From assembly GCA_017467905.1 (NCBI GenBank), contig JAFUKD010000005.1, positions 62,001 to 126,000 of the forward strand: a DNA stretch of 64,000 nt. The letters run 5' to 3'. Positions within the stretch are counted from its first letter, which is position 1, and every line of letters begins with the position of its first letter. Below the pieces are notes generated by a model that was not told the origin of the DNA, did no database searches, and was given only the letters and a program-made list of their open reading frames with translations. The position numbers and the translations under genes were made by a program. This document shows, in pieces, positions 1 to 64,000 of this stretch. This stretch comes from Phascolarctobacterium sp. (lineage in GTDB: Bacteria; Bacillota; Negativicutes; Acidaminococcales; Acidaminococcaceae).

Positions 1-1
1 T

Positions 2-1489
2 TTGCTGGCTGTGGAAATTGTAATTTACTTTTATAAATACCAGCTTGCCCTTGAATTGGTGCAGACTGCTGCCGCAATGGAGCTGGTGCTGGTAAGCGGA
101 GCGCTTCTGCTGGCGGGCAAGTACCTTGCCTTTGGTTTGAAGCAGCTTGCTTCTGACGTGCCCCACATGGATTCCTTGCTGGCGGTAAGCAGTTTGCTGG
201 CAGTGGGCTACAGCTTTTATCAGGGCGTGGGAGTTTTCCAAGGTTACGCCAGTGAATACGATATGTACTGCGCGGCGGTGGCAGGAGCAATTTTCTTTAC
301 CTTATATGGCAAGCAGAACGCTGCAGCTGCGGAGCGCGCCTTTAGTAATTTTCAGGCAGGAGGCTTTAAGCTGCCTAAGGCAGTGCTGCTCTTGAACGAT
401 GAGGAGGAAGTCATTTCAGGCAATCACCTTTTGCCGGGGGATACTATCCTTGTGCGGGAGGGGAGCGTTGTTCCTGCGGACGGTATTGTTATTGACGGTC
501 AGGCAGAGCTGTGCGAGGCGGAGATTACCGGCTCGACCGAAGTGATTGCTAAGGAAAAGGGCGCAGAGGTTTTTGCCGAAACCGTAGTGCAAAGCGGTTG
601 GCTTAAAGTGAAGGCTACTGCAACGGGCAAGAACGTAAAGGCAGTGCAGCTGTGGCGCTTGGCGAAGAAATTTGCCGCAGAGCCTAAGAGCATGCAGAAG
701 CTAAGACGTACCGACAAGCTTGCCGCAATTTTTTTACCCATTGTTGCCAGCATTAGCGTGGTAACTGCTTTAAGCTGGTATTTTTACACCGGCGAAGCAG
801 GCTTGGGATGGAAGGTGCTGGTTTCCATAATGCTGGGGGCTTACCCCTGCGCTTTAGGCTATGCCCATAGCAGCTCCTTGCTGGCGGTGGTGCAGCTTGC
901 CAAAAGCCAAGGCATTGTTTTTAAGAACCCTGCTGTTTTGGAGCAGCTGCATAAGATTACCTTGGCAGTGTTTTCTCGTCGTGAAGGTAGCGTTGCCAAC
1001 AGTATGGAGCTGGTGCAGCTTACTGCTCTTAATTTATATGTGGAGCAAAGCCTGCCGGAATTTTTACCCGACGGCAGAGTGCGCACCGTTGTAGAACTGC
1101 AGCCCAAGGAAAAGGCAGAGCTTATCCGCAGCCTGCGTTGGGGCGGGGAGCGTACTCTTGTTTATGGCAACAGGATAAGCGATATGCCCCTGCTTGCCAG
1201 CGGTGACGTGGGGGTAGCAGTGCAGAACAGCGCTACGGAGCAGTTTGCTCACATTGTTCTGCCCCAGGACGAACCCAAGCTGATTTTGAAAAGCTTGGAG
1301 CTGGCAGGAACCCTTAGTAAAATTTACAAGCGCAATTCTGTTTTGGCGTTGTGCTTTAATATTTGCTGCTTGCCTGTGGCGATGGGCTTGTGGTACGCCT
1401 TGGGCGGTCTTTTGCTGGAGCCCTTGCTTTTGGCTTTGGTTATGCTCCTTTCCGGAACAAGCGTTATTTTTAGCAGTAAAGCTTTTTAA
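2..1489 (+). CDS. Degenerate P1B-type (heavy-metal) ATPase homologue, 5' end outside window
   Basis: This reads as a heavy-metal P-type ATPase, a membrane cation pump family, but the catalytic set is degenerate. Visible segments in order are: membrane helices (about residues 23-75 and 84-103), an actuator domain (144-187), the ion-path helix pair (240-300), a P-domain remnant, and two final helices (445-490). The TGE dephosphorylation motif is TGS (177-179) and the CPC ion site is YPC (281-283). The phosphorylated Asp of DKTGT is Ser325, followed by RREGS. The GDGIND loop is GNRISD (389-394), keeping only the last Asp. The N-domain, about 200 residues in active pumps, is reduced to some 35. 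The frame is open throughout and hydrophobic segments are intact, so it looks maintained rather than recently broken. A pumping role is unlikely; a regulatory or partner role is inference. The true start lies left of the window. Confidence 0.85.
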   Translation: MLAVEIVIYFYKYQLALELVQTAAAMELVLVSGALLLAGKYLAFGLKQLASDVPHMDSLLAVSSLLAVGYSFYQGVGVFQGYASEYDMYCAAVAGAIFFTLYGKQNAAAAERAFSNFQAGGFKLPKAVLLLNDEEEVISGNHLLPGDTILVREGSVVPADGIVIDGQAELCEAEITGSTEVIAKEKGAEVFAETVVQSGWLKVKATATGKNVKAVQLWRLAKKFAAEPKSMQKLRRTDKLAAIFLPIVASISVVTALSWYFYTGEAGLGWKVLVSIMLGAYPCALGYAHSSSLLAVVQLAKSQGIVFKNPAVLEQLHKITLAVFSRREGSVANSMELVQLTALNLYVEQSLPEFLPDGRVRTVVELQPKEKAELIRSLRWGGERTLVYGNRISDMPLLASGDVGVAVQNSATEQFAHIVLPQDEPKLILKSLELAGTLSKIYKRNSVLALCFNICCLPVAMGLWYALGGLLLEPLLLALVMLLSGTSVIFSSKAF

Positions 1490-1494
1490 AATTC

Positions 1495-1523
1495 ACTCTC
1501 ACCTTTTCAAAAAGGTGGGAGTA
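1495..1523 (+). terminator. Rho-independent terminator after the P-type ATPase homologue
   Basis: Arms 1495-1506 and 1511-1522 pair over 12 bp with one G-T wobble and a 4-nt loop, followed by an AT-rich tract. It lies 6 nt after the ATPase stop codon and separates that gene from rnj. Confidence 0.8.
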
Positions 1524-1599
1524 TTTTCATTAGCGGGAAATATATTGGAAGGAAGTTGCTAAACTTAGGATTTTTTCACAAAAATAAGTGCTGCTGCAT

Positions 1600-1628
1600 T
1601 TGCTAGACAACAGCTCATAGTGTATAAT
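1600..1628 (+). promoter_or_regulatory. Sigma-A type promoter for rnj
   Basis: A TTGCTA -35 (1600-1605) and a perfect TATAAT -10 (1623-1628) are separated by 17 nt. The rnj start is about 90 nt downstream, and the preceding terminator makes this the likely start of the rnj-ftsK-rodZ transcript. Apart from this promoter and the terminator I see nothing else in 1490-1716. Confidence 0.75.
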
Positions 1629-1716
1629 ATATCCTAGAGTAATTGTGCGGACTCGTAGTTAAATCTTATGTATAAATTTTGTACGGAAATAAAAGAAATT
1701 CGGAGGTGTATTTTTT

Positions 1717-3381
1717 TTGGGAAAAATTCAAAATAAAGTACAGATTATTCCCTTAGGAGGCTTAGGGGAAATTGGTAAAAACATGACTGTTTTTCGTTAT
1801 GGAGACGACATAATTCTTATAGATGCAGGCTTGATGTTCCCGGAAGACGATATGCTGGGCATTGACCTTGTTATTCCCGATATTACCTATTTGCTGGAAA
1901 ACAGGGATAAGGTTAAGGCAATCTTCCTTACTCATGGTCACGAGGACCACATTGGCGCCTTGCCCTACGTTCTAAAGCAAATTGACGTGCCTGTTTACGG
2001 CACCGCACTTACTCTGGGAATTTTGCAAGGACGTTTGCGCGAGAACGGTGTCAGCGACGAGAACCTGATTACGATTAAACCCGGTGATAAAGTTGGTGTG
2101 GGTGCTTTCAATTTGGAATTTATCCGCGTTAACCACAGTATTCCCGACGCAGTAGCCATTGTGATTAAAACTCCCATTGGCACCATCATTCACACCGGTG
2201 ACTTTAAATTTGACCAGACCCCTGTTGATGGACAGGTTACCCAATTTAACAAGTTTGCTGAGTTTGGCGACGCAGGAGTGCTTGCCCTGCTGGCAGATAG
2301 CACCAACGCAGAACGCCCCGGCTTTACCCAAAGCGAGAAAATGGTAGGGCAAACCTTTGATGATGAGTTCCGCTACGCGCGCAACCGCATTATCGTGGCT
2401 ACCTTTTCTTCCAATGTACACCGCATTCAGCAGGTGGTGGACAGCGCCGTAAAATATAAACGCAAGGTGGCTGTTATTGGCCGCAGCATGATTAACGTAG
2501 TGAACATTGCCATGGAGCTTGGTTACCTGCGTATTCCCGAAGGCGTTTTGATTGATATTGACGAAACCAACAACTACACTGCAGAGCAGATTGTAATCAT
2601 CACCACCGGCAGCCAGGGCGAGCCCATGAGTGCCTTGACCAGAATGGCAATGAATGACCACAAAAAGGTGGACATCATGCCGGGGGACACTGTAATAATT
2701 TCTGCTACGCCCATTCCCGGTAACGAAAAGCTTGTTGCCCGCACTATTGACCATTTATACAAGCTGGGTGCAGATGTAATTTACGAAAAATCCAATGGCG
2801 TGCATGTTTCCGGACACGCCAGCCAAGAAGAAATTAAACTGATGCACAATCTGGTGCGTCCTAAATATTTTATTCCTGTTCACGGCGAATACCGTCACCT
2901 GATTAAGCACGCTAATATCGCTAAGGATTTGGGCATGCCCAGAGAAAACATTGTCATTGCAGAAAACGGCAGTGTAATTGAGCTGACTAAAAACGGTATC
3001 GGCATCAACGGCAAGATACCTTCCGGCAAGGTGCTGGTTGACGGCTTGGGCGTGGGGGACGTTGGCAATATTGTGTTGCGCGATCGTCGTCAGCTTTCCC
3101 AAGACGGCATTATGATTGTGGTGGTTACCCTTGACCACGAAAGCTGCACCGTCGTTAGCGGTCCGGATATTGTTTCCAGAGGCTTTGTGTATGTGCGCGA
3201 GGCAGAGGATTTAATGGACGAAGCAAGGGAGAAAGTGCAGAGCGCTTTGGATAGATGCGAAGCCGGCGGTGTATCTGAATGGAGCAGCATCAAATCCGCA
3301 ATCCGCGATTCTCTGGGACGCTTCTTATATGAAAGAACCCGTCGCCGCCCCATGATTTTACCCATCATTATGGAAATCTGA
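1717..3381 (+). CDS. rnj: Ribonuclease J
   Basis: Metallo-beta-lactamase/beta-CASP ribonuclease with 5'-3' exo- and endonuclease activity, central to mRNA decay and rRNA maturation in Firmicutes. The zinc motif HGHEDH is at residues 73-78, with further metal-ligand segments HTGDFKFD and VHGEYRHL downstream. At 554 aa it has the usual family length, including the C-terminal dimerisation domain. The start is TTG at 1717, chosen because GGAGGTG (1702-1708) sits 8 nt upstream and no ATG fits better. ftsK follows after 34 nt, probably on the same transcript. Only one RNase J is visible here, so J1 versus J2 is not assigned. Confidence 0.95.
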   Translation: MGKIQNKVQIIPLGGLGEIGKNMTVFRYGDDIILIDAGLMFPEDDMLGIDLVIPDITYLLENRDKVKAIFLTHGHEDHIGALPYVLKQIDVPVYGTALTLGILQGRLRENGVSDENLITIKPGDKVGVGAFNLEFIRVNHSIPDAVAIVIKTPIGTIIHTGDFKFDQTPVDGQVTQFNKFAEFGDAGVLALLADSTNAERPGFTQSEKMVGQTFDDEFRYARNRIIVATFSSNVHRIQQVVDSAVKYKRKVAVIGRSMINVVNIAMELGYLRIPEGVLIDIDETNNYTAEQIVIITTGSQGEPMSALTRMAMNDHKKVDIMPGDTVIISATPIPGNEKLVARTIDHLYKLGADVIYEKSNGVHVSGHASQEEIKLMHNLVRPKYFIPVHGEYRHLIKHANIAKDLGMPRENIVIAENGSVIELTKNGIGINGKIPSGKVLVDGLGVGDVGNIVLRDRRQLSQDGIMIVVVTLDHESCTVVSGPDIVSRGFVYVREAEDLMDEAREKVQSALDRCEAGGVSEWSSIKSAIRDSLGRFLYERTRRRPMILPIIMEI

Positions 3382-3415
3382 TAAATTGAAATTTACTAAT
3401 TGGAAGTGCTGAATT

Positions 3416-5725
3416 TTGCAGAAGAAAGCTAAACAAACTGGGCAAAAGAATAATGGTTTGAAGCGCCTGCTTGGGTTTGGGCTGATACTCTTTGCCGGAG
3501 TGGCAGCCTTTGCCTGTCTAAGTAAGCCTGTAGAGGGTATGCTTGGCTTATTGGCAGAGCTTTTGGCTCATTACTTAGGCGAGTACGCCATTGTACTGCC
3601 TGTAATCTGCTTTGCCTTGGGCTGTAAGATTTTCTTTACCGCACGCATAAACGCTTCCAAAAATATGCAGGCTGCTTCCAGTCAGGAGCAAGCTGCCCCG
3701 CAGGAAACAAAGGTAAAATATATTTACGTTCCTGAAATCAAGGCAGAGCCGAAAAAAGAGAGCAAGCCTGAAAAGGTTGTACGCAGCGTGTACGACCAGG
3801 AGGAGTTTGAAGAATTTACGGAGGGCATTAAAAAGCCAAGTACCTTCCGCAGAATTTTAAATTATAATTCCGCAAGTACCTATGCTGACCAGCAGACTAA
3901 GGAGGAGCTGGAGCAGGACCCGGTACAGGTTCCCGAATGGCAGGAGGATAAGCAGTCTGTAATTTTACGTCCCATCATCAATTACGATGAAGCGCCGGAA
4001 AAATTAGTACAGAATGGCTTCCCCGCTGAAAGCTTTAACGAGCCTGCGGCAAGGGAGGAAGCGCCCCGCCGCTCCATTATCTTCAATAATTATGCTAAGC
4101 AGGAGCCCCAAGAGGAAGCCAGGCCGGAAACCAAAACCATCATTAAAGAGTTTCTCCGGAAAAAGATGGCGAATAGCTCTGCGCCGGAGATTACCATTAT
4201 CGACAGCGCGGATAACATTCCCCCAAAAGCAGATAAGGCTTCCCAAGGCAGGCTGTTCAGCGAAGAAGCTATAAAAAAATCTTCCTATAAATTACCTCCC
4301 TTGGAGATTTTAGATAAACCCATCCTTACCGACCCTGTTTCCTACAAGGCAGATATTATGCGCCAGTGTTCCGTCTTGGAGCAGACCTTGGCAGATTTCA
4401 AGGTGCGGGCTAAGGTTGTAGCCGTTACCCGTGGCCCTTCCGTTACCCGTTTTGAGCTGGAGCCTGCTGCGGGAGTAAAGGTTAGCTCTGTAGTTAATCT
4501 TGCTGATGACATTGCCTTGAAGCTGGCTGCTCCTGGTGTGCGCATTGAAGCGCCCATTCCCGGCAAGGCGGCAATCGGTATCGAAGTACCCAATATTAAA
4601 AATGACCCTGTCAATTTCCGCGAGGTAGTGGATAACGACATTGTTCGTAAGCAGGAATCCAAGCTGTGTATCGGCTTGGGTAAGGATATCAGCGGCAATA
4701 TTATTCCGGCTGATTTATCCAAGATGCCCCACCTTTTGGTGGCAGGCTCTACAGGCTCCGGCAAATCCGTGTGCATTAACACTATTATCGCAGGTATTTT
4801 ATACAAGGCTCATCCGGATGAGGTAAAGCTTATCCTGGTTGACCCAAAGGTTGTAGAATTATCCAATTACAATGGTATTCCTCACTTGCTTGTTCCCGTA
4901 GTAACTGATGCCAAAAAGGCAGCTTCTGCCCTGCATTGGGCTGTAGCTGAAATGGAAAGACGTTACAAGGCTTTTGCAGATAATCATGTACGCGAGATTA
5001 AAAGCTATAACGAGCAGGCAGTGGAGAAAATGCCCTACATTGTCATCATCATTGACGAGCTTTCTGATTTGATGATGGTGGCTAAGGTTGATGTAGAAGA
5101 TGCTATTTTACGCCTTGCCCAAAAGGCACGTGCTGCCGGCATCCACTTAATTTTGGCAACCCAAAGACCTTCCGTTGATGTTATTACCGGCATTGTCAAG
5201 GCAAACATTCCTTCCCGCATTGCCTTTGCCGTTTCCTCACAGACGGATTCCCGCACCATTCTTGATATGGGCGGCGCCGAAAAGCTTTTGGGTAAGGGCG
5301 ATATGCTCTTTTATCCCATTGGCTACAATAAACCGGTGCGCGTGCAAGGCGCCTTCGTCAGTGACGCAGAGCTTAACAGGGTAGTGGATTTTATTGTGAA
5401 GCAATCCATCCCTGTTGAATATAAGGAAGAGGTTACTACCCAAGTCTTGGAATGTGATGCCAAGGATGGAGCTGCGCCGGAGGATGGCAGTAACCAGATG
5501 GTGGAGGACGAGCTGTTTGAAGATGCCCTGCGTTTAGTAATGGATATGGGGCAGGCATCCTCTTCCATGCTGCAGCGTCGCTTCCGTATAGGCTATACCC
5601 GTGCCGCACGTTTGGTAGATACTATGGAAGAATTAGGTATCGTCGGACAATCCGTTGGCAGTAAACCTCGTGAAGTTATCCTTTCACGTCAAGAAATAGA
5701 AGAACGATTTTTAACAAATGATTAG
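3416..5725 (+). CDS. ftsK: DNA translocase FtsK/SpoIIIE
   Basis: Septum-anchored hexameric motor that pumps chromosomal DNA through closing septa and helps resolve chromosome dimers. A short N-terminal membrane region (about residues 17-80) has only two or so clear helices, fewer than the four of classic SpoIIIE. A charged, proline-rich linker follows to about residue 300. The RecA-like motor carries the Walker A GSTGSGKS at 444-451 and a Walker B ending IIIDELSD. The C-terminal gamma winged helix, which reads KOPS/SRS polarity sites, covers roughly the last 70 residues. The start is TTG at 3416 with GGAAG about 9 nt upstream. It lies 34 nt after rnj and 12 nt before rodZ. Confidence 0.93.
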
Positions 5726-5737
5726 GGGGATAATCAA

Positions 5738-6514
5738 ATGGATAGTGTTGGTAAAATATTATATGAAGCAAGAGTAGCTAAAGGTTTGACCCTTCTTGAC
5801 GCAGAAAATGCTACCAGTATTCGTGGCTACTATCTGGACGCTTTGGAGCAGGACGATTACTCCAAATTGCCGGAAGAGGTTTTCATCAAGGGGATTATCC
5901 GCAATTATGGCAACTACCTGGGCTTGAACGGTCCTGAGCTGGTAAATATGTACAAGGCTGCTAAGGCAGGCATCAACGTTGAAGATGTTAAGAGTCAAGG
6001 CATTCGCGAGGTAGATACTGTGAAGCTGAACATTTCCCTTAAACAGCACCGCAGTGCCGGCAGCGGCGTGGATGCTTACCAAGGGCCTGCTCCCAAGAAA
6101 AGCATTGCCAAGCAGATTTTTGCCGGAGCTTTGGGCGTAGTTGTTTTGGTAAGCGGTTACTTCCTGATGCCGAAGGCAATGGAATGGTTACATTCTAACG
6201 ATACACCGGAAGCACCTGTGGTAGCAGTAGTGCCTTCTCCCGCAGAAACTGCCAAGGTTGAAGAGGTTGCTCCCGTTGTGGAAAAGGTTGTTGTGGAAAT
6301 GACTGCTCACGGCGATTGCTGGCTGGAAGTAAATGCAGATGGCAAGAGCGTTTACGAGGGAATGCTGCGTGCCAAAGACGTGCGCACCTTTGATGCAGGC
6401 GAAAAGCTTGTAATTAAGTACGGCAACGTGGGCGTAATGGAAGTTAAAGTAAATGGCGAGCCTGTTAGCATGCAGGGCGAGCAGGGCGTTGCCATTAAGA
6501 CCTATACAAAATAA
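5738..6514 (+). CDS. rodZ: RodZ-like cell-shape protein (HTH_25, TM, DUF4115)
   Basis: Bitopic membrane protein of the RodZ/YmfM family, which links MreB filaments to the wall-synthesis elongasome. It has an N-terminal Xre-like helix-turn-helix (about 1-75), a basic linker, one membrane helix (about 127-148), a short Pro/Val-rich segment, and a C-terminal beta-rich DUF4115 domain (about 185-255) containing a GDCWLEV-type strand. The ATG is preceded by AGGGGGA. It sits 12 nt after ftsK and 15 nt before ygiQ, in the operon-like spacing of this block. No mreBCD genes are in the window. Confidence 0.88.
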   Translation: MDSVGKILYEARVAKGLTLLDAENATSIRGYYLDALEQDDYSKLPEEVFIKGIIRNYGNYLGLNGPELVNMYKAAKAGINVEDVKSQGIREVDTVKLNISLKQHRSAGSGVDAYQGPAPKKSIAKQIFAGALGVVVLVSGYFLMPKAMEWLHSNDTPEAPVVAVVPSPAETAKVEEVAPVVEKVVVEMTAHGDCWLEVNADGKSVYEGMLRAKDVRTFDAGEKLVIKYGNVGVMEVKVNGEPVSMQGEQGVAIKTYTK

Positions 6515-6529
6515 TTTCGGAGAAATACG

Positions 6530-8464
6530 ATGCATAAGTTTTTACCGATTTCTAAAGAAGAAATTGCAGAACGTGGTTGGGAGCAGATAGATTTTTTGTT
6601 CATCAGAGGCGATGCCTATGTTGACCATCCTTCCTTTGGCCCTGCTGTAATTTGCAGGGTACTGGAGGCGCAGGGCTACAGGGTTGCTTTGCTGTGCCAG
6701 CCTGCGTGGGACAAGCCCAATTATTTTGCTGCCTTGGGCAAGCCTCGCTTGGGGGTAATGATTTCCGGCGGTAATCTTGATTCCATGCTGTGCCATTATA
6801 CTGCTGCCAAGAAGCCGCGTACTAATGATAAATATACTCCCGGTGGCGAAATGGGTAAGCGCCCTGACCATGCAACCATGGTTTACGCACAGCAGGTTAA
6901 GAAGCTGTGGCCTGAGCTGCCTGTAATTATTGGCGGTATCGAGGCGAGCCTGCGCCGCTTCGTTCATTTTGATTACTGGGAAAACAAACTGCTTCCTTCC
7001 ATTTTAGAAAGCAGCGGTGCAGATTTGCTTGTGTACGGCATGGGTGAGAAGCAGGTTGTAGAAATTGCGGATTACCTTGCCGGCGGTGCTTCTCTCGAAG
7101 ATATGCATTACATTCGTGGCACTGCCTACATTAGTAACAGCAAACCGGAGCTGGAAGAAAAAGAATATGTTGAGCTGCCTTCCCTGGCAGAGATTAAAAA
7201 TGATAAAGCCCTTTTTGCCAAAGCTTATAAGCTGCAGAGCAGGGAGCAGGATCCCTTTTACGGCAAGACCGTTATTCAAAAGGGTGTGAAGAAATACATC
7301 ATCCAAAATCCCTCTACCTATCCTTTGGAGCAGGCAGAGATGGATGCCATCTATGATTTGGATTATATGCGCGACTGCCATCCTTCCTATAAGGCATTTG
7401 GCGGCGTTGCTGCCCTGGAAGAAGTGCAGTTTAGTATTGTAAGCTGTCGTGGCTGCTTTGGCAGCTGTTCCTTCTGTGCTATTCATGCACATCAAGGACG
7501 CATCATTCAGGCTCGCAGTCATGAATCCATCCTGCGCGAAGCGAAGATAATTTCTCAGCTGCCCGGCTTTAAGGGTTATATTCATGATGTTGGCGGTCCC
7601 ACTGCCAATTTCCGTCATCCATCCTGCGCGAAGCAGTTGAAGGTGGGCGTATGCAAGGACAGGCAGTGTCTGTTCCCCAATCCCTGCCCCAATATTAACG
7701 CAGACCACAGCGATTACATTGCTTTGCTGCGAAAGGTGCGTGCTCTTCCGGGCATAAAAAAAGTTTTTATCCGCAGTGGTATTCGTTTTGACTACCTTTT
7801 AGCAGATAAAAACCTGAACTTCTTGGACGAGCTGTGCCGTTTTCACGTTAGCGGTCAGCTAAAGATTGCTCCCGAACATGTGGCGCCCCCGGTTTTAGAC
7901 AAGATGGGCAAGCCGGGTAAGGAAGTTTACACCCGCTTTATGCGCCTGTTCGATAAAAAGAATAAAGAGATTGGCTTACCCCAGTACCTTGTACCTTATT
8001 TTATTTCCAGTCATCCCGGCTGCACCTTGAACAATGCAGTGGAGCTGGCAGAATTTTTGCGTGACATCAAGCACCATCCCCAACAGGTACAGGACTTTAT
8101 CCCCACTCCCGGCAGTGCTTCTACTGCTATGTACTATTCCGGTATTGACCCGGAAACCGGCAAGAGTGTTTTCGTTGCCCGCAACCCTCACGATAAGGCA
8201 ATGCAAAGAGCGCTGATGCAGTATCGTAATCCCAATAATCGTCAGCTGGTTTTAGAAGCCCTGCAAAAAGCCAATCGTATGGATTTGGTAGGCAGTGGTC
8301 CTAAATGCTTAATCTTTGTTGACGATAAAAAGGGGAGCAAGCGTTTTGGTAACAAGCCTAACGGTGCGAAACCCACTGGTGCTAAGACAGGCACCGGTAA
8401 AACAAATGGCAAACGAGTTGACAGAAAGCCTACTGCCAAACCTGCCGCTCGTAAACATAAATAA
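6530..8464 (+). CDS. ygiQ: YgiQ family radical SAM protein
   Basis: Radical S-adenosylmethionine enzyme of the YgiQ (UPF0313) family, whose reaction is still not established. The N-terminal half resembles a B12-binding-like fold and includes a GGIEASLRR segment. The [4Fe-4S] cluster motif CX3CX2C is Cys309, Cys313 and Cys316. A second cysteine-rich stretch follows (CKDRQCLFPNPCPN, about 380-395). The C terminus (about 605-644) is a Lys/Gly/Thr-rich tail, probably unstructured and possibly nucleic-acid binding. At 644 aa it is of usual length. Such enzymes release 5'-deoxyadenosine or methionine, which makes the salvage genes elsewhere in the window relevant. Confidence 0.9.
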   Translation: MHKFLPISKEEIAERGWEQIDFLFIRGDAYVDHPSFGPAVICRVLEAQGYRVALLCQPAWDKPNYFAALGKPRLGVMISGGNLDSMLCHYTAAKKPRTNDKYTPGGEMGKRPDHATMVYAQQVKKLWPELPVIIGGIEASLRRFVHFDYWENKLLPSILESSGADLLVYGMGEKQVVEIADYLAGGASLEDMHYIRGTAYISNSKPELEEKEYVELPSLAEIKNDKALFAKAYKLQSREQDPFYGKTVIQKGVKKYIIQNPSTYPLEQAEMDAIYDLDYMRDCHPSYKAFGGVAALEEVQFSIVSCRGCFGSCSFCAIHAHQGRIIQARSHESILREAKIISQLPGFKGYIHDVGGPTANFRHPSCAKQLKVGVCKDRQCLFPNPCPNINADHSDYIALLRKVRALPGIKKVFIRSGIRFDYLLADKNLNFLDELCRFHVSGQLKIAPEHVAPPVLDKMGKPGKEVYTRFMRLFDKKNKEIGLPQYLVPYFISSHPGCTLNNAVELAEFLRDIKHHPQQVQDFIPTPGSASTAMYYSGIDPETGKSVFVARNPHDKAMQRALMQYRNPNNRQLVLEALQKANRMDLVGSGPKCLIFVDDKKGSKRFGNKPNGAKPTGAKTGTGKTNGKRVDRKPTAKPAARKHK

Positions 8465-8475
8465 TGGAGGAATAA

Positions 8476-9465
8476 ATGCTTCGTAAAATTTTTGCAGTGT
8501 CCCTTGTGCTGCTTAGCCTTGTTATTGCAGCATGCGGTGATGCGCCTGAGAAAAAAGAACAGAAGAATTTAGTGCTTTACTCTCAGCTGGAGCAAGAATT
8601 TACAGAAGCACTTTTAAATTCCTACGCAGAAAAGAATACCGGGCTAAAGGTTACTGCCATTTACGAAATCAAGGCAGATTCCGCCAAGCCGGACCTTATC
8701 CTTGCGGAGCGCAACGTGCTGCTTGATTTACAAGGCAGTGGTTCGCTGCAGGCAATAGTCTCTGATGTGGGGGACATGCTGCCTGTAAAATTTAAGGATG
8801 ACAGGGGCTTTTGGTACGGTGTCTTTTATGACCCCACAGTATTTTTAATTAACCAGCAGTACGCACGCACTGTTGGTCAGGAGCAGCTACTTAGCTGGTT
8901 TGATTTGGAGCATAGTGAAACGGGTATCCGTATCTCCATGGAAAACCTTTCCAGCAGCGATAGCTCCATCAATTTTTTGACAAGCTTGGCTTCCAGTATC
9001 GGTGAAGACAAAACTTTAAGCTACCTTTGGAATATTAACCGCTACATTGAGCAGTACGCTAAGTTCCCCTTTACTCCCATTCGTATGGCTGCTACTGGGG
9101 ATGCGGATATTGCCATTACCAAGCAAAGCTTTGTTTCCAAATACTTGGAAAACAATTTTCCTGCCTACGTTATTTATCCTAAGGAAGGTACTCCCGTTAA
9201 TTTATATGGCAGTGCCGTGTACAAGGAATGCAAGAACGTGCAGGATGCAACCAAGTTTATCAACTGGTTAATCGCTGACGAAGCAGTGAAGTTTGTATCT
9301 CAAACCATTGATACGGGGTACATGTTCCTTTTGCCCCAGGGCATTAAGGGCTCTGCTGCCAATCCGGAGATTTTATGGTTGAATACTAATTACCTGAAAA
9401 AAGAAAAACAAGAAGCTTTAATTTCCAATTGGTTGGAAAAGGTTAGATTTAATAAGAATACTTAG
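8476..9465 (+). CDS. Orphan extracellular solute-binding lipoprotein
   Basis: Predicted lipoprotein: a basic n-region, a hydrophobic core and a lipobox ending VIAAC, with the lipidated Cys at residue 20. The mature part resembles family 1 periplasmic binding proteins of the ferric-iron (AfuA/FbpA) type, for example the VLYSQLEQEF opening strand and a GVFYDPTVFLIN segment. No permease or ATPase gene is adjacent: it lies 11 nt after ygiQ and 10 nt before rimO, inside an RNA/translation gene run. The ligand cannot be told from sequence alone, and the iron assignment is a weak family resemblance. Confidence 0.7.
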   Translation: MLRKIFAVSLVLLSLVIAACGDAPEKKEQKNLVLYSQLEQEFTEALLNSYAEKNTGLKVTAIYEIKADSAKPDLILAERNVLLDLQGSGSLQAIVSDVGDMLPVKFKDDRGFWYGVFYDPTVFLINQQYARTVGQEQLLSWFDLEHSETGIRISMENLSSSDSSINFLTSLASSIGEDKTLSYLWNINRYIEQYAKFPFTPIRMAATGDADIAITKQSFVSKYLENNFPAYVIYPKEGTPVNLYGSAVYKECKNVQDATKFINWLIADEAVKFVSQTIDTGYMFLLPQGIKGSAANPEILWLNTNYLKKEKQEALISNWLEKVRFNKNT

Positions 9466-9475
9466 GAGGAAAGCA

Positions 9476-10795
9476 ATGAAATTAGGAATGGTAAGCCTTG
9501 GATGTCCTAAAAACTTAGTGGATTCTGAGGTTATGCTTGGCATTATTCGCGAAAAAGAGTTGGAAATTACCAATGACCCTTCCGAAGCAGATATTATTAT
9601 TGTTAATACCTGTGGCTTTATCGAAAGCGCAAAGGAAGAATCTATTAACACTATTTTGCAAATGGCAGAATACAAGGCGGAAGGCAACTGCAAATATCTG
9701 CTGATGACTGGCTGCCTTGGTCAACGCTATGCTGATGAGCTGTTTGAAAGCATGCCGGAAGTAGATGCCATTGTTGGCAAGGAAAGCTTTACCGATATCG
9801 GTTGGGTGCTGGACGAGGTTATGTCCGGCAAACGTCTGCTGCATTTGGAAAAGAACTCTACTTTGACAAACCAACCGCGAATGTTGACTACTCCTAATTA
9901 CATGGCGTACCTTAAAATTGCAGAAGGCTGCGACAACTGCTGTTCCTACTGTGCTATCCCGCAGATTTGCGGTCCTTACACCAGCCGTCCTTACGAAGAG
10001 GTTATGGCAGAAGCCAAAGAGCTGGCTGCTACCGGCATTAAGGAGATTATCGTTGTAGCTCAGGACACTACCCGTTACGGTGAAGACCTGTACGGTAAGC
10101 TGATGCTGCCCCAATTATTGAAAGACTTAAACGCACTTGAAGGGGTAGAGTGGATTCGTGTAATGTACCTTTATCCTAACAACTTTACTGATGAACTTAT
10201 TGAAGCCTTTGCAACCTTGGACAAGGTGTGCAAATATATTGATATTCCCTTGCAGCACGCAAGCGATACCCTGCTGAGCAGCATGAACCGCTATGATACC
10301 AGAGCGGATGTTGAAGCTTTGCTGGGCAAGCTGAGAGCACGCATTCCCAATATTGTAATAAGAACAACCTTTATTGTAGGCTTCCCCGGTGAAACAGACG
10401 AGGACTTTGAAATTCTTAAAGACTTTGTTGTGGCACAACGCTTTGAAAATGCGGGCGTGTTCCAATATTCACAGGAGGATGGTACGGTTGCAGGGGCAAT
10501 GCCCAACCAAATTCCGGAAGAAATTAAAGAAAACCGTTATCACGAGCTGATGGCTTTACAAGCGGAAATTTCTGAGGAGCTGCACAGAGATATGGAAGAG
10601 CAGGAGCTTACCGTAGTTATTGAAGGCTTTGACGAAGAGAACCCGGAATTGGCAGCTGCCCGTTCCTACCATGAAGCGCCTGAAATTGACGGCAGCATTT
10701 TCGTTGAAAACGCAGGTGACCTCAACATTGGCAACTTTGTCAAGGTGCGCATCCTGCAAGGCTTTACTTACGAAATGGTGGCTGAAAGAATATGA
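9476..10795 (+). CDS. rimO: Ribosomal protein S12 methylthiotransferase RimO
   Basis: Radical SAM methylthiotransferase that modifies the conserved Asp of ribosomal protein S12. The N-terminal UPF0004 domain carries the three auxiliary-cluster cysteines (SLGCPKN at the start, VNTCGF, TGCLGQR). The radical-SAM CX3CX2C is Cys152, Cys156 and Cys159. A C-terminal TRAM domain (about 375-439) ends the protein. At 439 aa it is full length. It has a good AGGAGG-type ribosome site 5-6 nt before the ATG, and its stop overlaps the pncC start by 4 nt, indicating coupled translation. Confidence 0.95.
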   Translation: MKLGMVSLGCPKNLVDSEVMLGIIREKELEITNDPSEADIIIVNTCGFIESAKEESINTILQMAEYKAEGNCKYLLMTGCLGQRYADELFESMPEVDAIVGKESFTDIGWVLDEVMSGKRLLHLEKNSTLTNQPRMLTTPNYMAYLKIAEGCDNCCSYCAIPQICGPYTSRPYEEVMAEAKELAATGIKEIIVVAQDTTRYGEDLYGKLMLPQLLKDLNALEGVEWIRVMYLYPNNFTDELIEAFATLDKVCKYIDIPLQHASDTLLSSMNRYDTRADVEALLGKLRARIPNIVIRTTFIVGFPGETDEDFEILKDFVVAQRFENAGVFQYSQEDGTVAGAMPNQIPEEIKENRYHELMALQAEISEELHRDMEEQELTVVIEGFDEENPELAAARSYHEAPEIDGSIFVENAGDLNIGNFVKVRILQGFTYEMVAERI

Positions 10796-11298
10796 GCGCT
10801 GTAACACCGGACGCCTTGGCAGTTGCTTTAGGCGAAGAATTATTAGCACAGCAGAAGACCATTGCTTTTGCGGAATCCTGCACCGGAGGGCTGGCAAGCA
10901 GCTTGGTGACGGATGTTGCCGGAAGCTCTGCCTATTTGATAGGCTCTGTAGTTACCTATACTAATGAAGCAAAGCATAAGCTTTTGCAGGTAAAGCAGCC
11001 TACTTTAGATGCCTATGGTGCTGTGAGCGAGCAGGTTGCTTGCCAAATGGCGCAGGGAGCACGCAAGCTTTTTGATAGTGACTACGGTGTAGGCATTACG
11101 GGTAACGCAGGTCCTGGAGGAAGCGAGGACAAGCCTGTTGGTTTAGTTTATATTGCTATTGCAACAGAAGATGATGTATACTGTAAGGAGCTTTTGTTTA
11201 CAGCAAACCGAATGGAAAATAAACTGCGAATCGCACTCACGGCGATTTCTATGGTTATTGATATATTAAGAGAAAAGAAGTTGGAGGAAAATATTTAA
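10792..11298 (+). CDS. pncC: Nicotinamide-nucleotide amidohydrolase PncC (CinA C-terminal domain)
   Basis: Stand-alone CinA C-terminal domain (168 aa), the enzyme that deamidates nicotinamide mononucleotide to nicotinate mononucleotide in NAD recycling. Typical motifs are visible: FAESCTGGLAS near residue 25, GSVVTYTNEAK, and GITGNAGPGGSEDKPVG. The N-terminal MoaB-like domain found in full CinA proteins is absent, so the competence-linked long form is not present. Coupled to rimO by a 4-nt ATGA overlap and to the helicase gene by a TAATG overlap. Confidence 0.9.
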   Translation: MSAVTPDALAVALGEELLAQQKTIAFAESCTGGLASSLVTDVAGSSAYLIGSVVTYTNEAKHKLLQVKQPTLDAYGAVSEQVACQMAQGARKLFDSDYGVGITGNAGPGGSEDKPVGLVYIAIATEDDVYCKELLFTANRMENKLRIALTAISMVIDILREKKLEENI

Positions 11299-12890
11299 TG
11301 ACAAATACTCAAAAAGAAATGTTTGGTGAACTTTTACTGGATAAAAAGATTGTAACAGCCTTGACTGACATGGGCTTTGAAGAACCTTCTCCCATTCAGG
11401 CAGAGACCATTCCTCTGGTATTGGAAGGGCATGACGTAATTGGTCAGGCACAAACCGGTACCGGTAAAACTGCTGCTTTCGGTATTCCTCTGGTACAAAG
11501 CATCACTGATCATCGCCATATTCAAGCTTTGATCATGACCCCGACTCGCGAGCTTGCCATCCAAGTTGCGGAAGAGGTTAGCAAAATTGGTCGTACCTCT
11601 CGTATTAAGGCACTGCCTGTTTATGGTGGACAACCTATTGAGCGCCAAATCAAAGCTCTGAAAAATAATGTGCAAATTGTTATCGGTACTCCCGGTCGTT
11701 TGATTGACCATATTAACCGCAGAACCATTAAGCTTGACCATATCAAGTTCCTTGTTTTGGACGAAGCGGATGAAATGCTGGATATGGGTTTTGTGGACGA
11801 CATGGAAGAGATTATGCGTAACCTTCCCGCAGAACGTCAAACCCTTCTGTTTTCTGCAACCATGCCTCGTCCCATCTTGAGCCTTACTAAAAAATATATG
11901 AAGGCTCCTAAAAACGTAGCGGTTAGCAAGGAAGACCTTACCGTTCCTCTGATTGAACAATATTATTACGAAACTAAGGATAAGATTGAAGGCTTGTGCC
12001 GCCTGCTGGATGCAGAGATTGACGGCAAGCTTATTATCTTCTGTCGCACTAAAAAGGGTGTTGATGACCTTGCCATTGCTTTGTCCAGCCGTGGTTACCT
12101 GGTTGAAGGCTTGCATGGCGATTTAAGCCAAACCCAACGTGACCGTGTAATGAAGAAATTCCGTGAAGGCTCTGCTGAGGTGCTTATCGCTACTGACGTT
12201 GCAGCCCGTGGTATTGATATTGACAACATCACCCACGTAATTAACTTTGACATTCCTCAAGACCCCGAAAGCTATGTACACCGCATTGGTCGTACTGGTC
12301 GCGCAGGTAACACCGGTGTGGCGATGACCTTCATCACTCCCCGCGAGTTCCGTCAGCTGAAACTGATTGAACGTATTATTCATACCAAAATTCAACGACG
12401 CCAGCTGCCCACCGCTGCTAACGTAATCGAACGTCAACGCGAGCAAATCATTAGCAAAATGCAAACCGTTCTGGAAATGAACCACTTCCACGATTACATG
12501 AGCATTGCTGAAAGCTTATTGAACGATTACTCCGCAGAAGACGTAGCTGCTGCTGCAATCAAGTTGATGCAAGAAGGCAATAAAGCCTTGGAAGCTCCGC
12601 AGGAAGACATCATCGCTGCTGATTTGCAAAATACTGGCGGTCGCCCCGGAATGGTGCGTTTGTTTATCAATGTTGGACGCGCGCAACGTATTAGCGTTAA
12701 AGACATCATCAGCACCATTGCCATCGAATCCGACATTCCTGCCCGTGACATTGGCAAGATTGACATCTACGATAAATTTACCTTTGTAGAAGTTCCTGAC
12801 GACGTTGCCGAAAAGGTATTGGGTGCAATGCACAAGAATACCATTCGTGGTTATAAGATTAATGTAGAACCTGCTCGTGTACGCAAATAA
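11298..12890 (+). CDS. cshA: DEAD-box ATP-dependent RNA helicase (CshA/DeaD type)
   Basis: RNA helicase acting in ribosome assembly, cold adaptation and the RNA degradosome. Motifs appear in order: Q motif, AQTGTGKT (motif I, near 50), PTRELA, DEAD within LVLDEADEMLD (near 155), SAT, and HRIGRTGRAG. A C-terminal DbpA/DeaD-type RNA-binding RRM (about 455-528) identifies the 530-aa protein with the longer DeaD/CshA group rather than short RhlE forms. Translation is coupled to pncC by TAATG. Its presence with rnj in one gene run fits a shared role in RNA turnover. Confidence 0.93.
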   Translation: MTNTQKEMFGELLLDKKIVTALTDMGFEEPSPIQAETIPLVLEGHDVIGQAQTGTGKTAAFGIPLVQSITDHRHIQALIMTPTRELAIQVAEEVSKIGRTSRIKALPVYGGQPIERQIKALKNNVQIVIGTPGRLIDHINRRTIKLDHIKFLVLDEADEMLDMGFVDDMEEIMRNLPAERQTLLFSATMPRPILSLTKKYMKAPKNVAVSKEDLTVPLIEQYYYETKDKIEGLCRLLDAEIDGKLIIFCRTKKGVDDLAIALSSRGYLVEGLHGDLSQTQRDRVMKKFREGSAEVLIATDVAARGIDIDNITHVINFDIPQDPESYVHRIGRTGRAGNTGVAMTFITPREFRQLKLIERIIHTKIQRRQLPTAANVIERQREQIISKMQTVLEMNHFHDYMSIAESLLNDYSAEDVAAAAIKLMQEGNKALEAPQEDIIAADLQNTGGRPGMVRLFINVGRAQRISVKDIISTIAIESDIPARDIGKIDIYDKFTFVEVPDDVAEKVLGAMHKNTIRGYKINVEPARVRK

Positions 12891-12919
12891 AATTTACGAC
12901 ATTGTAGAGGCGAAATATA

Positions 12920-14746
12920 ATGAGTGAAATTTTAGGAAACCTTAAAGGTATTCGTAACTCTGTAATTGAAGAACTTAAAACGCTCTATGATATGAAGCTG
13001 TCTTCCGGACAGCTTCTTTCTGCGGAATTGGCTTTGAAGCTGGCAGATATTACTGAATTTATCAATCGCGAAGTATCTGTTTATATTACTCGTAGCGGTC
13101 AGATTATCAGAGTATCTGTCGGAAGCAACGAAACCGTAGAGCTGCCCGCCGTAGAGGGTAGGCGAGGGAGCAGTCGTTTGAGTGGTATCCGTTGCGTGCA
13201 TACTCATCCCAATGGAACACCTGCTCTTAGCGGCGTGGATATCTCTGCTTTAAAGGCTAACCGTTTTGACTGTATGATTGCCATTGGCGTTACTGCACCT
13301 GATTTCACCCAATCCACCTTAGGGTTCGGGATGATTGTAGGTATGGATGAAAATGAACAGTTTATTGTAGAAAACTATGGTCCTTTGTCCATGGCAGAGG
13401 CGGAAACAATTTACTTTCCCAACCTTGTTACTACCGTTGAACGCATTTTAGATAAGCAGACCAACAGCACTTCCTTGGCGCAGGCACAAGAGAGGGCAGT
13501 GCTGGTAGGCATGGAATATAATGGTATGCTCAATACCTTGGGCTGGACCATTGAAGATTCCGTAGAAGAATTAAAGCAGCTGGCAGATACAGCAGGGGCA
13601 CAGGTTGTTGCCCGTTTTCTGCAAAAGCGTCCTAAGCCGGACCCTGCTTTCTTCATTGGCAAGGGTAAGGTGCAGGAGCTTGCTCTGTTCGTACAACAGG
13701 AAAATATAGATTTGTGCATCTTCGACGATGAGCTTTCTCCTGCTCAACAACGTAACATTGAACAGGCAATGGGCATTAGGGTTTTAGACCGCACTGCTTT
13801 AATTCTGGATATCTTTGCTCAGCGAGCACGTACCAACGAAGGCAAGCTGCAGGTAGAATTGGCGCAGCTGCAATATAATTTACCCCGCATTATGGGTAAA
13901 GGCTTGAGCTTATCCCGTCTTGGCGGTGGTATTGGTACTCGCGGACCAGGCGAAACCAAGCTTGAGGTTGACCGCAGGCGTATTCGTGACCGTATTGCCT
14001 ACATTAAAGAATGTATTGGTAAGGTAAAGAGTGTGCGCAATTTGCATAGGGCAGGGCGTAACAAGGCTTCTGTCCCCACAGTTAGCTTAGTAGGCTACAC
14101 CAACGCGGGCAAATCTACTCTGCTTAACACTCTAACCAATTCTGATATTTACGCTAAAGACCAGCTCTTTGCTACCCTTGACCCTACAACTCGTCAGCTT
14201 GATTTGCCAGACAAGCAACAGGCTATTTTGACAGATACTGTTGGCTTTATCCAACGATTACCTCACCAATTGGTTGCTGCCTTCCAATCTACTTTGGAAG
14301 AAGTTGTAGAAGCGGACATTCTTTTACACGTAATTGACGTAAGCCATGAGCTGTACAAGGAACAGAGCAATGCTGTTTATCATGTTTTAGAGCAGATTGG
14401 CGCTAAAGACAAGACCATAATTACTGTTTATAATAAAATCGATAAGCTTCCTGCCGATTTTGCACTGCCTGCACGTTTAGCGCAAGAGGAAAACAGCATT
14501 TGCATTAGTGCTAAAGCTAACATTAATCTTGACAAGCTGCTTGAGTTGATTGTAGAAAACCTGAAACTAAAGGCGGTAGAGGAGTACTTCCTTGTTCCGT
14601 ACAGTGATTCCGGGGCGGCTGCTCGTTTGCATAGCGTTGGCACTGTCTTGGAGCAGGAGTATCTGGCAGAGGGTACAAAATTAAAAGTACGCTTGGCTGC
14701 AGAGCAGTTAGGTGAATTTGAAAAATATCTTAGCAAAGGTGAATGA
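12920..14746 (+). CDS. hflX: HflX GTPase with N-terminal JAMM-like domain
   Basis: Ribosome-associated GTPase that splits stalled or stressed 70S ribosomes. The canonical part starts near residue 190: an HflX N-domain, a glycine-rich helical linker (LGGGIGTRGPGE, near 335-345), then a G domain with G1 GYTNAGKST at 392-400, DTVGF and NKID. At 608 aa it is some 180 residues longer than typical HflX. The extra N-terminal domain contains HTH at residues 94-96, then seven residues, Ser104, two residues, Asp107: exactly the JAMM/MPN metal motif as in RadC, with Glu51 a candidate catalytic Glu. Metal-binding or hydrolase activity is inference. The stop overlaps the next start by 4 nt. Confidence 0.93.
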   Translation: MSEILGNLKGIRNSVIEELKTLYDMKLSSGQLLSAELALKLADITEFINREVSVYITRSGQIIRVSVGSNETVELPAVEGRRGSSRLSGIRCVHTHPNGTPALSGVDISALKANRFDCMIAIGVTAPDFTQSTLGFGMIVGMDENEQFIVENYGPLSMAEAETIYFPNLVTTVERILDKQTNSTSLAQAQERAVLVGMEYNGMLNTLGWTIEDSVEELKQLADTAGAQVVARFLQKRPKPDPAFFIGKGKVQELALFVQQENIDLCIFDDELSPAQQRNIEQAMGIRVLDRTALILDIFAQRARTNEGKLQVELAQLQYNLPRIMGKGLSLSRLGGGIGTRGPGETKLEVDRRRIRDRIAYIKECIGKVKSVRNLHRAGRNKASVPTVSLVGYTNAGKSTLLNTLTNSDIYAKDQLFATLDPTTRQLDLPDKQQAILTDTVGFIQRLPHQLVAAFQSTLEEVVEADILLHVIDVSHELYKEQSNAVYHVLEQIGAKDKTIITVYNKIDKLPADFALPARLAQEENSICISAKANINLDKLLELIVENLKLKAVEEYFLVPYSDSGAAARLHSVGTVLEQEYLAEGTKLKVRLAAEQLGEFEKYLSKGE

Positions 14747-15984
14747 AATTGATAGATTTTAAAACTATAGAAGCGAATGCTTTAGCTGACGTTGCCGCTC
14801 ACAGTGCGGAATTAGAGGAAGCTGCGCTTTTTAATACGAACAAAGTAATCAACGCCTTCCGTAATAATATGGTTTCAGACTTTTATTTGAAGCCAACCAC
14901 TGGTTATGCTTACTCTGATGTAGGTCGCGAAAAATTAGACCTCATTTACGCAGAGCTTTTCAAAACGGAAGCTGCTCTCGTACGTTCCCAGTTTGTTTCC
15001 GGAACTCATGCCCTGGCTGTTGCTTTGTTAGGTAACCTCAAAGCAGGGGACGAGCTCATCGCAGTAACCGGTGCACCCTACGATACAATGCAAACCATTA
15101 TTGGTTATCCTGTTAAAATGGAAGGCTCCTTAGTAGATATTGGTGTAAGCTACAAGGAAATACCTATGAGTGGCGACCATGTAGACCTTGAAGCAATCAA
15201 GGCTGCAGTAACAAGTAAGACCACAATGATTCATATCCAACGCTCCTGCGGTTATAGCGCAGTACGCAAAACTATTACTATTGAAGAAATTGGTAGAATA
15301 TGCAAGGCTGCCAAGGAGGCTAACCCCAATGTAATCTGCTTCGTTGATAATTGCTATGGTGAATTTATCGAAAAGCAGGAGCCTACCGAAGTTGGTGCTG
15401 ACCTTGTTGCAGGTTCTTTGATTAAAAATTTAGGTGGCGGTTTGGCTCCGACAGGTGGTTACATTGTAGGACGTGAAGACTTAGTAGAAAAGGCAGCTTA
15501 TCGTTTAACTGCTCCAGGTTTGGGGGGCGAGATGGGGGCTACCCTTGGTGATACCGCTCGTGAATTTTATCAAGGTCTCTTTATGGCTCCGCACATTGTT
15601 TTGCAAGCTGTAAAGACGGCTATTTTTGCAGCTTCCGTTTTTAAACAGTTAGGCTACGAAGTAAAGCCTTTACCTGAAGAAAAACGTAGCGATATTATTC
15701 AGGCTATCACCTTAGAAAGCAGAGAACGTCTGTGCAACTTCTGTGTTGCTATTCAAAGCAATTCTCCTGTTGATGCTCATGTTGAGCCCGTACCTTCGCC
15801 ATTGCCTGGTTATCAGGACGAAATTATTATGGCAGCGGGTACCTTTGTGCAAGGTGCATCCATTGAACTCAGTGCTGACGGTCCTTGTCGCGAACCTTTC
15901 AATGTATTCTTCCAAGGTGGTTTAACCTTTGAACATGGCCGCTTGGCAATTATGGCTGCAGCTGAAAGAGTAGGCGCAAAATAA
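14743..15984 (+). CDS. Methionine gamma-lyase family PLP protein (YnbB-like)
   Basis: Fold-type I PLP enzyme of the family once called aluminium resistance protein (YnbB) and now grouped with methionine gamma-lyase-like proteins; the substrate is not established. The likely Schiff-base Lys is in SLIKNLGGG (near residue 225), preceded by the cofactor segment FVDNCYGEF. The length of 413 aa matches the family. The start overlaps the hflX stop by 4 nt, a pairing seen in several Firmicutes. It ends the rightward gene run and is followed by a strong terminator. Confidence 0.85.
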   Translation: MKLIDFKTIEANALADVAAHSAELEEAALFNTNKVINAFRNNMVSDFYLKPTTGYAYSDVGREKLDLIYAELFKTEAALVRSQFVSGTHALAVALLGNLKAGDELIAVTGAPYDTMQTIIGYPVKMEGSLVDIGVSYKEIPMSGDHVDLEAIKAAVTSKTTMIHIQRSCGYSAVRKTITIEEIGRICKAAKEANPNVICFVDNCYGEFIEKQEPTEVGADLVAGSLIKNLGGGLAPTGGYIVGREDLVEKAAYRLTAPGLGGEMGATLGDTAREFYQGLFMAPHIVLQAVKTAIFAASVFKQLGYEVKPLPEEKRSDIIQAITLESRERLCNFCVAIQSNSPVDAHVEPVPSPLPGYQDEIIMAAGTFVQGASIELSADGPCREPFNVFFQGGLTFEHGRLAIMAAAERVGAK

Positions 15985-16009
15985 TTAAAACCTTTCTATT
16001 AAAAACCAG

Positions 16010-16044
16010 AACCTCCTATTGCAAAGGCAGTAGGAGGTTTTTTT
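16010..16044 (+). terminator. Terminator of the rightward gene run
   Basis: Perfect 9-bp stem (16010-16018 with 16031-16039), a 12-nt loop, and a run of eight T from 16037. It lies 25 nt after the YnbB-like stop. Confidence 0.9.
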
Positions 16045-16134
16045 AGGATTGTTTTTGCCAATATGACATCATTTTAATTTTAGATTTAAATCAAAAACAG
16101 AGAATATATCAAAAATTTTAAAAGTAACACATAA

Positions 16135-16167
16135 AAAAGGGAAGCTCCTAAAAAGAGCTTCCCTTTT
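16135..16167 (-). terminator. Terminator of lexA, usable in both directions
   Basis: Perfect 13-bp stem (16135-16147 with 16155-16167) with an A-tract on the left and a T-tract on the right, so it can stop transcripts from either side. It lies 7 nt past the lexA stop in the convergent gap; the AT-rich stretch 16045-16134 holds nothing else I recognise. Confidence 0.88.
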
Positions 16168-16174
16168 ATTTTTC

Positions 16175-16837
16175 TTAAAGCATTCTAATTACAGAAATAA
16201 CCTTGCCAATAACTTGGATGTTATCAGTGCCTAAGATAGGTTCATATTTATCGTTTTCAGGTTGCAGACGGATGCGGCGCAGTTCGCGGAAGTAACGCTT
16301 AACTGTAGTTTCTTCGCCGTCAATAAGTGCAACGACGATATCACCATTGCTTGCAGAGTTTTGTTTACGTGCAATAATGTAGTCGTGATCCAAGATACCT
16401 GCGTTAATCATACTGTCACCGGTAACGGAAAGCATGAACACATCTTCATCACATCCAAGAAAGTCCAAAGGAATAGGATAGGTTTCTTCAACATTTTCTA
16501 CAGCAAGAATGGGGCAGCCAGCGGTAACCTTGCCAACAAGGGGAACAGGTACCACAGTTTTATTACGCCATTCTTCGTTTTGGTTAAGAAGTTCCAAAGC
16601 ACGAGGTTTAGCTGCATCACGCATCAGGAAACCAAATTTTTCCAAGGTCTTTAAATGATTATGAACACTTGCGCTAGAAGAAAGACCAACCGCTTGGCCA
16701 ATCTCACGGACAGCAGGCGGATAACCTTTTTTGGCAGTAAACTCGCGGACAAAATCCAGAACAGCTTTTTGACGTTCGGACAACAAGTCTTCCGTATATT
16801 TACCATTAACAGGGGGCAAAGCTCTACGTCTTCCCAT
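16175..16837 (-). CDS. lexA: LexA repressor
   Basis: SOS-response repressor that binds operator DNA and self-cleaves when RecA filaments form. An N-terminal winged-helix DNA-binding domain (about 22-85) is followed by the S24 protease domain. The cleavage bond is Ala106-Gly107, the catalytic Ser142 is in GDSM and the catalytic Lys180 is in TTVKR. The 220-aa length is usual, with about 15 extra residues at the N terminus. The ATG has GGAGGAGA just upstream. It stands alone as a transcription unit with its own promoter and candidate operators, consistent with autoregulation. Confidence 0.96.
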   Translation of the reverse strand: MGRRRALPPVNGKYTEDLLSERQKAVLDFVREFTAKKGYPPAVREIGQAVGLSSSASVHNHLKTLEKFGFLMRDAAKPRALELLNQNEEWRNKTVVPVPLVGKVTAGCPILAVENVEETYPIPLDFLGCDEDVFMLSVTGDSMINAGILDHDYIIARKQNSASNGDIVVALIDGEETTVKRYFRELRRIRLQPENDKYEPILGTDNIQVIGKVISVIRML

Positions 16838-16849
16838 AAAATCTCCTCC

Positions 16850-16921
16850 AATCGTTTGTTCGTGCAGTTTGCTTTAATTCATTGTACCAAATTAAAGCGA
16901 AAGTGTCAAACGATTGTTTTG
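16850..16921 (-). promoter_or_regulatory. lexA promoter with candidate LexA operators
   Basis: Reading leftwards, TTGACA (16909-16904) and TACAAT (16886-16881) are 17 nt apart, a near-consensus promoter. An AAAC-N4-GTTT palindrome (16908-16919) covers the -35. A second element containing GAAC lies between the -10 and the gene (about 16851-16864). The two elements share the 10-mer CAATCGTTTG in opposite orientation. Assignment as LexA sites is inference from position and from similarity to the GAAC-N4-GTTC operator. Confidence 0.7.
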
Positions 16922-16972
16922 AATGACGGAGAAGAAGGCTCTAAAATAATTTATTGTGTCCGATAATATATA

Positions 16973-17620
16973 TTATGACTTATTTTTGAAGCTTCTAACG
17001 AATTTTAAATGCTCGTTCCATATTTTGATACGCACTTCTTCGTTAAGCTCGGCAGGAGCCAAATTTGAGAGTTTGGCTGCTTCTTCGTCTTGCATACGTT
17101 TTATGATGGCAGGAATTTCTGGAGATTGGTCATCTTTTTTGGCAGAAAACACCTCATCATCTGTAGAAACGGTTGTTAATGCGTAAAGTTGGTCCTTTGC
17201 AGAAAGAAGACTGGTATTTATGGCATGTAGCTTTCTATTTTGCTTGTACAGGTGTGAAATTGTGATGACCTTATATTTGCCAAGCTTTTCCACGCCAAGG
17301 AAGGACTTTATTTCTTTTTTAGTTGCTTCCTCTAATTTTGTATAGGGAAGCTCTACGTTGTGGTCTTCGTATCTATCTAAATCCCAAATTTTAAGTGGAA
17401 CTGTCTTTAAACTAAGCTCACAGCGCTTTAAAAGAGCAAGTTTTTCGTATTGTTCATTGAAGAAGCTTGTGGAAAATTGTTCTCCGCAAATTTGGGTAGC
17501 AGTTTCAGTGCTGATGTGGCTTACTGTATGGGTATGTTCAACGCTATCATCACTTGTCTGTGCCCAAGCGGAACCTGCCAAACCTAATAATAAGGCACAT
17601 ATTACTGCTGTTTTCTTCAT
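16973..17620 (-). CDS. Predicted secreted protein of unknown function
   Basis: I do not recognise a family. The first 21 residues form a clear Sec signal peptide (KK, a hydrophobic core, then an AWA-Q cleavage site). The mature 190-odd residues are soluble and rich in Lys and Glu, with two Cys (in TQICGEQ and LKRCELS) that could form one disulfide. I take the ATG at 17620, which has GAAGAAGG 7 nt upstream; an in-frame TTG eight codons earlier would precede the signal peptide and lacks a ribosome site. It lies alone between lexA and pduL. A location outside the cytoplasmic membrane is inferred from the signal. Confidence 0.65.
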   Translation of the reverse strand: MKKTAVICALLLGLAGSAWAQTSDDSVEHTHTVSHISTETATQICGEQFSTSFFNEQYEKLALLKRCELSLKTVPLKIWDLDRYEDHNVELPYTKLEEATKKEIKSFLGVEKLGKYKVITISHLYKQNRKLHAINTSLLSAKDQLYALTTVSTDDEVFSAKKDDQSPEIPAIIKRMQDEEAAKLSNLAPAELNEEVRIKIWNEHLKFVRSFKNKS

Positions 17621-17706
17621 ATAAATACCTTCTTCCAAAATCAAAAGCCTTCTTTTATTACCAATAAAGTGCTAAATACAGGGTGCATCTAAAATAAATG
17701 TAGAAA

Positions 17707-18282
17707 TTATTTGTTGAATACCACGTCAACCATCATATCGCTGTCCAAATTGCAAGCGTTGGCTTCGTCCGTATCAATATGTACTTCGTCGGCGTGTGCC
17801 TCCCCTGCTCTAATCAATACATTGTGTAAGGTGATGGAGCGTTCTCCTTGAGTTACCAAGTCTACGATATCGCCATCCTTCAAGCCGTATTTAGCAGCAG
17901 TTTCAGGATACAGATGTACGTGGCGTGCAGCAACGATAATGCCTTCGGGGATTTCTACTTCACCTGCAGGGCCTACCAGCTTGCCGCCTGCAGAGCCGGC
18001 AATTTTGCCACTGTGGCGGATAGGAGCGTTCAAGCCAAGCTTGCGCGCATCAGTAAGAGCCAGTTCGATTTGAGTTTCAGGGCGCAAGGGACCGATAATG
18101 CGCAGCTTCATTTCACCTTTGGGAGTAACCAAGGTGATTTGTTCTTCAGAAGCGTATTGACCGGGTTGACCGATTTTCTTTTTAACGTGCAGTTCACTGC
18201 CAGCACCAAATAAAATATCCATGTGTTCACGGCAAAGATGGGCGTGACGAGCGGAAACACCTAATACTAACGGAAATTGCAT
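17707..18282 (-). CDS. pduL: Phosphate propanoyltransferase PduL
   Basis: Phosphotransacylase that interconverts acyl-CoA (propionyl- or acetyl-CoA) and acyl-phosphate, allowing ATP formation with an acyl kinase. Two tandem beta-barrel domains each carry an ARHxHL zinc/His motif (residues 12-17 and about 117-122). The 191-aa length matches stand-alone PduL. There is no N-terminal encapsulation peptide and no microcompartment shell gene nearby, so it is probably a cytosolic enzyme of the main fermentation route. It has its own promoter, with inverted repeats upstream suggesting regulation. Confidence 0.92.
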   Translation of the reverse strand: MQFPLVLGVSARHAHLCREHMDILFGAGSELHVKKKIGQPGQYASEEQITLVTPKGEMKLRIIGPLRPETQIELALTDARKLGLNAPIRHSGKIAGSAGGKLVGPAGEVEIPEGIIVAARHVHLYPETAAKYGLKDGDIVDLVTQGERSITLHNVLIRAGEAHADEVHIDTDEANACNLDSDMMVDVVFNK

Positions 18283-18322
18283 ATATTTTCACCTCATAAA
18301 AAATTTTGGGGTACCGGGTATC

Positions 18323-18351
18323 ATTATACCATAAGTTGTGGTAAACTGCCA
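18323..18351 (-). promoter_or_regulatory. pduL promoter with extended -10
   Basis: Reading leftwards, TGGCAG (18351-18346), 17 nt, then TATAAT (18328-18323) preceded by TGG, which makes an extended -10. It lies about 40 nt before the pduL start. Confidence 0.65.
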
Positions 18352-18387
18352 CATATGCCACATTGTTCAACTATATATAATGAACAA
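18341..18387. promoter_or_regulatory. Inverted and direct repeats upstream of pduL (candidate operator)
   Basis: TTGTTCA (18363-18369) and TGAACAA (18381-18387) form a perfect 7-bp inverted repeat with an 11-nt AT spacer, just upstream of the pduL -35. A TGCCACA direct repeat overlaps the -35 itself. This resembles a binding site for a dimeric regulator; the regulator is unknown. Confidence 0.45.
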
Positions 18388-18438
18388 GAATGTAGTTTAT
18401 TTGTAAATTGGTGGTTAATTTTAGATATAGTAGTAAGA

Positions 18439-18468
18439 AACCGTCTGTCTTAGAGAAAACAGACGGTT
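18439..18468 (-). terminator. Hairpin downstream of nfnB
   Basis: Perfect 10-bp stem (18439-18448 with 18459-18468) and a 10-nt loop, 12 nt after the nfnB stop. The T-tract on the leftward transcript is short (TTTCTT), so strength is uncertain. Confidence 0.65.
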
Positions 18469-18479
18469 CATTTTATAAA

Positions 18480-19871
18480 TTATAGCTTGCTTAAATATTC
18501 GTCAATAGCTTGCGCCGCACGCTTTCCTGCTCCCATGGCAGAGATAACAGTTGCAGCGCCGGTAACAATGTCGCCACCGGCAAAGACACCGGGAATAGAA
18601 GTAGCACCAACTTCATTAGCAACGATGTTGCCACGTTTATTTACTTCCAGTTCAGGAGTAGTCTGCTTGATGAGAGGGTTGGGACCCTGACCGATTGCCA
18701 TGACCACCATATCTACGTCAAGCACGTACTCGCTGCCCTTAACTTCTACTGGACTGCGACGACCGCTGGCATCAGGCTCGCCTAATTCCATCTTCACACA
18801 TTCCAAGCCATTTACCCAACCTTTATCATCACCGAGGATGCGTACAGGATTGTTCAAGAGGCGTAGTTCAATGCCTTCTTCTTTAGCGTGATGGATTTCT
18901 TCCTTGCGAGCAGGCATTTCATCTTCGCCACGACGATAAACAATATACACATGTTCAGCTCCAAGACGTTTGGCAGTACGAGCTGCGTCCATTGCTACGT
19001 TGCCTGCACCTACGATTGCAGCTTTCTTGCCAACATAAACAGGAGTAGCCACCTCCGGGAATCGATAAGCCTTCATCAGGTTTACACGGGTCAGGAACTC
19101 GTTGGCAGAATAGACACCATTTAGATTTTCGCCGTCAATTTGCATAAAGTATGGCAAACCAGCGCCAGTGCCAACGTAAACTGCATCGAAGCCTTCTTCC
19201 TCCATCAGCTCTTTAATGGTAAATGTGCGACCAATTACTGCGTTGACAACAATTTTAACTCCTAAATCTTTTAGAGCTTTAATTTCGTGTTGGACAATTT
19301 CCTTAGGCAGACGGAATTGGGGAATACCGTACATCAATACGCCACCTGCATCGTGGAGCGCTTCATATAATGTAACTTCGTAGCCAAGCTTTGCCAAATC
19401 GCCGGCAACAGTTAAGCCTGAAGGACCGCTTCCCACAATGGCAACCTTCTTCCCTTTGGAGGCAATGTCCCCTGCTTCTACAGCATCCAAGCCATTTTCA
19501 CGAGCGTAGTCCGCAACGAAACGCTCTAAGCGACCAATAGCAACAGGTTCACCCTTGATGCCAAGCACGCATCTGCTTTCGCACTGGTTTTCTTGGGGGC
19601 ATACGCGACCGCAAACTGCGGGCAGGCTGTTCTTGCGTTTTAAAATCTTAATTGCTTCTGAGAAGTTTTCTTCTGCAACTGCCTTGATGAATTTAGGAAT
19701 CTCCACGTTAACGGGGCAGCCCTCTACGCAACGAGGCTTAGGGCAGTTCAAGCAGCGCTGCGCTTCGTCTACAGCCATCTCTTTGGTATAACCTAAAGCT
19801 ACCTCTTCAAAATTTTTATTGCGAATCTCAGCCGGTTGTTCCGGCATAGCATTTCTCATTCCTCCACGCAT
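18480..19871 (-). CDS. nfnB: NfnB subunit: NADPH-binding flavoprotein of ferredoxin:NADP transhydrogenase (GltA-like)
   Basis: Homologue of the glutamate synthase small subunit. An N-terminal domain carries cysteines for two [4Fe-4S] clusters (CLNCPKPRCVEGCP and CGRVCPQENQCESRC), followed by two Rossmann folds (GSGPSGL and GAGNVAMDAA). Because an NfnA-type gene lies directly upstream and no glutamate synthase large subunit is present, it is best read as NfnB of the electron-bifurcating NADH-dependent reduced ferredoxin:NADP oxidoreductase. The start is uncertain: ATG 19871 has GGAGG 9 nt upstream, whereas ATG 19859 overlaps the nfnA stop as ATGA. Both keep the cluster motifs. Confidence 0.88.
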   Translation of the reverse strand: MRGGMRNAMPEQPAEIRNKNFEEVALGYTKEMAVDEAQRCLNCPKPRCVEGCPVNVEIPKFIKAVAEENFSEAIKILKRKNSLPAVCGRVCPQENQCESRCVLGIKGEPVAIGRLERFVADYARENGLDAVEAGDIASKGKKVAIVGSGPSGLTVAGDLAKLGYEVTLYEALHDAGGVLMYGIPQFRLPKEIVQHEIKALKDLGVKIVVNAVIGRTFTIKELMEEEGFDAVYVGTGAGLPYFMQIDGENLNGVYSANEFLTRVNLMKAYRFPEVATPVYVGKKAAIVGAGNVAMDAARTAKRLGAEHVYIVYRRGEDEMPARKEEIHHAKEEGIELRLLNNPVRILGDDKGWVNGLECVKMELGEPDASGRRSPVEVKGSEYVLDVDMVVMAIGQGPNPLIKQTTPELEVNKRGNIVANEVGATSIPGVFAGGDIVTGAATVISAMGAGKRAAQAIDEYLSKL

Positions 19872-20698
19872 CTGCAATGACCTCCACAGCTATATTCCAA
19901 AACCTCTTGGTTCTTGTACATTTGCTGGCGCATTACAAGGTTGGCAAAATCAACTTGGTGCGCGTCAAATTCCGGACCATCCACACAAGCAAATTTATTT
20001 TCACCGCCAACCATTACACGGCAGCCACCACACATACCGGTACCGTCAACCATTATAGTGTTCAGGCTTGCAGTAGTGGGTACGGCAAAGGGTTTGGTAG
20101 TTGCAGCAACGTTCTTCATCATAATAACTGGACCAATAGCAAGAACCAGGTCAACCTTCGTGCCTGCTTCCAGCATTTCACGTAAGGGGTCAGTTACGAA
20201 GCCCTTACGTCCTGCACTGCCATCATCAGTTGTAATAATCAGTTCGTCGCTGATTTCAGCCATCTTCTCTTTCCAAATCACCAAGTCTTTATTGCGAGCA
20301 CCGATAATGGAAATTACCTTGTTGCCTAGCTCATGATATGCGCGAGCAATGGGATACACGGGAGCAACACCAATACCACCGCCAACTACAACGACGGTAC
20401 CAAAATTTTTCATATGGGAAGGTTGCCCTAAAGGACCTGCAATATCTAAAATATTGTCGCCTTCCTTAAAGGTTTCGCACAAGTGCTTGGTAGTGTTGCC
20501 AACAGCTTGCACGATTAAGGTTATGGTCCCCTTCTTACGGTCAAAATCAGCAATGGTCAGCGGAATACGCTCGCTGTATTCGTCAGTGCGTACCATAACG
20601 AATTGACCGGGCTGGCATTTATGAGCAACCAAAGGAGCATCTACGATAAATTCATAAATACCATTAGCTAAATTTTGCATAAAAAGGATTTTAGCCAA
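19856..20698 (-). CDS. nfnA: NfnA subunit: FAD/[2Fe-2S] NAD-binding protein
   Basis: Ferredoxin-NADP reductase-fold protein of the PyrK/sulfide dehydrogenase beta group, 280 aa. A beta-barrel FAD domain (ERIPLTIAD near residue 45) is followed by an NAD-binding domain (VVVVGGGIGVAPVYP near 103-117). A C-terminal [2Fe-2S] motif runs DGTGMCGGCRV through FACVDGPEFD. It overlaps nfnB, and together they would form a soluble cytosolic complex that couples NADH, ferredoxin and NADP(H). The mtaD stop lies 20 nt upstream, so it is probably co-transcribed with the aldolase and deaminase genes. Confidence 0.88.
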   Translation of the reverse strand: MAKILFMQNLANGIYEFIVDAPLVAHKCQPGQFVMVRTDEYSERIPLTIADFDRKKGTITLIVQAVGNTTKHLCETFKEGDNILDIAGPLGQPSHMKNFGTVVVVGGGIGVAPVYPIARAYHELGNKVISIIGARNKDLVIWKEKMAEISDELIITTDDGSAGRKGFVTDPLREMLEAGTKVDLVLAIGPVIMMKNVAATTKPFAVPTTASLNTIMVDGTGMCGGCRVMVGGENKFACVDGPEFDAHQVDFANLVMRQQMYKNQEVLEYSCGGHCRCVEE

Positions 20699-20717
20699 AA
20701 TTTTTCACCTCACTAAT

Positions 20718-21998
20718 TTATTTTTTTAAAAGCTCATCAACGCAGGCACAAGCCTCTGCGTAAATTTTCTCTTCATCAAATTGGGTAAGCTTACCATTTT
20801 GCAGTACAATCTTACCGGCAACAAGCACCGTGTCAGCATCATTTGCATTAGCAGCATAAACCAAAAGGGAAAGCTTGTTATGACGCGGGTACCAATAAGG
20901 TTTGTGCATATCCCACAGTACGATATCTGCCAGGTAACCAGCTTCTAATTTACCCAAGTTTTCAAAACCAAGTACCTTGGCTCCGTTAACAGTTGCCATA
21001 TCCCAAGCTTGTTCAGCAGGGACGGCCAAGGGATTAAAGGTAGTTGCTTTGTGGAGCATGGCAGCTAAGCGGCATTCTTCCAGCATATCCAAATTATTGT
21101 TACTGGAAGTACCGTCAGTACCGAGACCAACGCAAATACCTTTTTCCAACATTTTATCTACAGGGGCAATACCGCTTGCCAGCTTCAGATTACTTTGGGG
21201 GTTGTGAGCAACGCGCACCTTTTTAGCCGCCATAATATCCATATCTTCATCAGTCAGATGTACAGCGTGAGCAGCGATAGTGCCAAGGTCAAACATTCCC
21301 AATTTATCCATCATCACAATGGGAGTAACACCATGTTCTTTAACGTAGTCCTCCACTTCACCCTTAGTTTCGCACAGATGCATCTGAATTTCTACATTAT
21401 TTTCTTTAGCAGTAGCAATAACTTTTTCCAGATATTCAATAGGACAGGTGTAAGGAGCGTGAGGACCAAAGGTTACGCGGATGCGTCCGTTATCATAGCC
21501 ATTCCAGTCCTTGGCAAATTTGATATTTTCTGCCAGCTTTTCGTCTTTATCCGGGGTAACGCCAATCAAGCCACGGCAAAGGTTAGCACGAATACCGGTT
21601 TCTGCACAGGCTTTGGCAACCTCGTCCATAAAGTAGTACATATCTGCGAAGCAGGTAGTGCCACCTTTCAGCATCTCTGCGATACCCAGCATTGCTCCCC
21701 AGTAAATATCCTTCGCCCCCATTTTAGCTTCAAAGGGCCAGATTTTATTTTGCAGCCAGTCCATCAGCGCCATATCATCAGCGTAGCTACGGAGCAAGGT
21801 CATAGAAACGTGGCCATGAGTATTGACCATACCTGCGGTAGCAAGCTTGCCTGCCCCGTCGAGCACTTCTGCATCTGCGAAAGCAGCAGGAGCTTCCGTA
21901 CCAACGTAAACAATCTTATCATCTTCGATAGCGATACAATTCATTTCCCCGTTGGGAGTATGTAATAGTTCAATATTTTTTATTAAGAGTTTGCTCAT
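20718..21998 (-). CDS. mtaD: 5-methylthioadenosine/S-adenosylhomocysteine deaminase (amidohydrolase)
   Basis: Metal-dependent amidohydrolase of the MtaD/SsnA group, which deaminates the adenine ring of MTA, SAH, 5'-deoxyadenosine or adenosine. Metal ligands are visible: HGH in NTHGHVSM, MHLCET, AAHAVHL and GLGTDGTSSNNN. The start is ATG 21998 with GAGG 8 nt upstream; the in-frame GTG at 22007 overlaps that ribosome site. The class II aldolase gene is 54 nt upstream and nfnA 19 nt downstream. With mtnP, mtnA and ahcY in the same window, a role in clearing S-adenosylmethionine by-products is the best reading. Other guanine- or triazine-type substrates cannot be excluded. Confidence 0.85.
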   Translation of the reverse strand: MSKLLIKNIELLHTPNGEMNCIAIEDDKIVYVGTEAPAAFADAEVLDGAGKLATAGMVNTHGHVSMTLLRSYADDMALMDWLQNKIWPFEAKMGAKDIYWGAMLGIAEMLKGGTTCFADMYYFMDEVAKACAETGIRANLCRGLIGVTPDKDEKLAENIKFAKDWNGYDNGRIRVTFGPHAPYTCPIEYLEKVIATAKENNVEIQMHLCETKGEVEDYVKEHGVTPIVMMDKLGMFDLGTIAAHAVHLTDEDMDIMAAKKVRVAHNPQSNLKLASGIAPVDKMLEKGICVGLGTDGTSSNNNLDMLEECRLAAMLHKATTFNPLAVPAEQAWDMATVNGAKVLGFENLGKLEAGYLADIVLWDMHKPYWYPRHNKLSLLVYAANANDADTVLVAGKIVLQNGKLTQFDEEKIYAEACACVDELLKK

Positions 21999-22052
21999 TT
22001 CATTCACCTCTTGTAAATTTTATAACCTATATAAGACAAATCATCTGGTTAT

Positions 22053-22757
22053 TTACTTTTCTGTACCCATTTGACGTTTTGAGTAATGCTCTTCGTAAAA
22101 ACTATGCATTATCTCTGCGTCCTTACTGGAAAGTTCTACCGCTCCCCCACAGCTCTGGCAGATAATGGCTATTTGGGCAGCCTTCTCTAAAATTTCTGCT
22201 ACAATCAGTGCGTCTTCCAAGGATTTTCCCCAACACACCGCACCATGATTGGCGAGTAAAACTGCTTTACGTCCGTTCATTGCTGCTACTGCATTATCGG
22301 CAAGCTCCTGTGTTCCAGGCAAAGCATATTCTGCACAATGAACCCTACCGCCTATAATCTGTACTATATCCTCGATAATGGCAGGTACCGGTTTACGCAT
22401 GGCAGCTAAGGCACTGGCATATATGCTATGAGTATGGATAATAGCTTGCGCTTCGGGGCAAGCTGCGTAAATTGCGGTGTGCAGTTTGCTTTCGGAAGAA
22501 GGCGTTAGCGCACCATCCAAGGTTTGGCAAGCAGAATCTATTATAACAATATCCTCCGGTTTTTGGTTGGCATAGCCCCGTCCGGAAGGCGTAACTGCGT
22601 AAACACCATCAGCAATCTTCACGCTGATATTACCCCAAGAGCCGGCAACAAGCTTACGTTCCATAAGCTCCTTCCCCATATTTACGACTGCTTCTCTGGC
22701 AGAGCGTATAGCTTCTACTAAAATTTTTTTATCATTTAGAAGAACAGCTTCTTGCAT
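22053..22757 (-). CDS. Class II aldolase/adducin family protein, candidate MTRu-1P/5-deoxyribulose-1P aldolase
   Basis: Zinc-dependent FucA-fold aldolase. It has the metal histidines (HTH in AIIHTHSIYAS and H in LLANHGAVCWG) and the catalytic-type Glu in SSESKLH. Members cleave sugar-1-phosphates to dihydroxyacetone phosphate plus an aldehyde. Because the next gene is mtaD and mtnP/mtnA are present elsewhere in the window, the likely substrate is 5-methylthioribulose-1-P or 5-deoxyribulose-1-P (the DHAP shunt). Fuculose-1-P aldolase remains an alternative, but no fucose genes are near. The start is ATG 22757, 8 nt after GGAGG. A TATAAT lies upstream at 22795-22790. Confidence 0.8.
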   Translation of the reverse strand: MQEAVLLNDKKILVEAIRSAREAVVNMGKELMERKLVAGSWGNISVKIADGVYAVTPSGRGYANQKPEDIVIIDSACQTLDGALTPSSESKLHTAIYAACPEAQAIIHTHSIYASALAAMRKPVPAIIEDIVQIIGGRVHCAEYALPGTQELADNAVAAMNGRKAVLLANHGAVCWGKSLEDALIVAEILEKAAQIAIICQSCGGAVELSSKDAEIMHSFYEEHYSKRQMGTEK

Positions 22758-22853
22758 CCTGTTAACCTCCAAAATAATTTTACGCCTTTATTATAACATT
22801 TCCGATAAAGTTAATAAAGTAATAAAGAAAAAACAAAGGCTTCTCTAAATCAA

Positions 22854-22897
22854 AAAGCAGAGTGGATTTTCACATATGTAAAAATCTACTCTGCTTT
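22854..22897 (-). terminator. Terminator of the M50 protease-to-fni operon
   Basis: Arms 22854-22870 and 22881-22897 pair over 17 bp with one wobble and a 10-nt loop; the leftward transcript ends in TTTTT. It lies 6 nt past the fni stop and isolates the aldolase-mtaD unit. Confidence 0.9.
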
Positions 22898-22902
22898 AAA
22901 AT

Positions 22903-23964
22903 TTATCTTCTTGCTTTGCATAAGGTAGCAAGTTCAAAACCACGGCAATCTATGTAATTGCAGGTTGCACCTTCAAAAATTACAGGAACTCTGCGTAAAT
23001 CCTGGGGCTTGCTAACACCCAAGAGTAACAGGTAATTAGTAAGTTGCCTGCTTATATCCTCAAAATAGGTAACAGCTACTTTTACGCCACTGCTTTGAAT
23101 AAGGCTTAACACTACGCCGGTAATACCAACAATATCTGCACCAAGGGCAAATGCCTTCGCTACTTGGGAAGCACTACGGATACCGCCGGAAGCTATGAGT
23201 AAATCCTCTTTTTTACAGCAAAGGCTTCCATCTAAAAGGCTCCATGCCGTGGGAATACCCCATGTCGCAAAATCATCAGTAAGCTCTAAGCCTTGACGGG
23301 CTGCTTCTATGGCAGGGAAGTTGGTTCCCCCAACACCTGCGCAGTCAAAACAGGTAATCCCTTCCGCTTTAAGACGTTCGTATTCTTCAAGGGCAATGCC
23401 ACAGCCGGTCTCCTTGGCAATAACAGGAACGCTTACTCCGTCACGGATACGCAATAAATTGTCCAGTAAGCCTTTAAAATCCTTATCACCTTCGTGCATA
23501 AAAAGCTCTTGGGCAGGATTAAGGTGAACCTCCAAAGCATCTGCGTTCAGCATTGCTACGGCTTCTTGCGCTTGGGCGGGCGTAGCTAGTTCGCTAATAT
23601 TGGCAAGGACAACACCATTGGGGTTATGCTTACGCACAACTTCATAGCTGGCATAACCTGTTTTGTCACGCACTGCACCATACTGAGAGCCAACTGCCAT
23701 AGCGATACCTAAAGCGTTGGCAACTTGGGCAAGCTTGGCATTCACATCTGTGACAGAATCCGTTCCACCAGTAATTGCATCTATTAAAAAAGGCAAACGT
23801 AAATGTTTGCCAAATATCTCAACAGATAAATTAATGTCTGCCGGATTAATTTCCGGCAGACAATTATGTAAGAAACGAATATCCTCAAAATGCGTGCTCC
23901 CAGGTCCATCACCAAGCTCTAAAGCATATTTAATATGTTCAAGTTTGCGTTGAGCGCGCTCCAT
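22903..23964 (-). CDS. fni: Type 2 isopentenyl-diphosphate delta-isomerase
   Basis: FMN- and NADPH-dependent enzyme interconverting isopentenyl and dimethylallyl diphosphate, with a TIM-barrel of the FMN-dependent dehydrogenase type. Visible segments are DAITGGTDSVTDVN (near 60), the VGSQYGAV region, KETGCGIALEEY and a SGGIRSASQVAKAFALGAD phosphate-binding stretch. At 353 aa it is full length. It lies 14 nt after ispH, which makes the same two products, so the isomerase may balance the DXP-pathway output. It is the last gene of a long leftward operon. Confidence 0.93.
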   Translation of the reverse strand: MERAQRKLEHIKYALELGDGPGSTHFEDIRFLHNCLPEINPADINLSVEIFGKHLRLPFLIDAITGGTDSVTDVNAKLAQVANALGIAMAVGSQYGAVRDKTGYASYEVVRKHNPNGVVLANISELATPAQAQEAVAMLNADALEVHLNPAQELFMHEGDKDFKGLLDNLLRIRDGVSVPVIAKETGCGIALEEYERLKAEGITCFDCAGVGGTNFPAIEAARQGLELTDDFATWGIPTAWSLLDGSLCCKKEDLLIASGGIRSASQVAKAFALGADIVGITGVVLSLIQSSGVKVAVTYFEDISRQLTNYLLLLGVSKPQDLRRVPVIFEGATCNYIDCRGFELATLCKARR

Positions 23965-23978
23965 CAGTTATTCCTCTA

Positions 23979-26033
23979 TTATTGAAGTTGTTCGGACAGG
24001 TCTTGGGTCAAGCCAGCAGAACCATTCAGGTAGGAGCTGTACTCAGCTTGTTCAGCAGCTTGTGCAGCTTTTACGATGCTCAAGCCAATTTTTTTGCTGT
24101 CCAAGTCCATTTTCAGAACTTGTGCTTTAACAACTTGACCAACTTCCAATACGTCGTCAGCTTTAGCGATACGTTCTTCAGCGATTTCAGAAATGTGAAC
24201 CAAGCCTTCTACTTTGTCGCTAATTTTAACGATTGCACCGAAGGGCAGGAAGCGGAGAACTTGTACTTCAACGATATCGCCGATGTTCAATTTGCCAGCT
24301 TCAACTTTCCAAGGATCTTCTTGGGTAGCTTTAATGGAAAGAGCAACGCGTTTGTTTTCGCGGTCAATCTTTTTAATGTAAACTTCAACTTCGTCGCCAA
24401 CTTGTGCAACGTCTTCAGCTTTAGCATTGCGGTTCCAAGAGAGTTCAGTGTTGTGAACCAAGCCTACAAGACCGGTGCCAACTTCTACGAACAGACCGAA
24501 TTCAGCAATTTTAACTACTTTACCGGGAACGGTGGTGCCTTCTTCAACGGAAGCGTAAGCAGCTTCTTCAGCAGCGGCACGAGCTTCTTTAGCAGCAGCG
24601 ATACGTGCTTCTTTAGCTTCTTTCCAAGCTTTAGCTTTAGCTTCTTTTTCAGCTTTCAACAAGTCGCGGCGAGAAACAACGATGCGTTTCTTTTCCAAGT
24701 CAACTTCAATGATTTCAGCTTCCAATTCTTGACCAACATAGCCGGTGAAATCTTCTACACGTTTCAGTTCAACGTGGGAAGCAGGCATGAAGCCTTCAAC
24801 ACCTTCAACTGCAACTGCCAAGCCAACGATGTTTTTAGCTTTATTTTTAATGATGCGGATAACTTTAACGGTAGCTGCGCGTTTTTCGCCTTCAGCCAAT
24901 TCTGCAACGTTTTTCCAAGCAGCGTCGCGTTCTGCTTTAATTTTGGACATACGAACGAAGTCGTCTTTAGAAGTACCGGGGATAACTTTAACTTCTACTT
25001 TATCGCCAACTTTGATGGTTGCCATCAATTCTTCGGCAGTTTCAGTCAAAGACCATTCCGGATAGGTAACAATACCTTCGCGCATATAGCCAAAATCTAC
25101 ATAAACGCCATCTTTATCCAATTGAATAACGGTAGCTTCCACGATTTTACCGGGATATACGTTAACCTCCTCACTTTGTGCCAACAAACTTTCAAAATCC
25201 ATGTTTTCCATTGCTGCAATAGCCTCCTTAATTAAACGGTCGGGAGTTGATGCTCCTGCCGTGATTCCAATTTTAATACAATCTCTGAACATATCCGGCT
25301 CTAATTCAGCCGCGGTCTCAATGTGATAAGCCTTGGAGCATTTAGTTGCCACCAGCTCGTATAAGTGACGAGTGTTGGCACTGTTGCGTCCACCTATCAC
25401 GATAAAGGCATCAACCTCGCCTGCTAATTTCATGGCAGCGTTTTGGCGTTGCGATGTAGCTAAGCAAATTGTACGCTCTACCCTAAATTCACCCTTGCGC
25501 TCCTTTTGGATTGCTGCCAAGATTTCTTCAAACTTTTGCAGCTCAAAAGTGGTTTGGATGATGACCGCATACTTGTCTTTTTGCGGTATATCAGAAATAT
25601 CTTTTATACATTCGACAACAATAGCGTTTTCTCCTGCCCATTTTTTAATACTTTTTACTTCCGGGTGATTTTTTTCTCCAACAATCACAGGATAGAAGCC
25701 ATCTGCAGCTGCTTGAGCTGCTTTCTTTTGTGCCATACGCACGTTGGGACAGGTTGCGTCGATTATATTTAACTGCATTGCTTCTGCTTGGCTATAAATT
25801 TCAGGGCCAACACCATGGGAACGGAAGATAACCGTTTCTCCCGAAGTGAACTGCTGCAAACTTTCCTTGCAGGCGATGCCCTTGCCTTCCAGTTCAGCAA
25901 TAAGCTGTGGGTTGTGAATCAAAGGTCCCAAGGTTCCTCCCTTTACCCTTGCTTCCGCAGCTTCTTCTGCCATTTTTACGGCACGCTTTACACCATAGCA
26001 AAAACCGCAGTATTCTGCAATCTTAATTTCCAT
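23979..26033 (-). CDS. ispH: IspH (HMB-PP reductase) fused to four S1 RNA-binding domains
   Basis: Two-part protein. Residues 1-285 are 4-hydroxy-3-methylbut-2-enyl diphosphate reductase, the last DXP-pathway step, with [4Fe-4S] ligands Cys12 (GFCYGV), Cys95 and Cys190 and the GITAGASTPD motif. Residues about 293-660 hold four S1 repeats like ribosomal protein S1. Between repeats 2 and 3 lies a 37-residue Ala/Lys/Glu-rich segment (about 460-496) likely to be a helical spacer. This fusion is known in Clostridia and Negativicutes. The start is ATG 26033, which places Cys12 as in other IspH; it overlaps the plsC stop. The TTG at 26060 is rejected because it adds nine unconserved residues. Confidence 0.93.
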   Translation of the reverse strand: MEIKIAEYCGFCYGVKRAVKMAEEAAEARVKGGTLGPLIHNPQLIAELEGKGIACKESLQQFTSGETVIFRSHGVGPEIYSQAEAMQLNIIDATCPNVRMAQKKAAQAAADGFYPVIVGEKNHPEVKSIKKWAGENAIVVECIKDISDIPQKDKYAVIIQTTFELQKFEEILAAIQKERKGEFRVERTICLATSQRQNAAMKLAGEVDAFIVIGGRNSANTRHLYELVATKCSKAYHIETAAELEPDMFRDCIKIGITAGASTPDRLIKEAIAAMENMDFESLLAQSEEVNVYPGKIVEATVIQLDKDGVYVDFGYMREGIVTYPEWSLTETAEELMATIKVGDKVEVKVIPGTSKDDFVRMSKIKAERDAAWKNVAELAEGEKRAATVKVIRIIKNKAKNIVGLAVAVEGVEGFMPASHVELKRVEDFTGYVGQELEAEIIEVDLEKKRIVVSRRDLLKAEKEAKAKAWKEAKEARIAAAKEARAAAEEAAYASVEEGTTVPGKVVKIAEFGLFVEVGTGLVGLVHNTELSWNRNAKAEDVAQVGDEVEVYIKKIDRENKRVALSIKATQEDPWKVEAGKLNIGDIVEVQVLRFLPFGAIVKISDKVEGLVHISEIAEERIAKADDVLEVGQVVKAQVLKMDLDSKKIGLSIVKAAQAAEQAEYSSYLNGSAGLTQDLSEQLQ

Positions 26034-26637
26034 TTCTAACACCAGCTTGTAACTCTGCAATGCGCGCCATCATCTCATCAGTCATTTCTTTTAAGACTTC
26101 TTTGGTGATGGGTTCATCCTTGGGGAAATAGATGGGCTTGCCAAAACGTACATACACCTTGGGCCACAGCTTGCCGCAGCGTTTCACATCAGTACCTACC
26201 ACGCAAGCAGGTACAATGGGCGCAAGCGCCTTGCTTGCCATCATCAACGCACCGGGAGCAGCCTTGCCCAGCTCGCCGGTACGGCTACGGGTTCCTTCCG
26301 GAAAGATTGCCAAAACGCCACCGCTTTTCAAGAGGTCAATGCCGTATTTGATAGCAGCCTTATCATTGCCACCACGCTTTACCGGAAAGGCACCTAACAG
26401 CTTATACAAATCTCCTAAAATAGGTACGAACAGCTCTGCCTTAGCCATAAATTTAACCTTGCGGGTTGCTGCTGTTCCTAAAACAGGCGGGTCAAGCAAG
26501 CTAATATGGTTGCTTGCCAATACCAAGGGACCATTCAGGGGAATGTTCTCCTCGCCTTTAACATCCATACGCAGGAAGATGGTAAAGAGTACCCTCAATA
26601 TAAATTTAACAGTAGCATGAAAAATATTATACAGCAT
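26023..26637 (-). CDS. plsC: 1-acyl-sn-glycerol-3-phosphate acyltransferase
   Basis: Membrane-associated acyltransferase making phosphatidate, the second acylation in phospholipid synthesis. It has an N-terminal hydrophobic helix, the HX4D catalytic motif in SNHISLLDPP (near residue 38), and the substrate motif FPEGTRSRTGE (near 115). The start is ATG 26637 with AGGTG 9 nt upstream; an in-frame GTG at 26649 lies on that ribosome site. It overlaps cmk by 11 nt and ispH by 11 nt, so translation is tightly coupled. plsY, psd and pssA elsewhere in the window belong to the same pathway. Confidence 0.92.
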   Translation of the reverse strand: MLYNIFHATVKFILRVLFTIFLRMDVKGEENIPLNGPLVLASNHISLLDPPVLGTAATRKVKFMAKAELFVPILGDLYKLLGAFPVKRGGNDKAAIKYGIDLLKSGGVLAIFPEGTRSRTGELGKAAPGALMMASKALAPIVPACVVGTDVKRCGKLWPKVYVRFGKPIYFPKDEPITKEVLKEMTDEMMARIAELQAGVRNGN

Positions 26638-27301
26638 TCTCTTTTTCACCTACCAAATTCAAAATGAAGGCAGTAACTTCTTCAATGCTCATATTAGAAG
26701 TATCTAAGTATATAGCGTCCTCTGCCTGACGCAGGGGGCTGATTTCTCTTTCCATGTCCTGCTTGTCGCGTTCCGCAATATCCTTTTGCAGCTGCTCCAA
26801 ATCTACCTGTTCCCCTTTGGCAACAAGCTCTTTGTAGCGGCGCATAGCACGCTCTTCCACGGTAGCAGTTAAAAAGATTTTAACTTCCGCATTAGGGAAT
26901 ACAACTGTTCCGATATCGCGACCATCCATGAGTACGCCACCTGCTTCGCCCATACGGCGCTGCTGGTCAACCATTGCCTCGCGCACAGCTCCGATGGCAG
27001 CCACGCGGGAAACATTAGCGGTTACTTCCGCACTGCGGATGTCAGAAGTGACTTCGGTGCCATCAACAAAAACTCTGTTGACTTTGGCTTCCGGTTTAAA
27101 TTCGATTACCATCTCTTGGGAAAGCTTGCTGATGAACTCTTCTTCAAAAGCTGCACCGGTTTGCAGGAACTTCCATGCCACGCTACGGTACATGGCACCG
27201 GTGTCAATATAGGCATAGCCTAATTTTTCTGCAGCAAGCTTGGCGATGGTGCTTTTACCTGCACCGGCAGGACCATCAATTGCTACAACTAATTTCTTCA
27301 T
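26627..27301 (-). CDS. cmk: Cytidylate kinase
   Basis: Phosphorylates CMP and dCMP to the diphosphates. P-loop GPAGAGKST is at residues 9-17, followed by the CMP-binding segment DTGAMYRS and DGRDIGTVVFPNA. At 224 aa it is of the usual bacterial length. I choose ATG 27301, which has AAGGTGAG 7 nt upstream, over the GTG four codons earlier. The cmk-plsC-ispH(S1) order is common in Firmicutes, where cmk often neighbours rpsA. Confidence 0.95.
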   Translation of the reverse strand: MKKLVVAIDGPAGAGKSTIAKLAAEKLGYAYIDTGAMYRSVAWKFLQTGAAFEEEFISKLSQEMVIEFKPEAKVNRVFVDGTEVTSDIRSAEVTANVSRVAAIGAVREAMVDQQRRMGEAGGVLMDGRDIGTVVFPNAEVKIFLTATVEERAMRRYKELVAKGEQVDLEQLQKDIAERDKQDMEREISPLRQAEDAIYLDTSNMSIEEVTAFILNLVGEKENAV

Positions 27302-27317
27302 CTTACATCTCACCTTT

Positions 27318-28550
27318 TTAACAGGACGCTGCTACCCCTGCGGCATAACCGCTGGAAAAAGCAGCTTGCAGGTTGAAGCCGCCGGTGTAACCGTCAACAT
27401 CCATTACCTCACCTGCAAAATACAGTCCCTTAATAAGTTTGGATTCCATTGTTTTGGGATTTATCTCTTTAACAGAAACACCGCCTGCGGTAACAATAGC
27501 TTCCGCAATGGGACGAGTTCCTGTAATAGGCACAACAAAATGCTTTAAGGTTTCCAGTAGGCGCTTACGCTCTTCGCGGGAAATCTGGTTGATGAACTTT
27601 TCTTCATCTAAATATGCCATGTCGCATACCACCGGTATCAACCGCTGCGGAAGTAAGTCCTTTAAACCGTTAACCAGCTGCTTACGACTGTAGGCAGCAA
27701 AATCTCGTTGGATGCGAGCGTCCAGCTTTTCTTCGCTTAAAGCCGGTTTAAGGTCAATAGCAAGCTCCACTTCCATTCCCTTAGCCAAGGCTTCGGCAGC
27801 TACGTTGCTTAATGACAGGATGATGGGTCCGCTTACACCGAAGTGAGTAAAAAGCATTTCACCAAAATCATCCGTCAGCTTCTTACCATCACCGTACAGG
27901 GTTGCCCTTACGTTACGCAGGGAAAGTCCTTGTAAATCATCCACATAGGCATAATCACTGACAAGGGGTACCAGGGAAGGCTTTAAGGGAACGATACTGT
28001 GCCCCACCTTCGCCGCCAGCTTAGCACCGCCGCCGTCACTACCCGTTCCGGGGTAAGAAGCTCCACCAGCTGCTAAGATAATCCTATCTGCAGCAAAGTG
28101 ACCATTGGTAGTTTTAACACCGGTGGCAGCACCATCCTTGCAGGTAATCTCCGTAACCTTGCAGTCTGTAATAATCCTGCCGCCATATTGGGTGTAAATC
28201 TTAACTAAAGTATCTACTACATCCTTTGCCTTATCGCTGACAGGGAACACTCTATTGCCACGTTCAACCTTTGTTTCCAAGCCGTTACATTCCAGCAGGC
28301 ATACAATATCATCATTGCTGAACTGGCGCAAGGCACTGTAAAGGAAACGTCCATTGCCGGGAAGGTTCTTAATAATATCCTGCAGCTCGCCGGCGTTGGT
28401 AATATTGCAGCGCCCCTTACCCGTAATAAGCATTTTCTTACCGGGCTGACGCATCTTTTCAATAATAATTACCTCTGCACCATAGGTAGCAGCCGCAATA
28501 CCGGCAAGCAGCCCTGCGGCACCACCACCGATTACAATTACCTTACTCAT
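27318..28550 (-). CDS. HI0933/YhiN family NAD(P)/FAD-dependent oxidoreductase
   Basis: Flavoprotein with an N-terminal dinucleotide motif GGGAAGLLAG (residues 7-16), the family segment GKGRCNITNAG (about 50-60), and a C-terminal GGVSVKEINPKTMESK and GFNLQAAFSSGYAAG pair that closes the FAD site. At 410 aa it is of family length. The reaction is not established for this family. It overlaps rluB by 4 nt (ATGA) and precedes cmk by 16 nt, inside the housekeeping operon. Confidence 0.88.
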   Translation of the reverse strand: MSKVIVIGGGAAGLLAGIAAATYGAEVIIIEKMRQPGKKMLITGKGRCNITNAGELQDIIKNLPGNGRFLYSALRQFSNDDIVCLLECNGLETKVERGNRVFPVSDKAKDVVDTLVKIYTQYGGRIITDCKVTEITCKDGAATGVKTTNGHFAADRIILAAGGASYPGTGSDGGGAKLAAKVGHSIVPLKPSLVPLVSDYAYVDDLQGLSLRNVRATLYGDGKKLTDDFGEMLFTHFGVSGPIILSLSNVAAEALAKGMEVELAIDLKPALSEEKLDARIQRDFAAYSRKQLVNGLKDLLPQRLIPVVCDMAYLDEEKFINQISREERKRLLETLKHFVVPITGTRPIAEAIVTAGGVSVKEINPKTMESKLIKGLYFAGEVMDVDGYTGGFNLQAAFSSGYAAGVAASC

Positions 28551-29272
28551 ATGCGAGCCGCCTTCTTCAATTCAGAAAGCTCCTGCTCTGTCAGGTCACG
28601 GTATCTACCCCTGCCCAAGCCGTTGATGGTCAGATTAGCCATCTTGGTTCGTTTCAGCTCACGCACAGGGAAACCAATGAAGTCGCACATACGGCGCACT
28701 TGACGGTTTCTGCCTTCGTGAATGGTAATATTAAATAATGTAGAGTTTTTCTCGTGGTCATAAGCTATTAAATTAACAATGGCAGGAGCAGTCATACCGT
28801 CCTCTAATTTAACGCCCATGCGCAGTAAATCGAGTTTTTCCTGGGGCACAATGCCAGGCACCTTAACAACATAGGTTTTATTAACTTCGTGACTTGGATG
28901 CATCAGCTTTTGCGCCAATTCACCATCATTAGTCATTAGCAGCAAGCCTTCTGTATTGTAATCCAAACGACCAACAGGGAACACACGCTCCTGGCTATCC
29001 TGCATATAATCTGCGACAGTACGTCTGCCTTGTGGGTCGCTCATAGTAGTAACAACTCCACGGGGTTTATGGAACAGGTAATAAACCTTGTTTTCCAATT
29101 TAATTGCCTTGCCGTCAACAGTAATGCGTGCCTTCTTAGGGTCAACCTTGGTTCCCAGTTCAGTAACTAGCTTGCCATTGACACGTACTCTGCCTGCTGT
29201 AATAACCTTTTCAGCTTCACGACGAGAGGCAACACCTGCTGCCGCTAATATTTTTTGTAAACGTTCTTCCAT
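28547..29272 (-). CDS. rluB: 23S rRNA pseudouridine synthase, RluB family
   Basis: RsuA/RluB-type pseudouridine synthase acting on 23S rRNA helix 89 (position 2605 in E. coli numbering). An N-terminal S4 domain (residues 1-60) is followed by the catalytic domain with the essential Asp in VGRLDYNTEGLLLMTND. The ATG at 29272 follows GAGGGAG; earlier in-frame codons lie in the ribosome site. scpB lies 54 nt upstream, and the scpA-scpB-rluB order is very common in Firmicutes. Confidence 0.93.
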   Translation of the reverse strand: MEERLQKILAAAGVASRREAEKVITAGRVRVNGKLVTELGTKVDPKKARITVDGKAIKLENKVYYLFHKPRGVVTTMSDPQGRRTVADYMQDSQERVFPVGRLDYNTEGLLLMTNDGELAQKLMHPSHEVNKTYVVKVPGIVPQEKLDLLRMGVKLEDGMTAPAIVNLIAYDHEKNSTLFNITIHEGRNRQVRRMCDFIGFPVRELKRTKMANLTINGLGRGRYRDLTEQELSELKKAARI

Positions 29273-29326
29273 TAAATATAACTCCCTCAGCTTCACAGAA
29301 GCTATTTATTTTTAGGGTTAATTGCT

Positions 29327-29923
29327 TTAATCTTCCAAGGGTAAGGTCTGTTGTCCGTTTGCTTCCAGCTCTGCAAGAGAAGGTACAACCTCTTCCACCT
29401 CGTAATCGTCTATATTGGCAGTTTCCGGATTGGGTAAATCTGCCAAGGATTTTAAACCGAACACGGTCAAAAACTTATCAGTAGTTGCATATAAGATAGG
29501 ATTGCCAATGGATTTCTTTCTGCCGGCTTCTGTAATGAGCCCTAATTCCAGCAGAGTGTTGATAACACCATCCACCTTTACGCCACGGATAGCTTCCATC
29601 TCTGCACGGGTTACAGGCTGCTTGAAGGCAACAATGGCGAGGGTTTCCATACCTGCATTGGTAAGCTTTACTTCTTTATTGGTTTCCAGTTGAGCAAGCA
29701 AGTTATAATACTGCGGTTTGGTAACCAGCTGATAACCACCGGCAATCTCCCGCACCATCAAACCACGGTTAGCTGCTTCGTACTCCTTGGAAAGATTACC
29801 CAAAAGCTCCCACACTTGGGGCTTTTCTAACTGCAAAAGCTCTGCCAGTTCCGCAATGGAAAGGGGCTCGCCGGCAGTAAAGAGTACAGCTTCCAAGGCT
29901 CCTAGTAAGTGCTCATAATACAT
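29327..29923 (-). CDS. scpB: Segregation and condensation protein B
   Basis: Winged-helix subunit of the SMC-ScpA-ScpB condensin that compacts and segregates the chromosome. Two winged-helix domains (about 1-85 and 90-165) and the typical AIVAFKQPVTRAEME segment are visible. I place the start at ATG 29923, within the end of scpA (11-nt overlap), where homologues begin; the longer reading adds 20 residues from another gene's region. At 198 aa it is typical. Confidence 0.93.
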   Translation of the reverse strand: MYYEHLLGALEAVLFTAGEPLSIAELAELLQLEKPQVWELLGNLSKEYEAANRGLMVREIAGGYQLVTKPQYYNLLAQLETNKEVKLTNAGMETLAIVAFKQPVTRAEMEAIRGVKVDGVINTLLELGLITEAGRKKSIGNPILYATTDKFLTVFGLKSLADLPNPETANIDDYEVEEVVPSLAELEANGQQTLPLED

Positions 29924-30635
29924 CTTCTTGCTCTCCCTGTTTGGCAAAAATATAAATAGGTGCAAACTGCTCGCTTTGAGCAATCGTGATAGCTCCCATT
30001 TTTAAAAGCTCCAGCACGCCTAAAAAGGCTGCTACTTTCTCTCCCCTACTACCCACAGAAAACAAATCACTCAATCTAAAGCCTGTGGTTGCACCACGCA
30101 AACGCTCCATGATTTCTGTAATCTTTTCCTGCACACTAAAGGCTTGAGGTTCTATGTAAGCAGTAGGTTTATTTTCGTCGTTGACAATGCCTGCCAGGGC
30201 AAGCAAAAGGTCACGCACGTGGTAGTTTGGCAAATGAAGCTGCACGCTGTCAGCAAAATAAGGCTTGCGGGCAAACACCTGTCCTGCAACAGCCTTCAGC
30301 TCTAAAAGGGCAGCAGCTCTTCTTTTTATCTTACGATATTCCACCAACATTTCCACTAACATTTGACGTGGATCAGCTTCTTCCTCCTCGCTTGCCGCTA
30401 CCTCCTTAGGCAACAGCATACGCGATTTAATTTGCAGAAGTGTTGCCGCCATTACCAGAAACTCGCTGGCAACCTCCATATCAAATTCACTCATATCCTT
30501 CAAATAGCTAATGTACTGCTCCGTAATGGATACGATGGGTATATCATAGATATCAATCTTATCTCTTTCAATTAAGTGCATCAAAAGGTCTAAAGGCCCT
30601 TCAAAATCACTTACCTTAATAGATAAATTAGCCAT
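29913..30635 (-). CDS. scpA: Segregation and condensation protein A
   Basis: Kleisin subunit bridging SMC heads in the bacterial condensin. The N terminus has the family signature FEGPLDLLMHLIERDKID, followed by EYISYL-like helices and the LPKEV segment, with a C-terminal winged helix (about 170-240). At 240 aa it is of normal length. It lies 3 nt after trpS and overlaps scpB. A parS-like site in this window is relevant, because ParB bound at parS loads SMC complexes in Firmicutes. Confidence 0.93.
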   Translation of the reverse strand: MANLSIKVSDFEGPLDLLMHLIERDKIDIYDIPIVSITEQYISYLKDMSEFDMEVASEFLVMAATLLQIKSRMLLPKEVAASEEEEADPRQMLVEMLVEYRKIKRRAAALLELKAVAGQVFARKPYFADSVQLHLPNYHVRDLLLALAGIVNDENKPTAYIEPQAFSVQEKITEIMERLRGATTGFRLSDLFSVGSRGEKVAAFLGVLELLKMGAITIAQSEQFAPIYIFAKQGEQEDVL

Positions 30636-30638
30636 ACA

Positions 30639-31634
30639 TTACCAAATATTCATTGCTGCTTTGATTTCAGCCATATTCTTTTCAGCTTCAACGCGTGCAC
30701 GCTTGCCGCCGTATTCCAATACTTCCTTAATATATTCCGGTTTTTTAGAAAGCTCTTCGCGTTTAATGTGGATGTCTGCCAGCATGCAGTTCATTTTTTC
30801 AGCTAAGCATTTCTTACATTGTACGCAGCCAATCTCGCCAGCACGACATTTTGCAGCAACATCATTTGCTTCCTCAGTGTTGAACACCTTTTGGAATTGG
30901 TAAACAATACATACCTCCGGGTCACCGGGGTCAGTCTTTTTAATACGTTTCGGGTCGGTGGTCATCATACGCACTTGTTGCCACAGCTCTTCGGGAGAAG
31001 CACCAAAGGGAATGGTGTTGCCGTAGGACTTGGACATTTTACGACCGTCAATACCGGGCAGAACCTTTGCCTTGGAATACACTGCCTGCGGTTCGGGGAA
31101 CACTTCTTTTTTGTACATATAGTTGAAGCGGCGCACGATTTCGCGGGTCAATTCCAAATGTGCAGATTGGTCTTCGCCTACAGGTACGCAGGTTGCCTTG
31201 TACAGCATGATATCTGCTGCCATTAAAACAGGATAGCCCAAGAAGCCATAGGTGTGTAAATCTTTATTGGTGCCTTCCAAATCGCGAATCTTATCCTTGT
31301 AGGTAGGAACGCGCTCCAACCAGCCAAGGGGAGTGCTCATACCAAGAAGCAGTGCCAGCTCTGCGTGCTCCTTAACGTGGGACTGTACAAAAATAACATT
31401 CTTTTCCGGGTCAAGTCCTGCGCTTAACCAATCAATAGCCATTTCCATAACATTCTCCTGCAGCTTGGAGGTATCTGCATAAGAGGAAGTCAAAGCGTGC
31501 AGGTCAACAATGGAAAAGAAACATTCATATTCATGTTGCAAGCGTACCCAGTTTTCCAGCGCACCCATGTAGTTACCCAAATGGAAGCGACCGGAAGGCT
31601 GCATACCGCTAAAAATTCTACCTTTGTTCATCAT
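30639..31634 (-). CDS. trpS: Tryptophan--tRNA ligase
   Basis: Class Ic aminoacyl-tRNA synthetase. The HIGH-type motif is within PSGRFHLGNYMG and the KMSKS motif is within GRKMSKSYGN; the family segment GEDQSAHLELTRE is present. At 331 aa it is typical of the shorter bacterial TrpRS. Only 23 nt separate it from the M50 protease, leaving no room for a T-box leader, so it is probably driven from the operon promoter. Confidence 0.96.
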   Translation of the reverse strand: MMNKGRIFSGMQPSGRFHLGNYMGALENWVRLQHEYECFFSIVDLHALTSSYADTSKLQENVMEMAIDWLSAGLDPEKNVIFVQSHVKEHAELALLLGMSTPLGWLERVPTYKDKIRDLEGTNKDLHTYGFLGYPVLMAADIMLYKATCVPVGEDQSAHLELTREIVRRFNYMYKKEVFPEPQAVYSKAKVLPGIDGRKMSKSYGNTIPFGASPEELWQQVRMMTTDPKRIKKTDPGDPEVCIVYQFQKVFNTEEANDVAAKCRAGEIGCVQCKKCLAEKMNCMLADIHIKREELSKKPEYIKEVLEYGGKRARVEAEKNMAEIKAAMNIW

Positions 31635-31657
31635 AAAAACCCCTTTACAAATTTATT

Positions 31658-32278
31658 CTAAAATACTATTGCTAATATTGAATTTACAATAACCATGTAC
31701 AAGCGTGCCAAAGGATTGATAATCCAACCCATTGCACCGGTCAAAACCAAACCGAAGAGTATGTACATACCATATTGACCAACAAAATTGTCAAACTTCC
31801 ACGCAGTAGCGGGGGGCAACATTTCGGAAATTAGCTTGCTGCCATCCAAGGGAGGAATGGGAAGCAGGTTGAAGAAAGCAAACCATACGTTATAAAGCTG
31901 CATCCACAAAAGGAACTTGTACATCCCCTCGCCCATCATTCCAAACTTGTTCAGCACAGCTGCCATCAACGCAGCTAAAAAGCAAGCGAACAGATTGGAA
32001 GCGGGGCCTGCAAGAGAAACTTTAATAATACCTTCCTTGCGGTTGTGAAAATTATTTTGATTGATGGCAACAGGCTTTGCCCAGCCAAAACCAACCAGTA
32101 CAAGAAGCAGTGCGCCCATAATATCCAGGTGCGCCAGGGGATTAAAGGTAAGTCTACCCATGTGTCGCGGTGTAGGGTCACCCATACTATCAGCACATTG
32201 GGCATGAGCGTATTCATGAATGGTGATAGCAAACAACAACGCGGGTATGCGATATATCATTGTGCTAAAATCTAACAT
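31658..32278 (-). CDS. Site-2 protease family (M50) membrane metalloprotease
   Basis: Intramembrane zinc metalloprotease of the small M50/Rip-like group. HEYAH (residues 20-24) supplies two zinc ligands, and NLLPIPPLDG (near 137-146) gives the third. Five to six hydrophobic helices span the 206 aa. There is no PDZ domain. The substrate is unknown. It is the first gene of a leftward operon (trpS, scpA, scpB, rluB onwards), and this M50-trpS-scpA order recurs in Firmicutes. Confidence 0.9.
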   Translation of the reverse strand: MLDFSTMIYRIPALLFAITIHEYAHAQCADSMGDPTPRHMGRLTFNPLAHLDIMGALLLVLVGFGWAKPVAINQNNFHNRKEGIIKVSLAGPASNLFACFLAALMAAVLNKFGMMGEGMYKFLLWMQLYNVWFAFFNLLPIPPLDGSKLISEMLPPATAWKFDNFVGQYGMYILFGLVLTGAMGWIINPLARLYMVIVNSILAIVF

Positions 32279-32305
32279 AATAACCTCCAGTATTCTAATA
32301 GAACA

Positions 32306-32314
32306 ATTATACCA
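32306..32314 (-). promoter_or_regulatory. Extended -10 promoter for the M50-trpS-scp operon
   Basis: Reading leftwards, TGG followed by TATAAT (32311-32306), 28 nt before the M50 start. The -35 region is AT-rich without a good match. It lies just after the terminator of the preceding operon. Confidence 0.6.
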
Positions 32315-32367
32315 AAAATTTTCTAAAAAATAAACGCAACCCGGTAAAAAAGCTGTAACGAAAAGAA

Positions 32368-32393
32368 GCTTCCCCCATTTTTGCGAGGGAAGC
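32368..32393 (-). terminator. Terminator of the asp23-to-Zn-ribbon gene run
   Basis: GCTTCCC (32368-32374) pairs with GGGAAGC (32387-32393) around a 12-nt loop, and the leftward transcript continues TTCTTTTC. It lies 10 nt past the stop of the Zn-ribbon membrane protein gene. Confidence 0.75.
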
Positions 32394-32402
32394 CTTGCTT
32401 AA

Positions 32403-32810
32403 CTACATAAAGAGCTTCAAGAAGAAAACTACCACTGCACCGATGGCAGCGAAGATGATGAAAGTAGGCAGCAGGAAGAAAAACAGTGCCAGAATACCGC
32501 CCAAAATAAGAAGGGTCATCAAAATACCGCTGCTGCAGCCCATGGTATGTACCTTGAACTGCGGGTTCACAGTAGTACGTTGCTGTTGCTTCGCCTTGTC
32601 GTAGCGAGTATACTCTTCTTTGGTTTGGTACTGGTATTTAGTTTTAGCACCTTCCCCATTGGTGCTACCATCTTCTTCAATAGTTACACCTTCAAAGGAA
32701 TCGCGCTCGTTAGGATTAAGCACCTGTGCCTCACGCTTAAATTGGTAATGGCAGTAGGGGCATTCGATAACAGTATTTTCAACTTCACGTCCACAAAATT
32801 CACATTTCAT
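32403..32810 (-). CDS. Zinc-ribbon membrane protein of unknown function
   Basis: A small protein (135 aa) with an N-terminal treble-clef-like zinc ribbon (CEFCGRE and CPYCHYQ, residues 3-20), a polar linker, and a C-terminal hydrophobic hairpin (about 92-135) that should anchor it in the membrane with the ribbon in the cytoplasm. The start is ATG 32810 with AAAGGAG 7 nt upstream rather than the TTG at 32816. It is the last gene of a long leftward run. No function is inferred. Confidence 0.7.
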   Translation of the reverse strand: MKCEFCGREVENTVIECPYCHYQFKREAQVLNPNERDSFEGVTIEEDGSTNGEGAKTKYQYQTKEEYTRYDKAKQQQRTTVNPQFKVHTMGCSSGILMTLLILGGILALFFFLLPTFIIFAAIGAVVVFFLKLFM

Positions 32811-32829
32811 CTGCAAACTCCTTTATAAC

Positions 32830-34377
32830 TTAGGAAAGCAGCATCAGCAGCAATCCTTCTTCATTAACATAACGGGGGTCGTGCTCTTCAATCCCTAAAG
32901 TCTTTTGGATTTGGTCAGCACAATTTTTAATGACGGATGTAGGTATATTATGGCACATCTCTGCAATCTTAGGCAAATCATAATTGTAGATATTATTAGC
33001 TTCAATAAAATTCTTAACGGCGCCTGCCGCCCACACATCAGGTAAGCGTGGTTCAAAATTATTATAGTGGGCTTTGTAGTCGCTCCAAATTCTTTGAGTA
33101 AGCATAATATCATAAGCGGCAAAGGCATATGGCTGCATTATATTCTTGATACATTGTGCAACCTTGTCTTCCGGGTCAATGGGCATGGGCAAATAGTCTT
33201 GCACCTGAGTAGTGTAATTGAAGCCGTCCATTCGTACATAGGCAGAAAAAATCAAAGTAACGTGACGCATGAACATAGCATTGCGGCTGACGAATTCTTC
33301 CCAACTCATTTCGCCACCAGTACGAACACCGAACCAGTCCTTAGCACCCTGCAGTACCTCAAGTAATTTTTTACGAGCGCGTTTGGGAACGGTCATACCG
33401 CGTAAAAAATTCATTACCATGGTTTCGTTATAGAAGATATGTCCCAAGAACAGATAGTCGTCTGTTTTGGTCTCAGGTTCAATTGGCAGCATAAGGCTAT
33501 AGGTTTGCCCCGTCATGAAGTCACGGCAAACATAACCGCCTTCCTCGCTGATGCCCTGCACGGAAAATAATACCAAGCGCGCTTTCAGAAGCTCTTCCAG
33601 CACATCCCTGCTAACCATGCCCTCTTCGCTGAACATACGCTCCTTGCACACATAATCATAAAAATATTGTATGGGATGCACGTCGTAGTCAACCATGTAA
33701 TGGTCAAAGAGGAAGTAATCCCAAAAGCATTGGGCGTATTCATCAGTTCCTGGCTTCTCCTGCACAGCGCCCGTAAGCAGAATACCGCTATACATAAAAG
33801 CAGCACGCTCTACGTCACGCATAAAACGCTCTTGACTAAAGAAGCGGCGCAAGGCTTCTACTAAATCATTCAATCTATCGCCAATGTTCAGGAAAATTTT
33901 AGCAGGCAAATCCGCAGTGGAATACAGGTTAAATTTATTGCACTCCGGTAAAAAGTTGCCGTCGTAATCAATCATGGCAAGCTTGCCTTCCGGCAACAGC
34001 TTAGCCTTCGCTTCTTCAGGAGCACCACAGCTCATAATTAGTTTTTTGCTGTAAAGGTGGTTGTAAAGCTCCGTCATAATGTCTAAAAACTTCGCAACTC
34101 TATTATCAGTAAGTTTAAAATCTGCTACGTTACGACCACACCAGGCAACGCAGTCAATAAAATCATCACGGCTCATATCGCCTAAGAAGTTTTCGGAGTT
34201 TCCCAAATACAGGCACAACAAGGTAATATGATCCCACATCTCGGTAAGCTCTTTATCATCTGCTCCCTGCCAGGACTTAGCTCGTAAAAAATTCTCTACA
34301 TAGCTTTGACGTAATACTGTATTCCATTCTTCATCTTGATTATAAAAATCAGCAACTAAGTCAAAAACGTTGTTCAT
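32830..34377 (-). CDS. Large conserved-looking protein of unknown function
   Basis: I do not recognise this 515-aa protein. It is acidic and mostly helical in appearance, rich in aromatic residues (for example DYFLFDHYMVDYD and YFYDYVC), with no signal peptide and no clear membrane segment, P-loop, Rossmann or metal motif. Codon use and spacing match its neighbours (18 nt before the Nudix gene, 19 nt after the Zn-ribbon gene), so it looks native rather than acquired. ATG 34377 is preceded by GGAGAAAG. A cytosolic location is likely. Confidence 0.65.
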   Translation of the reverse strand: MNNVFDLVADFYNQDEEWNTVLRQSYVENFLRAKSWQGADDKELTEMWDHITLLCLYLGNSENFLGDMSRDDFIDCVAWCGRNVADFKLTDNRVAKFLDIMTELYNHLYSKKLIMSCGAPEEAKAKLLPEGKLAMIDYDGNFLPECNKFNLYSTADLPAKIFLNIGDRLNDLVEALRRFFSQERFMRDVERAAFMYSGILLTGAVQEKPGTDEYAQCFWDYFLFDHYMVDYDVHPIQYFYDYVCKERMFSEEGMVSRDVLEELLKARLVLFSVQGISEEGGYVCRDFMTGQTYSLMLPIEPETKTDDYLFLGHIFYNETMVMNFLRGMTVPKRARKKLLEVLQGAKDWFGVRTGGEMSWEEFVSRNAMFMRHVTLIFSAYVRMDGFNYTTQVQDYLPMPIDPEDKVAQCIKNIMQPYAFAAYDIMLTQRIWSDYKAHYNNFEPRLPDVWAAGAVKNFIEANNIYNYDLPKIAEMCHNIPTSVIKNCADQIQKTLGIEEHDPRYVNEEGLLLMLLS

Positions 34378-34395
34378 TCTTTCTCCATAAGGTAT

Positions 34396-34953
34396 TTATT
34401 CAACTAACCCACATGCATATAAGGCGCACAAGGTTTTAGCATCGTAAAGCTCTCCGTTTAGAATCATTGCCTTAATCTGCGCAGGAGTAAATGCCTGTAC
34501 CCCGATGAATTCATCTTCATCAGTGTGCTGGCTGTGAGCTGTTAAGCCCCACGCCCTGTACAAATGGATGATTTCGTCAGAAAAACCGGGAGTAGTAGCA
34601 ATGGAAATAAGCTTTTGCCAATGCACTGCATCATAGCCTGTTTCCTCGCTTAACTCACGCTTAGCACATTCCAAAGGGTCTTCATCTGCGCCATGGTCAA
34701 GCTTGCCTGCGGGAATTTCCCACATCACTGTTCCCAAAGGATAGCGGCATTGCTTCACCAGGACAATGCTTCCATCTTCAAGCACAGGCACAATGGCAAC
34801 TGCACCCGGATGGCGTATGTATTCCCTTGTACTTTCAGAGCCGTTGGGTAATTTTACATGGTCTAATTCAACTTTCAGCAACCGTCCGGAAAATACCCTT
34901 TCGTTGCTCAAATAATGTTCATCTAATTCAGGTTCGTGAAATTTTTTAATCAT
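34396..34953 (-). CDS. Nudix hydrolase, ADP-ribose pyrophosphatase type
   Basis: Cleaves ADP-ribose or related nucleoside diphosphate sugars. The Nudix box is present from PAGKLDHG to KRELSEETGY (about 80-105), with a one- to two-residue insertion in the usual GX5E spacing caused by GADEDP. The upstream strand GAVAIVPVL and the 185-aa length fit the ADPRase group (NudF-like). It overlaps recN by 8 nt and so is translationally coupled. The Nudix-recN association suggests nucleotide-pool housekeeping near DNA repair but proves no link. Confidence 0.88.
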   Translation of the reverse strand: MIKKFHEPELDEHYLSNERVFSGRLLKVELDHVKLPNGSESTREYIRHPGAVAIVPVLEDGSIVLVKQCRYPLGTVMWEIPAGKLDHGADEDPLECAKRELSEETGYDAVHWQKLISIATTPGFSDEIIHLYRAWGLTAHSQHTDEDEFIGVQAFTPAQIKAMILNGELYDAKTLCALYACGLVE

Positions 34954-36643
34954 TCTTACACAACCTCGTATATTTAATTGCTTCTGCAGCTGTCAAAAGC
35001 TCGCGAGCATTTTCGTAGGCAGCATGGGTTTCGCTGGAACCTGCCGTCATGCGCATCAGCTCGCGGATACGAGCCTCCTCGTCTAAAACTGCAAGCACAG
35101 TAGCAGTACGTCCCTCACTGCTCTGCTTTTCAATAAAGATATGTCTATCAGCAAAGGCTGCTATTTGCGGCAAGTGGGTAATGCACAGTACTTGTCCTGT
35201 TTTGGAGATGACAGCGATTTTTTCAGCCATTTTCTGGGCAGTGACACCGCCAACGCCAGTATCAATCTCGTCAAACACCATAGTGGGCACGTCGCCGGTA
35301 TTCATCATTACTGTTTTGATAGCCAGTGCGATGCGGGAAAGCTCACCACCGGAAGCCACCTTTTCTAGTTCGTTGACAGGTTCACCCATATTGGCACTGA
35401 ACATAAATCTCATATCATCACGTCCGTGAGCGGTAAACCTTTCTAATTTTTCAAAGGCTACTGCAAACACCCCATTGGGCATTGCCAAATCATGAATGTG
35501 GTTAGTCACAAGCTGACACAAGCGTTCAGCCTGCAGCTTACGTTCTGCAGTCAAAGCATCTGCCGCAGTGGTAAGCTCCTTAGTTAATTTTGCCAGCTCC
35601 TTTTCAATCTTGGCAATGGTATCTGCCAAATCTAAGAGCTCATTATATTTAATCTTAGTGGCTTCCAAATACTCAAGCACTGCTTCCGTACTGCCACCAT
35701 ATTTTTTATGTAAACGATAAATTGTATCTAAACGCTGCTGCACCTCTACCGCACGTTCGCTGTTAAAATCACTGCGGGAAAGATATTCACTTAATTCCTG
35801 ACGGCAATCGTCAAGAGTAATCCAGGCACTGTCCACGTTGTCCAGCAGAATGCTCAGCCTGCTATCGTAGCGCACTGCGTTTTGTAAACTGCTTTTTGCT
35901 TTCGCCAACAGGGAAAGCACTGCCTTTTCTTCATCTAATAAGCCATAGGCAGTATTCACGGCGCTGATAATCTTTTCGCTGTTTTGCAGAACTCTGCCTT
36001 CCTCTTCCAAGGAAACTTCCTCGCCTATGCGCAGCTTAGCAGCTTCAATTTCCTTTACTTCCCAATCGTAACGGTCAAGAAGCAAATCCTGCTGTTCACT
36101 ATCTGCCTTCAATGCCTGCAGCTTTTCTTTTAAGGCAACATATTCTGCGTAAAGCCTACTGTAATTAGCAAAGCAGTCAGCAATACCCGCACCGCCAAAG
36201 CCATCTACCAAAAGGCGAGGAGCATCTGCCTTTAATAGGGCTTGGTTTTCGTGCTGACCGTGAATATCTACAAGCATGGTGCTGATGGTTTTAAGTACGT
36301 TTAAAGGAACTTGTACCCCATTAACGCTTGCCTTGCTTTTTCCGGCACTGGTTACCTGACGTTTCAAAAACACTTCGTCCTCAACCTCTATGCCCTGTTC
36401 TTCCAGATAGGCTTGCAGCTGGCTTTGGGTACTGATGTCGAACACTGCCTGCACCCAAAAGCTATCTGCACCTGTACGCACATAGTCCGCAGAAGCGCGA
36501 TTGCCCAAGACAACACCAAAGGCATCTACCAATATGGATTTACCAGCACCGGTTTCGCCAGTGAAAACATTAAAACCAGGTACAAATTCTACTTTTGCAT
36601 CTTCTAACAACGCAAAATTATGAACGTGCAAGGATTGCAGCAT
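34946..36643 (-). CDS. recN: DNA repair protein RecN
   Basis: SMC-like ATPase that organises DNA ends in double-strand break repair. Walker A GETGAGKS (near 30-37), a central coiled coil, the signature region VASGGELSRIALAI and Walker B DEIDTGVGG are all present. The 565 residues match the family. ATG 36643 is chosen, 8 nt after GAGG. It lies directly downstream of argR, the classic Firmicutes argR-recN order, and upstream of the Nudix gene. RecN is often LexA-controlled, but I see no operator beside it here. Confidence 0.95.
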   Translation of the reverse strand: MLQSLHVHNFALLEDAKVEFVPGFNVFTGETGAGKSILVDAFGVVLGNRASADYVRTGADSFWVQAVFDISTQSQLQAYLEEQGIEVEDEVFLKRQVTSAGKSKASVNGVQVPLNVLKTISTMLVDIHGQHENQALLKADAPRLLVDGFGGAGIADCFANYSRLYAEYVALKEKLQALKADSEQQDLLLDRYDWEVKEIEAAKLRIGEEVSLEEEGRVLQNSEKIISAVNTAYGLLDEEKAVLSLLAKAKSSLQNAVRYDSRLSILLDNVDSAWITLDDCRQELSEYLSRSDFNSERAVEVQQRLDTIYRLHKKYGGSTEAVLEYLEATKIKYNELLDLADTIAKIEKELAKLTKELTTAADALTAERKLQAERLCQLVTNHIHDLAMPNGVFAVAFEKLERFTAHGRDDMRFMFSANMGEPVNELEKVASGGELSRIALAIKTVMMNTGDVPTMVFDEIDTGVGGVTAQKMAEKIAVISKTGQVLCITHLPQIAAFADRHIFIEKQSSEGRTATVLAVLDEEARIRELMRMTAGSSETHAAYENARELLTAAEAIKYTRLCKND

Positions 36644-36658
36644 AAACATTACCTCAAA

Positions 36659-37108
36659 TTACAGATGGTCTTTAAAACGATGCAGCAGGGTTGCCACACC
36701 TTCTTTATCTTCCAAAGCGACAAACACAGTGTCATCTCCGGCAATAGTACCTAAAATTTCGGGCCACTTCATATAATCAACTGCGTAAGCTACTGCTTGA
36801 GCAGTACCGGGCAGAGTGCGGATAACTACCAGGCATTGGGAAGCGCGCACGCTAATAATGGAATCCTGAAAGGTACGTTCCAAACGCCCCGGAGTAAGAA
36901 GCATATTATGTTCTTTCGGATAAGCATAGTGGTAATGTCCGTCGGCATCAGGAACCTTTACCAGCATCAGCTCTTTAATATCACGGGACACAGTAGCCTG
37001 GGTTACCTCAATGCCTTCATTGCGCAGAGCAGCTGCTAAGTCCTCTTGGGTTTCTACTTTATGCTTATCAATGATTTCTTTAATTTTTGCGTGTCTGGTC
37101 ATTTTCAT
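36659..37108 (-). CDS. argR: Arginine repressor ArgR/AhrC
   Basis: Hexameric arginine-responsive regulator. The N-terminal winged helix contains the recognition segment TQATVSRDIKEL (about 34-45) and the C-terminal oligomerisation domain carries the arginine-binding GTIAGDDTVF motif (about 121-130). At 149 aa it is full length. ATG 37108 follows GAGGTGA. It sits between nadK and recN; the arginine genes it would control are not in this window. Confidence 0.95.
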   Translation of the reverse strand: MKMTRHAKIKEIIDKHKVETQEDLAAALRNEGIEVTQATVSRDIKELMLVKVPDADGHYHYAYPKEHNMLLTPGRLERTFQDSIISVRASQCLVVIRTLPGTAQAVAYAVDYMKWPEILGTIAGDDTVFVALEDKEGVATLLHRFKDHL

Positions 37109-37144
37109 GATTGATCACCTCATTTATTCAAAATAACCTTGTGG

Positions 37145-38005
37145 TTATATGTTACGCATCAATTTCTGCTGCCAGGTCTGGTAATAGTCCCTGCTCGTCA
37201 GCCTGATGAATTGCATTTTATAAGGACTCTTGGCAATGCGTACATGAGTAGCTTCTGTTACGGGAGCTACATTCTCCCCGTCAGCAGCAAGCATCATTTC
37301 TTCACTGCCAACCATTGGTTTTAAATCTATTACCTCAGACATGGGGATGATAAGCGCGCGAGCCGTAAGAGAATGTGCGCACACAGGAGTAATAACGCTA
37401 ACTTCAAGCTCCGGCTGAACCAAAGGTCCACCTGCTGAAAGAGAGTAAGCAGTAGAGCCGGTGGCAGTTGCTACGATGAGACCGTCTGCTGCGTAGCTGC
37501 CGGAGGGCTTACCATTGATACTCATGTGCATATGCGCCATTTTGCTGAACGCACCCTTCGCCAGTACCAAATCGTTAAGCGCGTGAGTCGTTGCCACGCA
37601 CTCTTCCCCTTGAATAACCTGAGCCTGCAGCAAGGCACGGCTTTCAATAATATAATCTCCACGTCCCAGCTTCATTACTGCTTTACGGATACGCGGGTAC
37701 TCTATTTCAGCCAAGAAGCCTAATTTACCAAAGTTCACACCAAAAGCAGGGATTCCATAGGGTGCAAGATAGCCTGCCATTTTCAGCAGAGTACCATCAC
37801 CGCCCAAGGAAACTGCAAAGTCAAGGCTTTGCAACGCATCCGCATTCTGCAAATCGTAGCCTTCACATTGATATTCATCACAAATATCCTTGGGTAACAA
37901 GGGCACTAAGCCCTGCTCCCTGCACAGCTCAACAAATTTCTGCAGCTCTGCACAAACTTTTTCCTTTGTCATATTGGGAAAAATTCCCAAACGTTTTGCC
38001 TTCAT
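37145..38005 (-). CDS. nadK: NAD kinase
   Basis: Phosphorylates NAD to NADP. It has the GGDGTLL motif in SLGGDGTLLKMAG (about 69-81), NFGKLGFLAE, and the ATGSTAYSLSAGGP segment of the C-terminal beta domain. At 286 aa it is a typical bacterial enzyme. It lies 11 nt after tlyA in the common tlyA-nadK-argR-recN order. NADP supply is relevant to NfnAB and Dxr-type steps but is a general function. Confidence 0.95.
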   Translation of the reverse strand: MKAKRLGIFPNMTKEKVCAELQKFVELCREQGLVPLLPKDICDEYQCEGYDLQNADALQSLDFAVSLGGDGTLLKMAGYLAPYGIPAFGVNFGKLGFLAEIEYPRIRKAVMKLGRGDYIIESRALLQAQVIQGEECVATTHALNDLVLAKGAFSKMAHMHMSINGKPSGSYAADGLIVATATGSTAYSLSAGGPLVQPELEVSVITPVCAHSLTARALIIPMSEVIDLKPMVGSEEMMLAADGENVAPVTEATHVRIAKSPYKMQFIRLTSRDYYQTWQQKLMRNI

Positions 38006-38016
38006 TAAAGCTCCTA

Positions 38017-38835
38017 TTATTCGGCAGTAGCCTTTTTATCTAAATCGCCATGACTTCGGCTAACCAGTTCATTAACATAAGCCTCGCTTACAGCGTCGTC
38101 ATCACTCTTAGTCAAATGCATCAGGTATTCAATATTTCCTTCCGGTCCTTTGATGGGAGAAAAATCTAAGCCTGCAATGCCAAAGCCTTCACTTTTAGCA
38201 AAGGCAATAACATTTTTGATAACGTCCTCGTGTACCTTGGCGTCACGCACAACGCCCTTCTTGCCCACATTTTCCTTTCCGGCTTCAAACTGGGGCTTAA
38301 TCAAAGCCACCACAAAGCCTTCCGGTTTTAAGATTTTATATACAGCAGGCAACACCTTATCCAAAGAGATAAAGGCAACGTCAATAGTAACAGCATCAAC
38401 TAATTCGCCAAGGCTATCGCTTTCAAGATAACGCACATTGGTGCGCTCCATATTGATTACTCTTTCATCATTGCGCAGCTTCCAGGCAAGTTGTCCATAG
38501 CCTACATCAACGGCGTAAACCTTTGCTGCACCATTTTGTAAGGCGCAATCGGTAAAGCCACCGGTAGAAGCGCCGATATCTGCAACTACCTTGCCCTCCA
38601 CGCTAATGGGGAAAATCTGTAATGCCTTTTCCAGCTTCAAGCCGCCACGGCTAACATAGCGCAGCTTGTCACCTAAAAGACGAATGGTAACATCAGGAGT
38701 AACCTGCGTTCCCGGTTTATCTATTTTTTGTTCGTTAACAAGCACCTGTCCTGCCATAACCGCAGCTTGGGCTTTTGCCCTGCTTTCAAACAAGCCACGA
38801 TTCATCAGCAGTGCGTCTAAACGTTCTTTCTTCAA
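38017..38835 (-). CDS. tlyA: TlyA family rRNA 2'-O-methyltransferase/hemolysin-like protein
   Basis: An N-terminal S4 RNA-binding domain (about 1-62) is joined to an FtsJ-type methyltransferase with SAM motif VADIGASTGGFTDCAL (near 85-100). TlyA methylates 16S and/or 23S rRNA ribose in characterised species; the hemolysin label is historical. The 272 aa are full length. It follows dxs by 2 nt, as in many Firmicutes. Confidence 0.92.
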   Translation of the reverse strand: MKKERLDALLMNRGLFESRAKAQAAVMAGQVLVNEQKIDKPGTQVTPDVTIRLLGDKLRYVSRGGLKLEKALQIFPISVEGKVVADIGASTGGFTDCALQNGAAKVYAVDVGYGQLAWKLRNDERVINMERTNVRYLESDSLGELVDAVTIDVAFISLDKVLPAVYKILKPEGFVVALIKPQFEAGKENVGKKGVVRDAKVHEDVIKNVIAFAKSEGFGIAGLDFSPIKGPEGNIEYLMHLTKSDDDAVSEAYVNELVSRSHGDLDKKATAE

Positions 38836-38837
38836 TA

Positions 38838-40724
38838 TTATTCACCCTTTACAAAGGCTGTAGTCTTAACAACCATTGTCTCTACGTCCAGTCCGATATC
38901 CTGGAACAATCTCTGCTTGTCACCATGCAGGATAAACTCGTCAGGAATTGCGAAATTCAGTACCTCACACTCTCCTAACAGCTTTGCCTCGTTCAATGCT
39001 TCCAGTACAGCGCTACCAACGCCGCCCTGCAGTACTCCCTCTTCCATGGTAACAAGCTTTTTATATTTTGCAGCGTGTTCAAGGAGCAAGGCCTTGTCCA
39101 AAGGTTTAGCAAAGCGCATATTAACTACGCCAGCGCTGATACCTTCTTGAAGCAGCTTATCTGCCACAAGAAGGGCACTTTCTACCATAGTACCAATCGC
39201 CCACAAGCACACGTCGCTACCTTCGCGGAGAACCTCTGCCTTGCCAATGGGCAGTACAATTTTTTCACCGCTAATATCTACACCAACACCACTGCCACGC
39301 GGATAACGTACTGCCACAGGACTGTTCATTGCTACCGCAGTTTTAAGCATATGGCGCAATTCGTCTTCGTCCTTAGGAGCCATAACCGTCATATTGGGCA
39401 TGCTGCGCAGGTAGGCATAATCAAATACACCGTGATGGGTAAAGCCATCGTCCCCTACAAGGCCTGCTCTGTCAAGGCACAAATTAACATGCAGGTTTTG
39501 CATGCAGATATCATGAAGCACGCTATCGTAAGCACGTTGTAAAAAAGTAGAGTAAACTGCTACAACAGGATTCAAGCCTGCTGCTGCCATGCCTGCCGCC
39601 GCAGTGACAGCGTGCTGTTCTGCAATGCCAACATCAAAGAAGCGGTTGGGAAACTCCTTGCTAAAAGGTGTCAGCCCCGTACCGTCAGGCATTGCCGCAG
39701 TAATAGCAACAAGGTTTTCGTTCTCCTTAGCAAGCTCTATGATAGTCTTGCCAAAAACTTCCGTATAGGTAATGGGAGCATTGGGATTAGTAATCTTCGC
39801 GCCGGTCGCCACCTCATAAGGGCCGGTACCGTGAAATTTATTGGGACTTTCTTCTGCAGGAGCATAGCCCTTGCCCTTTTTAGTTATTACGTGAACTAAA
39901 ACAGGTTCGTTAATATGCTTGGCTGCTTCCAAAACTTCAATCAAGCTATGTACATCATGACCATCAATGGGACCCAAGTAGGTAAAGCCCAGCTCTTCAA
40001 AAATGCAGGTGGGCAGCATTAAATTTTTAACGCTTCCCTTAATGCGACGGATAACCTTTAAAACATCTCCGCCAAATTCTACATTACTTAACCAGCTTTC
40101 CAGGTCATGCTTAATTTTATTATAGGTTTCACCTGTACGCAGGTGGTACAGATATTCGGACATAGCGCCAACGTTCTTAGAGATGGACATTTCATTGTCG
40201 TTTAGCACAACAATCATCTTCTTACGTAAATCACCGGCATTGTTCAGCGCTTCAAAAGCCAAACCGCCAGTCATGGAACCATCACCAATAACTGCTACTA
40301 CGTTGTAGTCCTCGCCCTTTACATCACGGGCAACCGCCATGCCAAGAGCCGCGGAGATAGACGTGCTGGAGTGACCAACGCCAAAAGCATCGTGTTCGCT
40401 TTCGCTACGCTTGGGAAAGCCGGAAAGCCCTCCATATTGGCGCAAGGTATGAAACTGCTCACGTCTACCGGTAACAATTTTATGTATGTAGGCTTGGTGG
40501 CCTACATCAAAAATAATCTTATCCTCAGGAGTGGAGAATACTTTATGTAAAGCAAGAGTAAGCTCTACCACACCAAGGTTAGGCGCCAAGTGCCCACCGT
40601 TTTTGGCAATTACATTTATCAAAAGCTGGCGGATTTCCGCAGCCAGCTGTACCAACTGTTCGCCAGTTAATTTTTTAACATCAACCGGAGAGTTTATGGT
40701 ATCAAGAAGTTTAGTTTCACTCAT
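38838..40724 (-). CDS. dxs: 1-deoxy-D-xylulose-5-phosphate synthase
   Basis: Thiamine diphosphate enzyme joining pyruvate and glyceraldehyde-3-phosphate, the entry to the non-mevalonate isoprenoid pathway. The TPP motif GDGSMTGGLAFEALNN (near 145-160) and the transketolase segments FDVGHQAY and GIAEQHAVTAAAG are visible. I favour ATG 40724, which matches where homologues begin and has GAGG upstream; an ATG at 40745 overlapping the ispA stop would add seven residues. It follows ispA, and ispH and fni are in the window, so four isoprenoid steps are encoded here. Confidence 0.94.
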   Translation of the reverse strand: MSETKLLDTINSPVDVKKLTGEQLVQLAAEIRQLLINVIAKNGGHLAPNLGVVELTLALHKVFSTPEDKIIFDVGHQAYIHKIVTGRREQFHTLRQYGGLSGFPKRSESEHDAFGVGHSSTSISAALGMAVARDVKGEDYNVVAVIGDGSMTGGLAFEALNNAGDLRKKMIVVLNDNEMSISKNVGAMSEYLYHLRTGETYNKIKHDLESWLSNVEFGGDVLKVIRRIKGSVKNLMLPTCIFEELGFTYLGPIDGHDVHSLIEVLEAAKHINEPVLVHVITKKGKGYAPAEESPNKFHGTGPYEVATGAKITNPNAPITYTEVFGKTIIELAKENENLVAITAAMPDGTGLTPFSKEFPNRFFDVGIAEQHAVTAAAGMAAAGLNPVVAVYSTFLQRAYDSVLHDICMQNLHVNLCLDRAGLVGDDGFTHHGVFDYAYLRSMPNMTVMAPKDEDELRHMLKTAVAMNSPVAVRYPRGSGVGVDISGEKIVLPIGKAEVLREGSDVCLWAIGTMVESALLVADKLLQEGISAGVVNMRFAKPLDKALLLEHAAKYKKLVTMEEGVLQGGVGSAVLEALNEAKLLGECEVLNFAIPDEFILHGDKQRLFQDIGLDVETMVVKTTAFVKGE

Positions 40725-40744
40725 TGTGAGTTTTACCTCGTTCA

Positions 40745-41620
40745 TCAATTTTTACGATTACACATCAGCTTGGTAATTTCGCGCAGGGCATCCGCCTTGT
40801 CGCCAAACATTTCCAAGCATTGCAAAGCTTCGCTTACAGTTTTTTCTGCCAGCGCCTTTGCCCCTTCTAAAGAATACAGGCTTACATAAGTGGACTTCTG
40901 ATTTTTAGCATCACTGCCAACAGGTTTACCCATTGCCTCAGCGTCGCCTTCCACATCTAAAATATCATCTGTAATTTGGAAGGCAAGACCTAACAAATCA
41001 GCAAATTTAGTCAGAGCCAACAGCTCTTCATCGGTAGCACCTGCTAAGTGTGCGCCGCCACGCACCGCGCCAATGAACAAGGCACCGGTTTTGCCGGCGT
41101 GCAGCTTGCGCAGTTCTTCCGCACTAATTTCCTTGCCTTCGGCTTCTAAATCCAGGCCTTGACCGCCAACCATACCAAAGTTACCTGCGCACATTGCCAT
41201 CTCGCGTACAACCTCTACCAAAGCAGCAGGGTCTACATTCTTTTGTTCCAGCATAACTTCAAATGCCAAGGTAAGCAAGCCGTCACCGGCAAGCACAGCC
41301 ATCGCCTCGCCATAAACCTTATGGTTAGTCAGACGGCCACGACGATAATCATCATCGTCCATGCAGGGCAAATCGTCATGGATGAGGGAATAGGTGTGAA
41401 TCATTTCCAAACCGCAAGCAACAGGCAAATAATTGTATCCCTTTTTGCCCAAAGCTTCTGCCGTAGCCATCAACAGCACGGGACGAATACGCTTGCCCCC
41501 CGCCAAAAGGCTGTAAGCCATGGCATCATCCACCTTGCTAATGCCCTTTTCAGCCATACGGGTCTCTAAAAAGTTTTCGATTAATTTTCTTTGATTATCG
41601 TAGTAAACTGCAAAATCCAT
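40745..41620 (-). CDS. ispA: Polyprenyl (farnesyl/geranyl) diphosphate synthase
   Basis: Short-chain trans-prenyl transferase making geranyl/farnesyl diphosphate. The first Asp-rich motif is in HDDLPCMDDDD and the second is in QITDDILDVEGD. At 291 aa it is typical. ATG 41620 has GGAGG 5 nt upstream; the longer reading overlaps xseB. The xseA-xseB-ispA-dxs-tlyA order is a standard Firmicutes arrangement. Confidence 0.94.
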   Translation of the reverse strand: MDFAVYYDNQRKLIENFLETRMAEKGISKVDDAMAYSLLAGGKRIRPVLLMATAEALGKKGYNYLPVACGLEMIHTYSLIHDDLPCMDDDDYRRGRLTNHKVYGEAMAVLAGDGLLTLAFEVMLEQKNVDPAALVEVVREMAMCAGNFGMVGGQGLDLEAEGKEISAEELRKLHAGKTGALFIGAVRGGAHLAGATDEELLALTKFADLLGLAFQITDDILDVEGDAEAMGKPVGSDAKNQKSTYVSLYSLEGAKALAEKTVSEALQCLEMFGDKADALREITKLMCNRKN

Positions 41621-41621
41621 C

Positions 41622-41867
41622 TTATGCCTCCAAATCATGGAATGTTTCTAATTTATATTCATCGTCATTTACGGCAACGATTTTTTCTACTTCCTGCTTA
41701 ACGGTATCCAGCTTGCTCATACAAATCTTGCTTAGCTCGATACCATATTTAAAAACATCAAGGGATTGCTCCAAGGACAGCTCGCCGCTTTCAAGCAGTC
41801 GTACCTGTTCTTCCAGCTCCGTCAATGCTTCTTCAAATTTTATATTCTTAGCAATTTTCTTCGCCAT
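41622..41867 (-). CDS. xseB: Exodeoxyribonuclease VII small subunit
   Basis: The 81-aa all-helical partner of XseA with the family pattern FEEALTELEEQVRLLESGEL. The start at ATG 41867 overlaps the xseA stop as TAATG, and the longer upstream reading is a shadow of xseA. It stops 1 nt before the ispA start codon region. Confidence 0.93.
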   Translation of the reverse strand: MAKKIAKNIKFEEALTELEEQVRLLESGELSLEQSLDVFKYGIELSKICMSKLDTVKQEVEKIVAVNDDEYKLETFHDLEA

Positions 41868-43072
41868 TAACCTTCCTCCACGCTTTGCACTACAGAAACT
41901 ATCTTGCCATCTGCTACAGTAGTAACCAGCTCTTCTCCCCAACGCACTTGCTCAACGGAAGTAACAACTCGGTAATCTTCCTTCTGGGTAACAGAATAAC
42001 CACGCGCCAACACCGCCAAGGGACTTAAATTATCAAGACGGGCAGCCTGCAATTCAAATTTATGGCTACATTGCCTAAGTAAGCCTTCCATATGATTTAC
42101 AAGCTTGTTATAGGCTGCATCAGTACGCAAAGCCCTGTCAGCAAAAAGCCTTTCAGGATCCTTCAACACCCAGGAATTACTCAATCTGTCTAATCTATAT
42201 TCTTCCTGCTCAAACCTTGTCTGCATCAAATGACGACAACGTCTTTGCAAGTTCTCTATTTGTAAAATGTAGCCTTCCGCATCTGCCACAGCAAGCTCTG
42301 CAGCTTGGGAAGGAGTCGCTGCCCTCTTATCTGCAGCGAAGTCACATAATGTAAAATCTGTTTCGTGACCAACAGCGCTGATGATTGGTATAACAGAAGC
42401 AGCTACTGCACGAACTGTCTGCTCTTCGTTGAAAGCCCACAGCTCTTCAATGGAACCACCACCACGACCAACAATAAGCACGTCTGCCAAATTATGCTTG
42501 TTAAAAAATTGAATGGCGCGGGCAATTTCACTTGCAGCTCCTTCGCCCTGCACCTTTACAGGATAGAGCAACAACTTTATTCCCTTGTTACGCCTTCTTG
42601 ACACAGTGATGATATCACGCACCGCTGCTCCCACCGGAGAAGTAATGATGCCAACAGTCTTGGGATTTACAGGAAGCAGCTGCTTTCTTTCTGTAGCAAA
42701 CAAGCCTTCTGCTTCCAGCTTTGCCTTTAGCTTTTCGTAAGCCACCATTAAATCGCCAACACCCTGGGGCAAAAGCATATCAGTGTAAAGCTGATAAACA
42801 CCATCACGCTCATACACGGTAATGCGTCCAAAGGCAATAACCGTATCACCATTTTGAGGCTCAAAGCGCATGCTCATAGCCTTGCCACGGAACATAACGC
42901 ATTTCAAAACAGCACCGCCATCCTTTAAAGTAAAGTAGCAGTGACCGGAAGGATAACGTTTAAAATTGGATATTTCGCCTACAATCTGCACATTGCGCAG
43001 GTTTATCTCATTATCCAAAAGGGACTTTATATAATTGTTGATTTCAGATACTGTGAAAGTATTGTCAGTCAA
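41867..43072 (-). CDS. xseA: Exodeoxyribonuclease VII large subunit
   Basis: Catalytic subunit of the single-strand-specific exonuclease. The N-terminal OB fold (about 1-100) contains GEISNFKRYPSGHCYFTLKD-type residues, followed by the catalytic domain with SPVGAAVRDI, GRGGGSIEELWAFN and SAVGHETDFTL. A coiled-coil C terminus closes the 401 aa. It is translationally coupled to xseB. The upstream gap of 32 nt follows the Kae1-like gene. Confidence 0.95.
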   Translation of the reverse strand: MTDNTFTVSEINNYIKSLLDNEINLRNVQIVGEISNFKRYPSGHCYFTLKDGGAVLKCVMFRGKAMSMRFEPQNGDTVIAFGRITVYERDGVYQLYTDMLLPQGVGDLMVAYEKLKAKLEAEGLFATERKQLLPVNPKTVGIITSPVGAAVRDIITVSRRRNKGIKLLLYPVKVQGEGAASEIARAIQFFNKHNLADVLIVGRGGGSIEELWAFNEEQTVRAVAASVIPIISAVGHETDFTLCDFAADKRAATPSQAAELAVADAEGYILQIENLQRRCRHLMQTRFEQEEYRLDRLSNSWVLKDPERLFADRALRTDAAYNKLVNHMEGLLRQCSHKFELQAARLDNLSPLAVLARGYSVTQKEDYRVVTSVEQVRWGEELVTTVADGKIVSVVQSVEEG

Positions 43073-43104
43073 ATCTTCTATACCTTGTCAATCTTCGGAA
43101 AATA

Positions 43105-44052
43105 TTATTTACTCATTCGCCAGGCAAAGGCTGCACAACCGGTAGCATTATCACAGCTAAAGCGAGCTTCTGGAACCCATACGCTTACGCGGCGCTTAGC
43201 AAGCTTTTCTGTAACGTGGTTGCGAATGTAAGTGTTAGAAGCCACGCCACCAACTAACAGTACAGCATGGACATTGTATTCCGCTGCCCCGTTTCGCAGC
43301 ATACGGGTGAAGGTTTCTGCCAAAGCGTATTGCACGCCTAAAGCCAAGGCAGCACCATCTGCTCCTGCCTCCAGCTTACGCAGAGCTGCAGTGGCAGGAC
43401 CGCTAAGGCTTGCGTTCAGCTTTCTTACGGAAACAGGCAGTTCCACCATTTGTTCAGCAGTTGCCGCAAGCTTTTCCAATTCTGGACCCGTAGGAAACTT
43501 TAACCCCAAGGCCACGCCAACTCTATCAATAAACTGTCCGGCGTGAAGGTCAATGCTGCCACCAACCTCCGTCAGGTTAAATCTGCCATTTGCCTGTCGT
43601 TCCGCAAGCAGTAAATCCGTTGTGCCACCGGAAGCGTGCAACAACAAAAAGCGCTCCGCATCCGGACCACCTGCGCTCCACACACCAGCCTCCAGGTGAT
43701 TTTCCTGATGACTGATAATATGAAGCTTTGCTCCGGTAGCAGCTGCTAAAGTGCGAGCCACTCCGCTTCCTGCCAAAAACGCAGGCATATAAGAATTTTC
43801 TATAGGTCTGGGATAGCCGCTAACACCAATTGCCACAAGCTCATAATCCTTGTCCTGTAAAATTCCTTCCAATATATATGGTAGGTTACGTGTGTGCTGG
43901 AACACCATCTCGGATTGCTGCAAACCGCAACGACCGGGCTTGACATCTAAAATCTTACGCCCTTCCCCTATCAGCTTACCAGCTTCATCCAAAACTGCAG
44001 CAGATGTAGTATAGCAACTGGTATCAATCCCCAGATATACTCTTTGTTTCAT
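43105..44052 (-). CDS. Kae1/TsaD-like paralogue (ASKHA fold), function unknown
   Basis: A 315-aa protein of the Kae1/TsaD/YgjD superfamily. It keeps the ATPase fold, the metal motif HX3H in SHQENHLEAG (near 114-118), an LLHASGGTTDLLL phosphate loop and the C-terminal SCDNATGCAAFA. The sequence is shorter and more divergent than canonical TsaD, the t6A tRNA enzyme, and sits between nusB and xseA rather than with tsaB/tsaE/rimI. I therefore read it as the second, uncharacterised paralogue rather than TsaD itself. The label O-sialoglycoprotein endopeptidase is historical. Confidence 0.75.
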   Translation of the reverse strand: MKQRVYLGIDTSCYTTSAAVLDEAGKLIGEGRKILDVKPGRCGLQQSEMVFQHTRNLPYILEGILQDKDYELVAIGVSGYPRPIENSYMPAFLAGSGVARTLAAATGAKLHIISHQENHLEAGVWSAGGPDAERFLLLHASGGTTDLLLAERQANGRFNLTEVGGSIDLHAGQFIDRVGVALGLKFPTGPELEKLAATAEQMVELPVSVRKLNASLSGPATAALRKLEAGADGAALALGVQYALAETFTRMLRNGAAEYNVHAVLLVGGVASNTYIRNHVTEKLAKRRVSVWVPEARFSCDNATGCAAFAWRMSK

Positions 44053-44053
44053 T

Positions 44054-44509
44054 TTATCTAACCATTTTACCTAAAACACCATTGACAAAGCGCGGTGCTT
44101 CCTCGCTGCCATAAAGCTTCGCAATCTCTACTGCTTCATTGATGGCAACTCCAGGTGCAATCTTCTCGTTTGCAAAAAGCATTTCATACACAGCAATTCG
44201 TAAAATATTTCTATCTGCGGCAGGCATTCTGTCCACAGTCCAGTCCACCGCGTATTGAGCAAGCTTGGCATCAATGGCTTCCAAGTTCGCCAGTACACCC
44301 TGCAGTACTCCAGCTGCGTAATCTTTGGCTTTTACATAAGCTGCCTTCTTAGCCTGCAGCTCTTCGCTTGCATCATCAGTTTCATTCAAATAAATAAACT
44401 CGTCATGCTCTGCAATAGAGCTGTTCAGTGCTTGCTCTGCTTCGCAGGCGGTAAAATCTATTTGAAACAAACTTTGCATTACTACTTCTCTTGCTAATCT
44501 ACGACTCAT
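44054..44509 (-). CDS. nusB: Transcription antitermination factor NusB
   Basis: RNA-binding antitermination factor that works with S10/NusE on rRNA operons. An all-helical 151-aa protein with the family ends: SRRLAREVVMQSLFQID at the start, APGVAINEAVEIAKLYG near 120 and FVNGVLGKM at the C terminus. It follows the DUF2273 gene by 20 nt in the asp23-amaP-DUF2273-nusB order typical of Clostridia and Negativicutes. Confidence 0.95.
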   Translation of the reverse strand: MSRRLAREVVMQSLFQIDFTACEAEQALNSSIAEHDEFIYLNETDDASEELQAKKAAYVKAKDYAAGVLQGVLANLEAIDAKLAQYAVDWTVDRMPAADRNILRIAVYEMLFANEKIAPGVAINEAVEIAKLYGSEEAPRFVNGVLGKMVR

Positions 44510-44529
44510 AAAAAACTTCCCCCAATATT

Positions 44530-44760
44530 TTATCTGTGATAGCCAGGCGGCAGAAGCCTATCCAGCCATTCAATCAAATCATCTTTCTTATCAATTTTGT
44601 TGCCCAAGAAGAAACCACTGCTTAGACAAATTATCAAGAACATTGTCTTGAAAAAACCTAACCATAAAAATGTTACCCCAATACCCAAGCCAATTAGGGA
44701 GCAGAGCAAACGTCCACGGTAATTATTCCAAATATCTGCAAGAATTTCACCGAACATCAC
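44530..44760 (-). CDS. DUF2273 small membrane protein
   Basis: A 76-aa protein with two hydrophobic helices (about 18-34 and 36-54) and a basic/polar tail, matching the DUF2273 pattern seen beside Asp23/AmaP genes. It lies 8 nt after amaP. It probably sits in the cytoplasmic membrane with the AmaP-Asp23 assembly; the precise role is unknown. Confidence 0.82.
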   Translation of the reverse strand: MMFGEILADIWNNYRGRLLCSLIGLGIGVTFLWLGFFKTMFLIICLSSGFFLGNKIDKKDDLIEWLDRLLPPGYHR

Positions 44761-44768
44761 TACCCCTC

Positions 44769-45290
44769 CTATTCTTCTTTAGCCTTGATTTGTTTGAAGT
44801 AAACTTCTATGCCCCTAACCTCAATGCCAGTCATCTTCTTAATGCTTTCTTTAACATTATTTTTGACCTCACCAGTGGTTTCAGGAATATTTATCCCCGG
44901 CTCAATGGATGCGTTAATGCGAACATTAATACCCTCATCCTCAAGCTTGGCGATAACCTTAACATTGTAAATGCCATAAATTTCTTGGGACAAAACAGCA
45001 ATGTAATCTTCAATCGCTCTCTTCCCAATGTGTATTTTACCGGAAGGGCCATCGCTTAACTCCATAGAGTTACCGCTTGTAATACCAAGGCCTGCAACCA
45101 ACAGGCGAATACTTACAAGCAACATAATTACTCCGCCCACTGCATAAATCCAGTTACCGGGAATACTTCCAATAAAATCTGTAATCACCCTTTGCGGGAA
45201 CACGTCCAAGCTGCACAGAGTAACAAGCACTGCAACAACTGCCATCAGGAAAGTATATAAAGTTAAAATTATTCTGTCGGGGATTCCCAT
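44769..45290 (-). CDS. amaP: Alkaline shock membrane anchor protein AmaP
   Basis: A membrane anchor that holds Asp23 at the cell membrane in Gram-positive bacteria. Two N-terminal helices (about 5-30 and 47-70) form a hairpin, followed by an Asp23-like soluble domain (about 85-170) with GKIHIGKRAIEDYI. At 173 aa it is typical. It starts 5 nt after the asp23 stop. Confidence 0.87.
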   Translation of the reverse strand: MGIPDRIILTLYTFLMAVVAVLVTLCSLDVFPQRVITDFIGSIPGNWIYAVGGVIMLLVSIRLLVAGLGITSGNSMELSDGPSGKIHIGKRAIEDYIAVLSQEIYGIYNVKVIAKLEDEGINVRINASIEPGINIPETTGEVKNNVKESIKKMTGIEVRGIEVYFKQIKAKEE

Positions 45291-45295
45291 AATCT

Positions 45296-45814
45296 TTAAT
45301 CCTCCTCAAAAAATTGTTTATGTCTTGCTTCTGCCTCTGCCTCATCATAAAGAGGTGGCAACTCTTTAAACAAGCCGGCTTCCGCAATCGCCTCTGCTTC
45401 CAGTTCCAAAGCAGATTTCTCACGCTTGGCAACGCCTTGAACATGCACATCTATAAACTGCACTTCGTAGCCAGTCATGTTCTCGATGGCTTCCTTAACC
45501 TTTTCTTGAATTTCTAAGGCAACCTCCGGAATACAACTGCCATATTCAATAATGACGTACACATTACAGGTAACAGTCTTGCCTTCAAAGCTTACGCGCA
45601 CACCTTTAGAAACAGATTCCTTACCTAAAAATTCGTTAATGCCATCAATCCTGCGGCCGCTCATCCTTAAAACACCGGGAACCTCCTGCGCCGCAAGACT
45701 GGCAACAATGGAAAGCACTTCCGTCGCCACACGGATATCACCGTATTCCTCAGGCTTTTCTTCCTCTTGGCTCACAGTAGCATTTTTATTCAGCAATTCT
45801 TTTTCATCATCCAT
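45296..45814 (-). CDS. asp23: Asp23/Gls24 family envelope stress protein
   Basis: Soluble alkaline-shock/general stress protein of the Asp23 (DUF322) family, thought to support envelope homeostasis. The core domain (about 22-130) includes VATEVLSIVASLAAQEVPGV and VYVIIEYGSCIPEVA. Both ends are charged and acidic. It is the first gene of the long leftward run and has its own promoter at 45878-45906. Confidence 0.9.
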   Translation of the reverse strand: MDDEKELLNKNATVSQEEEKPEEYGDIRVATEVLSIVASLAAQEVPGVLRMSGRRIDGINEFLGKESVSKGVRVSFEGKTVTCNVYVIIEYGSCIPEVALEIQEKVKEAIENMTGYEVQFIDVHVQGVAKREKSALELEAEAIAEAGLFKELPPLYDEAEAEARHKQFFEED

Positions 45815-45877
45815 TACAGCACCTCCCGTGCGTTTAATGAAAACAGAACCTAATCATCCATTCTTTATCAGTATATC

Positions 45878-45906
45878 ATTATAACATAAATTAATGAGTA
45901 CTGCCA
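45878..45906 (-). promoter_or_regulatory. asp23 operon promoter
   Basis: Reading leftwards, TGGCAG (45906-45901), 17 nt, then TATAAT (45883-45878), about 63 nt before the asp23 start. The -35 is the same unusual hexamer and spacing as the pduL promoter. The remaining sequence to 45985 is AT-rich with nothing I recognise. Confidence 0.6.
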
Positions 45907-45987
45907 CGCTTCTATACACATCACTGTATATTTATTGCATAAATTTTTCAAAAACGACACTTCTTTAAAATTACTAAAGCATCATAG

Positions 45988-46016
45988 CAAAAAGACACCG
46001 GATTTCTCCGATGCCT
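45988..46016 (-). terminator. Terminator hairpin, left copy of a 29-bp repeat
   Basis: GACACCGG and CCGATGCC form an 8-bp stem with two wobbles; the leftward transcript ends in TTTTT. It lies 7 nt past the methyltransferase stop. It matches 48596-48624 at 27 of 29 positions in the same orientation. Confidence 0.75.
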
Positions 46017-46022
46017 ATTACA

Positions 46023-46619
46023 CTAAGCTTTCCGCAAAATTAAATTCAACCACTTCTCGTCGCCTCTTCCGGGTCTGACATCACCAGTCACCCAAAATTC
46101 TTCAACCTTAATATCTTGGAACTGCTCTAAAAATTTATTGAACTTCTCTTCGTTCATGTCCGTAAAATATCTACCATTGCGCTCGCCCTCAAAAGTTCCG
46201 TACTTAAACGAGGTGTAAATAATCCCCTTATATTTCAGAGCCACAACCATTTTTAGAAAAACATCTTGCAATTCGTCATATGGTAAATGCAAAATGGAAG
46301 AACAAGCCCAAATGCCATCGTAAGCTTCAATTTCAGAAAGCTCTTGGAAAAACATCCGCTTTACTTTAATACCAGTAAACTCACTGGCAAATTTACACAG
46401 CTCCACAGACGCATCAATTGCCGTAACTTGAAAACCTTGGTCAAGAAAATACTTTGTATCTCTTCCACTACCGCAACCAAAATCCAAAATGTGAGAACCA
46501 CTTTCCAGTCTATTTATAAATTTGTTTTGAGTACCTGTAAAATCCACGTTAAGAGTGTCTTCTACAAAACCCTTAAATTGTTCATCATAATATTCCAAGG
46601 TTCTATCGTTCATTGTCAT
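46023..46619 (-). CDS. Class I SAM-dependent methyltransferase
   Basis: Rossmann-fold methyltransferase (198 aa) with motif I ILDFGCGSGRD (near 47-57) and the acidic loop VTAIDAS. The segment GIWACSSILHLPYDELQDVF is typical of the UbiE/Tam-like group, whose substrates vary. The start overlaps the exonuclease stop by 17 nt, so the two are coupled. It lies in an AT-richer block bounded by two near-identical hairpins and is probably accessory. No substrate can be named. Confidence 0.8.
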   Translation of the reverse strand: MTMNDRTLEYYDEQFKGFVEDTLNVDFTGTQNKFINRLESGSHILDFGCGSGRDTKYFLDQGFQVTAIDASVELCKFASEFTGIKVKRMFFQELSEIEAYDGIWACSSILHLPYDELQDVFLKMVVALKYKGIIYTSFKYGTFEGERNGRYFTDMNEEKFNKFLEQFQDIKVEEFWVTGDVRPGRGDEKWLNLILRKA

Positions 46620-47202
46620 TGAGTTCTTCCTTCAATTTAAGGTATGCTTCGTAAGTCCAACCCTTTTCCAGCATTTTTACAAGAACTTTGCCAGTGTTGT
46701 ACGCGTCATCAAAAGCGGTATGGGCAAGTCCGTCAGCAGAAACCCCCATTTCTACAATAGCTGTTTTCAAACCAGGAGTATTCTCCTCACCTCGCCACAA
46801 TTTGTACGCTTCTGCAAGGTCAAGATAATCTTCCAAGCGAATAGGGTTCTCCAACTTATGCCTATTACACCCTTCCTCTAAAACCTTGTAGTCCGCATCG
46901 CCCCAAGCGACAAAAAGAGTGTTGCCTGCTTCGTACATTGCAGTAAGCTTCTCGAGCATTGCAGAAAACTCAATCCCCTTCTTCATGTCTTTATCGGTAA
47001 TCATGCAAAAATCCATAGCGTCCTTCGCATGCTTGGGAAAGAAATGAGGCTTAACAAAGTTTTGCAGCTTGGCAGCTTCTTGTAAATTTTCACCCACAAG
47101 TTTTACCGCACCAACTTCAATGATTTCAGGAAAGAAGGCACGCGGACGACCAACGGGACGTTTATAAAAAGTAAATTCAAAATCCACTACTAAGTAATTC
47201 AT
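46603..47202 (-). CDS. DEDDh-type 3'-5' exonuclease (KapD/ERI-1-like)
   Basis: Exonuclease fold of about 199 aa. Metal ligands DFE in VVDFEFTFY (near the N terminus), an Asp in AWGDADYKVL and HTAFDDAYN near residue 170 give the DEDDh set. The GRPRAFFPEIIEVGAVKL segment is typical of KapD/ERI-1-like proteins that trim RNA or DNA ends. ATG 47202 has AAAGGAAG upstream. It is coupled to the methyltransferase gene; a short open frame precedes it. Confidence 0.85.
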   Translation of the reverse strand: MNYLVVDFEFTFYKRPVGRPRAFFPEIIEVGAVKLVGENLQEAAKLQNFVKPHFFPKHAKDAMDFCMITDKDMKKGIEFSAMLEKLTAMYEAGNTLFVAWGDADYKVLEEGCNRHKLENPIRLEDYLDLAEAYKLWRGEENTPGLKTAIVEMGVSADGLAHTAFDDAYNTGKVLVKMLEKGWTYEAYLKLKEELNDNER

Positions 47203-47203
47203 T

Positions 47204-47293
47204 TTAAGCTTCCTTTTTGTCAATATAAATCAATAATTGTTTTGGCACGTTCCTGAATAAATTGGACATAACCATTAAGGTTTCATCACTAAT
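47204..47293 (-). other. Possible tiny leader ORF or gene remnant ahead of the exonuclease
   Basis: A 29-codon frame ending 1 nt before the exonuclease start reads ISDETLMVMSNLFRNV and on to DKKEA. A strong AGAAGGAGGG site (47300-47309) lies 7 nt upstream of an ATT codon but no standard start fits it. It could be an ATT-started peptide, the decayed end of a lost gene, or chance. Confidence 0.25.
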
Positions 47294-47327
47294 CTTAATC
47301 CCTCCTTCTTCTAAATTTTATAGGTTT

Positions 47328-47333
47328 ATTATA
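47328..47333 (-). promoter_or_regulatory. Candidate promoter -10 for the exonuclease-methyltransferase unit
   Basis: Reading leftwards, TATAAT at 47333-47328, 25 nt after the Fic stop. No good -35 is present, so this is tentative. Confidence 0.4.
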
Positions 47334-47358
47334 ACATAAATGCATTAAAAGCAGATTT

Positions 47359-48249
47359 TTAATAAGCAATTCTAAAATAATCTAAATACGCTTTGTATTT
47401 ATCTTGTGCTGTGAGGCAAGTATCAATTAAATAGCCTCTTTCATTATTCCATTCTTTCAATCCACGATAATAGTACAGCTTTAGATTGTCTTCGATAATA
47501 AACGGAACAATATTATACCTCAAGCACTCTTTAAACATAATTAATCTGCCTACACGACCGTTACCATCTTGAAACGGATGAATTCTTTCAAACTTTACAT
47601 GGAAATCCAAAACATCTTCCAATGTCCTTTTTTCTTTACCATTATACTCGTTCAACAAAGCTTTCATCTTGTCAGCTACTTCTTCCGGAAGCGCTGTATC
47701 AATTCCACCAACTTCATTAGGCAACTTTTTGTAATCACCAACAGCGAACCAGTCTTTTCTTGAATCACTAGTGCCATTCTTTAGACTTAAATGAAGTTCT
47801 TTAATAAACTTCTCAGATAGATTTACCCTTGCATTGTCAATAATCATATCAATACAACGAAAGTGATTTACCGTTTCAATGACATCGTCTACATTTAACA
47901 CTTCTTTTTCAACACCGATAGTATTGGTTTCAAAAATGTATCTAGTCTGTTCATGAGTAAGACGACTTCCTTCGATGTGATTAGAGTTATATGTTAAATC
48001 AATCTGTGTCTTATGATAAATACCACCAGAACTTTTACTTGCCTTTTGTTCCTGTAAAATGTCAAGTAATGTAATCAGCGGTTTCTTCTTTTTGTTGGTA
48101 CGTTCTGGCTTCTCTGCATTTTCAGGAATATTCCAAGTCTTACCAGTAAGAAATGCACCGTTTACTCTACCCTGAGCACAATAATTTCTAACACTGCGTT
48201 CCGACATATTCCATTTCTTTGCTGTTTCGGTAACTGAAATATATCGCAT
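47359..48249 (-). CDS. Fic family protein with N-terminal HTH
   Basis: Fic domain enzymes usually transfer AMP from ATP to a hydroxyl of a target protein. The core motif HPFQDGNGR is intact (about 225-233). An inhibitory-helix motif of the S-x3-E-G type is present in SNHIEGS (about 88-94), so it should be self-inhibited (class II, N-terminal helix). The first 50 residues form a MerR/excisionase-like helix-turn-helix, suggesting DNA binding. It is AT-richer than the surrounding genes and sits in a likely accessory block. No separate antitoxin gene is adjacent. The target is unknown. Confidence 0.9.
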   Translation of the reverse strand: MRYISVTETAKKWNMSERSVRNYCAQGRVNGAFLTGKTWNIPENAEKPERTNKKKKPLITLLDILQEQKASKSSGGIYHKTQIDLTYNSNHIEGSRLTHEQTRYIFETNTIGVEKEVLNVDDVIETVNHFRCIDMIIDNARVNLSEKFIKELHLSLKNGTSDSRKDWFAVGDYKKLPNEVGGIDTALPEEVADKMKALLNEYNGKEKRTLEDVLDFHVKFERIHPFQDGNGRVGRLIMFKECLRYNIVPFIIEDNLKLYYYRGLKEWNNERGYLIDTCLTAQDKYKAYLDYFRIAY

Positions 48250-48292
48250 TTGTATTCCTCCATTGTAATTTAAATTTGCCTTTATATTTTAT

Positions 48293-48301
48293 ATTATACC
48301 A
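48293..48301 (-). promoter_or_regulatory. Fic gene promoter, extended -10
   Basis: Reading leftwards, TGG followed by TATAAT (48298-48293), 44 nt before the Fic start; the -35 is weak. A good GGAGG site lies just before the ATG. Confidence 0.55.
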
Positions 48302-48372
48302 TATTATCGGCAATATTTAAATTCTCGTCACCACATAATATCACTGCATTTTTGCCGTTATCGGTAAGCTAT

Positions 48373-48401
48373 TTGACACTTATAGTAACAAGCTTTATAA
48401 C
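48373..48401 (+). promoter_or_regulatory. Rightward promoter inside the Fic upstream region
   Basis: TTGACA (48373-48378), 17 nt, TATAAC (48396-48401): a near-consensus promoter pointing away from the Fic gene into a stretch without any recognised gene. This is the main feature of the 453-nt gap 48250-48702, together with the hairpins and parS listed separately. Confidence 0.7.
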
Positions 48402-48407
48402 AATAAT

Positions 48408-48574
48408 TGAGGAAGCCTATCGAGTGAGACCGCCGAGCTTTCCTCAGGTATTTTGAGTACAGAAAAGCCGGCTATTTATATCTTAAAACAAATTTTCTTT
48501 TTAACTATTTACATTCGTACAAGATACTAAAAAGCTCACTTCACTTGCAATCACAAGTGGTGAGCTTTTCTTCT
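48408..48574 (+). ncRNA. Candidate small RNA (promoter, 5' hairpin, terminator)
   Basis: Starting about 7 nt after the TATAAC box, the predicted 167-nt transcript begins with a TGAGGAA/TTCCTCA stem (48408-48414 with 48440-48446) and ends at a strong bidirectional terminator. It contains one small frame (48453-48530, TTG start) encoding a 25-residue peptide with the hydrophobic core AIYILKQIFFLTIYI and a basic tail, as in type I toxins, but its ribosome site is weak. I match no known RNA family. A regulatory RNA, a small peptide mRNA or both are possible. Confidence 0.4.
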
Positions 48575-48576
48575 TT
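48530..48576. terminator. Bidirectional terminator next to the candidate small RNA
   Basis: A 10-bp stem AAAAGCTCAC/GTGAGCTTTT (48530-48539 with 48560-48569) encloses a 5-bp inner stem (48543-48547 with 48554-48558). T-rich tails follow on both strands. Confidence 0.85.
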
Positions 48577-48594
48577 GTGGGTTATAACCCACAA
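48575..48594. repeat. Perfect 20-bp palindrome
   Basis: Bases 48575-48594 equal their own reverse complement, with no loop and no T-tract. It sits between two terminator hairpins. It may be a protein-binding site or part of a stacked termination region. Confidence 0.6.
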
Positions 48595-48595
48595 C

Positions 48596-48624
48596 CAAAA
48601 AGACACCGGATTTTTCCGATGTCT
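48596..48624 (-). terminator. Terminator of the mtnP-mtnA-ahcY operon, right copy of a 29-bp repeat
   Basis: A hairpin GACACCGG/CCGATGTC with a leftward TTTTT tail, 79 nt past the stop of the 84-aa gene. It matches the hairpin at 45988-46016 at 27 of 29 positions, same orientation. Confidence 0.75.
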
Positions 48625-48673
48625 TTCAAAATTTCATAAAATGTTTTCAAAAGGGATGTCCCTCTCCTGAAAA

Positions 48674-48689
48674 TGTTTCACGTGAAACA
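48674..48689. other. parS site (ParB-binding palindrome)
   Basis: TGTTTCACGTGAAACA, a perfect 16-bp palindrome (20 bp when extended to 48672-48691), matches the widely conserved bacterial parS consensus; B. subtilis parS differs at one position. There is no T-tract on either side, so it is not a terminator. It lies 13 nt past the stop of the 84-aa gene. ParB binding here would load SMC complexes. Confidence 0.85.
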
Positions 48690-48702
48690 TTGCTGATTTT
48701 AA

Positions 48703-48957
48703 TTAACCATTAACGTGTTCAGAAATGATGGTGTCCAACGCGCCGACGATTGCTTTGGGGTCAGCCTCGCATTTTTCTGCCATTTTCAAAACCAAGCTTG
48801 CCATCAGGTGCATAACGTGTTGGTCAGTTACTTCGTGAAAAGAGAAAATGGTAGAACCATCTCTATCTACAAAATAGCCAATGGAGCTGTCAATATCATG
48901 TGCTTCACTAAAGGTTTTAAAACCAGCGTTAATTAATTCTACTCTTTTTTCATCCAT
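48703..48957 (-). CDS. Small conserved-looking protein of unknown function
   Basis: I do not recognise this 84-aa protein. It is acidic and soluble, with a predicted beta-strand pair (GYFVDRDGSTIFSFHEV) between helices and no metal or nucleotide motif. ATG 48957 has a GGAGG-like site upstream (CGGAGG). It starts 32 nt after ahcY and is the last gene of the mtnP-mtnA-ahcY operon, so a role linked to that pathway is possible but unproven. Confidence 0.65.
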   Translation of the reverse strand: MDEKRVELINAGFKTFSEAHDIDSSIGYFVDRDGSTIFSFHEVTDQHVMHLMASLVLKMAEKCEADPKAIVGALDTIISEHVNG

Positions 48958-48989
48958 TATATAAACCTCCGCTTGTTTCCTACAATTTA

Positions 48990-50225
48990 TTATTCAGCTT
49001 CTAAATAAGCCTTTTGTTCTTCGGTTAATACGTCAATGCCTGCACCCATAGCTTGCAGTTTCAGTGCTGCAATTTCAGTGTTCAGTTCTTCCGGCAAAAC
49101 GTACAGTTCGTTTTGCATTTCTCCCCTGTGTTCCAGCAAATATTTCATTGCCAGGAACTGCATTGCAAAGGAAAGATCCATCACCTCGATGGGATGACCA
49201 TCGCCGCAAGCGAGGTTTACCAATCTGCCTTCGCCCAAGAGGTTCAGCTTGCGACCATCTGCCATGGTATAGGTCATGATGTTCTTGCGCACTTCATAAG
49301 GAGCAACTACGGAAAGCTCTTCCAAATGATTTTTGTTTACTTCTACGTCGAAGTGTCCTGCGTTGGAAAGAACTGCGCCGTCCTTCATCACTGCCATATG
49401 CTCTTTGGTGATTACGTCCTTGCAGCCGGTTACGGTTACAAAGATATCGCCGTATTTAGCAGCTTCAAGCATGGGCATCACGCGGAAGCCGTCAAATACA
49501 GCTTCAATGCCTTTAATGGGGTCAATTTCGGTAACGATAACATTGGCGCCCATTCCCTTTGCGCGCATGGCAACACCTTTACCACACCAGCCATAGCCTG
49601 CAACAACAACAGTTTTGCCTGCCACGGAAAGATTGGTAGTGCGCATGATACCGTCCCAAGAAGATTGACCGGTACCATAGCGGTTATCAAAAAGATATTT
49701 ACAGTAAGCATCGTTAACAGCAATCATTGGGAATGCCAAGTGGCCAGCCTTGGACAAGGCTTTCAAGCGATGTACGCCGGTAGTTGTTTCTTCGCTGCCG
49801 CCAATCAGCTTGCCAATCAAATCTTTACGTTCGCCATGAAGCATATTTACTAAGTCACCACCGTCGTCGATGATGAGATCCGGTTCAACCTTCAAAGCTT
49901 CGCGCAGGTACAGGTCATATTCTTCAGTAGTGCAGCCATGAGTTGCGAAAACAGTTATGCCGCTATCTACGAGAGCAGCAGCAACGTCATCTTGAGTGGA
50001 CAACGGGTTACTACCGGTTACAACAACATTAGCGCCTGCGTTCTTCAACACTTGCGCCAAATAAGCAGTCTTAGCTTCCAAGTGAATGGTAACAACCATA
50101 TTCAAACCTTTAAAGATTTGCTCTTTACTATATTTTTCGTTCAAGATATTGAGCAAGGGCATGTATTCTTTTACCCAAGCAATTTTTTGTTTACCGGACG
50201 GAGCCAGGTTAATGTCTTTAATCAT
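48990..50225 (-). CDS. ahcY: S-adenosylhomocysteine hydrolase family; possibly S-inosylhomocysteine hydrolase
   Basis: NAD-dependent hydrolase releasing homocysteine from S-adenosyl- or S-inosylhomocysteine. The NAD motif GYGWCGKGVAMRAKG and catalytic segments NDAYCKYLFDNRYG and DDGGDL are present. The form is short (about 411 aa), lacking the insertion of eukaryotic-type enzymes. In the base-binding segment, where human SAHH reads HMTVET with Thr57 and Glu59 near the adenine amino group, this protein reads HLEAKT, giving Glu50 and Lys52. That fits a 6-oxopurine ligand (inference). The start is taken at ATG 50225; a TTG three codons earlier is possible. mtnA ends 13 nt upstream. Confidence 0.88.
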   Translation of the reverse strand: MIKDINLAPSGKQKIAWVKEYMPLLNILNEKYSKEQIFKGLNMVVTIHLEAKTAYLAQVLKNAGANVVVTGSNPLSTQDDVAAALVDSGITVFATHGCTTEEYDLYLREALKVEPDLIIDDGGDLVNMLHGERKDLIGKLIGGSEETTTGVHRLKALSKAGHLAFPMIAVNDAYCKYLFDNRYGTGQSSWDGIMRTTNLSVAGKTVVVAGYGWCGKGVAMRAKGMGANVIVTEIDPIKGIEAVFDGFRVMPMLEAAKYGDIFVTVTGCKDVITKEHMAVMKDGAVLSNAGHFDVEVNKNHLEELSVVAPYEVRKNIMTYTMADGRKLNLLGEGRLVNLACGDGHPIEVMDLSFAMQFLAMKYLLEHRGEMQNELYVLPEELNTEIAALKLQAMGAGIDVLTEEQKAYLEAE

Positions 50226-50237
50226 GCTTTCCAAGGC

Positions 50238-51290
50238 TTAAAGTTCCTCCTTAATCTGAGCTTGCAATAATTTTATGTTTTCTTTGTAAGGAGCGGTCAC
50301 CACTCCGTATTCAGTGATAATGCCTGCGATAAGTTCTGCAGGAGTCACGTCAAATGACGGGTTAAAGGTTAAAGCTTTGGTAGGAGCAGTCACCTCGCTA
50401 CGAAAAGCCTTAACTTCGTCAGCACTGCGTTCTTCAATGGGAATCTGCTCACCGCTTGCAAGGGTAAAGTCAAAGGTGCTGGTTGGTGCCGCAATGTAAA
50501 AGGGTACGCCGTGTGCTTTTGCAGCCAGCGCCACACCGTAGGTACCAATTTTATTAGCAGTATCCCCGTTGGCAGCAATTCTATCTGCACCAACAACTAC
50601 TGCGTTGATGCCCTTGGTTTTCATTGTCCACGCCGCCATGCCGTCAGTGATGACAGTTACGGGAATATTATCTTCCACAAGCTCGTAAGCAGTTAGGCGT
50701 GCGCCTTGCAGTAAGGGACGGGTTTCATCTGCGTAGACCATTTTCAGCTTGCCTTGTTTGTGAGCTTCGCGCACTACGCCCAAAGCAGTGCCCCAACCGC
50801 AGGTTGCCAACGCTCCGGCATTGCAATGAGTCAAGAGCACGGTTTCCTGCGGCAAAACTTCCGCTCCGTACTCACCCATCTTCTTGTTTACGGCAATGTC
50901 GTCGTTATAAATCTTTACTGCCAATTTTTCCAGCTCTGCTATTATTTTGAAAGGTGCCAAGCCTTCTTCATTAAGCTTCACCGCAAGGGCATAAACCTTT
51001 TTCGCAGCCCATTCCAAATTTACAGCGGTTGGTCTGGCACTAATCAAGTCCTCTTTGATTTTATTAAGAGTTCCTAAAAAGTCAGGTCGCTTAGCAGCTT
51101 CCAGTGCGCCAAGCACCATTCCGAAGCCTGCTGCCGCGCCAATGGCAGGCGCCCCCCTAACTTCAAGTCTTTTAATGGCAAGCTTCACGCGTTTATAATC
51201 TTCGCAGGTAATCAGCTCCGTTAATTGCGGCAGTTTCGTTTGGTCAAGGAGAATCAGCTTGCCCTTCTCCCAACGCATGGTATCAATCAT
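50238..51290 (-). CDS. mtnA: S-methyl-5-thioribose-1-phosphate isomerase
   Basis: eIF2B-like fold isomerase turning 5-methylthioribose-1-P into 5-methylthioribulose-1-P; related enzymes also use 5-deoxyribose-1-P. The catalytic Cys is in THCNAGALAT and the catalytic Asp in VVGADRIAANGD; the family opener RGAPAIGAAAGFGM is present. The 350 aa are full length. It lies 12 nt after mtnP and directly before ahcY. No mtnK, mtnB, mtnC or mtnD genes of the aerobic methionine salvage pathway are in the window. Confidence 0.93.
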   Translation of the reverse strand: MIDTMRWEKGKLILLDQTKLPQLTELITCEDYKRVKLAIKRLEVRGAPAIGAAAGFGMVLGALEAAKRPDFLGTLNKIKEDLISARPTAVNLEWAAKKVYALAVKLNEEGLAPFKIIAELEKLAVKIYNDDIAVNKKMGEYGAEVLPQETVLLTHCNAGALATCGWGTALGVVREAHKQGKLKMVYADETRPLLQGARLTAYELVEDNIPVTVITDGMAAWTMKTKGINAVVVGADRIAANGDTANKIGTYGVALAAKAHGVPFYIAAPTSTFDFTLASGEQIPIEERSADEVKAFRSEVTAPTKALTFNPSFDVTPAELIAGIITEYGVVTAPYKENIKLLQAQIKEEL

Positions 51291-51302
51291 CTTTGCACTT
51301 CC

Positions 51303-52100
51303 TTACAGTTTAAAACCGCCTACTTCTGCCATAGCGTGAGGGCAGTTGCAGGTTGCATCAACATCTTCATTATAAGCAATGAATGCAGAAATAAGTTTTT
51401 CCATATTTTGAATACTCTTACCCATTTCCTCTACAACCTCGCTGTGAGTAAGGGGTGTGGGAGAAATGCCCGCAGCCATATTGGTAACGATGGAGCAATT
51501 TGTATAGCAAATCTCTGCTTCGCGAGCCAGGATGGATTCCGGAATATTGGTCATTCCAACAAGGTCTCCGCCCAGCATAGCGAACATTTTGATTTCCGCA
51601 GCAGTTTCAAAACGCGGGCCTTCGGTGCAAACGTAGGTGCCGGTTGCGCGGAAGGGAATATCCGTCTTTTTGAGAATGTTAATTACCTTTTCGCGCAGTA
51701 CAGGGCAATAAGGACTGGTTACATCCACATGAGCAACACCGCGATATTCATCATCATAGAAAGTGTTGATACGGCTCTTGGTAAAATCTAAAGCGTTGTC
51801 GCACACAACAAAGTGTCCTGCCTTCATCTCCGGGTTCAAGGACCCAACGGCAGTTGTTGCAAAAATTTCTTCAACGCCTAAGCTTTTAAGTGCCCAAATG
51901 TTGGCACGATAATTTACTTTATGAGGCGGGGTCTTATGCCCTACGCCGTGACGAGTAATGAACACTACCATATTGCCGTGCATCTCGCCAATATTGCACA
52001 ACGCTTGGCCATAGGGTGTTTCAATAATTTTGCTTTCAAATCCGCTTAAAGCTTCAGGATTATAAATACCGGTTCCGCCAATAATTGCAATCTTACGCAT
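51303..52100 (-). CDS. mtnP: MTA/MTI phosphorylase family protein, predicted 6-oxopurine (methylthioinosine) type
   Basis: Purine nucleoside phosphorylase-fold enzyme that splits a methylthio-nucleoside with phosphate into the free base and 5-methylthioribose-1-P. Phosphate and ribose segments TRHGVGHKTPPHKVNYRAN, TEGPRFET and GMTNIPE are visible. The base-specificity loop reads VTNMAAG: Asn207 stands where human MTAP has Asp220 and where 6-oxopurine PNPs have Asn. This predicts methylthioinosine or inosine-type substrates. ATG 52100 has AAGGAGGAAG upstream; the earlier in-frame ATG-like start overlaps that site. First gene of the mtnP-mtnA-ahcY operon. Confidence 0.88.
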   Translation of the reverse strand: MRKIAIIGGTGIYNPEALSGFESKIIETPYGQALCNIGEMHGNMVVFITRHGVGHKTPPHKVNYRANIWALKSLGVEEIFATTAVGSLNPEMKAGHFVVCDNALDFTKSRINTFYDDEYRGVAHVDVTSPYCPVLREKVINILKKTDIPFRATGTYVCTEGPRFETAAEIKMFAMLGGDLVGMTNIPESILAREAEICYTNCSIVTNMAAGISPTPLTHSEVVEEMGKSIQNMEKLISAFIAYNEDVDATCNCPHAMAEVGGFKL

Positions 52101-52165
52101 TATAGCTTCCTCCTTCAAAATAAATTTATCTCTTTGATAAAATGCTTACCACTCATAAATTTTCT

Positions 52166-52193
52166 AATATATCATACCATATTTGCTTGTCAA
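52166..52193 (-). promoter_or_regulatory. Promoter of the mtnP-mtnA-ahcY operon
   Basis: Reading leftwards, TTGACA (52193-52188), 16 nt, TATATT (52171-52166). The leader is only about 60 nt, too short for a SAM or SAH riboswitch. Confidence 0.65.
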
Positions 52194-52203
52194 AATAAAG
52201 AAA

Positions 52204-52229
52204 GACCGATTAACCAAAGGCAATCGGTC
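52204..52229 (-). terminator. Terminator of psd-pssA
   Basis: Perfect 8-bp stem GACCGATT/AATCGGTC (52204-52211 with 52222-52229) with a leftward TTTCTTTATTTT tail, 16 nt past the pssA stop. Confidence 0.85.
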
Positions 52230-52244
52230 AAGCAAGCTATGAAT

Positions 52245-52928
52245 TTATTTGCCAAGCGCCAAAGCGTAGATGAAATTGATTACGCCGGCGATAGTGTAGG
52301 TGAACATGGCGATAAAGGGCCAAGCGCTAGGAGTCTGGTAAAGCATATACACACCGATAGCCAGCGCCACGACGCAAGGGGCAAGGAACATCGGGTTACC
52401 CTTGCCTTTGAAATCGGGGTACTTAACTTCGCTGTACATAATCACAGCAACACCAAAGGTCAGCGCAGCCACATACCAGGCAGAAGCCTGATAGCCGGAA
52501 AGAACATAGGTCGCCAGGCAGCACGCACCTGCGGGGATGGGCATACCTTGGAAGTAACCCTTAACATCATCCACATTGCAGTTGAAGCGCGCCAAACGCA
52601 AAGCACCACCAATGGTGAAGAAGGAAGCAATAACCATACCGGTCATTCCTAAATCCTGCATGCCATATTGATAAATCATAATTGCGGGCGCAACACCAAA
52701 GGAAGCAAGGTCGCACAAGGAATCCATCTCGATACCGAAGCGTCCTCCTGCTACGCCTAAAAAACGCGCCGCACGTCCATCCATGGAATCAGCAAGCATT
52801 GCCAAAACGATGAATAAGGCAGCATGGAAAAAGTCCTTTTCAATGGACATGAATATGGATAAAACGCCTAATACAAGGCTCAGTGAACTGATGCCGTTAG
52901 GAACCAGTCTACGAAGCTTATAATTCAT
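52245..52928 (-). CDS. pssA: CDP-diacylglycerol--serine O-phosphatidyltransferase
   Basis: Integral membrane enzyme of the CDP-alcohol phosphatidyltransferase family making phosphatidylserine. The signature DGX2ARX8GX3DX3D is intact, starting in SMDGRAARFLG (about 48-70). Six to seven hydrophobic helices fill the 227 aa. It is coupled to psd by a TAATG overlap, and the two make phosphatidylethanolamine. Confidence 0.94.
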   Translation of the reverse strand: MNYKLRRLVPNGISSLSLVLGVLSIFMSIEKDFFHAALFIVLAMLADSMDGRAARFLGVAGGRFGIEMDSLCDLASFGVAPAIMIYQYGMQDLGMTGMVIASFFTIGGALRLARFNCNVDDVKGYFQGMPIPAGACCLATYVLSGYQASAWYVAALTFGVAVIMYSEVKYPDFKGKGNPMFLAPCVVALAIGVYMLYQTPSAWPFIAMFTYTIAGVINFIYALALGK

Positions 52929-53557
52929 TAGTCTTTAATCCTCCCAACGATGGTAACACCACCTGTAACCTTTTGATATTTCTTAACGGTGATTTCTACA
53001 TTCTTAGGAACAACCAGCTCTGTGCTGGAACCAAACTTAATCATACCATAGCACTCACCCTGCTCCACCTTGTTGCCCAAGGTTACCCAAGAAACAATGC
53101 GGCGAGCCAAAAGCCCTGCCACCTGACTAACCAAGATGCGAATTCTACCATTATCCAAACCAATGGCGTGACGTTCGTTCTCGAAGGAAGCAGATTTCTT
53201 ATACGCAGGCACGAACTGACCGCAGGTGTAGCGCTGGTACTTAATCTCTCCGTCAATGGGACTACGATTAACGTGTACGTCAAAAACGGAAAGGAAGATT
53301 GTTACCTTGGTAGCAGGCTCGTTAAGATATTCATCATCATAAATATCTTCAATAGCCATTACGGTACCATGTGCCGGAGAATACAACACCTTAGGGTCAT
53401 AAGGAGTTTTATAGGTGGGATTACGGAAAAAGTAAACAAAGAACAAAAGTAAAACAGCGGGAACAACAGCCCACACAGGACCGCAGAAGAAATATGTAAT
53501 AAGCGTAATTACAAACACGCCAAATATAATCGGGTAACCATCTTTAACGATAACCAT
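52928..53557 (-). CDS. psd: Phosphatidylserine decarboxylase
   Basis: Pyruvoyl enzyme converting phosphatidylserine to phosphatidylethanolamine. The short form (about 209 aa) has two N-terminal hydrophobic helices and the self-cleavage motif GSS in MIKFGSSTELVVP, where the Ser becomes the pyruvoyl group. ATG 53557 follows AGAGG by 8 nt. It precedes and overlaps pssA. It has its own promoter embedded in the preceding terminator. Confidence 0.93.
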   Translation of the reverse strand: MVIVKDGYPIIFGVFVITLITYFFCGPVWAVVPAVLLLFFVYFFRNPTYKTPYDPKVLYSPAHGTVMAIEDIYDDEYLNEPATKVTIFLSVFDVHVNRSPIDGEIKYQRYTCGQFVPAYKKSASFENERHAIGLDNGRIRILVSQVAGLLARRIVSWVTLGNKVEQGECYGMIKFGSSTELVVPKNVEITVKKYQKVTGGVTIVGRIKD

Positions 53558-53583
53558 AAACAAAGCCTCTCTTCCAAGGTAAA

Positions 53584-53620
53584 AATAATGTGATGGAACA
53601 ACCTATTCCATCACATTATT
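53584..53620 (-). terminator. Strong terminator after tagA
   Basis: Perfect 15-bp stem (53584-53598 with 53606-53620), a 7-nt loop and a leftward TTTTT tail. It lies 72 nt past the tagA stop and 27 nt before the psd start. Confidence 0.88.
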
Positions 53621-53646
53621 ATAATACAGTCTTGCCTATTTGTCTA
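53618..53646 (-). promoter_or_regulatory. psd-pssA promoter overlapping the tagA terminator
   Basis: Reading leftwards, TAGACA (53646-53641), 17 nt, TATAAT (53623-53618). The -10 overlaps the first stem bases, so transcripts starting here carry only part of the hairpin and would not be stopped by it. Confidence 0.65.
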
Positions 53647-53692
53647 TTTATAGTTGCCTACACAACTAAAACTACGGCTAAAACGTATGCTT

Positions 53693-54433
53693 TTAGGCTT
53701 TTTTGCCATCAAACAACACCTTTATAACAAATTTTGGCAAAGCCATCATCCGCATAAAACGACTGGGTTGTTTGTAAAGACGGAACGCCCATTCTAAAGA
53801 AGCATCTTGCATCCATTTGGGTGCACGCTCCATTTTTCCGGCAAGTACATCAAAGCTGCCACCAATCCCCATTAAAATTTTGGGCTTCAACTGGTCGCGA
53901 TAACGCACCAACCATTTTTCCTGCTTGGGAGCACCCAAAGCCGCAAAGAGCATATCTGCACCGGAAGAATTAATCTCTTCGATAATGCCTTGGCTTTCTT
54001 CTTCATTAAAGTAGCCATTGCGACAACCTACAATCTTAACCCCTGGGTAGAGCTCTTCGGACTTTGCCTTGGCAGCTTCCGCAATACCGGGAGAACCGCC
54101 AAAGAAAAAAGCCTTATAACCTTTTTTAGCTGCTTCACTAAGCAACTGGCAATACAGGTCGAACCCGGCAACACGTTCAGGGATATTATACCCCAAGTGC
54201 CTGCCAGCCCACACTGCCCCTGCGCCGTCCGGTAAAACCAGCTGCGCATCCTGAGAGACAATTTTTTTATAGTCAGCATCCTGCTGACACATCATAATTA
54301 TTTCAGCGTTAGCAGTAACAACAAATGCTTGCTTGCCGTTTTCTATACTATCTTCCAATGTGGAAACAGCTTCCTCCATTGTTAAAGGATGTACTGGTAC
54401 ATCCAGTATCTTTACCGGCTTTTTAATTTGCAT
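53693..54433 (-). CDS. tagA: WecG/TagA/CpsF family glycosyltransferase
   Basis: GT26-family enzyme that adds an N-acetylmannosamine-type sugar to a lipid-linked intermediate. Motifs include VVTANAEIIMMCQQD (near 37-51), LVLPDGAGAVWAGR, FFFGGSPG and FAALGAPKQEKWL. At 246 aa it is full length, with a basic/hydrophobic C terminus likely to touch the membrane. It follows the response regulator by 23 nt; no other wall-polymer genes are near, so its product (teichoic acid-like, ECA-like or other) cannot be stated. Confidence 0.9.
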   Translation of the reverse strand: MQIKKPVKILDVPVHPLTMEEAVSTLEDSIENGKQAFVVTANAEIIMMCQQDADYKKIVSQDAQLVLPDGAGAVWAGRHLGYNIPERVAGFDLYCQLLSEAAKKGYKAFFFGGSPGIAEAAKAKSEELYPGVKIVGCRNGYFNEEESQGIIEEINSSGADMLFAALGAPKQEKWLVRYRDQLKPKILMGIGGSFDVLAGKMERAPKWMQDASLEWAFRLYKQPSRFMRMMALPKFVIKVLFDGKKA

Positions 54434-54456
54434 TCTTAACCTCTTATACGCAAAGC

Positions 54457-55161
54457 TTATTGGATGTAAACGTTCAGTAAATCGCTTTGCTTATCAACAC
54501 ACAAATACTTGTAAACAGGGCGGCCAACAGAGCCTCTGTGCAAATCCAGTTTCAACAGGCGCAAGGTTTTCAGGAATTCCAGATACTTGCGGATGGAAAC
54601 GCGGGAGATACCAACCTTTGCAGATACCTCTTCAGTAGTAAACATACCGTCAAAGGTAAGGATGCATTTCCAAACTACAGCCAAGGTGTTCTTATCCAAG
54701 CCTTTCGGAAGTGCAACAACAGGTTCTTTCTCGTTGCGGATAATAGTTTTATCCAATTCGGATTGTTCAATAATCTCTTGGTCTTCAACAATGTGATAAC
54801 GTTTCAAATAATTGTTGAGCGCCAAATTAAAGCGTTCAAATTCGAAGGGTTTAATAATGTAGTCAACTGCGCCCAAACGCAATGCCTGCTTAATCTTGTC
54901 TTTATCATTTGCAGCAGACACGATGATGACATCCACATCAAAACCATTTTCACGAATTTTTGCAAGCAATTGTAAGCCATCCATGGAAGGCATGAACACG
55001 TCAAGAATGAGCAAATCGTAATCTTTGATTTGCATCAATCTCAAAGCTTCGTCACCGCTACGAGCCATGTCGCACAGCTGGAAGCCTTTAATTTGACTTA
55101 AATAATGTTCATGAAGTTGCGCTACCATCGGATCGTCTTCTACAACTAACACGTTAATCAT
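54457..55161 (-). CDS. CitB/DcuR-family response regulator
   Basis: Two-component regulator of the CitB/DcuR/MalR group. The receiver domain (1-120) has the acidic pocket VVEDD, the phosphorylated Asp in LLILDVFMPS (Asp54) and a conserved Lys in IIKPFEFE. The C terminus (about 160-225) is a winged-helix-like DNA-binding domain. It overlaps the sensor kinase gene by 8 nt. Family members usually control uptake or use of citrate, C4-dicarboxylates or malate; the target here is unknown. Confidence 0.88.
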   Translation of the reverse strand: MINVLVVEDDPMVAQLHEHYLSQIKGFQLCDMARSGDEALRLMQIKDYDLLILDVFMPSMDGLQLLAKIRENGFDVDVIIVSAANDKDKIKQALRLGAVDYIIKPFEFERFNLALNNYLKRYHIVEDQEIIEQSELDKTIIRNEKEPVVALPKGLDKNTLAVVWKCILTFDGMFTTEEVSAKVGISRVSIRKYLEFLKTLRLLKLDLHRGSVGRPVYKYLCVDKQSDLLNVYIQ

Positions 55162-56833
55162 TTAATCCACCATCCCTTTTTATGGGTAATCTAACAGTAA
55201 AGATAGTACCTTCGCCTTCAGAAGATTCTACATCAATAGTACCTTCTAAATTATTGATACTTTGTTTAACAAGGTACAAGCCATAGCCATGACCTTGTCC
55301 CTTACTGGAAAAACCACGTTTAAAAATATTTTTTATAGTTTCCTCGTCCATGCCTGGACCGGAATCTTCAACAGTGATAACGATTTCTTTATCAAAATCC
55401 AGAATACTTAGGCTTACAATGCGTTCGCCATCGAAATTTTCTAAGGCGTCAAAAGCATTCTCAACTATATTACCTGCAATGAGCACAATGTCGTGAACAG
55501 AAGGTACTTCCAAATCATTGTGCAATTCGCTTTCTTCGGACAAAGAGAAATCAATGTCCAGCTCACGACTGCGGCTAATCTTGCCAAGTACGAAGCCTGC
55601 CAGAGTAATGTCACGCAGACGGGTAACAACATAGTTAACCTCTGATTGACGGTTGTAGGCAACTTCCTTGGTAAAGGTTTTCAGCTCGTCATAAGCTTTC
55701 ATTTCTATAAGACCCATAATTACATGCATCTTGTTCATGAACTCATGGGTTTGCGCTCTTAAAGCGGTAGAATAATTTTTAAAGCCTGTCAACTGATTAG
55801 CAAGCTCTTCTACCACAGATTTTTTACGGAAGGTAAAGACAGCACCGATAATCTTATCGCTAAGCATTAAAGGTACGGAAGTGGTGATGAACAGGGTGTC
55901 GCCAATCTTGATGGTAACATTGGTAACAATCTTGCCTTCATCAAGAATACTGTCAACAGCTATATTCTTGATAACATCTTTAATGTTCTTGCCTACCAAT
56001 TCGTTAGCGCCAAAAATCTTTGCGTCGTTCAGCAAGCTTTCGGCTTCGATATTTACCAGGGTGATAATACCCTTATCGTCAATGGTGATAACGCCTTCAC
56101 GAACGGAGTCAAGAATGATGTTACGTTCCTGTAGCATGGCAGCAATCGCTTCCGGTTCTAAGCCAAAAAGAATTTTCTTAACGCGGCCAGCCAGATAAAT
56201 TGCACCAAAAATGCCTACGCTCAAACCAAAGGCTGTCATAAGCAAAAGGAACATGATGGAGTCAATGGCGGAGTTGTTCAGAATATCATCAGAATAACCT
56301 GTAACAACATAGCCTACCACTTCGCCTACGTCATTTTTTACATAGCCAAAGGCTTTGTTGGGAATATCATAATTCTCGCGCCAGCTAATCTTGTCCTTAA
56401 AAGAATAATTGTGAACAAGATCCAAGGAGGTGCGTTTGAAATCCTTCAGCTTTCCGGGGTTGTAAAAGACACGTTCCTTAAAATCTCTGTCGAAAATTGC
56501 AACGCCAGCTTCGTCAGAATTATCAACCTCGTTAACGTAATCCGCCATGGCTTCATCAATGGCTCCGGGAGGTTTCCCTAAACCATCAATGATAATATCG
56601 GAATGACACAAAATATTATTGATACTTACGGCGTTGATGCTGACACGGTCATAAATAACCTGCGCCACACGCTGCGTCGTGAACAACGCAGAAGGCAGCA
56701 ACGCAATGAATACCACCATGGAAATCAAAATTACAATCTTCTGAGAGAGTGTAAAGAATTTCTTATTATTTCTATATCTATTTATGTTTCTAACTTGTGA
56801 TTCTCTATTTGCTTCTTTAGATATTTTCAGCAT
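55154..56833 (-). CDS. CitA/DcuS-family sensor histidine kinase
   Basis: Membrane sensor for small carboxylates in characterised relatives. First membrane helix about 31-53, an extracytoplasmic sensor domain (about 54-190), second helix near 192-214, a PAS domain (about 225-330), then the kinase core. The H box is THEFMNKMHVIMGL, the N box is GNIVENAFDAL, and G boxes are DSGPGMDEE and GHGYGLYLV. At 559 aa it is of family length. It overlaps prfC by 17 nt. No dicarboxylate transporter gene is adjacent, so the ligand is open. Confidence 0.88.
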   Translation of the reverse strand: MLKISKEANRESQVRNINRYRNNKKFFTLSQKIVILISMVVFIALLPSALFTTQRVAQVIYDRVSINAVSINNILCHSDIIIDGLGKPPGAIDEAMADYVNEVDNSDEAGVAIFDRDFKERVFYNPGKLKDFKRTSLDLVHNYSFKDKISWRENYDIPNKAFGYVKNDVGEVVGYVVTGYSDDILNNSAIDSIMFLLLMTAFGLSVGIFGAIYLAGRVKKILFGLEPEAIAAMLQERNIILDSVREGVITIDDKGIITLVNIEAESLLNDAKIFGANELVGKNIKDVIKNIAVDSILDEGKIVTNVTIKIGDTLFITTSVPLMLSDKIIGAVFTFRKKSVVEELANQLTGFKNYSTALRAQTHEFMNKMHVIMGLIEMKAYDELKTFTKEVAYNRQSEVNYVVTRLRDITLAGFVLGKISRSRELDIDFSLSEESELHNDLEVPSVHDIVLIAGNIVENAFDALENFDGERIVSLSILDFDKEIVITVEDSGPGMDEETIKNIFKRGFSSKGQGHGYGLYLVKQSINNLEGTIDVESSEGEGTIFTVRLPIKRDGGLND

Positions 56834-58427
56834 CAGCCGGTACCGTTAAGAATTGAATGCCGGGATTACGCTCCAAAATCCAATTCAAAGACCATTCGTT
56901 ATTTACCAAGATAACAGGACGTTCTTTCTTATCATATACAAGCATACCATTGTCCAAGCCCTTGATGTTATCAAGCAGCTTCTTGTCTTCCGCATATACC
57001 CAACGGGCTACGGAATAAGGCAACTGGTTCATCAGAAGATGAGCGCTGTATTCGTTGTTCAGACGATATTCCAAAACTTCCAGCTGCAACACGCCAACAA
57101 CGCCAACGATGAAGCTTTCCAAGCCAACGCCCTTTTGCTCGAACACCTGAATAGCGCCCTCTTGGGAAAGCTGCAGGATACCTTTTTCAAACTGCTTACG
57201 CTTTAAGGAATCCTTAGGCTGTACACGGGCAAAGATTTCCGGCGGGAACACGGGGAAATCTTCAAACTGCAGCTTCAATTTGTTGTCGCTCAGGGAATCG
57301 CCAATACCGAAGATACCAGGGTCAAACACACCGATAATATCACCGGGGTAAGCCTTTTCGACGATAGTTCTTTCCTGAGCCAGGAATTGCTGCGGTTGAG
57401 CAAGCTTAATAACTTTGTTGGATTGCTTGTGATAAACGCTCATACCCTTGTCAAAAACACCGGAACAAATACGCATGAAAGAGATTCTGTCGCGGTGGGC
57501 AGGGTTCATGTTAGCTTGAATTTTAAAAATAAAAGCAGAGAACTCCTCATTCTCCGGTAACAACATTGTACCATCTTGTAATTTACGCGGTTGTGGTTTA
57601 GGTGACAATTCCAAGAATTTTTCCAAAAATGCTTGCACACCAAAGTTTGTCATGGCACTACCAAAGAACATGGGGGTCAGTTCACCACTATTTACCTTTT
57701 CCATATCGAACTCGTCCCCCGCCATATCCAGCAGCTCAATGTCGTTGCAAAGATTTTCGTACAGCTCTTCGCCTAACATTTCCTGAATTTGCGGGTCATC
57801 CAAGGAACCGGTGGTGGATTTTAATTTTTTAGCACCATGGCTGCCGTCTTCCTCGAAAAGCTCAATGCTGTTTTCCAAACGATTGTAAACGCCCTTGTAG
57901 TGACCATCAATACCAATGGGCCAGTTAATAGGATAGGCACGGATATTGAGCACCTTTTCCAGCTCATCCATCAAATCGAAGGGGTTACGTCCGTAGCGGT
58001 CAAGCTTGTTTACAAAGGTAAAGATGGGCAAATGGCGGCGGTGGCAAACCCAGAACAATTTTTTAGTTTGAGGTTCTACACCTTTCGCAGCGTCAATAAG
58101 CATTACAGCGCTATCTGCTGCCATCAGGGTACGGTAGGTATCTTCGGAAAAGTCTTGGTGACCGGGGGTATCCAAAATATTTACGCGATAACCGTCGTAA
58201 TCAAATTGCAATACAGAGGATGTAACGGAAATACCACGCTGCTTTTCGATTTCCATCCAGTCGGATACAGCGTGCTTATTGCTTTTTCTTGCTTTAACAG
58301 AGCCTGCCAAGTGGATTGCTCCGCCGTACAGCAAAAGTTTTTCAGTTAAAGTAGTTTTACCTGCGTCAGGGTGAGAGATAATCGCAAAGGTGCGGCGCTT
58401 CTCAATCTTTTCCAACAATTCTTTCAT
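56817..58427 (-). CDS. prfC: Peptide chain release factor 3
   Basis: GTPase that recycles RF1/RF2 from the ribosome after termination. G1 SHPDAGKTT (near 19-27), DTPGHQDF, NKLDR and the RF3-specific KARKSNKHAVSDWMEIEKQR region are present. The 536 aa match RF3 rather than EF-G. It is followed by the sensor kinase gene with a 17-nt overlap, an unusual partnership that probably reflects shared transcription only. Confidence 0.95.
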   Translation of the reverse strand: MKELLEKIEKRRTFAIISHPDAGKTTLTEKLLLYGGAIHLAGSVKARKSNKHAVSDWMEIEKQRGISVTSSVLQFDYDGYRVNILDTPGHQDFSEDTYRTLMAADSAVMLIDAAKGVEPQTKKLFWVCHRRHLPIFTFVNKLDRYGRNPFDLMDELEKVLNIRAYPINWPIGIDGHYKGVYNRLENSIELFEEDGSHGAKKLKSTTGSLDDPQIQEMLGEELYENLCNDIELLDMAGDEFDMEKVNSGELTPMFFGSAMTNFGVQAFLEKFLELSPKPQPRKLQDGTMLLPENEEFSAFIFKIQANMNPAHRDRISFMRICSGVFDKGMSVYHKQSNKVIKLAQPQQFLAQERTIVEKAYPGDIIGVFDPGIFGIGDSLSDNKLKLQFEDFPVFPPEIFARVQPKDSLKRKQFEKGILQLSQEGAIQVFEQKGVGLESFIVGVVGVLQLEVLEYRLNNEYSAHLLMNQLPYSVARWVYAEDKKLLDNIKGLDNGMLVYDKKERPVILVNNEWSLNWILERNPGIQFLTVPADAENI

Positions 58428-58439
58428 TAGTTCTCCCTC

Positions 58440-59000
58440 TTAATCCATCATATTTTGAGCTTCATATAATCTATAGGCTTCAATGATTTGTTCCTTCACA
58501 TACTCCGGAATGGGACGTTCTGTTTCCAGCTCGCCCTTCATATTGAAACGGAAGGCAAGGTTTTCAAACCTTTCGCCTGCATAGGTTTCGCAAGTAACGG
58601 TGGTACGCATAAACTCATCATTAAAGATGCAGTCCTTCAAAAGCTTAGCCTTACGCTCCCTATCCCAAGCCTGATAAATCTGGTACAGCTTTTGCTGGGC
58701 TTCCACGGGAATATCCTCACCGGTTACTACGGTTTCGGTTTCATCAATGGGAGTGCAGTCCATATTGCTGTACACAGTTCCGTCTTCCAACTCGATGGTA
58801 ACGGTAAGAACGTAGTCCTCTTCAAAATAAACGGCATCTTTTACTTTCCATTTATCACGCCATTCTTTAATGCAGACAGGACAAATGAATTTTGTATCTC
58901 GAATATTAGTGCTAATGTAGTTATCGCGATAATAAAGCTCGCCTTCCGGCAAAAAGCCATTACCACATTCGCTGCAAACAAGCTGCAAGGTACGAATCAT
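58440..59000 (-). CDS. Zinc-ribbon protein of unknown function
   Basis: A 186-aa soluble protein opening with a zinc ribbon: CSEC (residues 9-12) and CPVC (about 42-45). The rest is acidic and mixed alpha/beta, with no motif I can name. I take ATG 59000, just downstream of a TGGAGGTAACAG site. The open frame continues 66 codons upstream through the tRNA-Pro gene and cannot be coding there. It lies between the tRNA terminator and prfC, 12 nt before the latter. Confidence 0.7.
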   Translation of the reverse strand: MIRTLQLVCSECGNGFLPEGELYYRDNYISTNIRDTKFICPVCIKEWRDKWKVKDAVYFEEDYVLTVTIELEDGTVYSNMDCTPIDETETVVTGEDIPVEAQQKLYQIYQAWDRERKAKLLKDCIFNDEFMRTTVTCETYAGERFENLAFRFNMKGELETERPIPEYVKEQIIEAYRLYEAQNMMD

Positions 59001-59033
59001 TACTGTTACCTCCAAGATTTGATTTAGACATAC

Positions 59034-59066
59034 AAAAAAAGCCTTTACGGTGGAACCCGTAAAGGC
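59034..59066 (-). terminator. Terminator after tRNA-Pro
   Basis: Perfect 10-bp stem GCCTTTACGG/CCGTAAAGGC (59041-59050 with 59057-59066) followed leftwards by seven T. It ends the single-gene tRNA transcript. Confidence 0.92.
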
Positions 59067-59079
59067 AATCGATCCGAAA

Positions 59080-59156
59080 TGGTCGGAGCGGCGGGATTCG
59101 AACCCACGACCTCTTCCACCCCAAGGAAGCGCTCTACCAAGCTGAGCCACGCCCCG
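59080..59156 (-). tRNA. tRNA-Pro (anticodon GGG)
   Basis: A 77-nt cloverleaf read leftwards. The acceptor stem CGGGGCG/CGCTCCG has one G-T wobble, the anticodon stem CTTCC/GGAAG encloses loop TTGGGGT (anticodon GGG), and the T-arm contains GGTTCGAATCC. CCA is encoded (59082-59080). It is flanked by its own consensus promoter and terminator. Confidence 0.97.
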
Positions 59157-59169
59157 AATCACAAAAACT

Positions 59170-59198
59170 ATTATACAGATAATGTACAAAGTTGTCAA
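59170..59198 (-). promoter_or_regulatory. Consensus promoter of tRNA-Pro
   Basis: Reading leftwards, TTGACA (59198-59193), 17 nt, TATAAT (59175-59170): perfect sigma-A consensus with ideal spacing, 14 nt before the mature tRNA. Confidence 0.9.
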
Positions 59199-59217
59199 CG
59201 GTTATTTCAGAAATATT

Positions 59218-60129
59218 TTAAATTTCTTTTACACCGTCCAAGTCCAAATCAAGAATGTGGTAAGCGCAAGGCTCACCATGTTTTAAAAATGCCTCTTGCA
59301 TGGCACGCGCTATGCCCTCATGATCTGAATCAATAGCTGCGTAAGCCATAACCGTAGAACCTGCACCGCTAATAATAGCGTTGTAGGCACCTGCTTCCCT
59401 TGCCGCTGCAAAGACATCCTTCAAGCCGGGGATGAGATGTGCGCGGTAAGGCTGATGCAGCCTGTCATCCAAGCCTGCGGCAAGATACTGGTAGTTGCCG
59501 CTTAAAAGAGCACCCACCAAAAGAGAAGCCCTCGAAGTATTATAAACAGCATCACAATGGGGAATGCTTTGTGGAATAGCCTGGCGTGCAAGAGTCGTTG
59601 GCAAGCGACGCTCCGGAACAACGGCGATAAATTTTAAAGGCTTCACAGGCTCTACCCGTAGGGAGTGCGCCTGCCTGCCATCCATATAGCTAATGGTAAA
59701 ACCACCCAAAAGGGCGGGCGCTACATTATCGGGATGGCCTTCTATTTCTGTAGCGATGTCTAAAAGCTCACTGGTCGTAAACTTGTTACCGCTTAACACA
59801 TTACCGGCGAAGATACCTGCCACAATGGCGCTGGAGCTGCTGCCCAAGCCACGGGACATAGGTATGCGGTTGTGCATAGTAATTTTTAAACCAATGCGCT
59901 CACGTTTGGTTACTTCGTTCCAAACTCTAAGGAAGCTTGCGAAAGCAAGGTTTCTTCCGCAGGGCTTCAAGTATTCTGCTCCCTCCCCCGTAACCTCCAG
60001 CTGAAAGCCACGGGTGGGAGTAATTTCAAAGGTAAGCTCGTTATACAAGGTGCAGGCTAAACCTAAAGCGTCAAAGCCGGGACCGCAGTTGGCAGAGGTC
60101 GCAGGAACTCTAATACTAACTTTATTCAT
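59218..60129 (-). CDS. thrB: Homoserine kinase
   Basis: GHMP-family kinase making O-phosphohomoserine for threonine synthesis. The ATP motif SRGLGSSSSAIVAG (near 92-105) and the N-terminal PATSANCGPGFDALG are diagnostic. ATG 60129 is preferred, with a GGTGG site 5 nt upstream; a GTG three codons earlier is possible. It lies 13 nt after hom. Threonine synthase (thrC) is not in the window. Confidence 0.95.
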   Translation of the reverse strand: MNKVSIRVPATSANCGPGFDALGLACTLYNELTFEITPTRGFQLEVTGEGAEYLKPCGRNLAFASFLRVWNEVTKRERIGLKITMHNRIPMSRGLGSSSSAIVAGIFAGNVLSGNKFTTSELLDIATEIEGHPDNVAPALLGGFTISYMDGRQAHSLRVEPVKPLKFIAVVPERRLPTTLARQAIPQSIPHCDAVYNTSRASLLVGALLSGNYQYLAAGLDDRLHQPYRAHLIPGLKDVFAAAREAGAYNAIISGAGSTVMAYAAIDSDHEGIARAMQEAFLKHGEPCAYHILDLDLDGVKEI

Positions 60130-60142
60130 AGCAGCCACCAGC

Positions 60143-61444
60143 TTAGCTCAAGCCATTGTCTTCAACACGGATGATGCTGCAAACTTCTTTGACAACGGGC
60201 AACACTTTCAAGATTTGCAAAGCCATCTGCAGGCTGTATTCAGATACGCTATGGGTAATCACAACTATTTCTGCAAGCCCATCCACAGTACGGTTTTGCA
60301 CAACGCTTCTCAGGCTGACATTTTGCGCACCAAAGGCAGCGGCAATAGCAGCCAAAGCACCGGGCTGGTCATTAACCTGCATACGGATATAGCAGGGAGC
60401 GCACATATTCTCGCTGGAACACAGGTGCTTTTCTTCATAGCAGGTACAGGTAATTCTGCCCCTGTTATTATGCAGAATGTTACGAGCTGCCTCGATAATA
60501 TCAGCGCAAACAGCGCTTGCAGTGGGATATCTGCCAGCGCCCAAGCCCATGAACATCGCTTCGCCAATAGCATCACCGGTTACGAAGATAGCATTATAAG
60601 CATCATTAACATTTGCCAGAGGATGGCTTTCGGGAATCATGGTAGGATGCACGCATACACTAATGCCATATTCAGGGTCGTTCTTAGCGATACCCAAAAG
60701 CTTAACGGCATAACCAAGCTCTTTTGCGTAATTGATATCTACCAAGTCAATTTTTTCGATACCTTCGATACGCACATCGTCCATGCTCACACGGGTATTA
60801 AAGGCGATGGAAGCCAAAATAGCTACCTTACGGGCAGCATCAAAGCCGCCAACATCAGCAGTGGGGTCAGATTCAGCGTAACCCTTATCCTGAGCTTCCT
60901 TCAAAACCTCTGCGTAACCCATATGCTCCTTGGACATTTTGCTTAACATATAGTTGGTAGTACCATTCATAATACCCATTACGGAGCTAATCTTGTTAGC
61001 CGCAAGGGATGAATTCATAGCCTGAATGATGGGGATACCACCGGCAACACTGCCCTCGAACATAAAATCACAGCCATGTTCTTGGGCAAGGGCAAACAGC
61101 TCCTTGCCATATTTAGCTACAACATCCTTGTTGGCAGTAACAACACTCTTGCCATTAGCCAACGCCTGAGCCATAAATTCTTTGGCAGGGTGTTCCCTAC
61201 CCATCAGCTCTACCACTATATCAATTTCAGGGTCGTTTAAAATATCGTCAGCATTGGCGGTGTAAAAATAACCATCGCCATATACTTCCTGCAGGTTTTC
61301 AGATGCACGTCCAAAAACCTTGGTAATCTTAATATTCTTACCAACTTTTTTTGCAATATCTGCACTGTTTCTTTCTAATACGTGCAATACGCCGCCACCA
61401 ACAGTTCCGGCGCCTAATAATCCAACATTAACAAAATCCTTCAA
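60143..61444 (-). CDS. hom: Homoserine dehydrogenase
   Basis: NAD(P)-dependent reduction of aspartate semialdehyde to homoserine, the branch point to threonine and methionine. The Rossmann motif GAGTVGGGV is near residue 10, the catalytic segment GTTNYMLSKM near 170, and a C-terminal ACT domain (about 350-430) indicates feedback control by an amino acid, usually threonine. At 433 aa it is the monofunctional Gram-positive form. It is the second gene of the ACT protein-hom-thrB unit. Confidence 0.95.
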   Translation of the reverse strand: MKDFVNVGLLGAGTVGGGVLHVLERNSADIAKKVGKNIKITKVFGRASENLQEVYGDGYFYTANADDILNDPEIDIVVELMGREHPAKEFMAQALANGKSVVTANKDVVAKYGKELFALAQEHGCDFMFEGSVAGGIPIIQAMNSSLAANKISSVMGIMNGTTNYMLSKMSKEHMGYAEVLKEAQDKGYAESDPTADVGGFDAARKVAILASIAFNTRVSMDDVRIEGIEKIDLVDINYAKELGYAVKLLGIAKNDPEYGISVCVHPTMIPESHPLANVNDAYNAIFVTGDAIGEAMFMGLGAGRYPTASAVCADIIEAARNILHNNRGRITCTCYEEKHLCSSENMCAPCYIRMQVNDQPGALAAIAAAFGAQNVSLRSVVQNRTVDGLAEIVVITHSVSEYSLQMALQILKVLPVVKEVCSIIRVEDNGLS

Positions 61445-61478
61445 TTCGGACCCCTCCAGTATTTCTAAATTTTTCAGA

Positions 61479-61922
61479 TTATACCTGTCCTAAAACTTCC
61501 AGGCGTTTTACGCCATCAATCATACGCAGCTTGTCCAGCAAAGCTTCCAAGTCAATAGTAAGATTTTTGGTTTCAATAGAAATAGTAGTATTCGCAACGC
61601 CTTGCAGGGGAATACCTTGGTTAATAGTCATAATGCTGCCGCTGTCATCTGCAACGGTGTTCAGCACCTTGGAAAGCACGCCGGATTTATGTTCAAGCAA
61701 TAAGGAAAGAGTGATAATCTTTTCCTTGCTTGCTTCATAGAACGGGAAAACATAATCTTTATATTTATAGTAAGCACTGCGACTCAAGCCCATCTTCTCA
61801 ACAGCTTCGTTGATGGTTTTGATCTCGCCTCTTTTCAGGATTTCCTTAACCTTGATAGTTTTCTTGATTGCTTCGGGAAGAATTTCCTCACGCACTAAAT
61901 AAAAGGTAGATTTTTCAGCCAT
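61479..61922 (-). CDS. ACT-domain protein, PheB/UPF0735 family
   Basis: A 147-aa protein with an N-terminal helical/HTH-like region (MGLSRSAYYKYKD near 45-57) and a C-terminal ACT domain (about 70-145). Such proteins precede hom in many Firmicutes and are thought to be amino-acid-responsive regulators; the DNA target is not known. ATG 61922 follows AAGGAGGAAAC. It is the first gene of the unit and so likely regulates or senses the threonine branch (inference). Confidence 0.88.
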   Translation of the reverse strand: MAEKSTFYLVREEILPEAIKKTIKVKEILKRGEIKTINEAVEKMGLSRSAYYKYKDYVFPFYEASKEKIITLSLLLEHKSGVLSKVLNTVADDSGSIMTINQGIPLQGVANTTISIETKNLTIDLEALLDKLRMIDGVKRLEVLGQV

Positions 61923-61968
61923 ACTGTTTCCTCCTTAAATTTACTTGTAATAAATTTTTACTACGGTT

Positions 61969-61977
61969 ATTATAGCA
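61969..61977 (-). promoter_or_regulatory. Extended -10 promoter of the ACT-hom-thrB operon
   Basis: Reading leftwards, TGC followed by TATAAT (61974-61969), about 47 nt before the first start codon. The -35 is poor. No T-box or riboswitch is visible in the short leader. Confidence 0.6.
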
Positions 61978-62052
61978 CTGTTCTTTTGAAATGTACATAT
62001 GCTGTGTTGATAAAAACAAGAAACTTCCTCAAAAAATTCAGTATAATTAAAA

Positions 62053-62084
62053 AACAAGTCCCCGTCTTGCTTTAGGGACTTGTT
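62053..62084 (-). terminator. Terminator of der-plsY
   Basis: Perfect 10-bp stem AACAAGTCCC/GGGACTTGTT (62053-62062 with 62075-62084) with a leftward run of six T, 32 nt past the plsY stop. Confidence 0.9.
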
Positions 62085-62116
62085 AAAAAATTTACACAAC
62101 TGTAAAAAGGCACTCT

Positions 62117-62749
62117 TTATTTTTTCAGATCCTCTGCCTTGCCAGCTTTAATCTTGCTTTCCGTACCGTTCAGCAAACGCTTGATGTTTTCCGCATGACG
62201 GATAACAATGAAGAAAGCAGAAAGCACTGCCAGGCACACATAGGACATAGGATAACCAAAATACCACGCTAAAACAGGAGTAGTGCAGGCTGCCACCATG
62301 GAGCCCAAGGAAACATAACGGGTTGCCAAGACAATGACGAACCATACACCAAAGCTTATCAAGGAAGCTTCCGGCATCATGTAAAGCAAAAGGCCTAAGC
62401 CTGTCGCTACACCCTTGCCCCCCTTCAAACCCAGGAACAGAGAATAGCTGTGCCCTAAGATAGCACCTAGGGCAGTCACTACATTAAGCATGTGGTCGTG
62501 AAAAAGATAATTTATAAGCGCAACAGCAGCAATGCCTTTAATCATATCCGCTGCCATAACCAAGGCTGCAGTTTTACCGCCAACAGTGCGGTACACATTG
62601 GTAGTGCCAATGTTCTTACTGCCATATTCACGAATGTCAATACCGTGGAAGGCTTGTACAATCCACAAGCCGCAGGGAATGGAGCCAAAGAGATGTCCCA
62701 GGGCGTAGCCTAAGACATAGTGAAGCACTCCTACTTCGTTACCTAACAT
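62117..62749 (-). CDS. plsY: Glycerol-3-phosphate acyltransferase PlsY
   Basis: Integral membrane enzyme using acyl-phosphate to acylate glycerol-3-phosphate, the first phospholipid step. The conserved GSKNIGTTNVYRT (about 43-55), GHSYSLFLGLKGGKGVATGLG and a late HAENIKRL segment are present, with five or so membrane helices in 210 aa. It lies 20 nt after der, the widespread der-plsY arrangement. Together with plsC, psd and pssA, this makes the window rich in phosphatidylethanolamine synthesis genes. Confidence 0.94.
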   Translation of the reverse strand: MLGNEVGVLHYVLGYALGHLFGSIPCGLWIVQAFHGIDIREYGSKNIGTTNVYRTVGGKTAALVMAADMIKGIAAVALINYLFHDHMLNVVTALGAILGHSYSLFLGLKGGKGVATGLGLLLYMMPEASLISFGVWFVIVLATRYVSLGSMVAACTTPVLAWYFGYPMSYVCLAVLSAFFIVIRHAENIKRLLNGTESKIKAGKAEDLKK

Positions 62750-62769
62750 TTTCTATCCCATCTCCAATC

Positions 62770-64000
62770 TTACTCATCTTCATTTTTACCGCGAATAATC
62801 ATCTTGATGGGAGTTCCCTCGAAGCCGAAGGCTTCACGCAGTTTGTTTTCCAAATAGCGCTGATAAGAGAAGTGCATGATTTCCGGTTCGTTAACAAAAA
62901 TAACAAAGGTAGGCGGTTTAATCTTAACTTGAGTTGCGTACAAAATCTTTAAGCGCTTGCCGTGTTCAGTAGGAGTGGGATTGATTGCCACTGCATCTTC
63001 AATAACCTGATTCAGCACGCTGGTAGAAATACGCATTGCGTTCTGCTCTGCGGCGTAGGCGATAACCTCAGGCAAACGGTGGATACGCTGCTTGGTTACT
63101 GCAGAAACGTACACAACAGGTGCATACTGCAGGAACACTAACTCCTTGCGCAGCATTTCGGTATAACGCAGGGTGGAAGAATTATCTTTTTCGTACAAAT
63201 CCCACTTGTTGACTACAAGGATTACGCCCTTGCCGGCTTCATGAGCATAGCCAACAATCTTTTTATCCTGTTCAGTTACGCCTTCCACTGCATCAAAAAC
63301 CATCAGGACAACGTCGCAACGGTCAACAGCGCGCAGGGAACGCATAATGCTGTATTTTTCAATGGGTTCATCAACTTTTGCCTTACGACGCATGCCCGCA
63401 GTATCAATGAACAAATAGCGTTGGCCGTCACGCACTACAGGAGTATCAATGGCGTCACGGGTAGTGCCCGCCACGTTACTTACAATAGAACGCTCCTCGC
63501 CCACCAAAGCGTTAAAGATGGAAGATTTGCCAACGTTAGGACGTCCGATAAGGGCAACCTTAATTTCGTCCTCGTCTTCCGGCTCGCCAAATGTGTTCTT
63601 GTCGCCAAACTTAGCTACAACTGCGTCCAGCAAATCACCCAAGCCTAAATGGTTGGCTGCGGAAACAGGGATGGGTTCACCAATACCCAGGTTGTAGAAC
63701 TCGTACACATTAAGCTCCTGTTTGGGAGAATCCGCCTTATTGACTGCCAATACAATGGGCTTTTTAGACTGGCGTAAAATTTTCGCCACGTCTGCGTCCT
63801 CGGTGCTGATGCCGGAACGGGCATCACAAACAAACAGAATAACATCTGCCTCGCGGATGGCGATTTGCGCCTGCTGACGGATGGAAACGGCAATGGCATC
63901 CGCGTTCATAATTTCGATACCACCGGTATCAACCATCATAAATTCATGGTCAAGCCATTCAGCGGTTGCGTATAATCTATCGCGGGTTACACCGGGAGTA
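62770..64000 (-). CDS. der: GTPase Der (EngA), N-terminal start outside window
   Basis: Double-GTPase needed for 50S ribosome assembly. The window shows the end of the first G domain from its switch I segment TPGVTRDRL, then VDTGG and NKAD, followed by a second full G domain (GRPNVGKSSIFN, DTAGMRRKAK, NKWDL) and the C-terminal KH-like domain (about the last 110 residues). Reading continues unbroken to the right edge, so the first P-loop and start codon lie beyond it. Confidence 0.95.
   Translation of the reverse strand, partial: TPGVTRDRLYATAEWLDHEFMMVDTGGIEIMNADAIAVSIRQQAQIAIREADVILFVCDARSGISTEDADVAKILRQSKKPIVLAVNKADSPKQELNVYEFYNLGIGEPIPVSAANHLGLGDLLDAVVAKFGDKNTFGEPEDEDEIKVALIGRPNVGKSSIFNALVGEERSIVSNVAGTTRDAIDTPVVRDGQRYLFIDTAGMRRKAKVDEPIEKYSIMRSLRAVDRCDVVLMVFDAVEGVTEQDKKIVGYAHEAGKGVILVVNKWDLYEKDNSSTLRYTEMLRKELVFLQYAPVVYVSAVTKQRIHRLPEVIAYAAEQNAMRISTSVLNQVIEDAVAINPTPTEHGKRLKILYATQVKIKPPTFVIFVNEPEIMHFSYQRYLENKLREAFGFEGTPIKMIIRGKNEDE

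Follow-up and report, generated by a model that had tools for sequence, protein, structure and literature searches.

Five genes in the window, the 64,000-nucleotide stretch of a Phascolarctobacterium genome analyzed here (Negativicutes, Acidaminococcaceae; 1.84 Mb, 99.7% complete), are likely, with a probability of approximately 80%, to recycle the by-products of S-adenosylmethionine along a route that begins with deamination and ends in DHAP and an aldehyde. All substrates and reactions are inferred from the identities of the genes, the conservation of their operon, base-recognition motifs, and the absence of alternative enzymes; the gene evidence itself is strong. In the proposed route, the deaminase DadD would convert 5'-deoxyadenosine, SAH, and any MTA to their inosine forms, and an S-inosylhomocysteine (SIH) hydrolase-type enzyme (SIHH) would split SIH into inosine and homocysteine. 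An MtnP-type phosphorylase would release hypoxanthine and 5-deoxyribose-1-P from 5'-deoxyinosine, and would also act on methylthioinosine and probably inosine to yield the counterpart sugar phosphates. MtnA would isomerize 5-deoxyribose-1-P to 5-deoxyribulose-1-P, which a class II aldolase would cleave to DHAP and acetaldehyde, with the MTA-derived substrate giving DHAP and methylthioacetaldehyde. SAH and 5'-deoxyadenosine would be the main inputs, and MTA a lesser one.

The five genes are all on the minus strand and fall in two clusters 26 kb apart. One cluster consists of ald (22053-22772), encoding the class II (zinc) aldolase (PF00596, E = 6e-54), and dadD, also termed mtaD (20718-22007), encoding a 5'-deoxyadenosine/MTA/SAH deaminase of the DadD/TM0936 type (PF01979, E = 6e-72), with 45 bases between them. 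The other spans 48990-52118 and is composed of mtnP (51303-52118), a 6-oxopurine-type (methylthioinosine) nucleoside phosphorylase (NF006599, 259.9 against a cut-off of 223; also TIGR01694), mtnA (50238-51290), a 5-methylthioribose-1-P/5-deoxyribose-1-P isomerase (TIGR00512, 418.7 bits, cut-off 279), and sihh (48990-50234), an 'ahcY'-like gene for the SIHH-type enzyme. An initial annotation had described the aldolase and deaminase as an adjacent pair, with mtnP and mtnA elsewhere in the window. Both genes are real and located where it placed them, as are mtnP and mtnA, but the end given for the aldolase (22757) is an internal ATG and the open reading frame extends to a TTG start codon at 22772. 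The SAH-hydrolase-like gene directly behind mtnP-mtnA had been overlooked, and the adjacency of ald and dadD, while correct, is that of the detached end of an operon of five genes, the overlooked one among them, and not of a stand-alone pair.

This view of the pair comes from the relatives, in which the order mtnP-mtnA-sihh-ald-dadD forms one operon that is kept across the family, order, and class. Within the genus the distance between sihh and ald grows from 1.0 kb (G002) to 2.4 kb (G003) to the 26 kb of the window genome, and thus ald-dadD can be read as having been carried away from the ancestral operon. The two genes are adjacent in nearly all relatives with this type of ald, which argues against a chance pairing. 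In sister species, sihh and ald are separated by homologues of the methyltransferase-like and KapD-like exonuclease genes that the window has at 46023-47223 (minus strand), which mark how the operon broke. There are several variants of the cluster. In Clostridia, clusters without sihh have the order mtnP-mtnA-ald-dadD or dadD-mtnA-mtnP-ald. Four Negativicutes loci lack ald (mtnP-mtnA-sihh-dadD), and two genomes, both with MTAN-like proteins, have sihh-dadD alone; these arrangements show that the aldolase step is separable and count against the proposed route. An Rfam search of the window returned one tRNA only and no riboswitch upstream of the operon. The five-gene operon is widespread in anaerobic bacteria of the gut and sediment, where it appears to recycle S-adenosylmethionine waste.

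Other genes of the window, all on the minus strand, deserve mention in their own right. A GltA/Nfn-like flavoprotein pair follows dadD (18480-20698); the first gene of this pair is likewise found behind dadD in many members of the family. Further along is a PduL-type phosphotransacylase (17707-18282), alongside which no microcompartment genes were noticed. On the other side of ald, a long open reading frame (23979-26060) resembles, by eye, IspH fused to S1 RNA-binding repeats. A TsaD/Kae1-like protein (43105-44052) scored 122 against the TsaD cut-off of 296 and 121 against the Kae1 cut-off of 375, and is probably a divergent paralogue.

Three separate signs, found in the hydrolase, the phosphorylase, and the deaminase, suggest that the pathway would favor hypoxanthine nucleosides. 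Family models name the sihh product adenosylhomocysteinase, and its closest solved structure is an S-inosyl-L-homocysteine hydrolase (PDB 7r3a, E = 1e-156). It carries the HxExK motif as HLEAK (residues 51-55), and the motif occurs in all 49 untruncated homologues from the relatives and in 29 of 29 from a sample of the phylum. HxExK marks hydrolases that prefer SIH (PMC10978960), and such enzymes retain some SAH activity (PMC10978960), which counts against a strict SIH reading. In MtnP, 'TNMAAG' aligns with 'VNPAAG' of the P. aeruginosa enzyme 3ozb and not with the 'TDYD' of MTA phosphorylases. The base-site residue is Asn in 53 of 55 copies, as in the P. aeruginosa methylthioinosine phosphorylase, where MTA phosphorylases have Asp. 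For the two Asp-type copies (L125 and L149), which may represent one lineage, dadD is not seen in the roughly 6 kb around the aldolase gene. Together with its score above the NF006599 cut-off, the Asn places MtnP among the methylthioinosine phosphorylases.

The third sign is the active site of the deaminase and its basic residues. The best NCBIfam model for the deaminase is PRK06038 (486 bits, under the cut-off), and all of its metal and active-site residues (HHE HHE H D) are conserved; the eight positions are kept in nearly all copies among the relatives. Arg136 and Arg148 of TM0936, which have a role in binding the carboxylate of SAH, correspond in the alignment to R145 and K157, respectively. 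With an SIHH-type enzyme in the same operon, the SAH (methyl) cycle is probably also among the tasks of the deaminase. An HxExK hydrolase, a DadD/TM0936-type deaminase with an intact active site, and the lack of Pfs and LuxS are features expected of SIH-type recycling, and all three are seen here. A DHAP shunt calls for MtnA with MtnP (or with a nucleosidase plus kinase), and mtnA and mtnP are adjacent here, with products above their model cut-offs.

Alternative enzymes are missing from the genome. Genome-wide profile searches found no MtnK (TIGR01767), MtnN/Pfs (TIGR01704), or LuxS, and the window aldolase is the sole PF00596 protein, hence there is neither an MtnB nor a second aldolase. The initial annotation is supported in part: it envisaged deamination followed by the action of MtnP, MtnA, and finally a class II aldolase, and this order of steps is supported, in a genome where both MtnB and MtnK are absent. 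Its emphasis on MTA alongside 5'-deoxyadenosine is less well placed: a genome search for spermidine synthase came back empty, so MTA is probably a minor substrate, and MTA as the main substrate was rejected on this basis and with no source of much MTA found.

The relation to LuxS was also followed on larger scales. Among 61 relatives, LuxS was restricted to four genomes of one genus, all without sihh and ald, such that a switch to LuxS within the family rests on that single genus. Across 149 genomes of the phylum, 92 had an SIHH-like protein (a count that includes lower matches at 48-52% identity and is made irrespective of motif status), 25 had LuxS, and none had both (Fisher p = 6e-13, relatedness ignored). 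A DadD-like protein was present in 87 of the 92 SIHH genomes vs. 29 of the 57 others (p = 6e-10, relatedness ignored, with paralogues possibly counted). A broader proposal, for which the odds are judged slightly better than even, is that much of the Bacillota, including common gut anaerobes, processes SAH via SIH and not via adenosine or Pfs-LuxS, that their 'adenosylhomocysteinases' are SIH hydrolases, and that the linked aldolase is a separate family, with Glu-Asp in place of the FucA Tyr, that cleaves 5-deoxyribulose-1-P. Until now, deamination-first recycling has been attributed mostly to methanogens and thermophiles; in the present phylum sample, a large share of the genomes have this motif and these partner genes, mutually exclusive with LuxS. 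If the proposal is true, many 'adenosylhomocysteinase' annotations name the wrong substrate, bacteria with the SIH route do not produce LuxS-derived AI-2, and SAH, 5'-deoxyadenosine, and MTA are disposed of through a single operon in anaerobic settings.

The zinc histidines of the aldolase (H113, H115, and H176) are intact, as originally noted, and the FucA-type Glu is retained as E94 within 'PSSE' (FucA Glu73). The predicted model (pLDDT 92) superposes on its nearest structures, DrdA and FucA, at 1.2-1.6 Å. Sequence identity is 30% to E. coli Ald2 (30197-30838 of L202, from the annotated E. coli ATCC 25922 record), 36% to DrdA, 32% to FucA, and 37% to 4c24, while E. coli Ald2 and E. coli FucA are 57% identical to each other. 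In a tree built without long branches, and with a sampling that excluded R. rubrum Ald2 and M. jannaschii MJ1418, the four reference enzymes formed one clade (support 100/89) with the window aldolase outside. The position of Tyr113 in FucA, a residue examined by mutants in PDB entries and shared by DrdA and E. coli Ald2, is occupied by Glu134-Asp135, and an acidic pair (ED, EE, DE, or DD) is found there in 57 of 58 dadD-linked copies. A close kinship to E. coli Ald2, of the kind that the initial annotation suggested, is not borne out. As judged from its sequence, the aldolase is not of the characterized E. coli Ald2/DrdA lineage, and a different, uncharacterized subfamily would fill the last step. 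Because the catalytic Tyr113 of FucA is missing, the reaction assigned to the enzyme is more tentative than its pathway position. Relatives with the acidic pair in Bacteroidota, Asgard archaea, Planctomycetota, and others (L091-L124) are solitary, without mtn or dadD neighbors, and no consistent gene neighbors were found for those in Bacteroidota and Asgard archaea; a plasmid search gave distant matches only.

Three other explanations for the aldolase were weighed, all of them unlikely. The one that survives best, though improbable, is that it acts mainly on ribulose-1-phosphate in the catabolism of nucleoside ribose, with inosine released by SIHH passing through ribose-1-P and, via MtnA, ribulose-1-P to DHAP and glycolaldehyde. 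The module should indeed yield inosine, and no purine-type phosphorylase other than MtnP was found, the one other PNP_UDP_1 protein of the genome being a uridine phosphorylase. The aldolase scores 143.5 bits on the haloarchaeal ribulose-1-phosphate aldolase model, but this is far under the cut-off of 300, and a phosphopentomutase-like gene elsewhere could take ribose-1-P. Further, the clusters without sihh still join ald with dadD, mtnP, and mtnA, and thus inosine derived from SIH is not required for the association.

A marginally weaker possibility, that the protein is an MtnB-like dehydratase or AraD-like epimerase, draws on the acidic pair where FucA, DrdA, and E. coli Ald2 have Tyr, given that MtnB and AraD use acids near this position (Glu139 and Asp120, respectively). 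The assignment was rejected on scores, with 86.5 bits against the MtnB cut-off of 137 (TIGR03328) and all AraD cut-offs missed; the retained FucA Glu73 and the close superposition on DrdA and FucA also argue against it, and no later salvage genes came up in searches that covered MtnB but not mtnC or mtnD. Least probable by far is an ordinary fuculose- or rhamnulose-type aldolase near the deaminase by accident: the fold is that of a class II aldolase and the top generic name is L-fuculose-phosphate aldolase, but that score is under the cut-off of its model, as are all others for FucA (170 vs. 264 and 109 vs. 400 for NCBIfam models; 112 vs. 250 for the methanogen model), Tyr113 is replaced, the protein is outside of the FucA clade, and, across the class, ald keeps its place in the salvage operon. 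A firm grouping with these aldolases had been named beforehand as the outcome that would count against the salvage role, and phylogeny against Ald2, DrdA, and FucA gave no such grouping with the fuculose aldolases, with rhamnulose aldolases compared by score only. Cleavage of 5-deoxyribulose-1-P, as the last step of S-adenosylmethionine by-product salvage, is the preferred reading.

As chemistry, initial deamination has a precedent, described for Methanocaldococcus jannaschii between 2014 and 2018. The M. jannaschii route proceeds through DadD, SIH hydrolase, MtiP, and MtnA (Miller, White et al. 2014, 2015, 2018; PMC10978960, PMC6302742), and shares with the present system initial deamination, an HxExK SIH hydrolase, a promiscuous hypoxanthine nucleoside phosphorylase, and an isomerase. 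That system is archaeal, and its 5-deoxyribulose-1-P is proposed to lead to 6-deoxy-5-ketofructose-1-P (PMC6079011), whereas the operon described here is bacterial and includes a dedicated class II aldolase. The DHAP shunt of R. rubrum and E. coli (MtnK or MtnP, MtnA, and Ald2; PMC10986504, PMC12632272) likewise uses an isomerase and a class II aldolase to produce DHAP and an aldehyde, and entry by a phosphorylase is a known variant, but it handles adenine nucleosides via Pfs or MtnP and has no deaminase or SIH arm. Moreover, E. coli Ald2 belongs to the FucA clade, unlike the window aldolase, a comparison that covers the Ald2 of E. coli and not that of R. rubrum. The DrdK-DrdI-DrdA disposal of 5-deoxyribose in B. 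thuringiensis (PMC6079011) shares the isomerase and aldolase steps and the aldolase fold, yet begins with a kinase acting on 5-deoxyribose, and DrdA, 36% identical, keeps the Tyr at the 113 position.

Among bacteria, Thermotoga maritima combines TM0936 with an HxExK SAHH (PMC10978960), and so resembles the present system in pairing a deaminase with an SIH-preferring hydrolase; T. maritima is thermophilic and has an MTAN homologue as well, and the literature found for it describes no operon with a salvage aldolase. The MTA deaminase (4gbd) and methylthioinosine phosphorylase (3ozb) of P. aeruginosa are similar in that MTA is deaminated and methylthioinosine phosphorolysed by an enzyme with the base-site Asn, but no SIH arm or aldolase is known alongside, and the deaminase lacks an Arg aligned to TM0936 Arg136. 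A literature search, conducted largely without subscription journals, found no paper on the combined operon or on an SIH route in mesophilic Bacillota. Each single step has a precedent in M. jannaschii, T. maritima, P. aeruginosa, or the DHAP shunt, and it is their union in one operon and the spread of that operon in the Bacillota that appear to be new.
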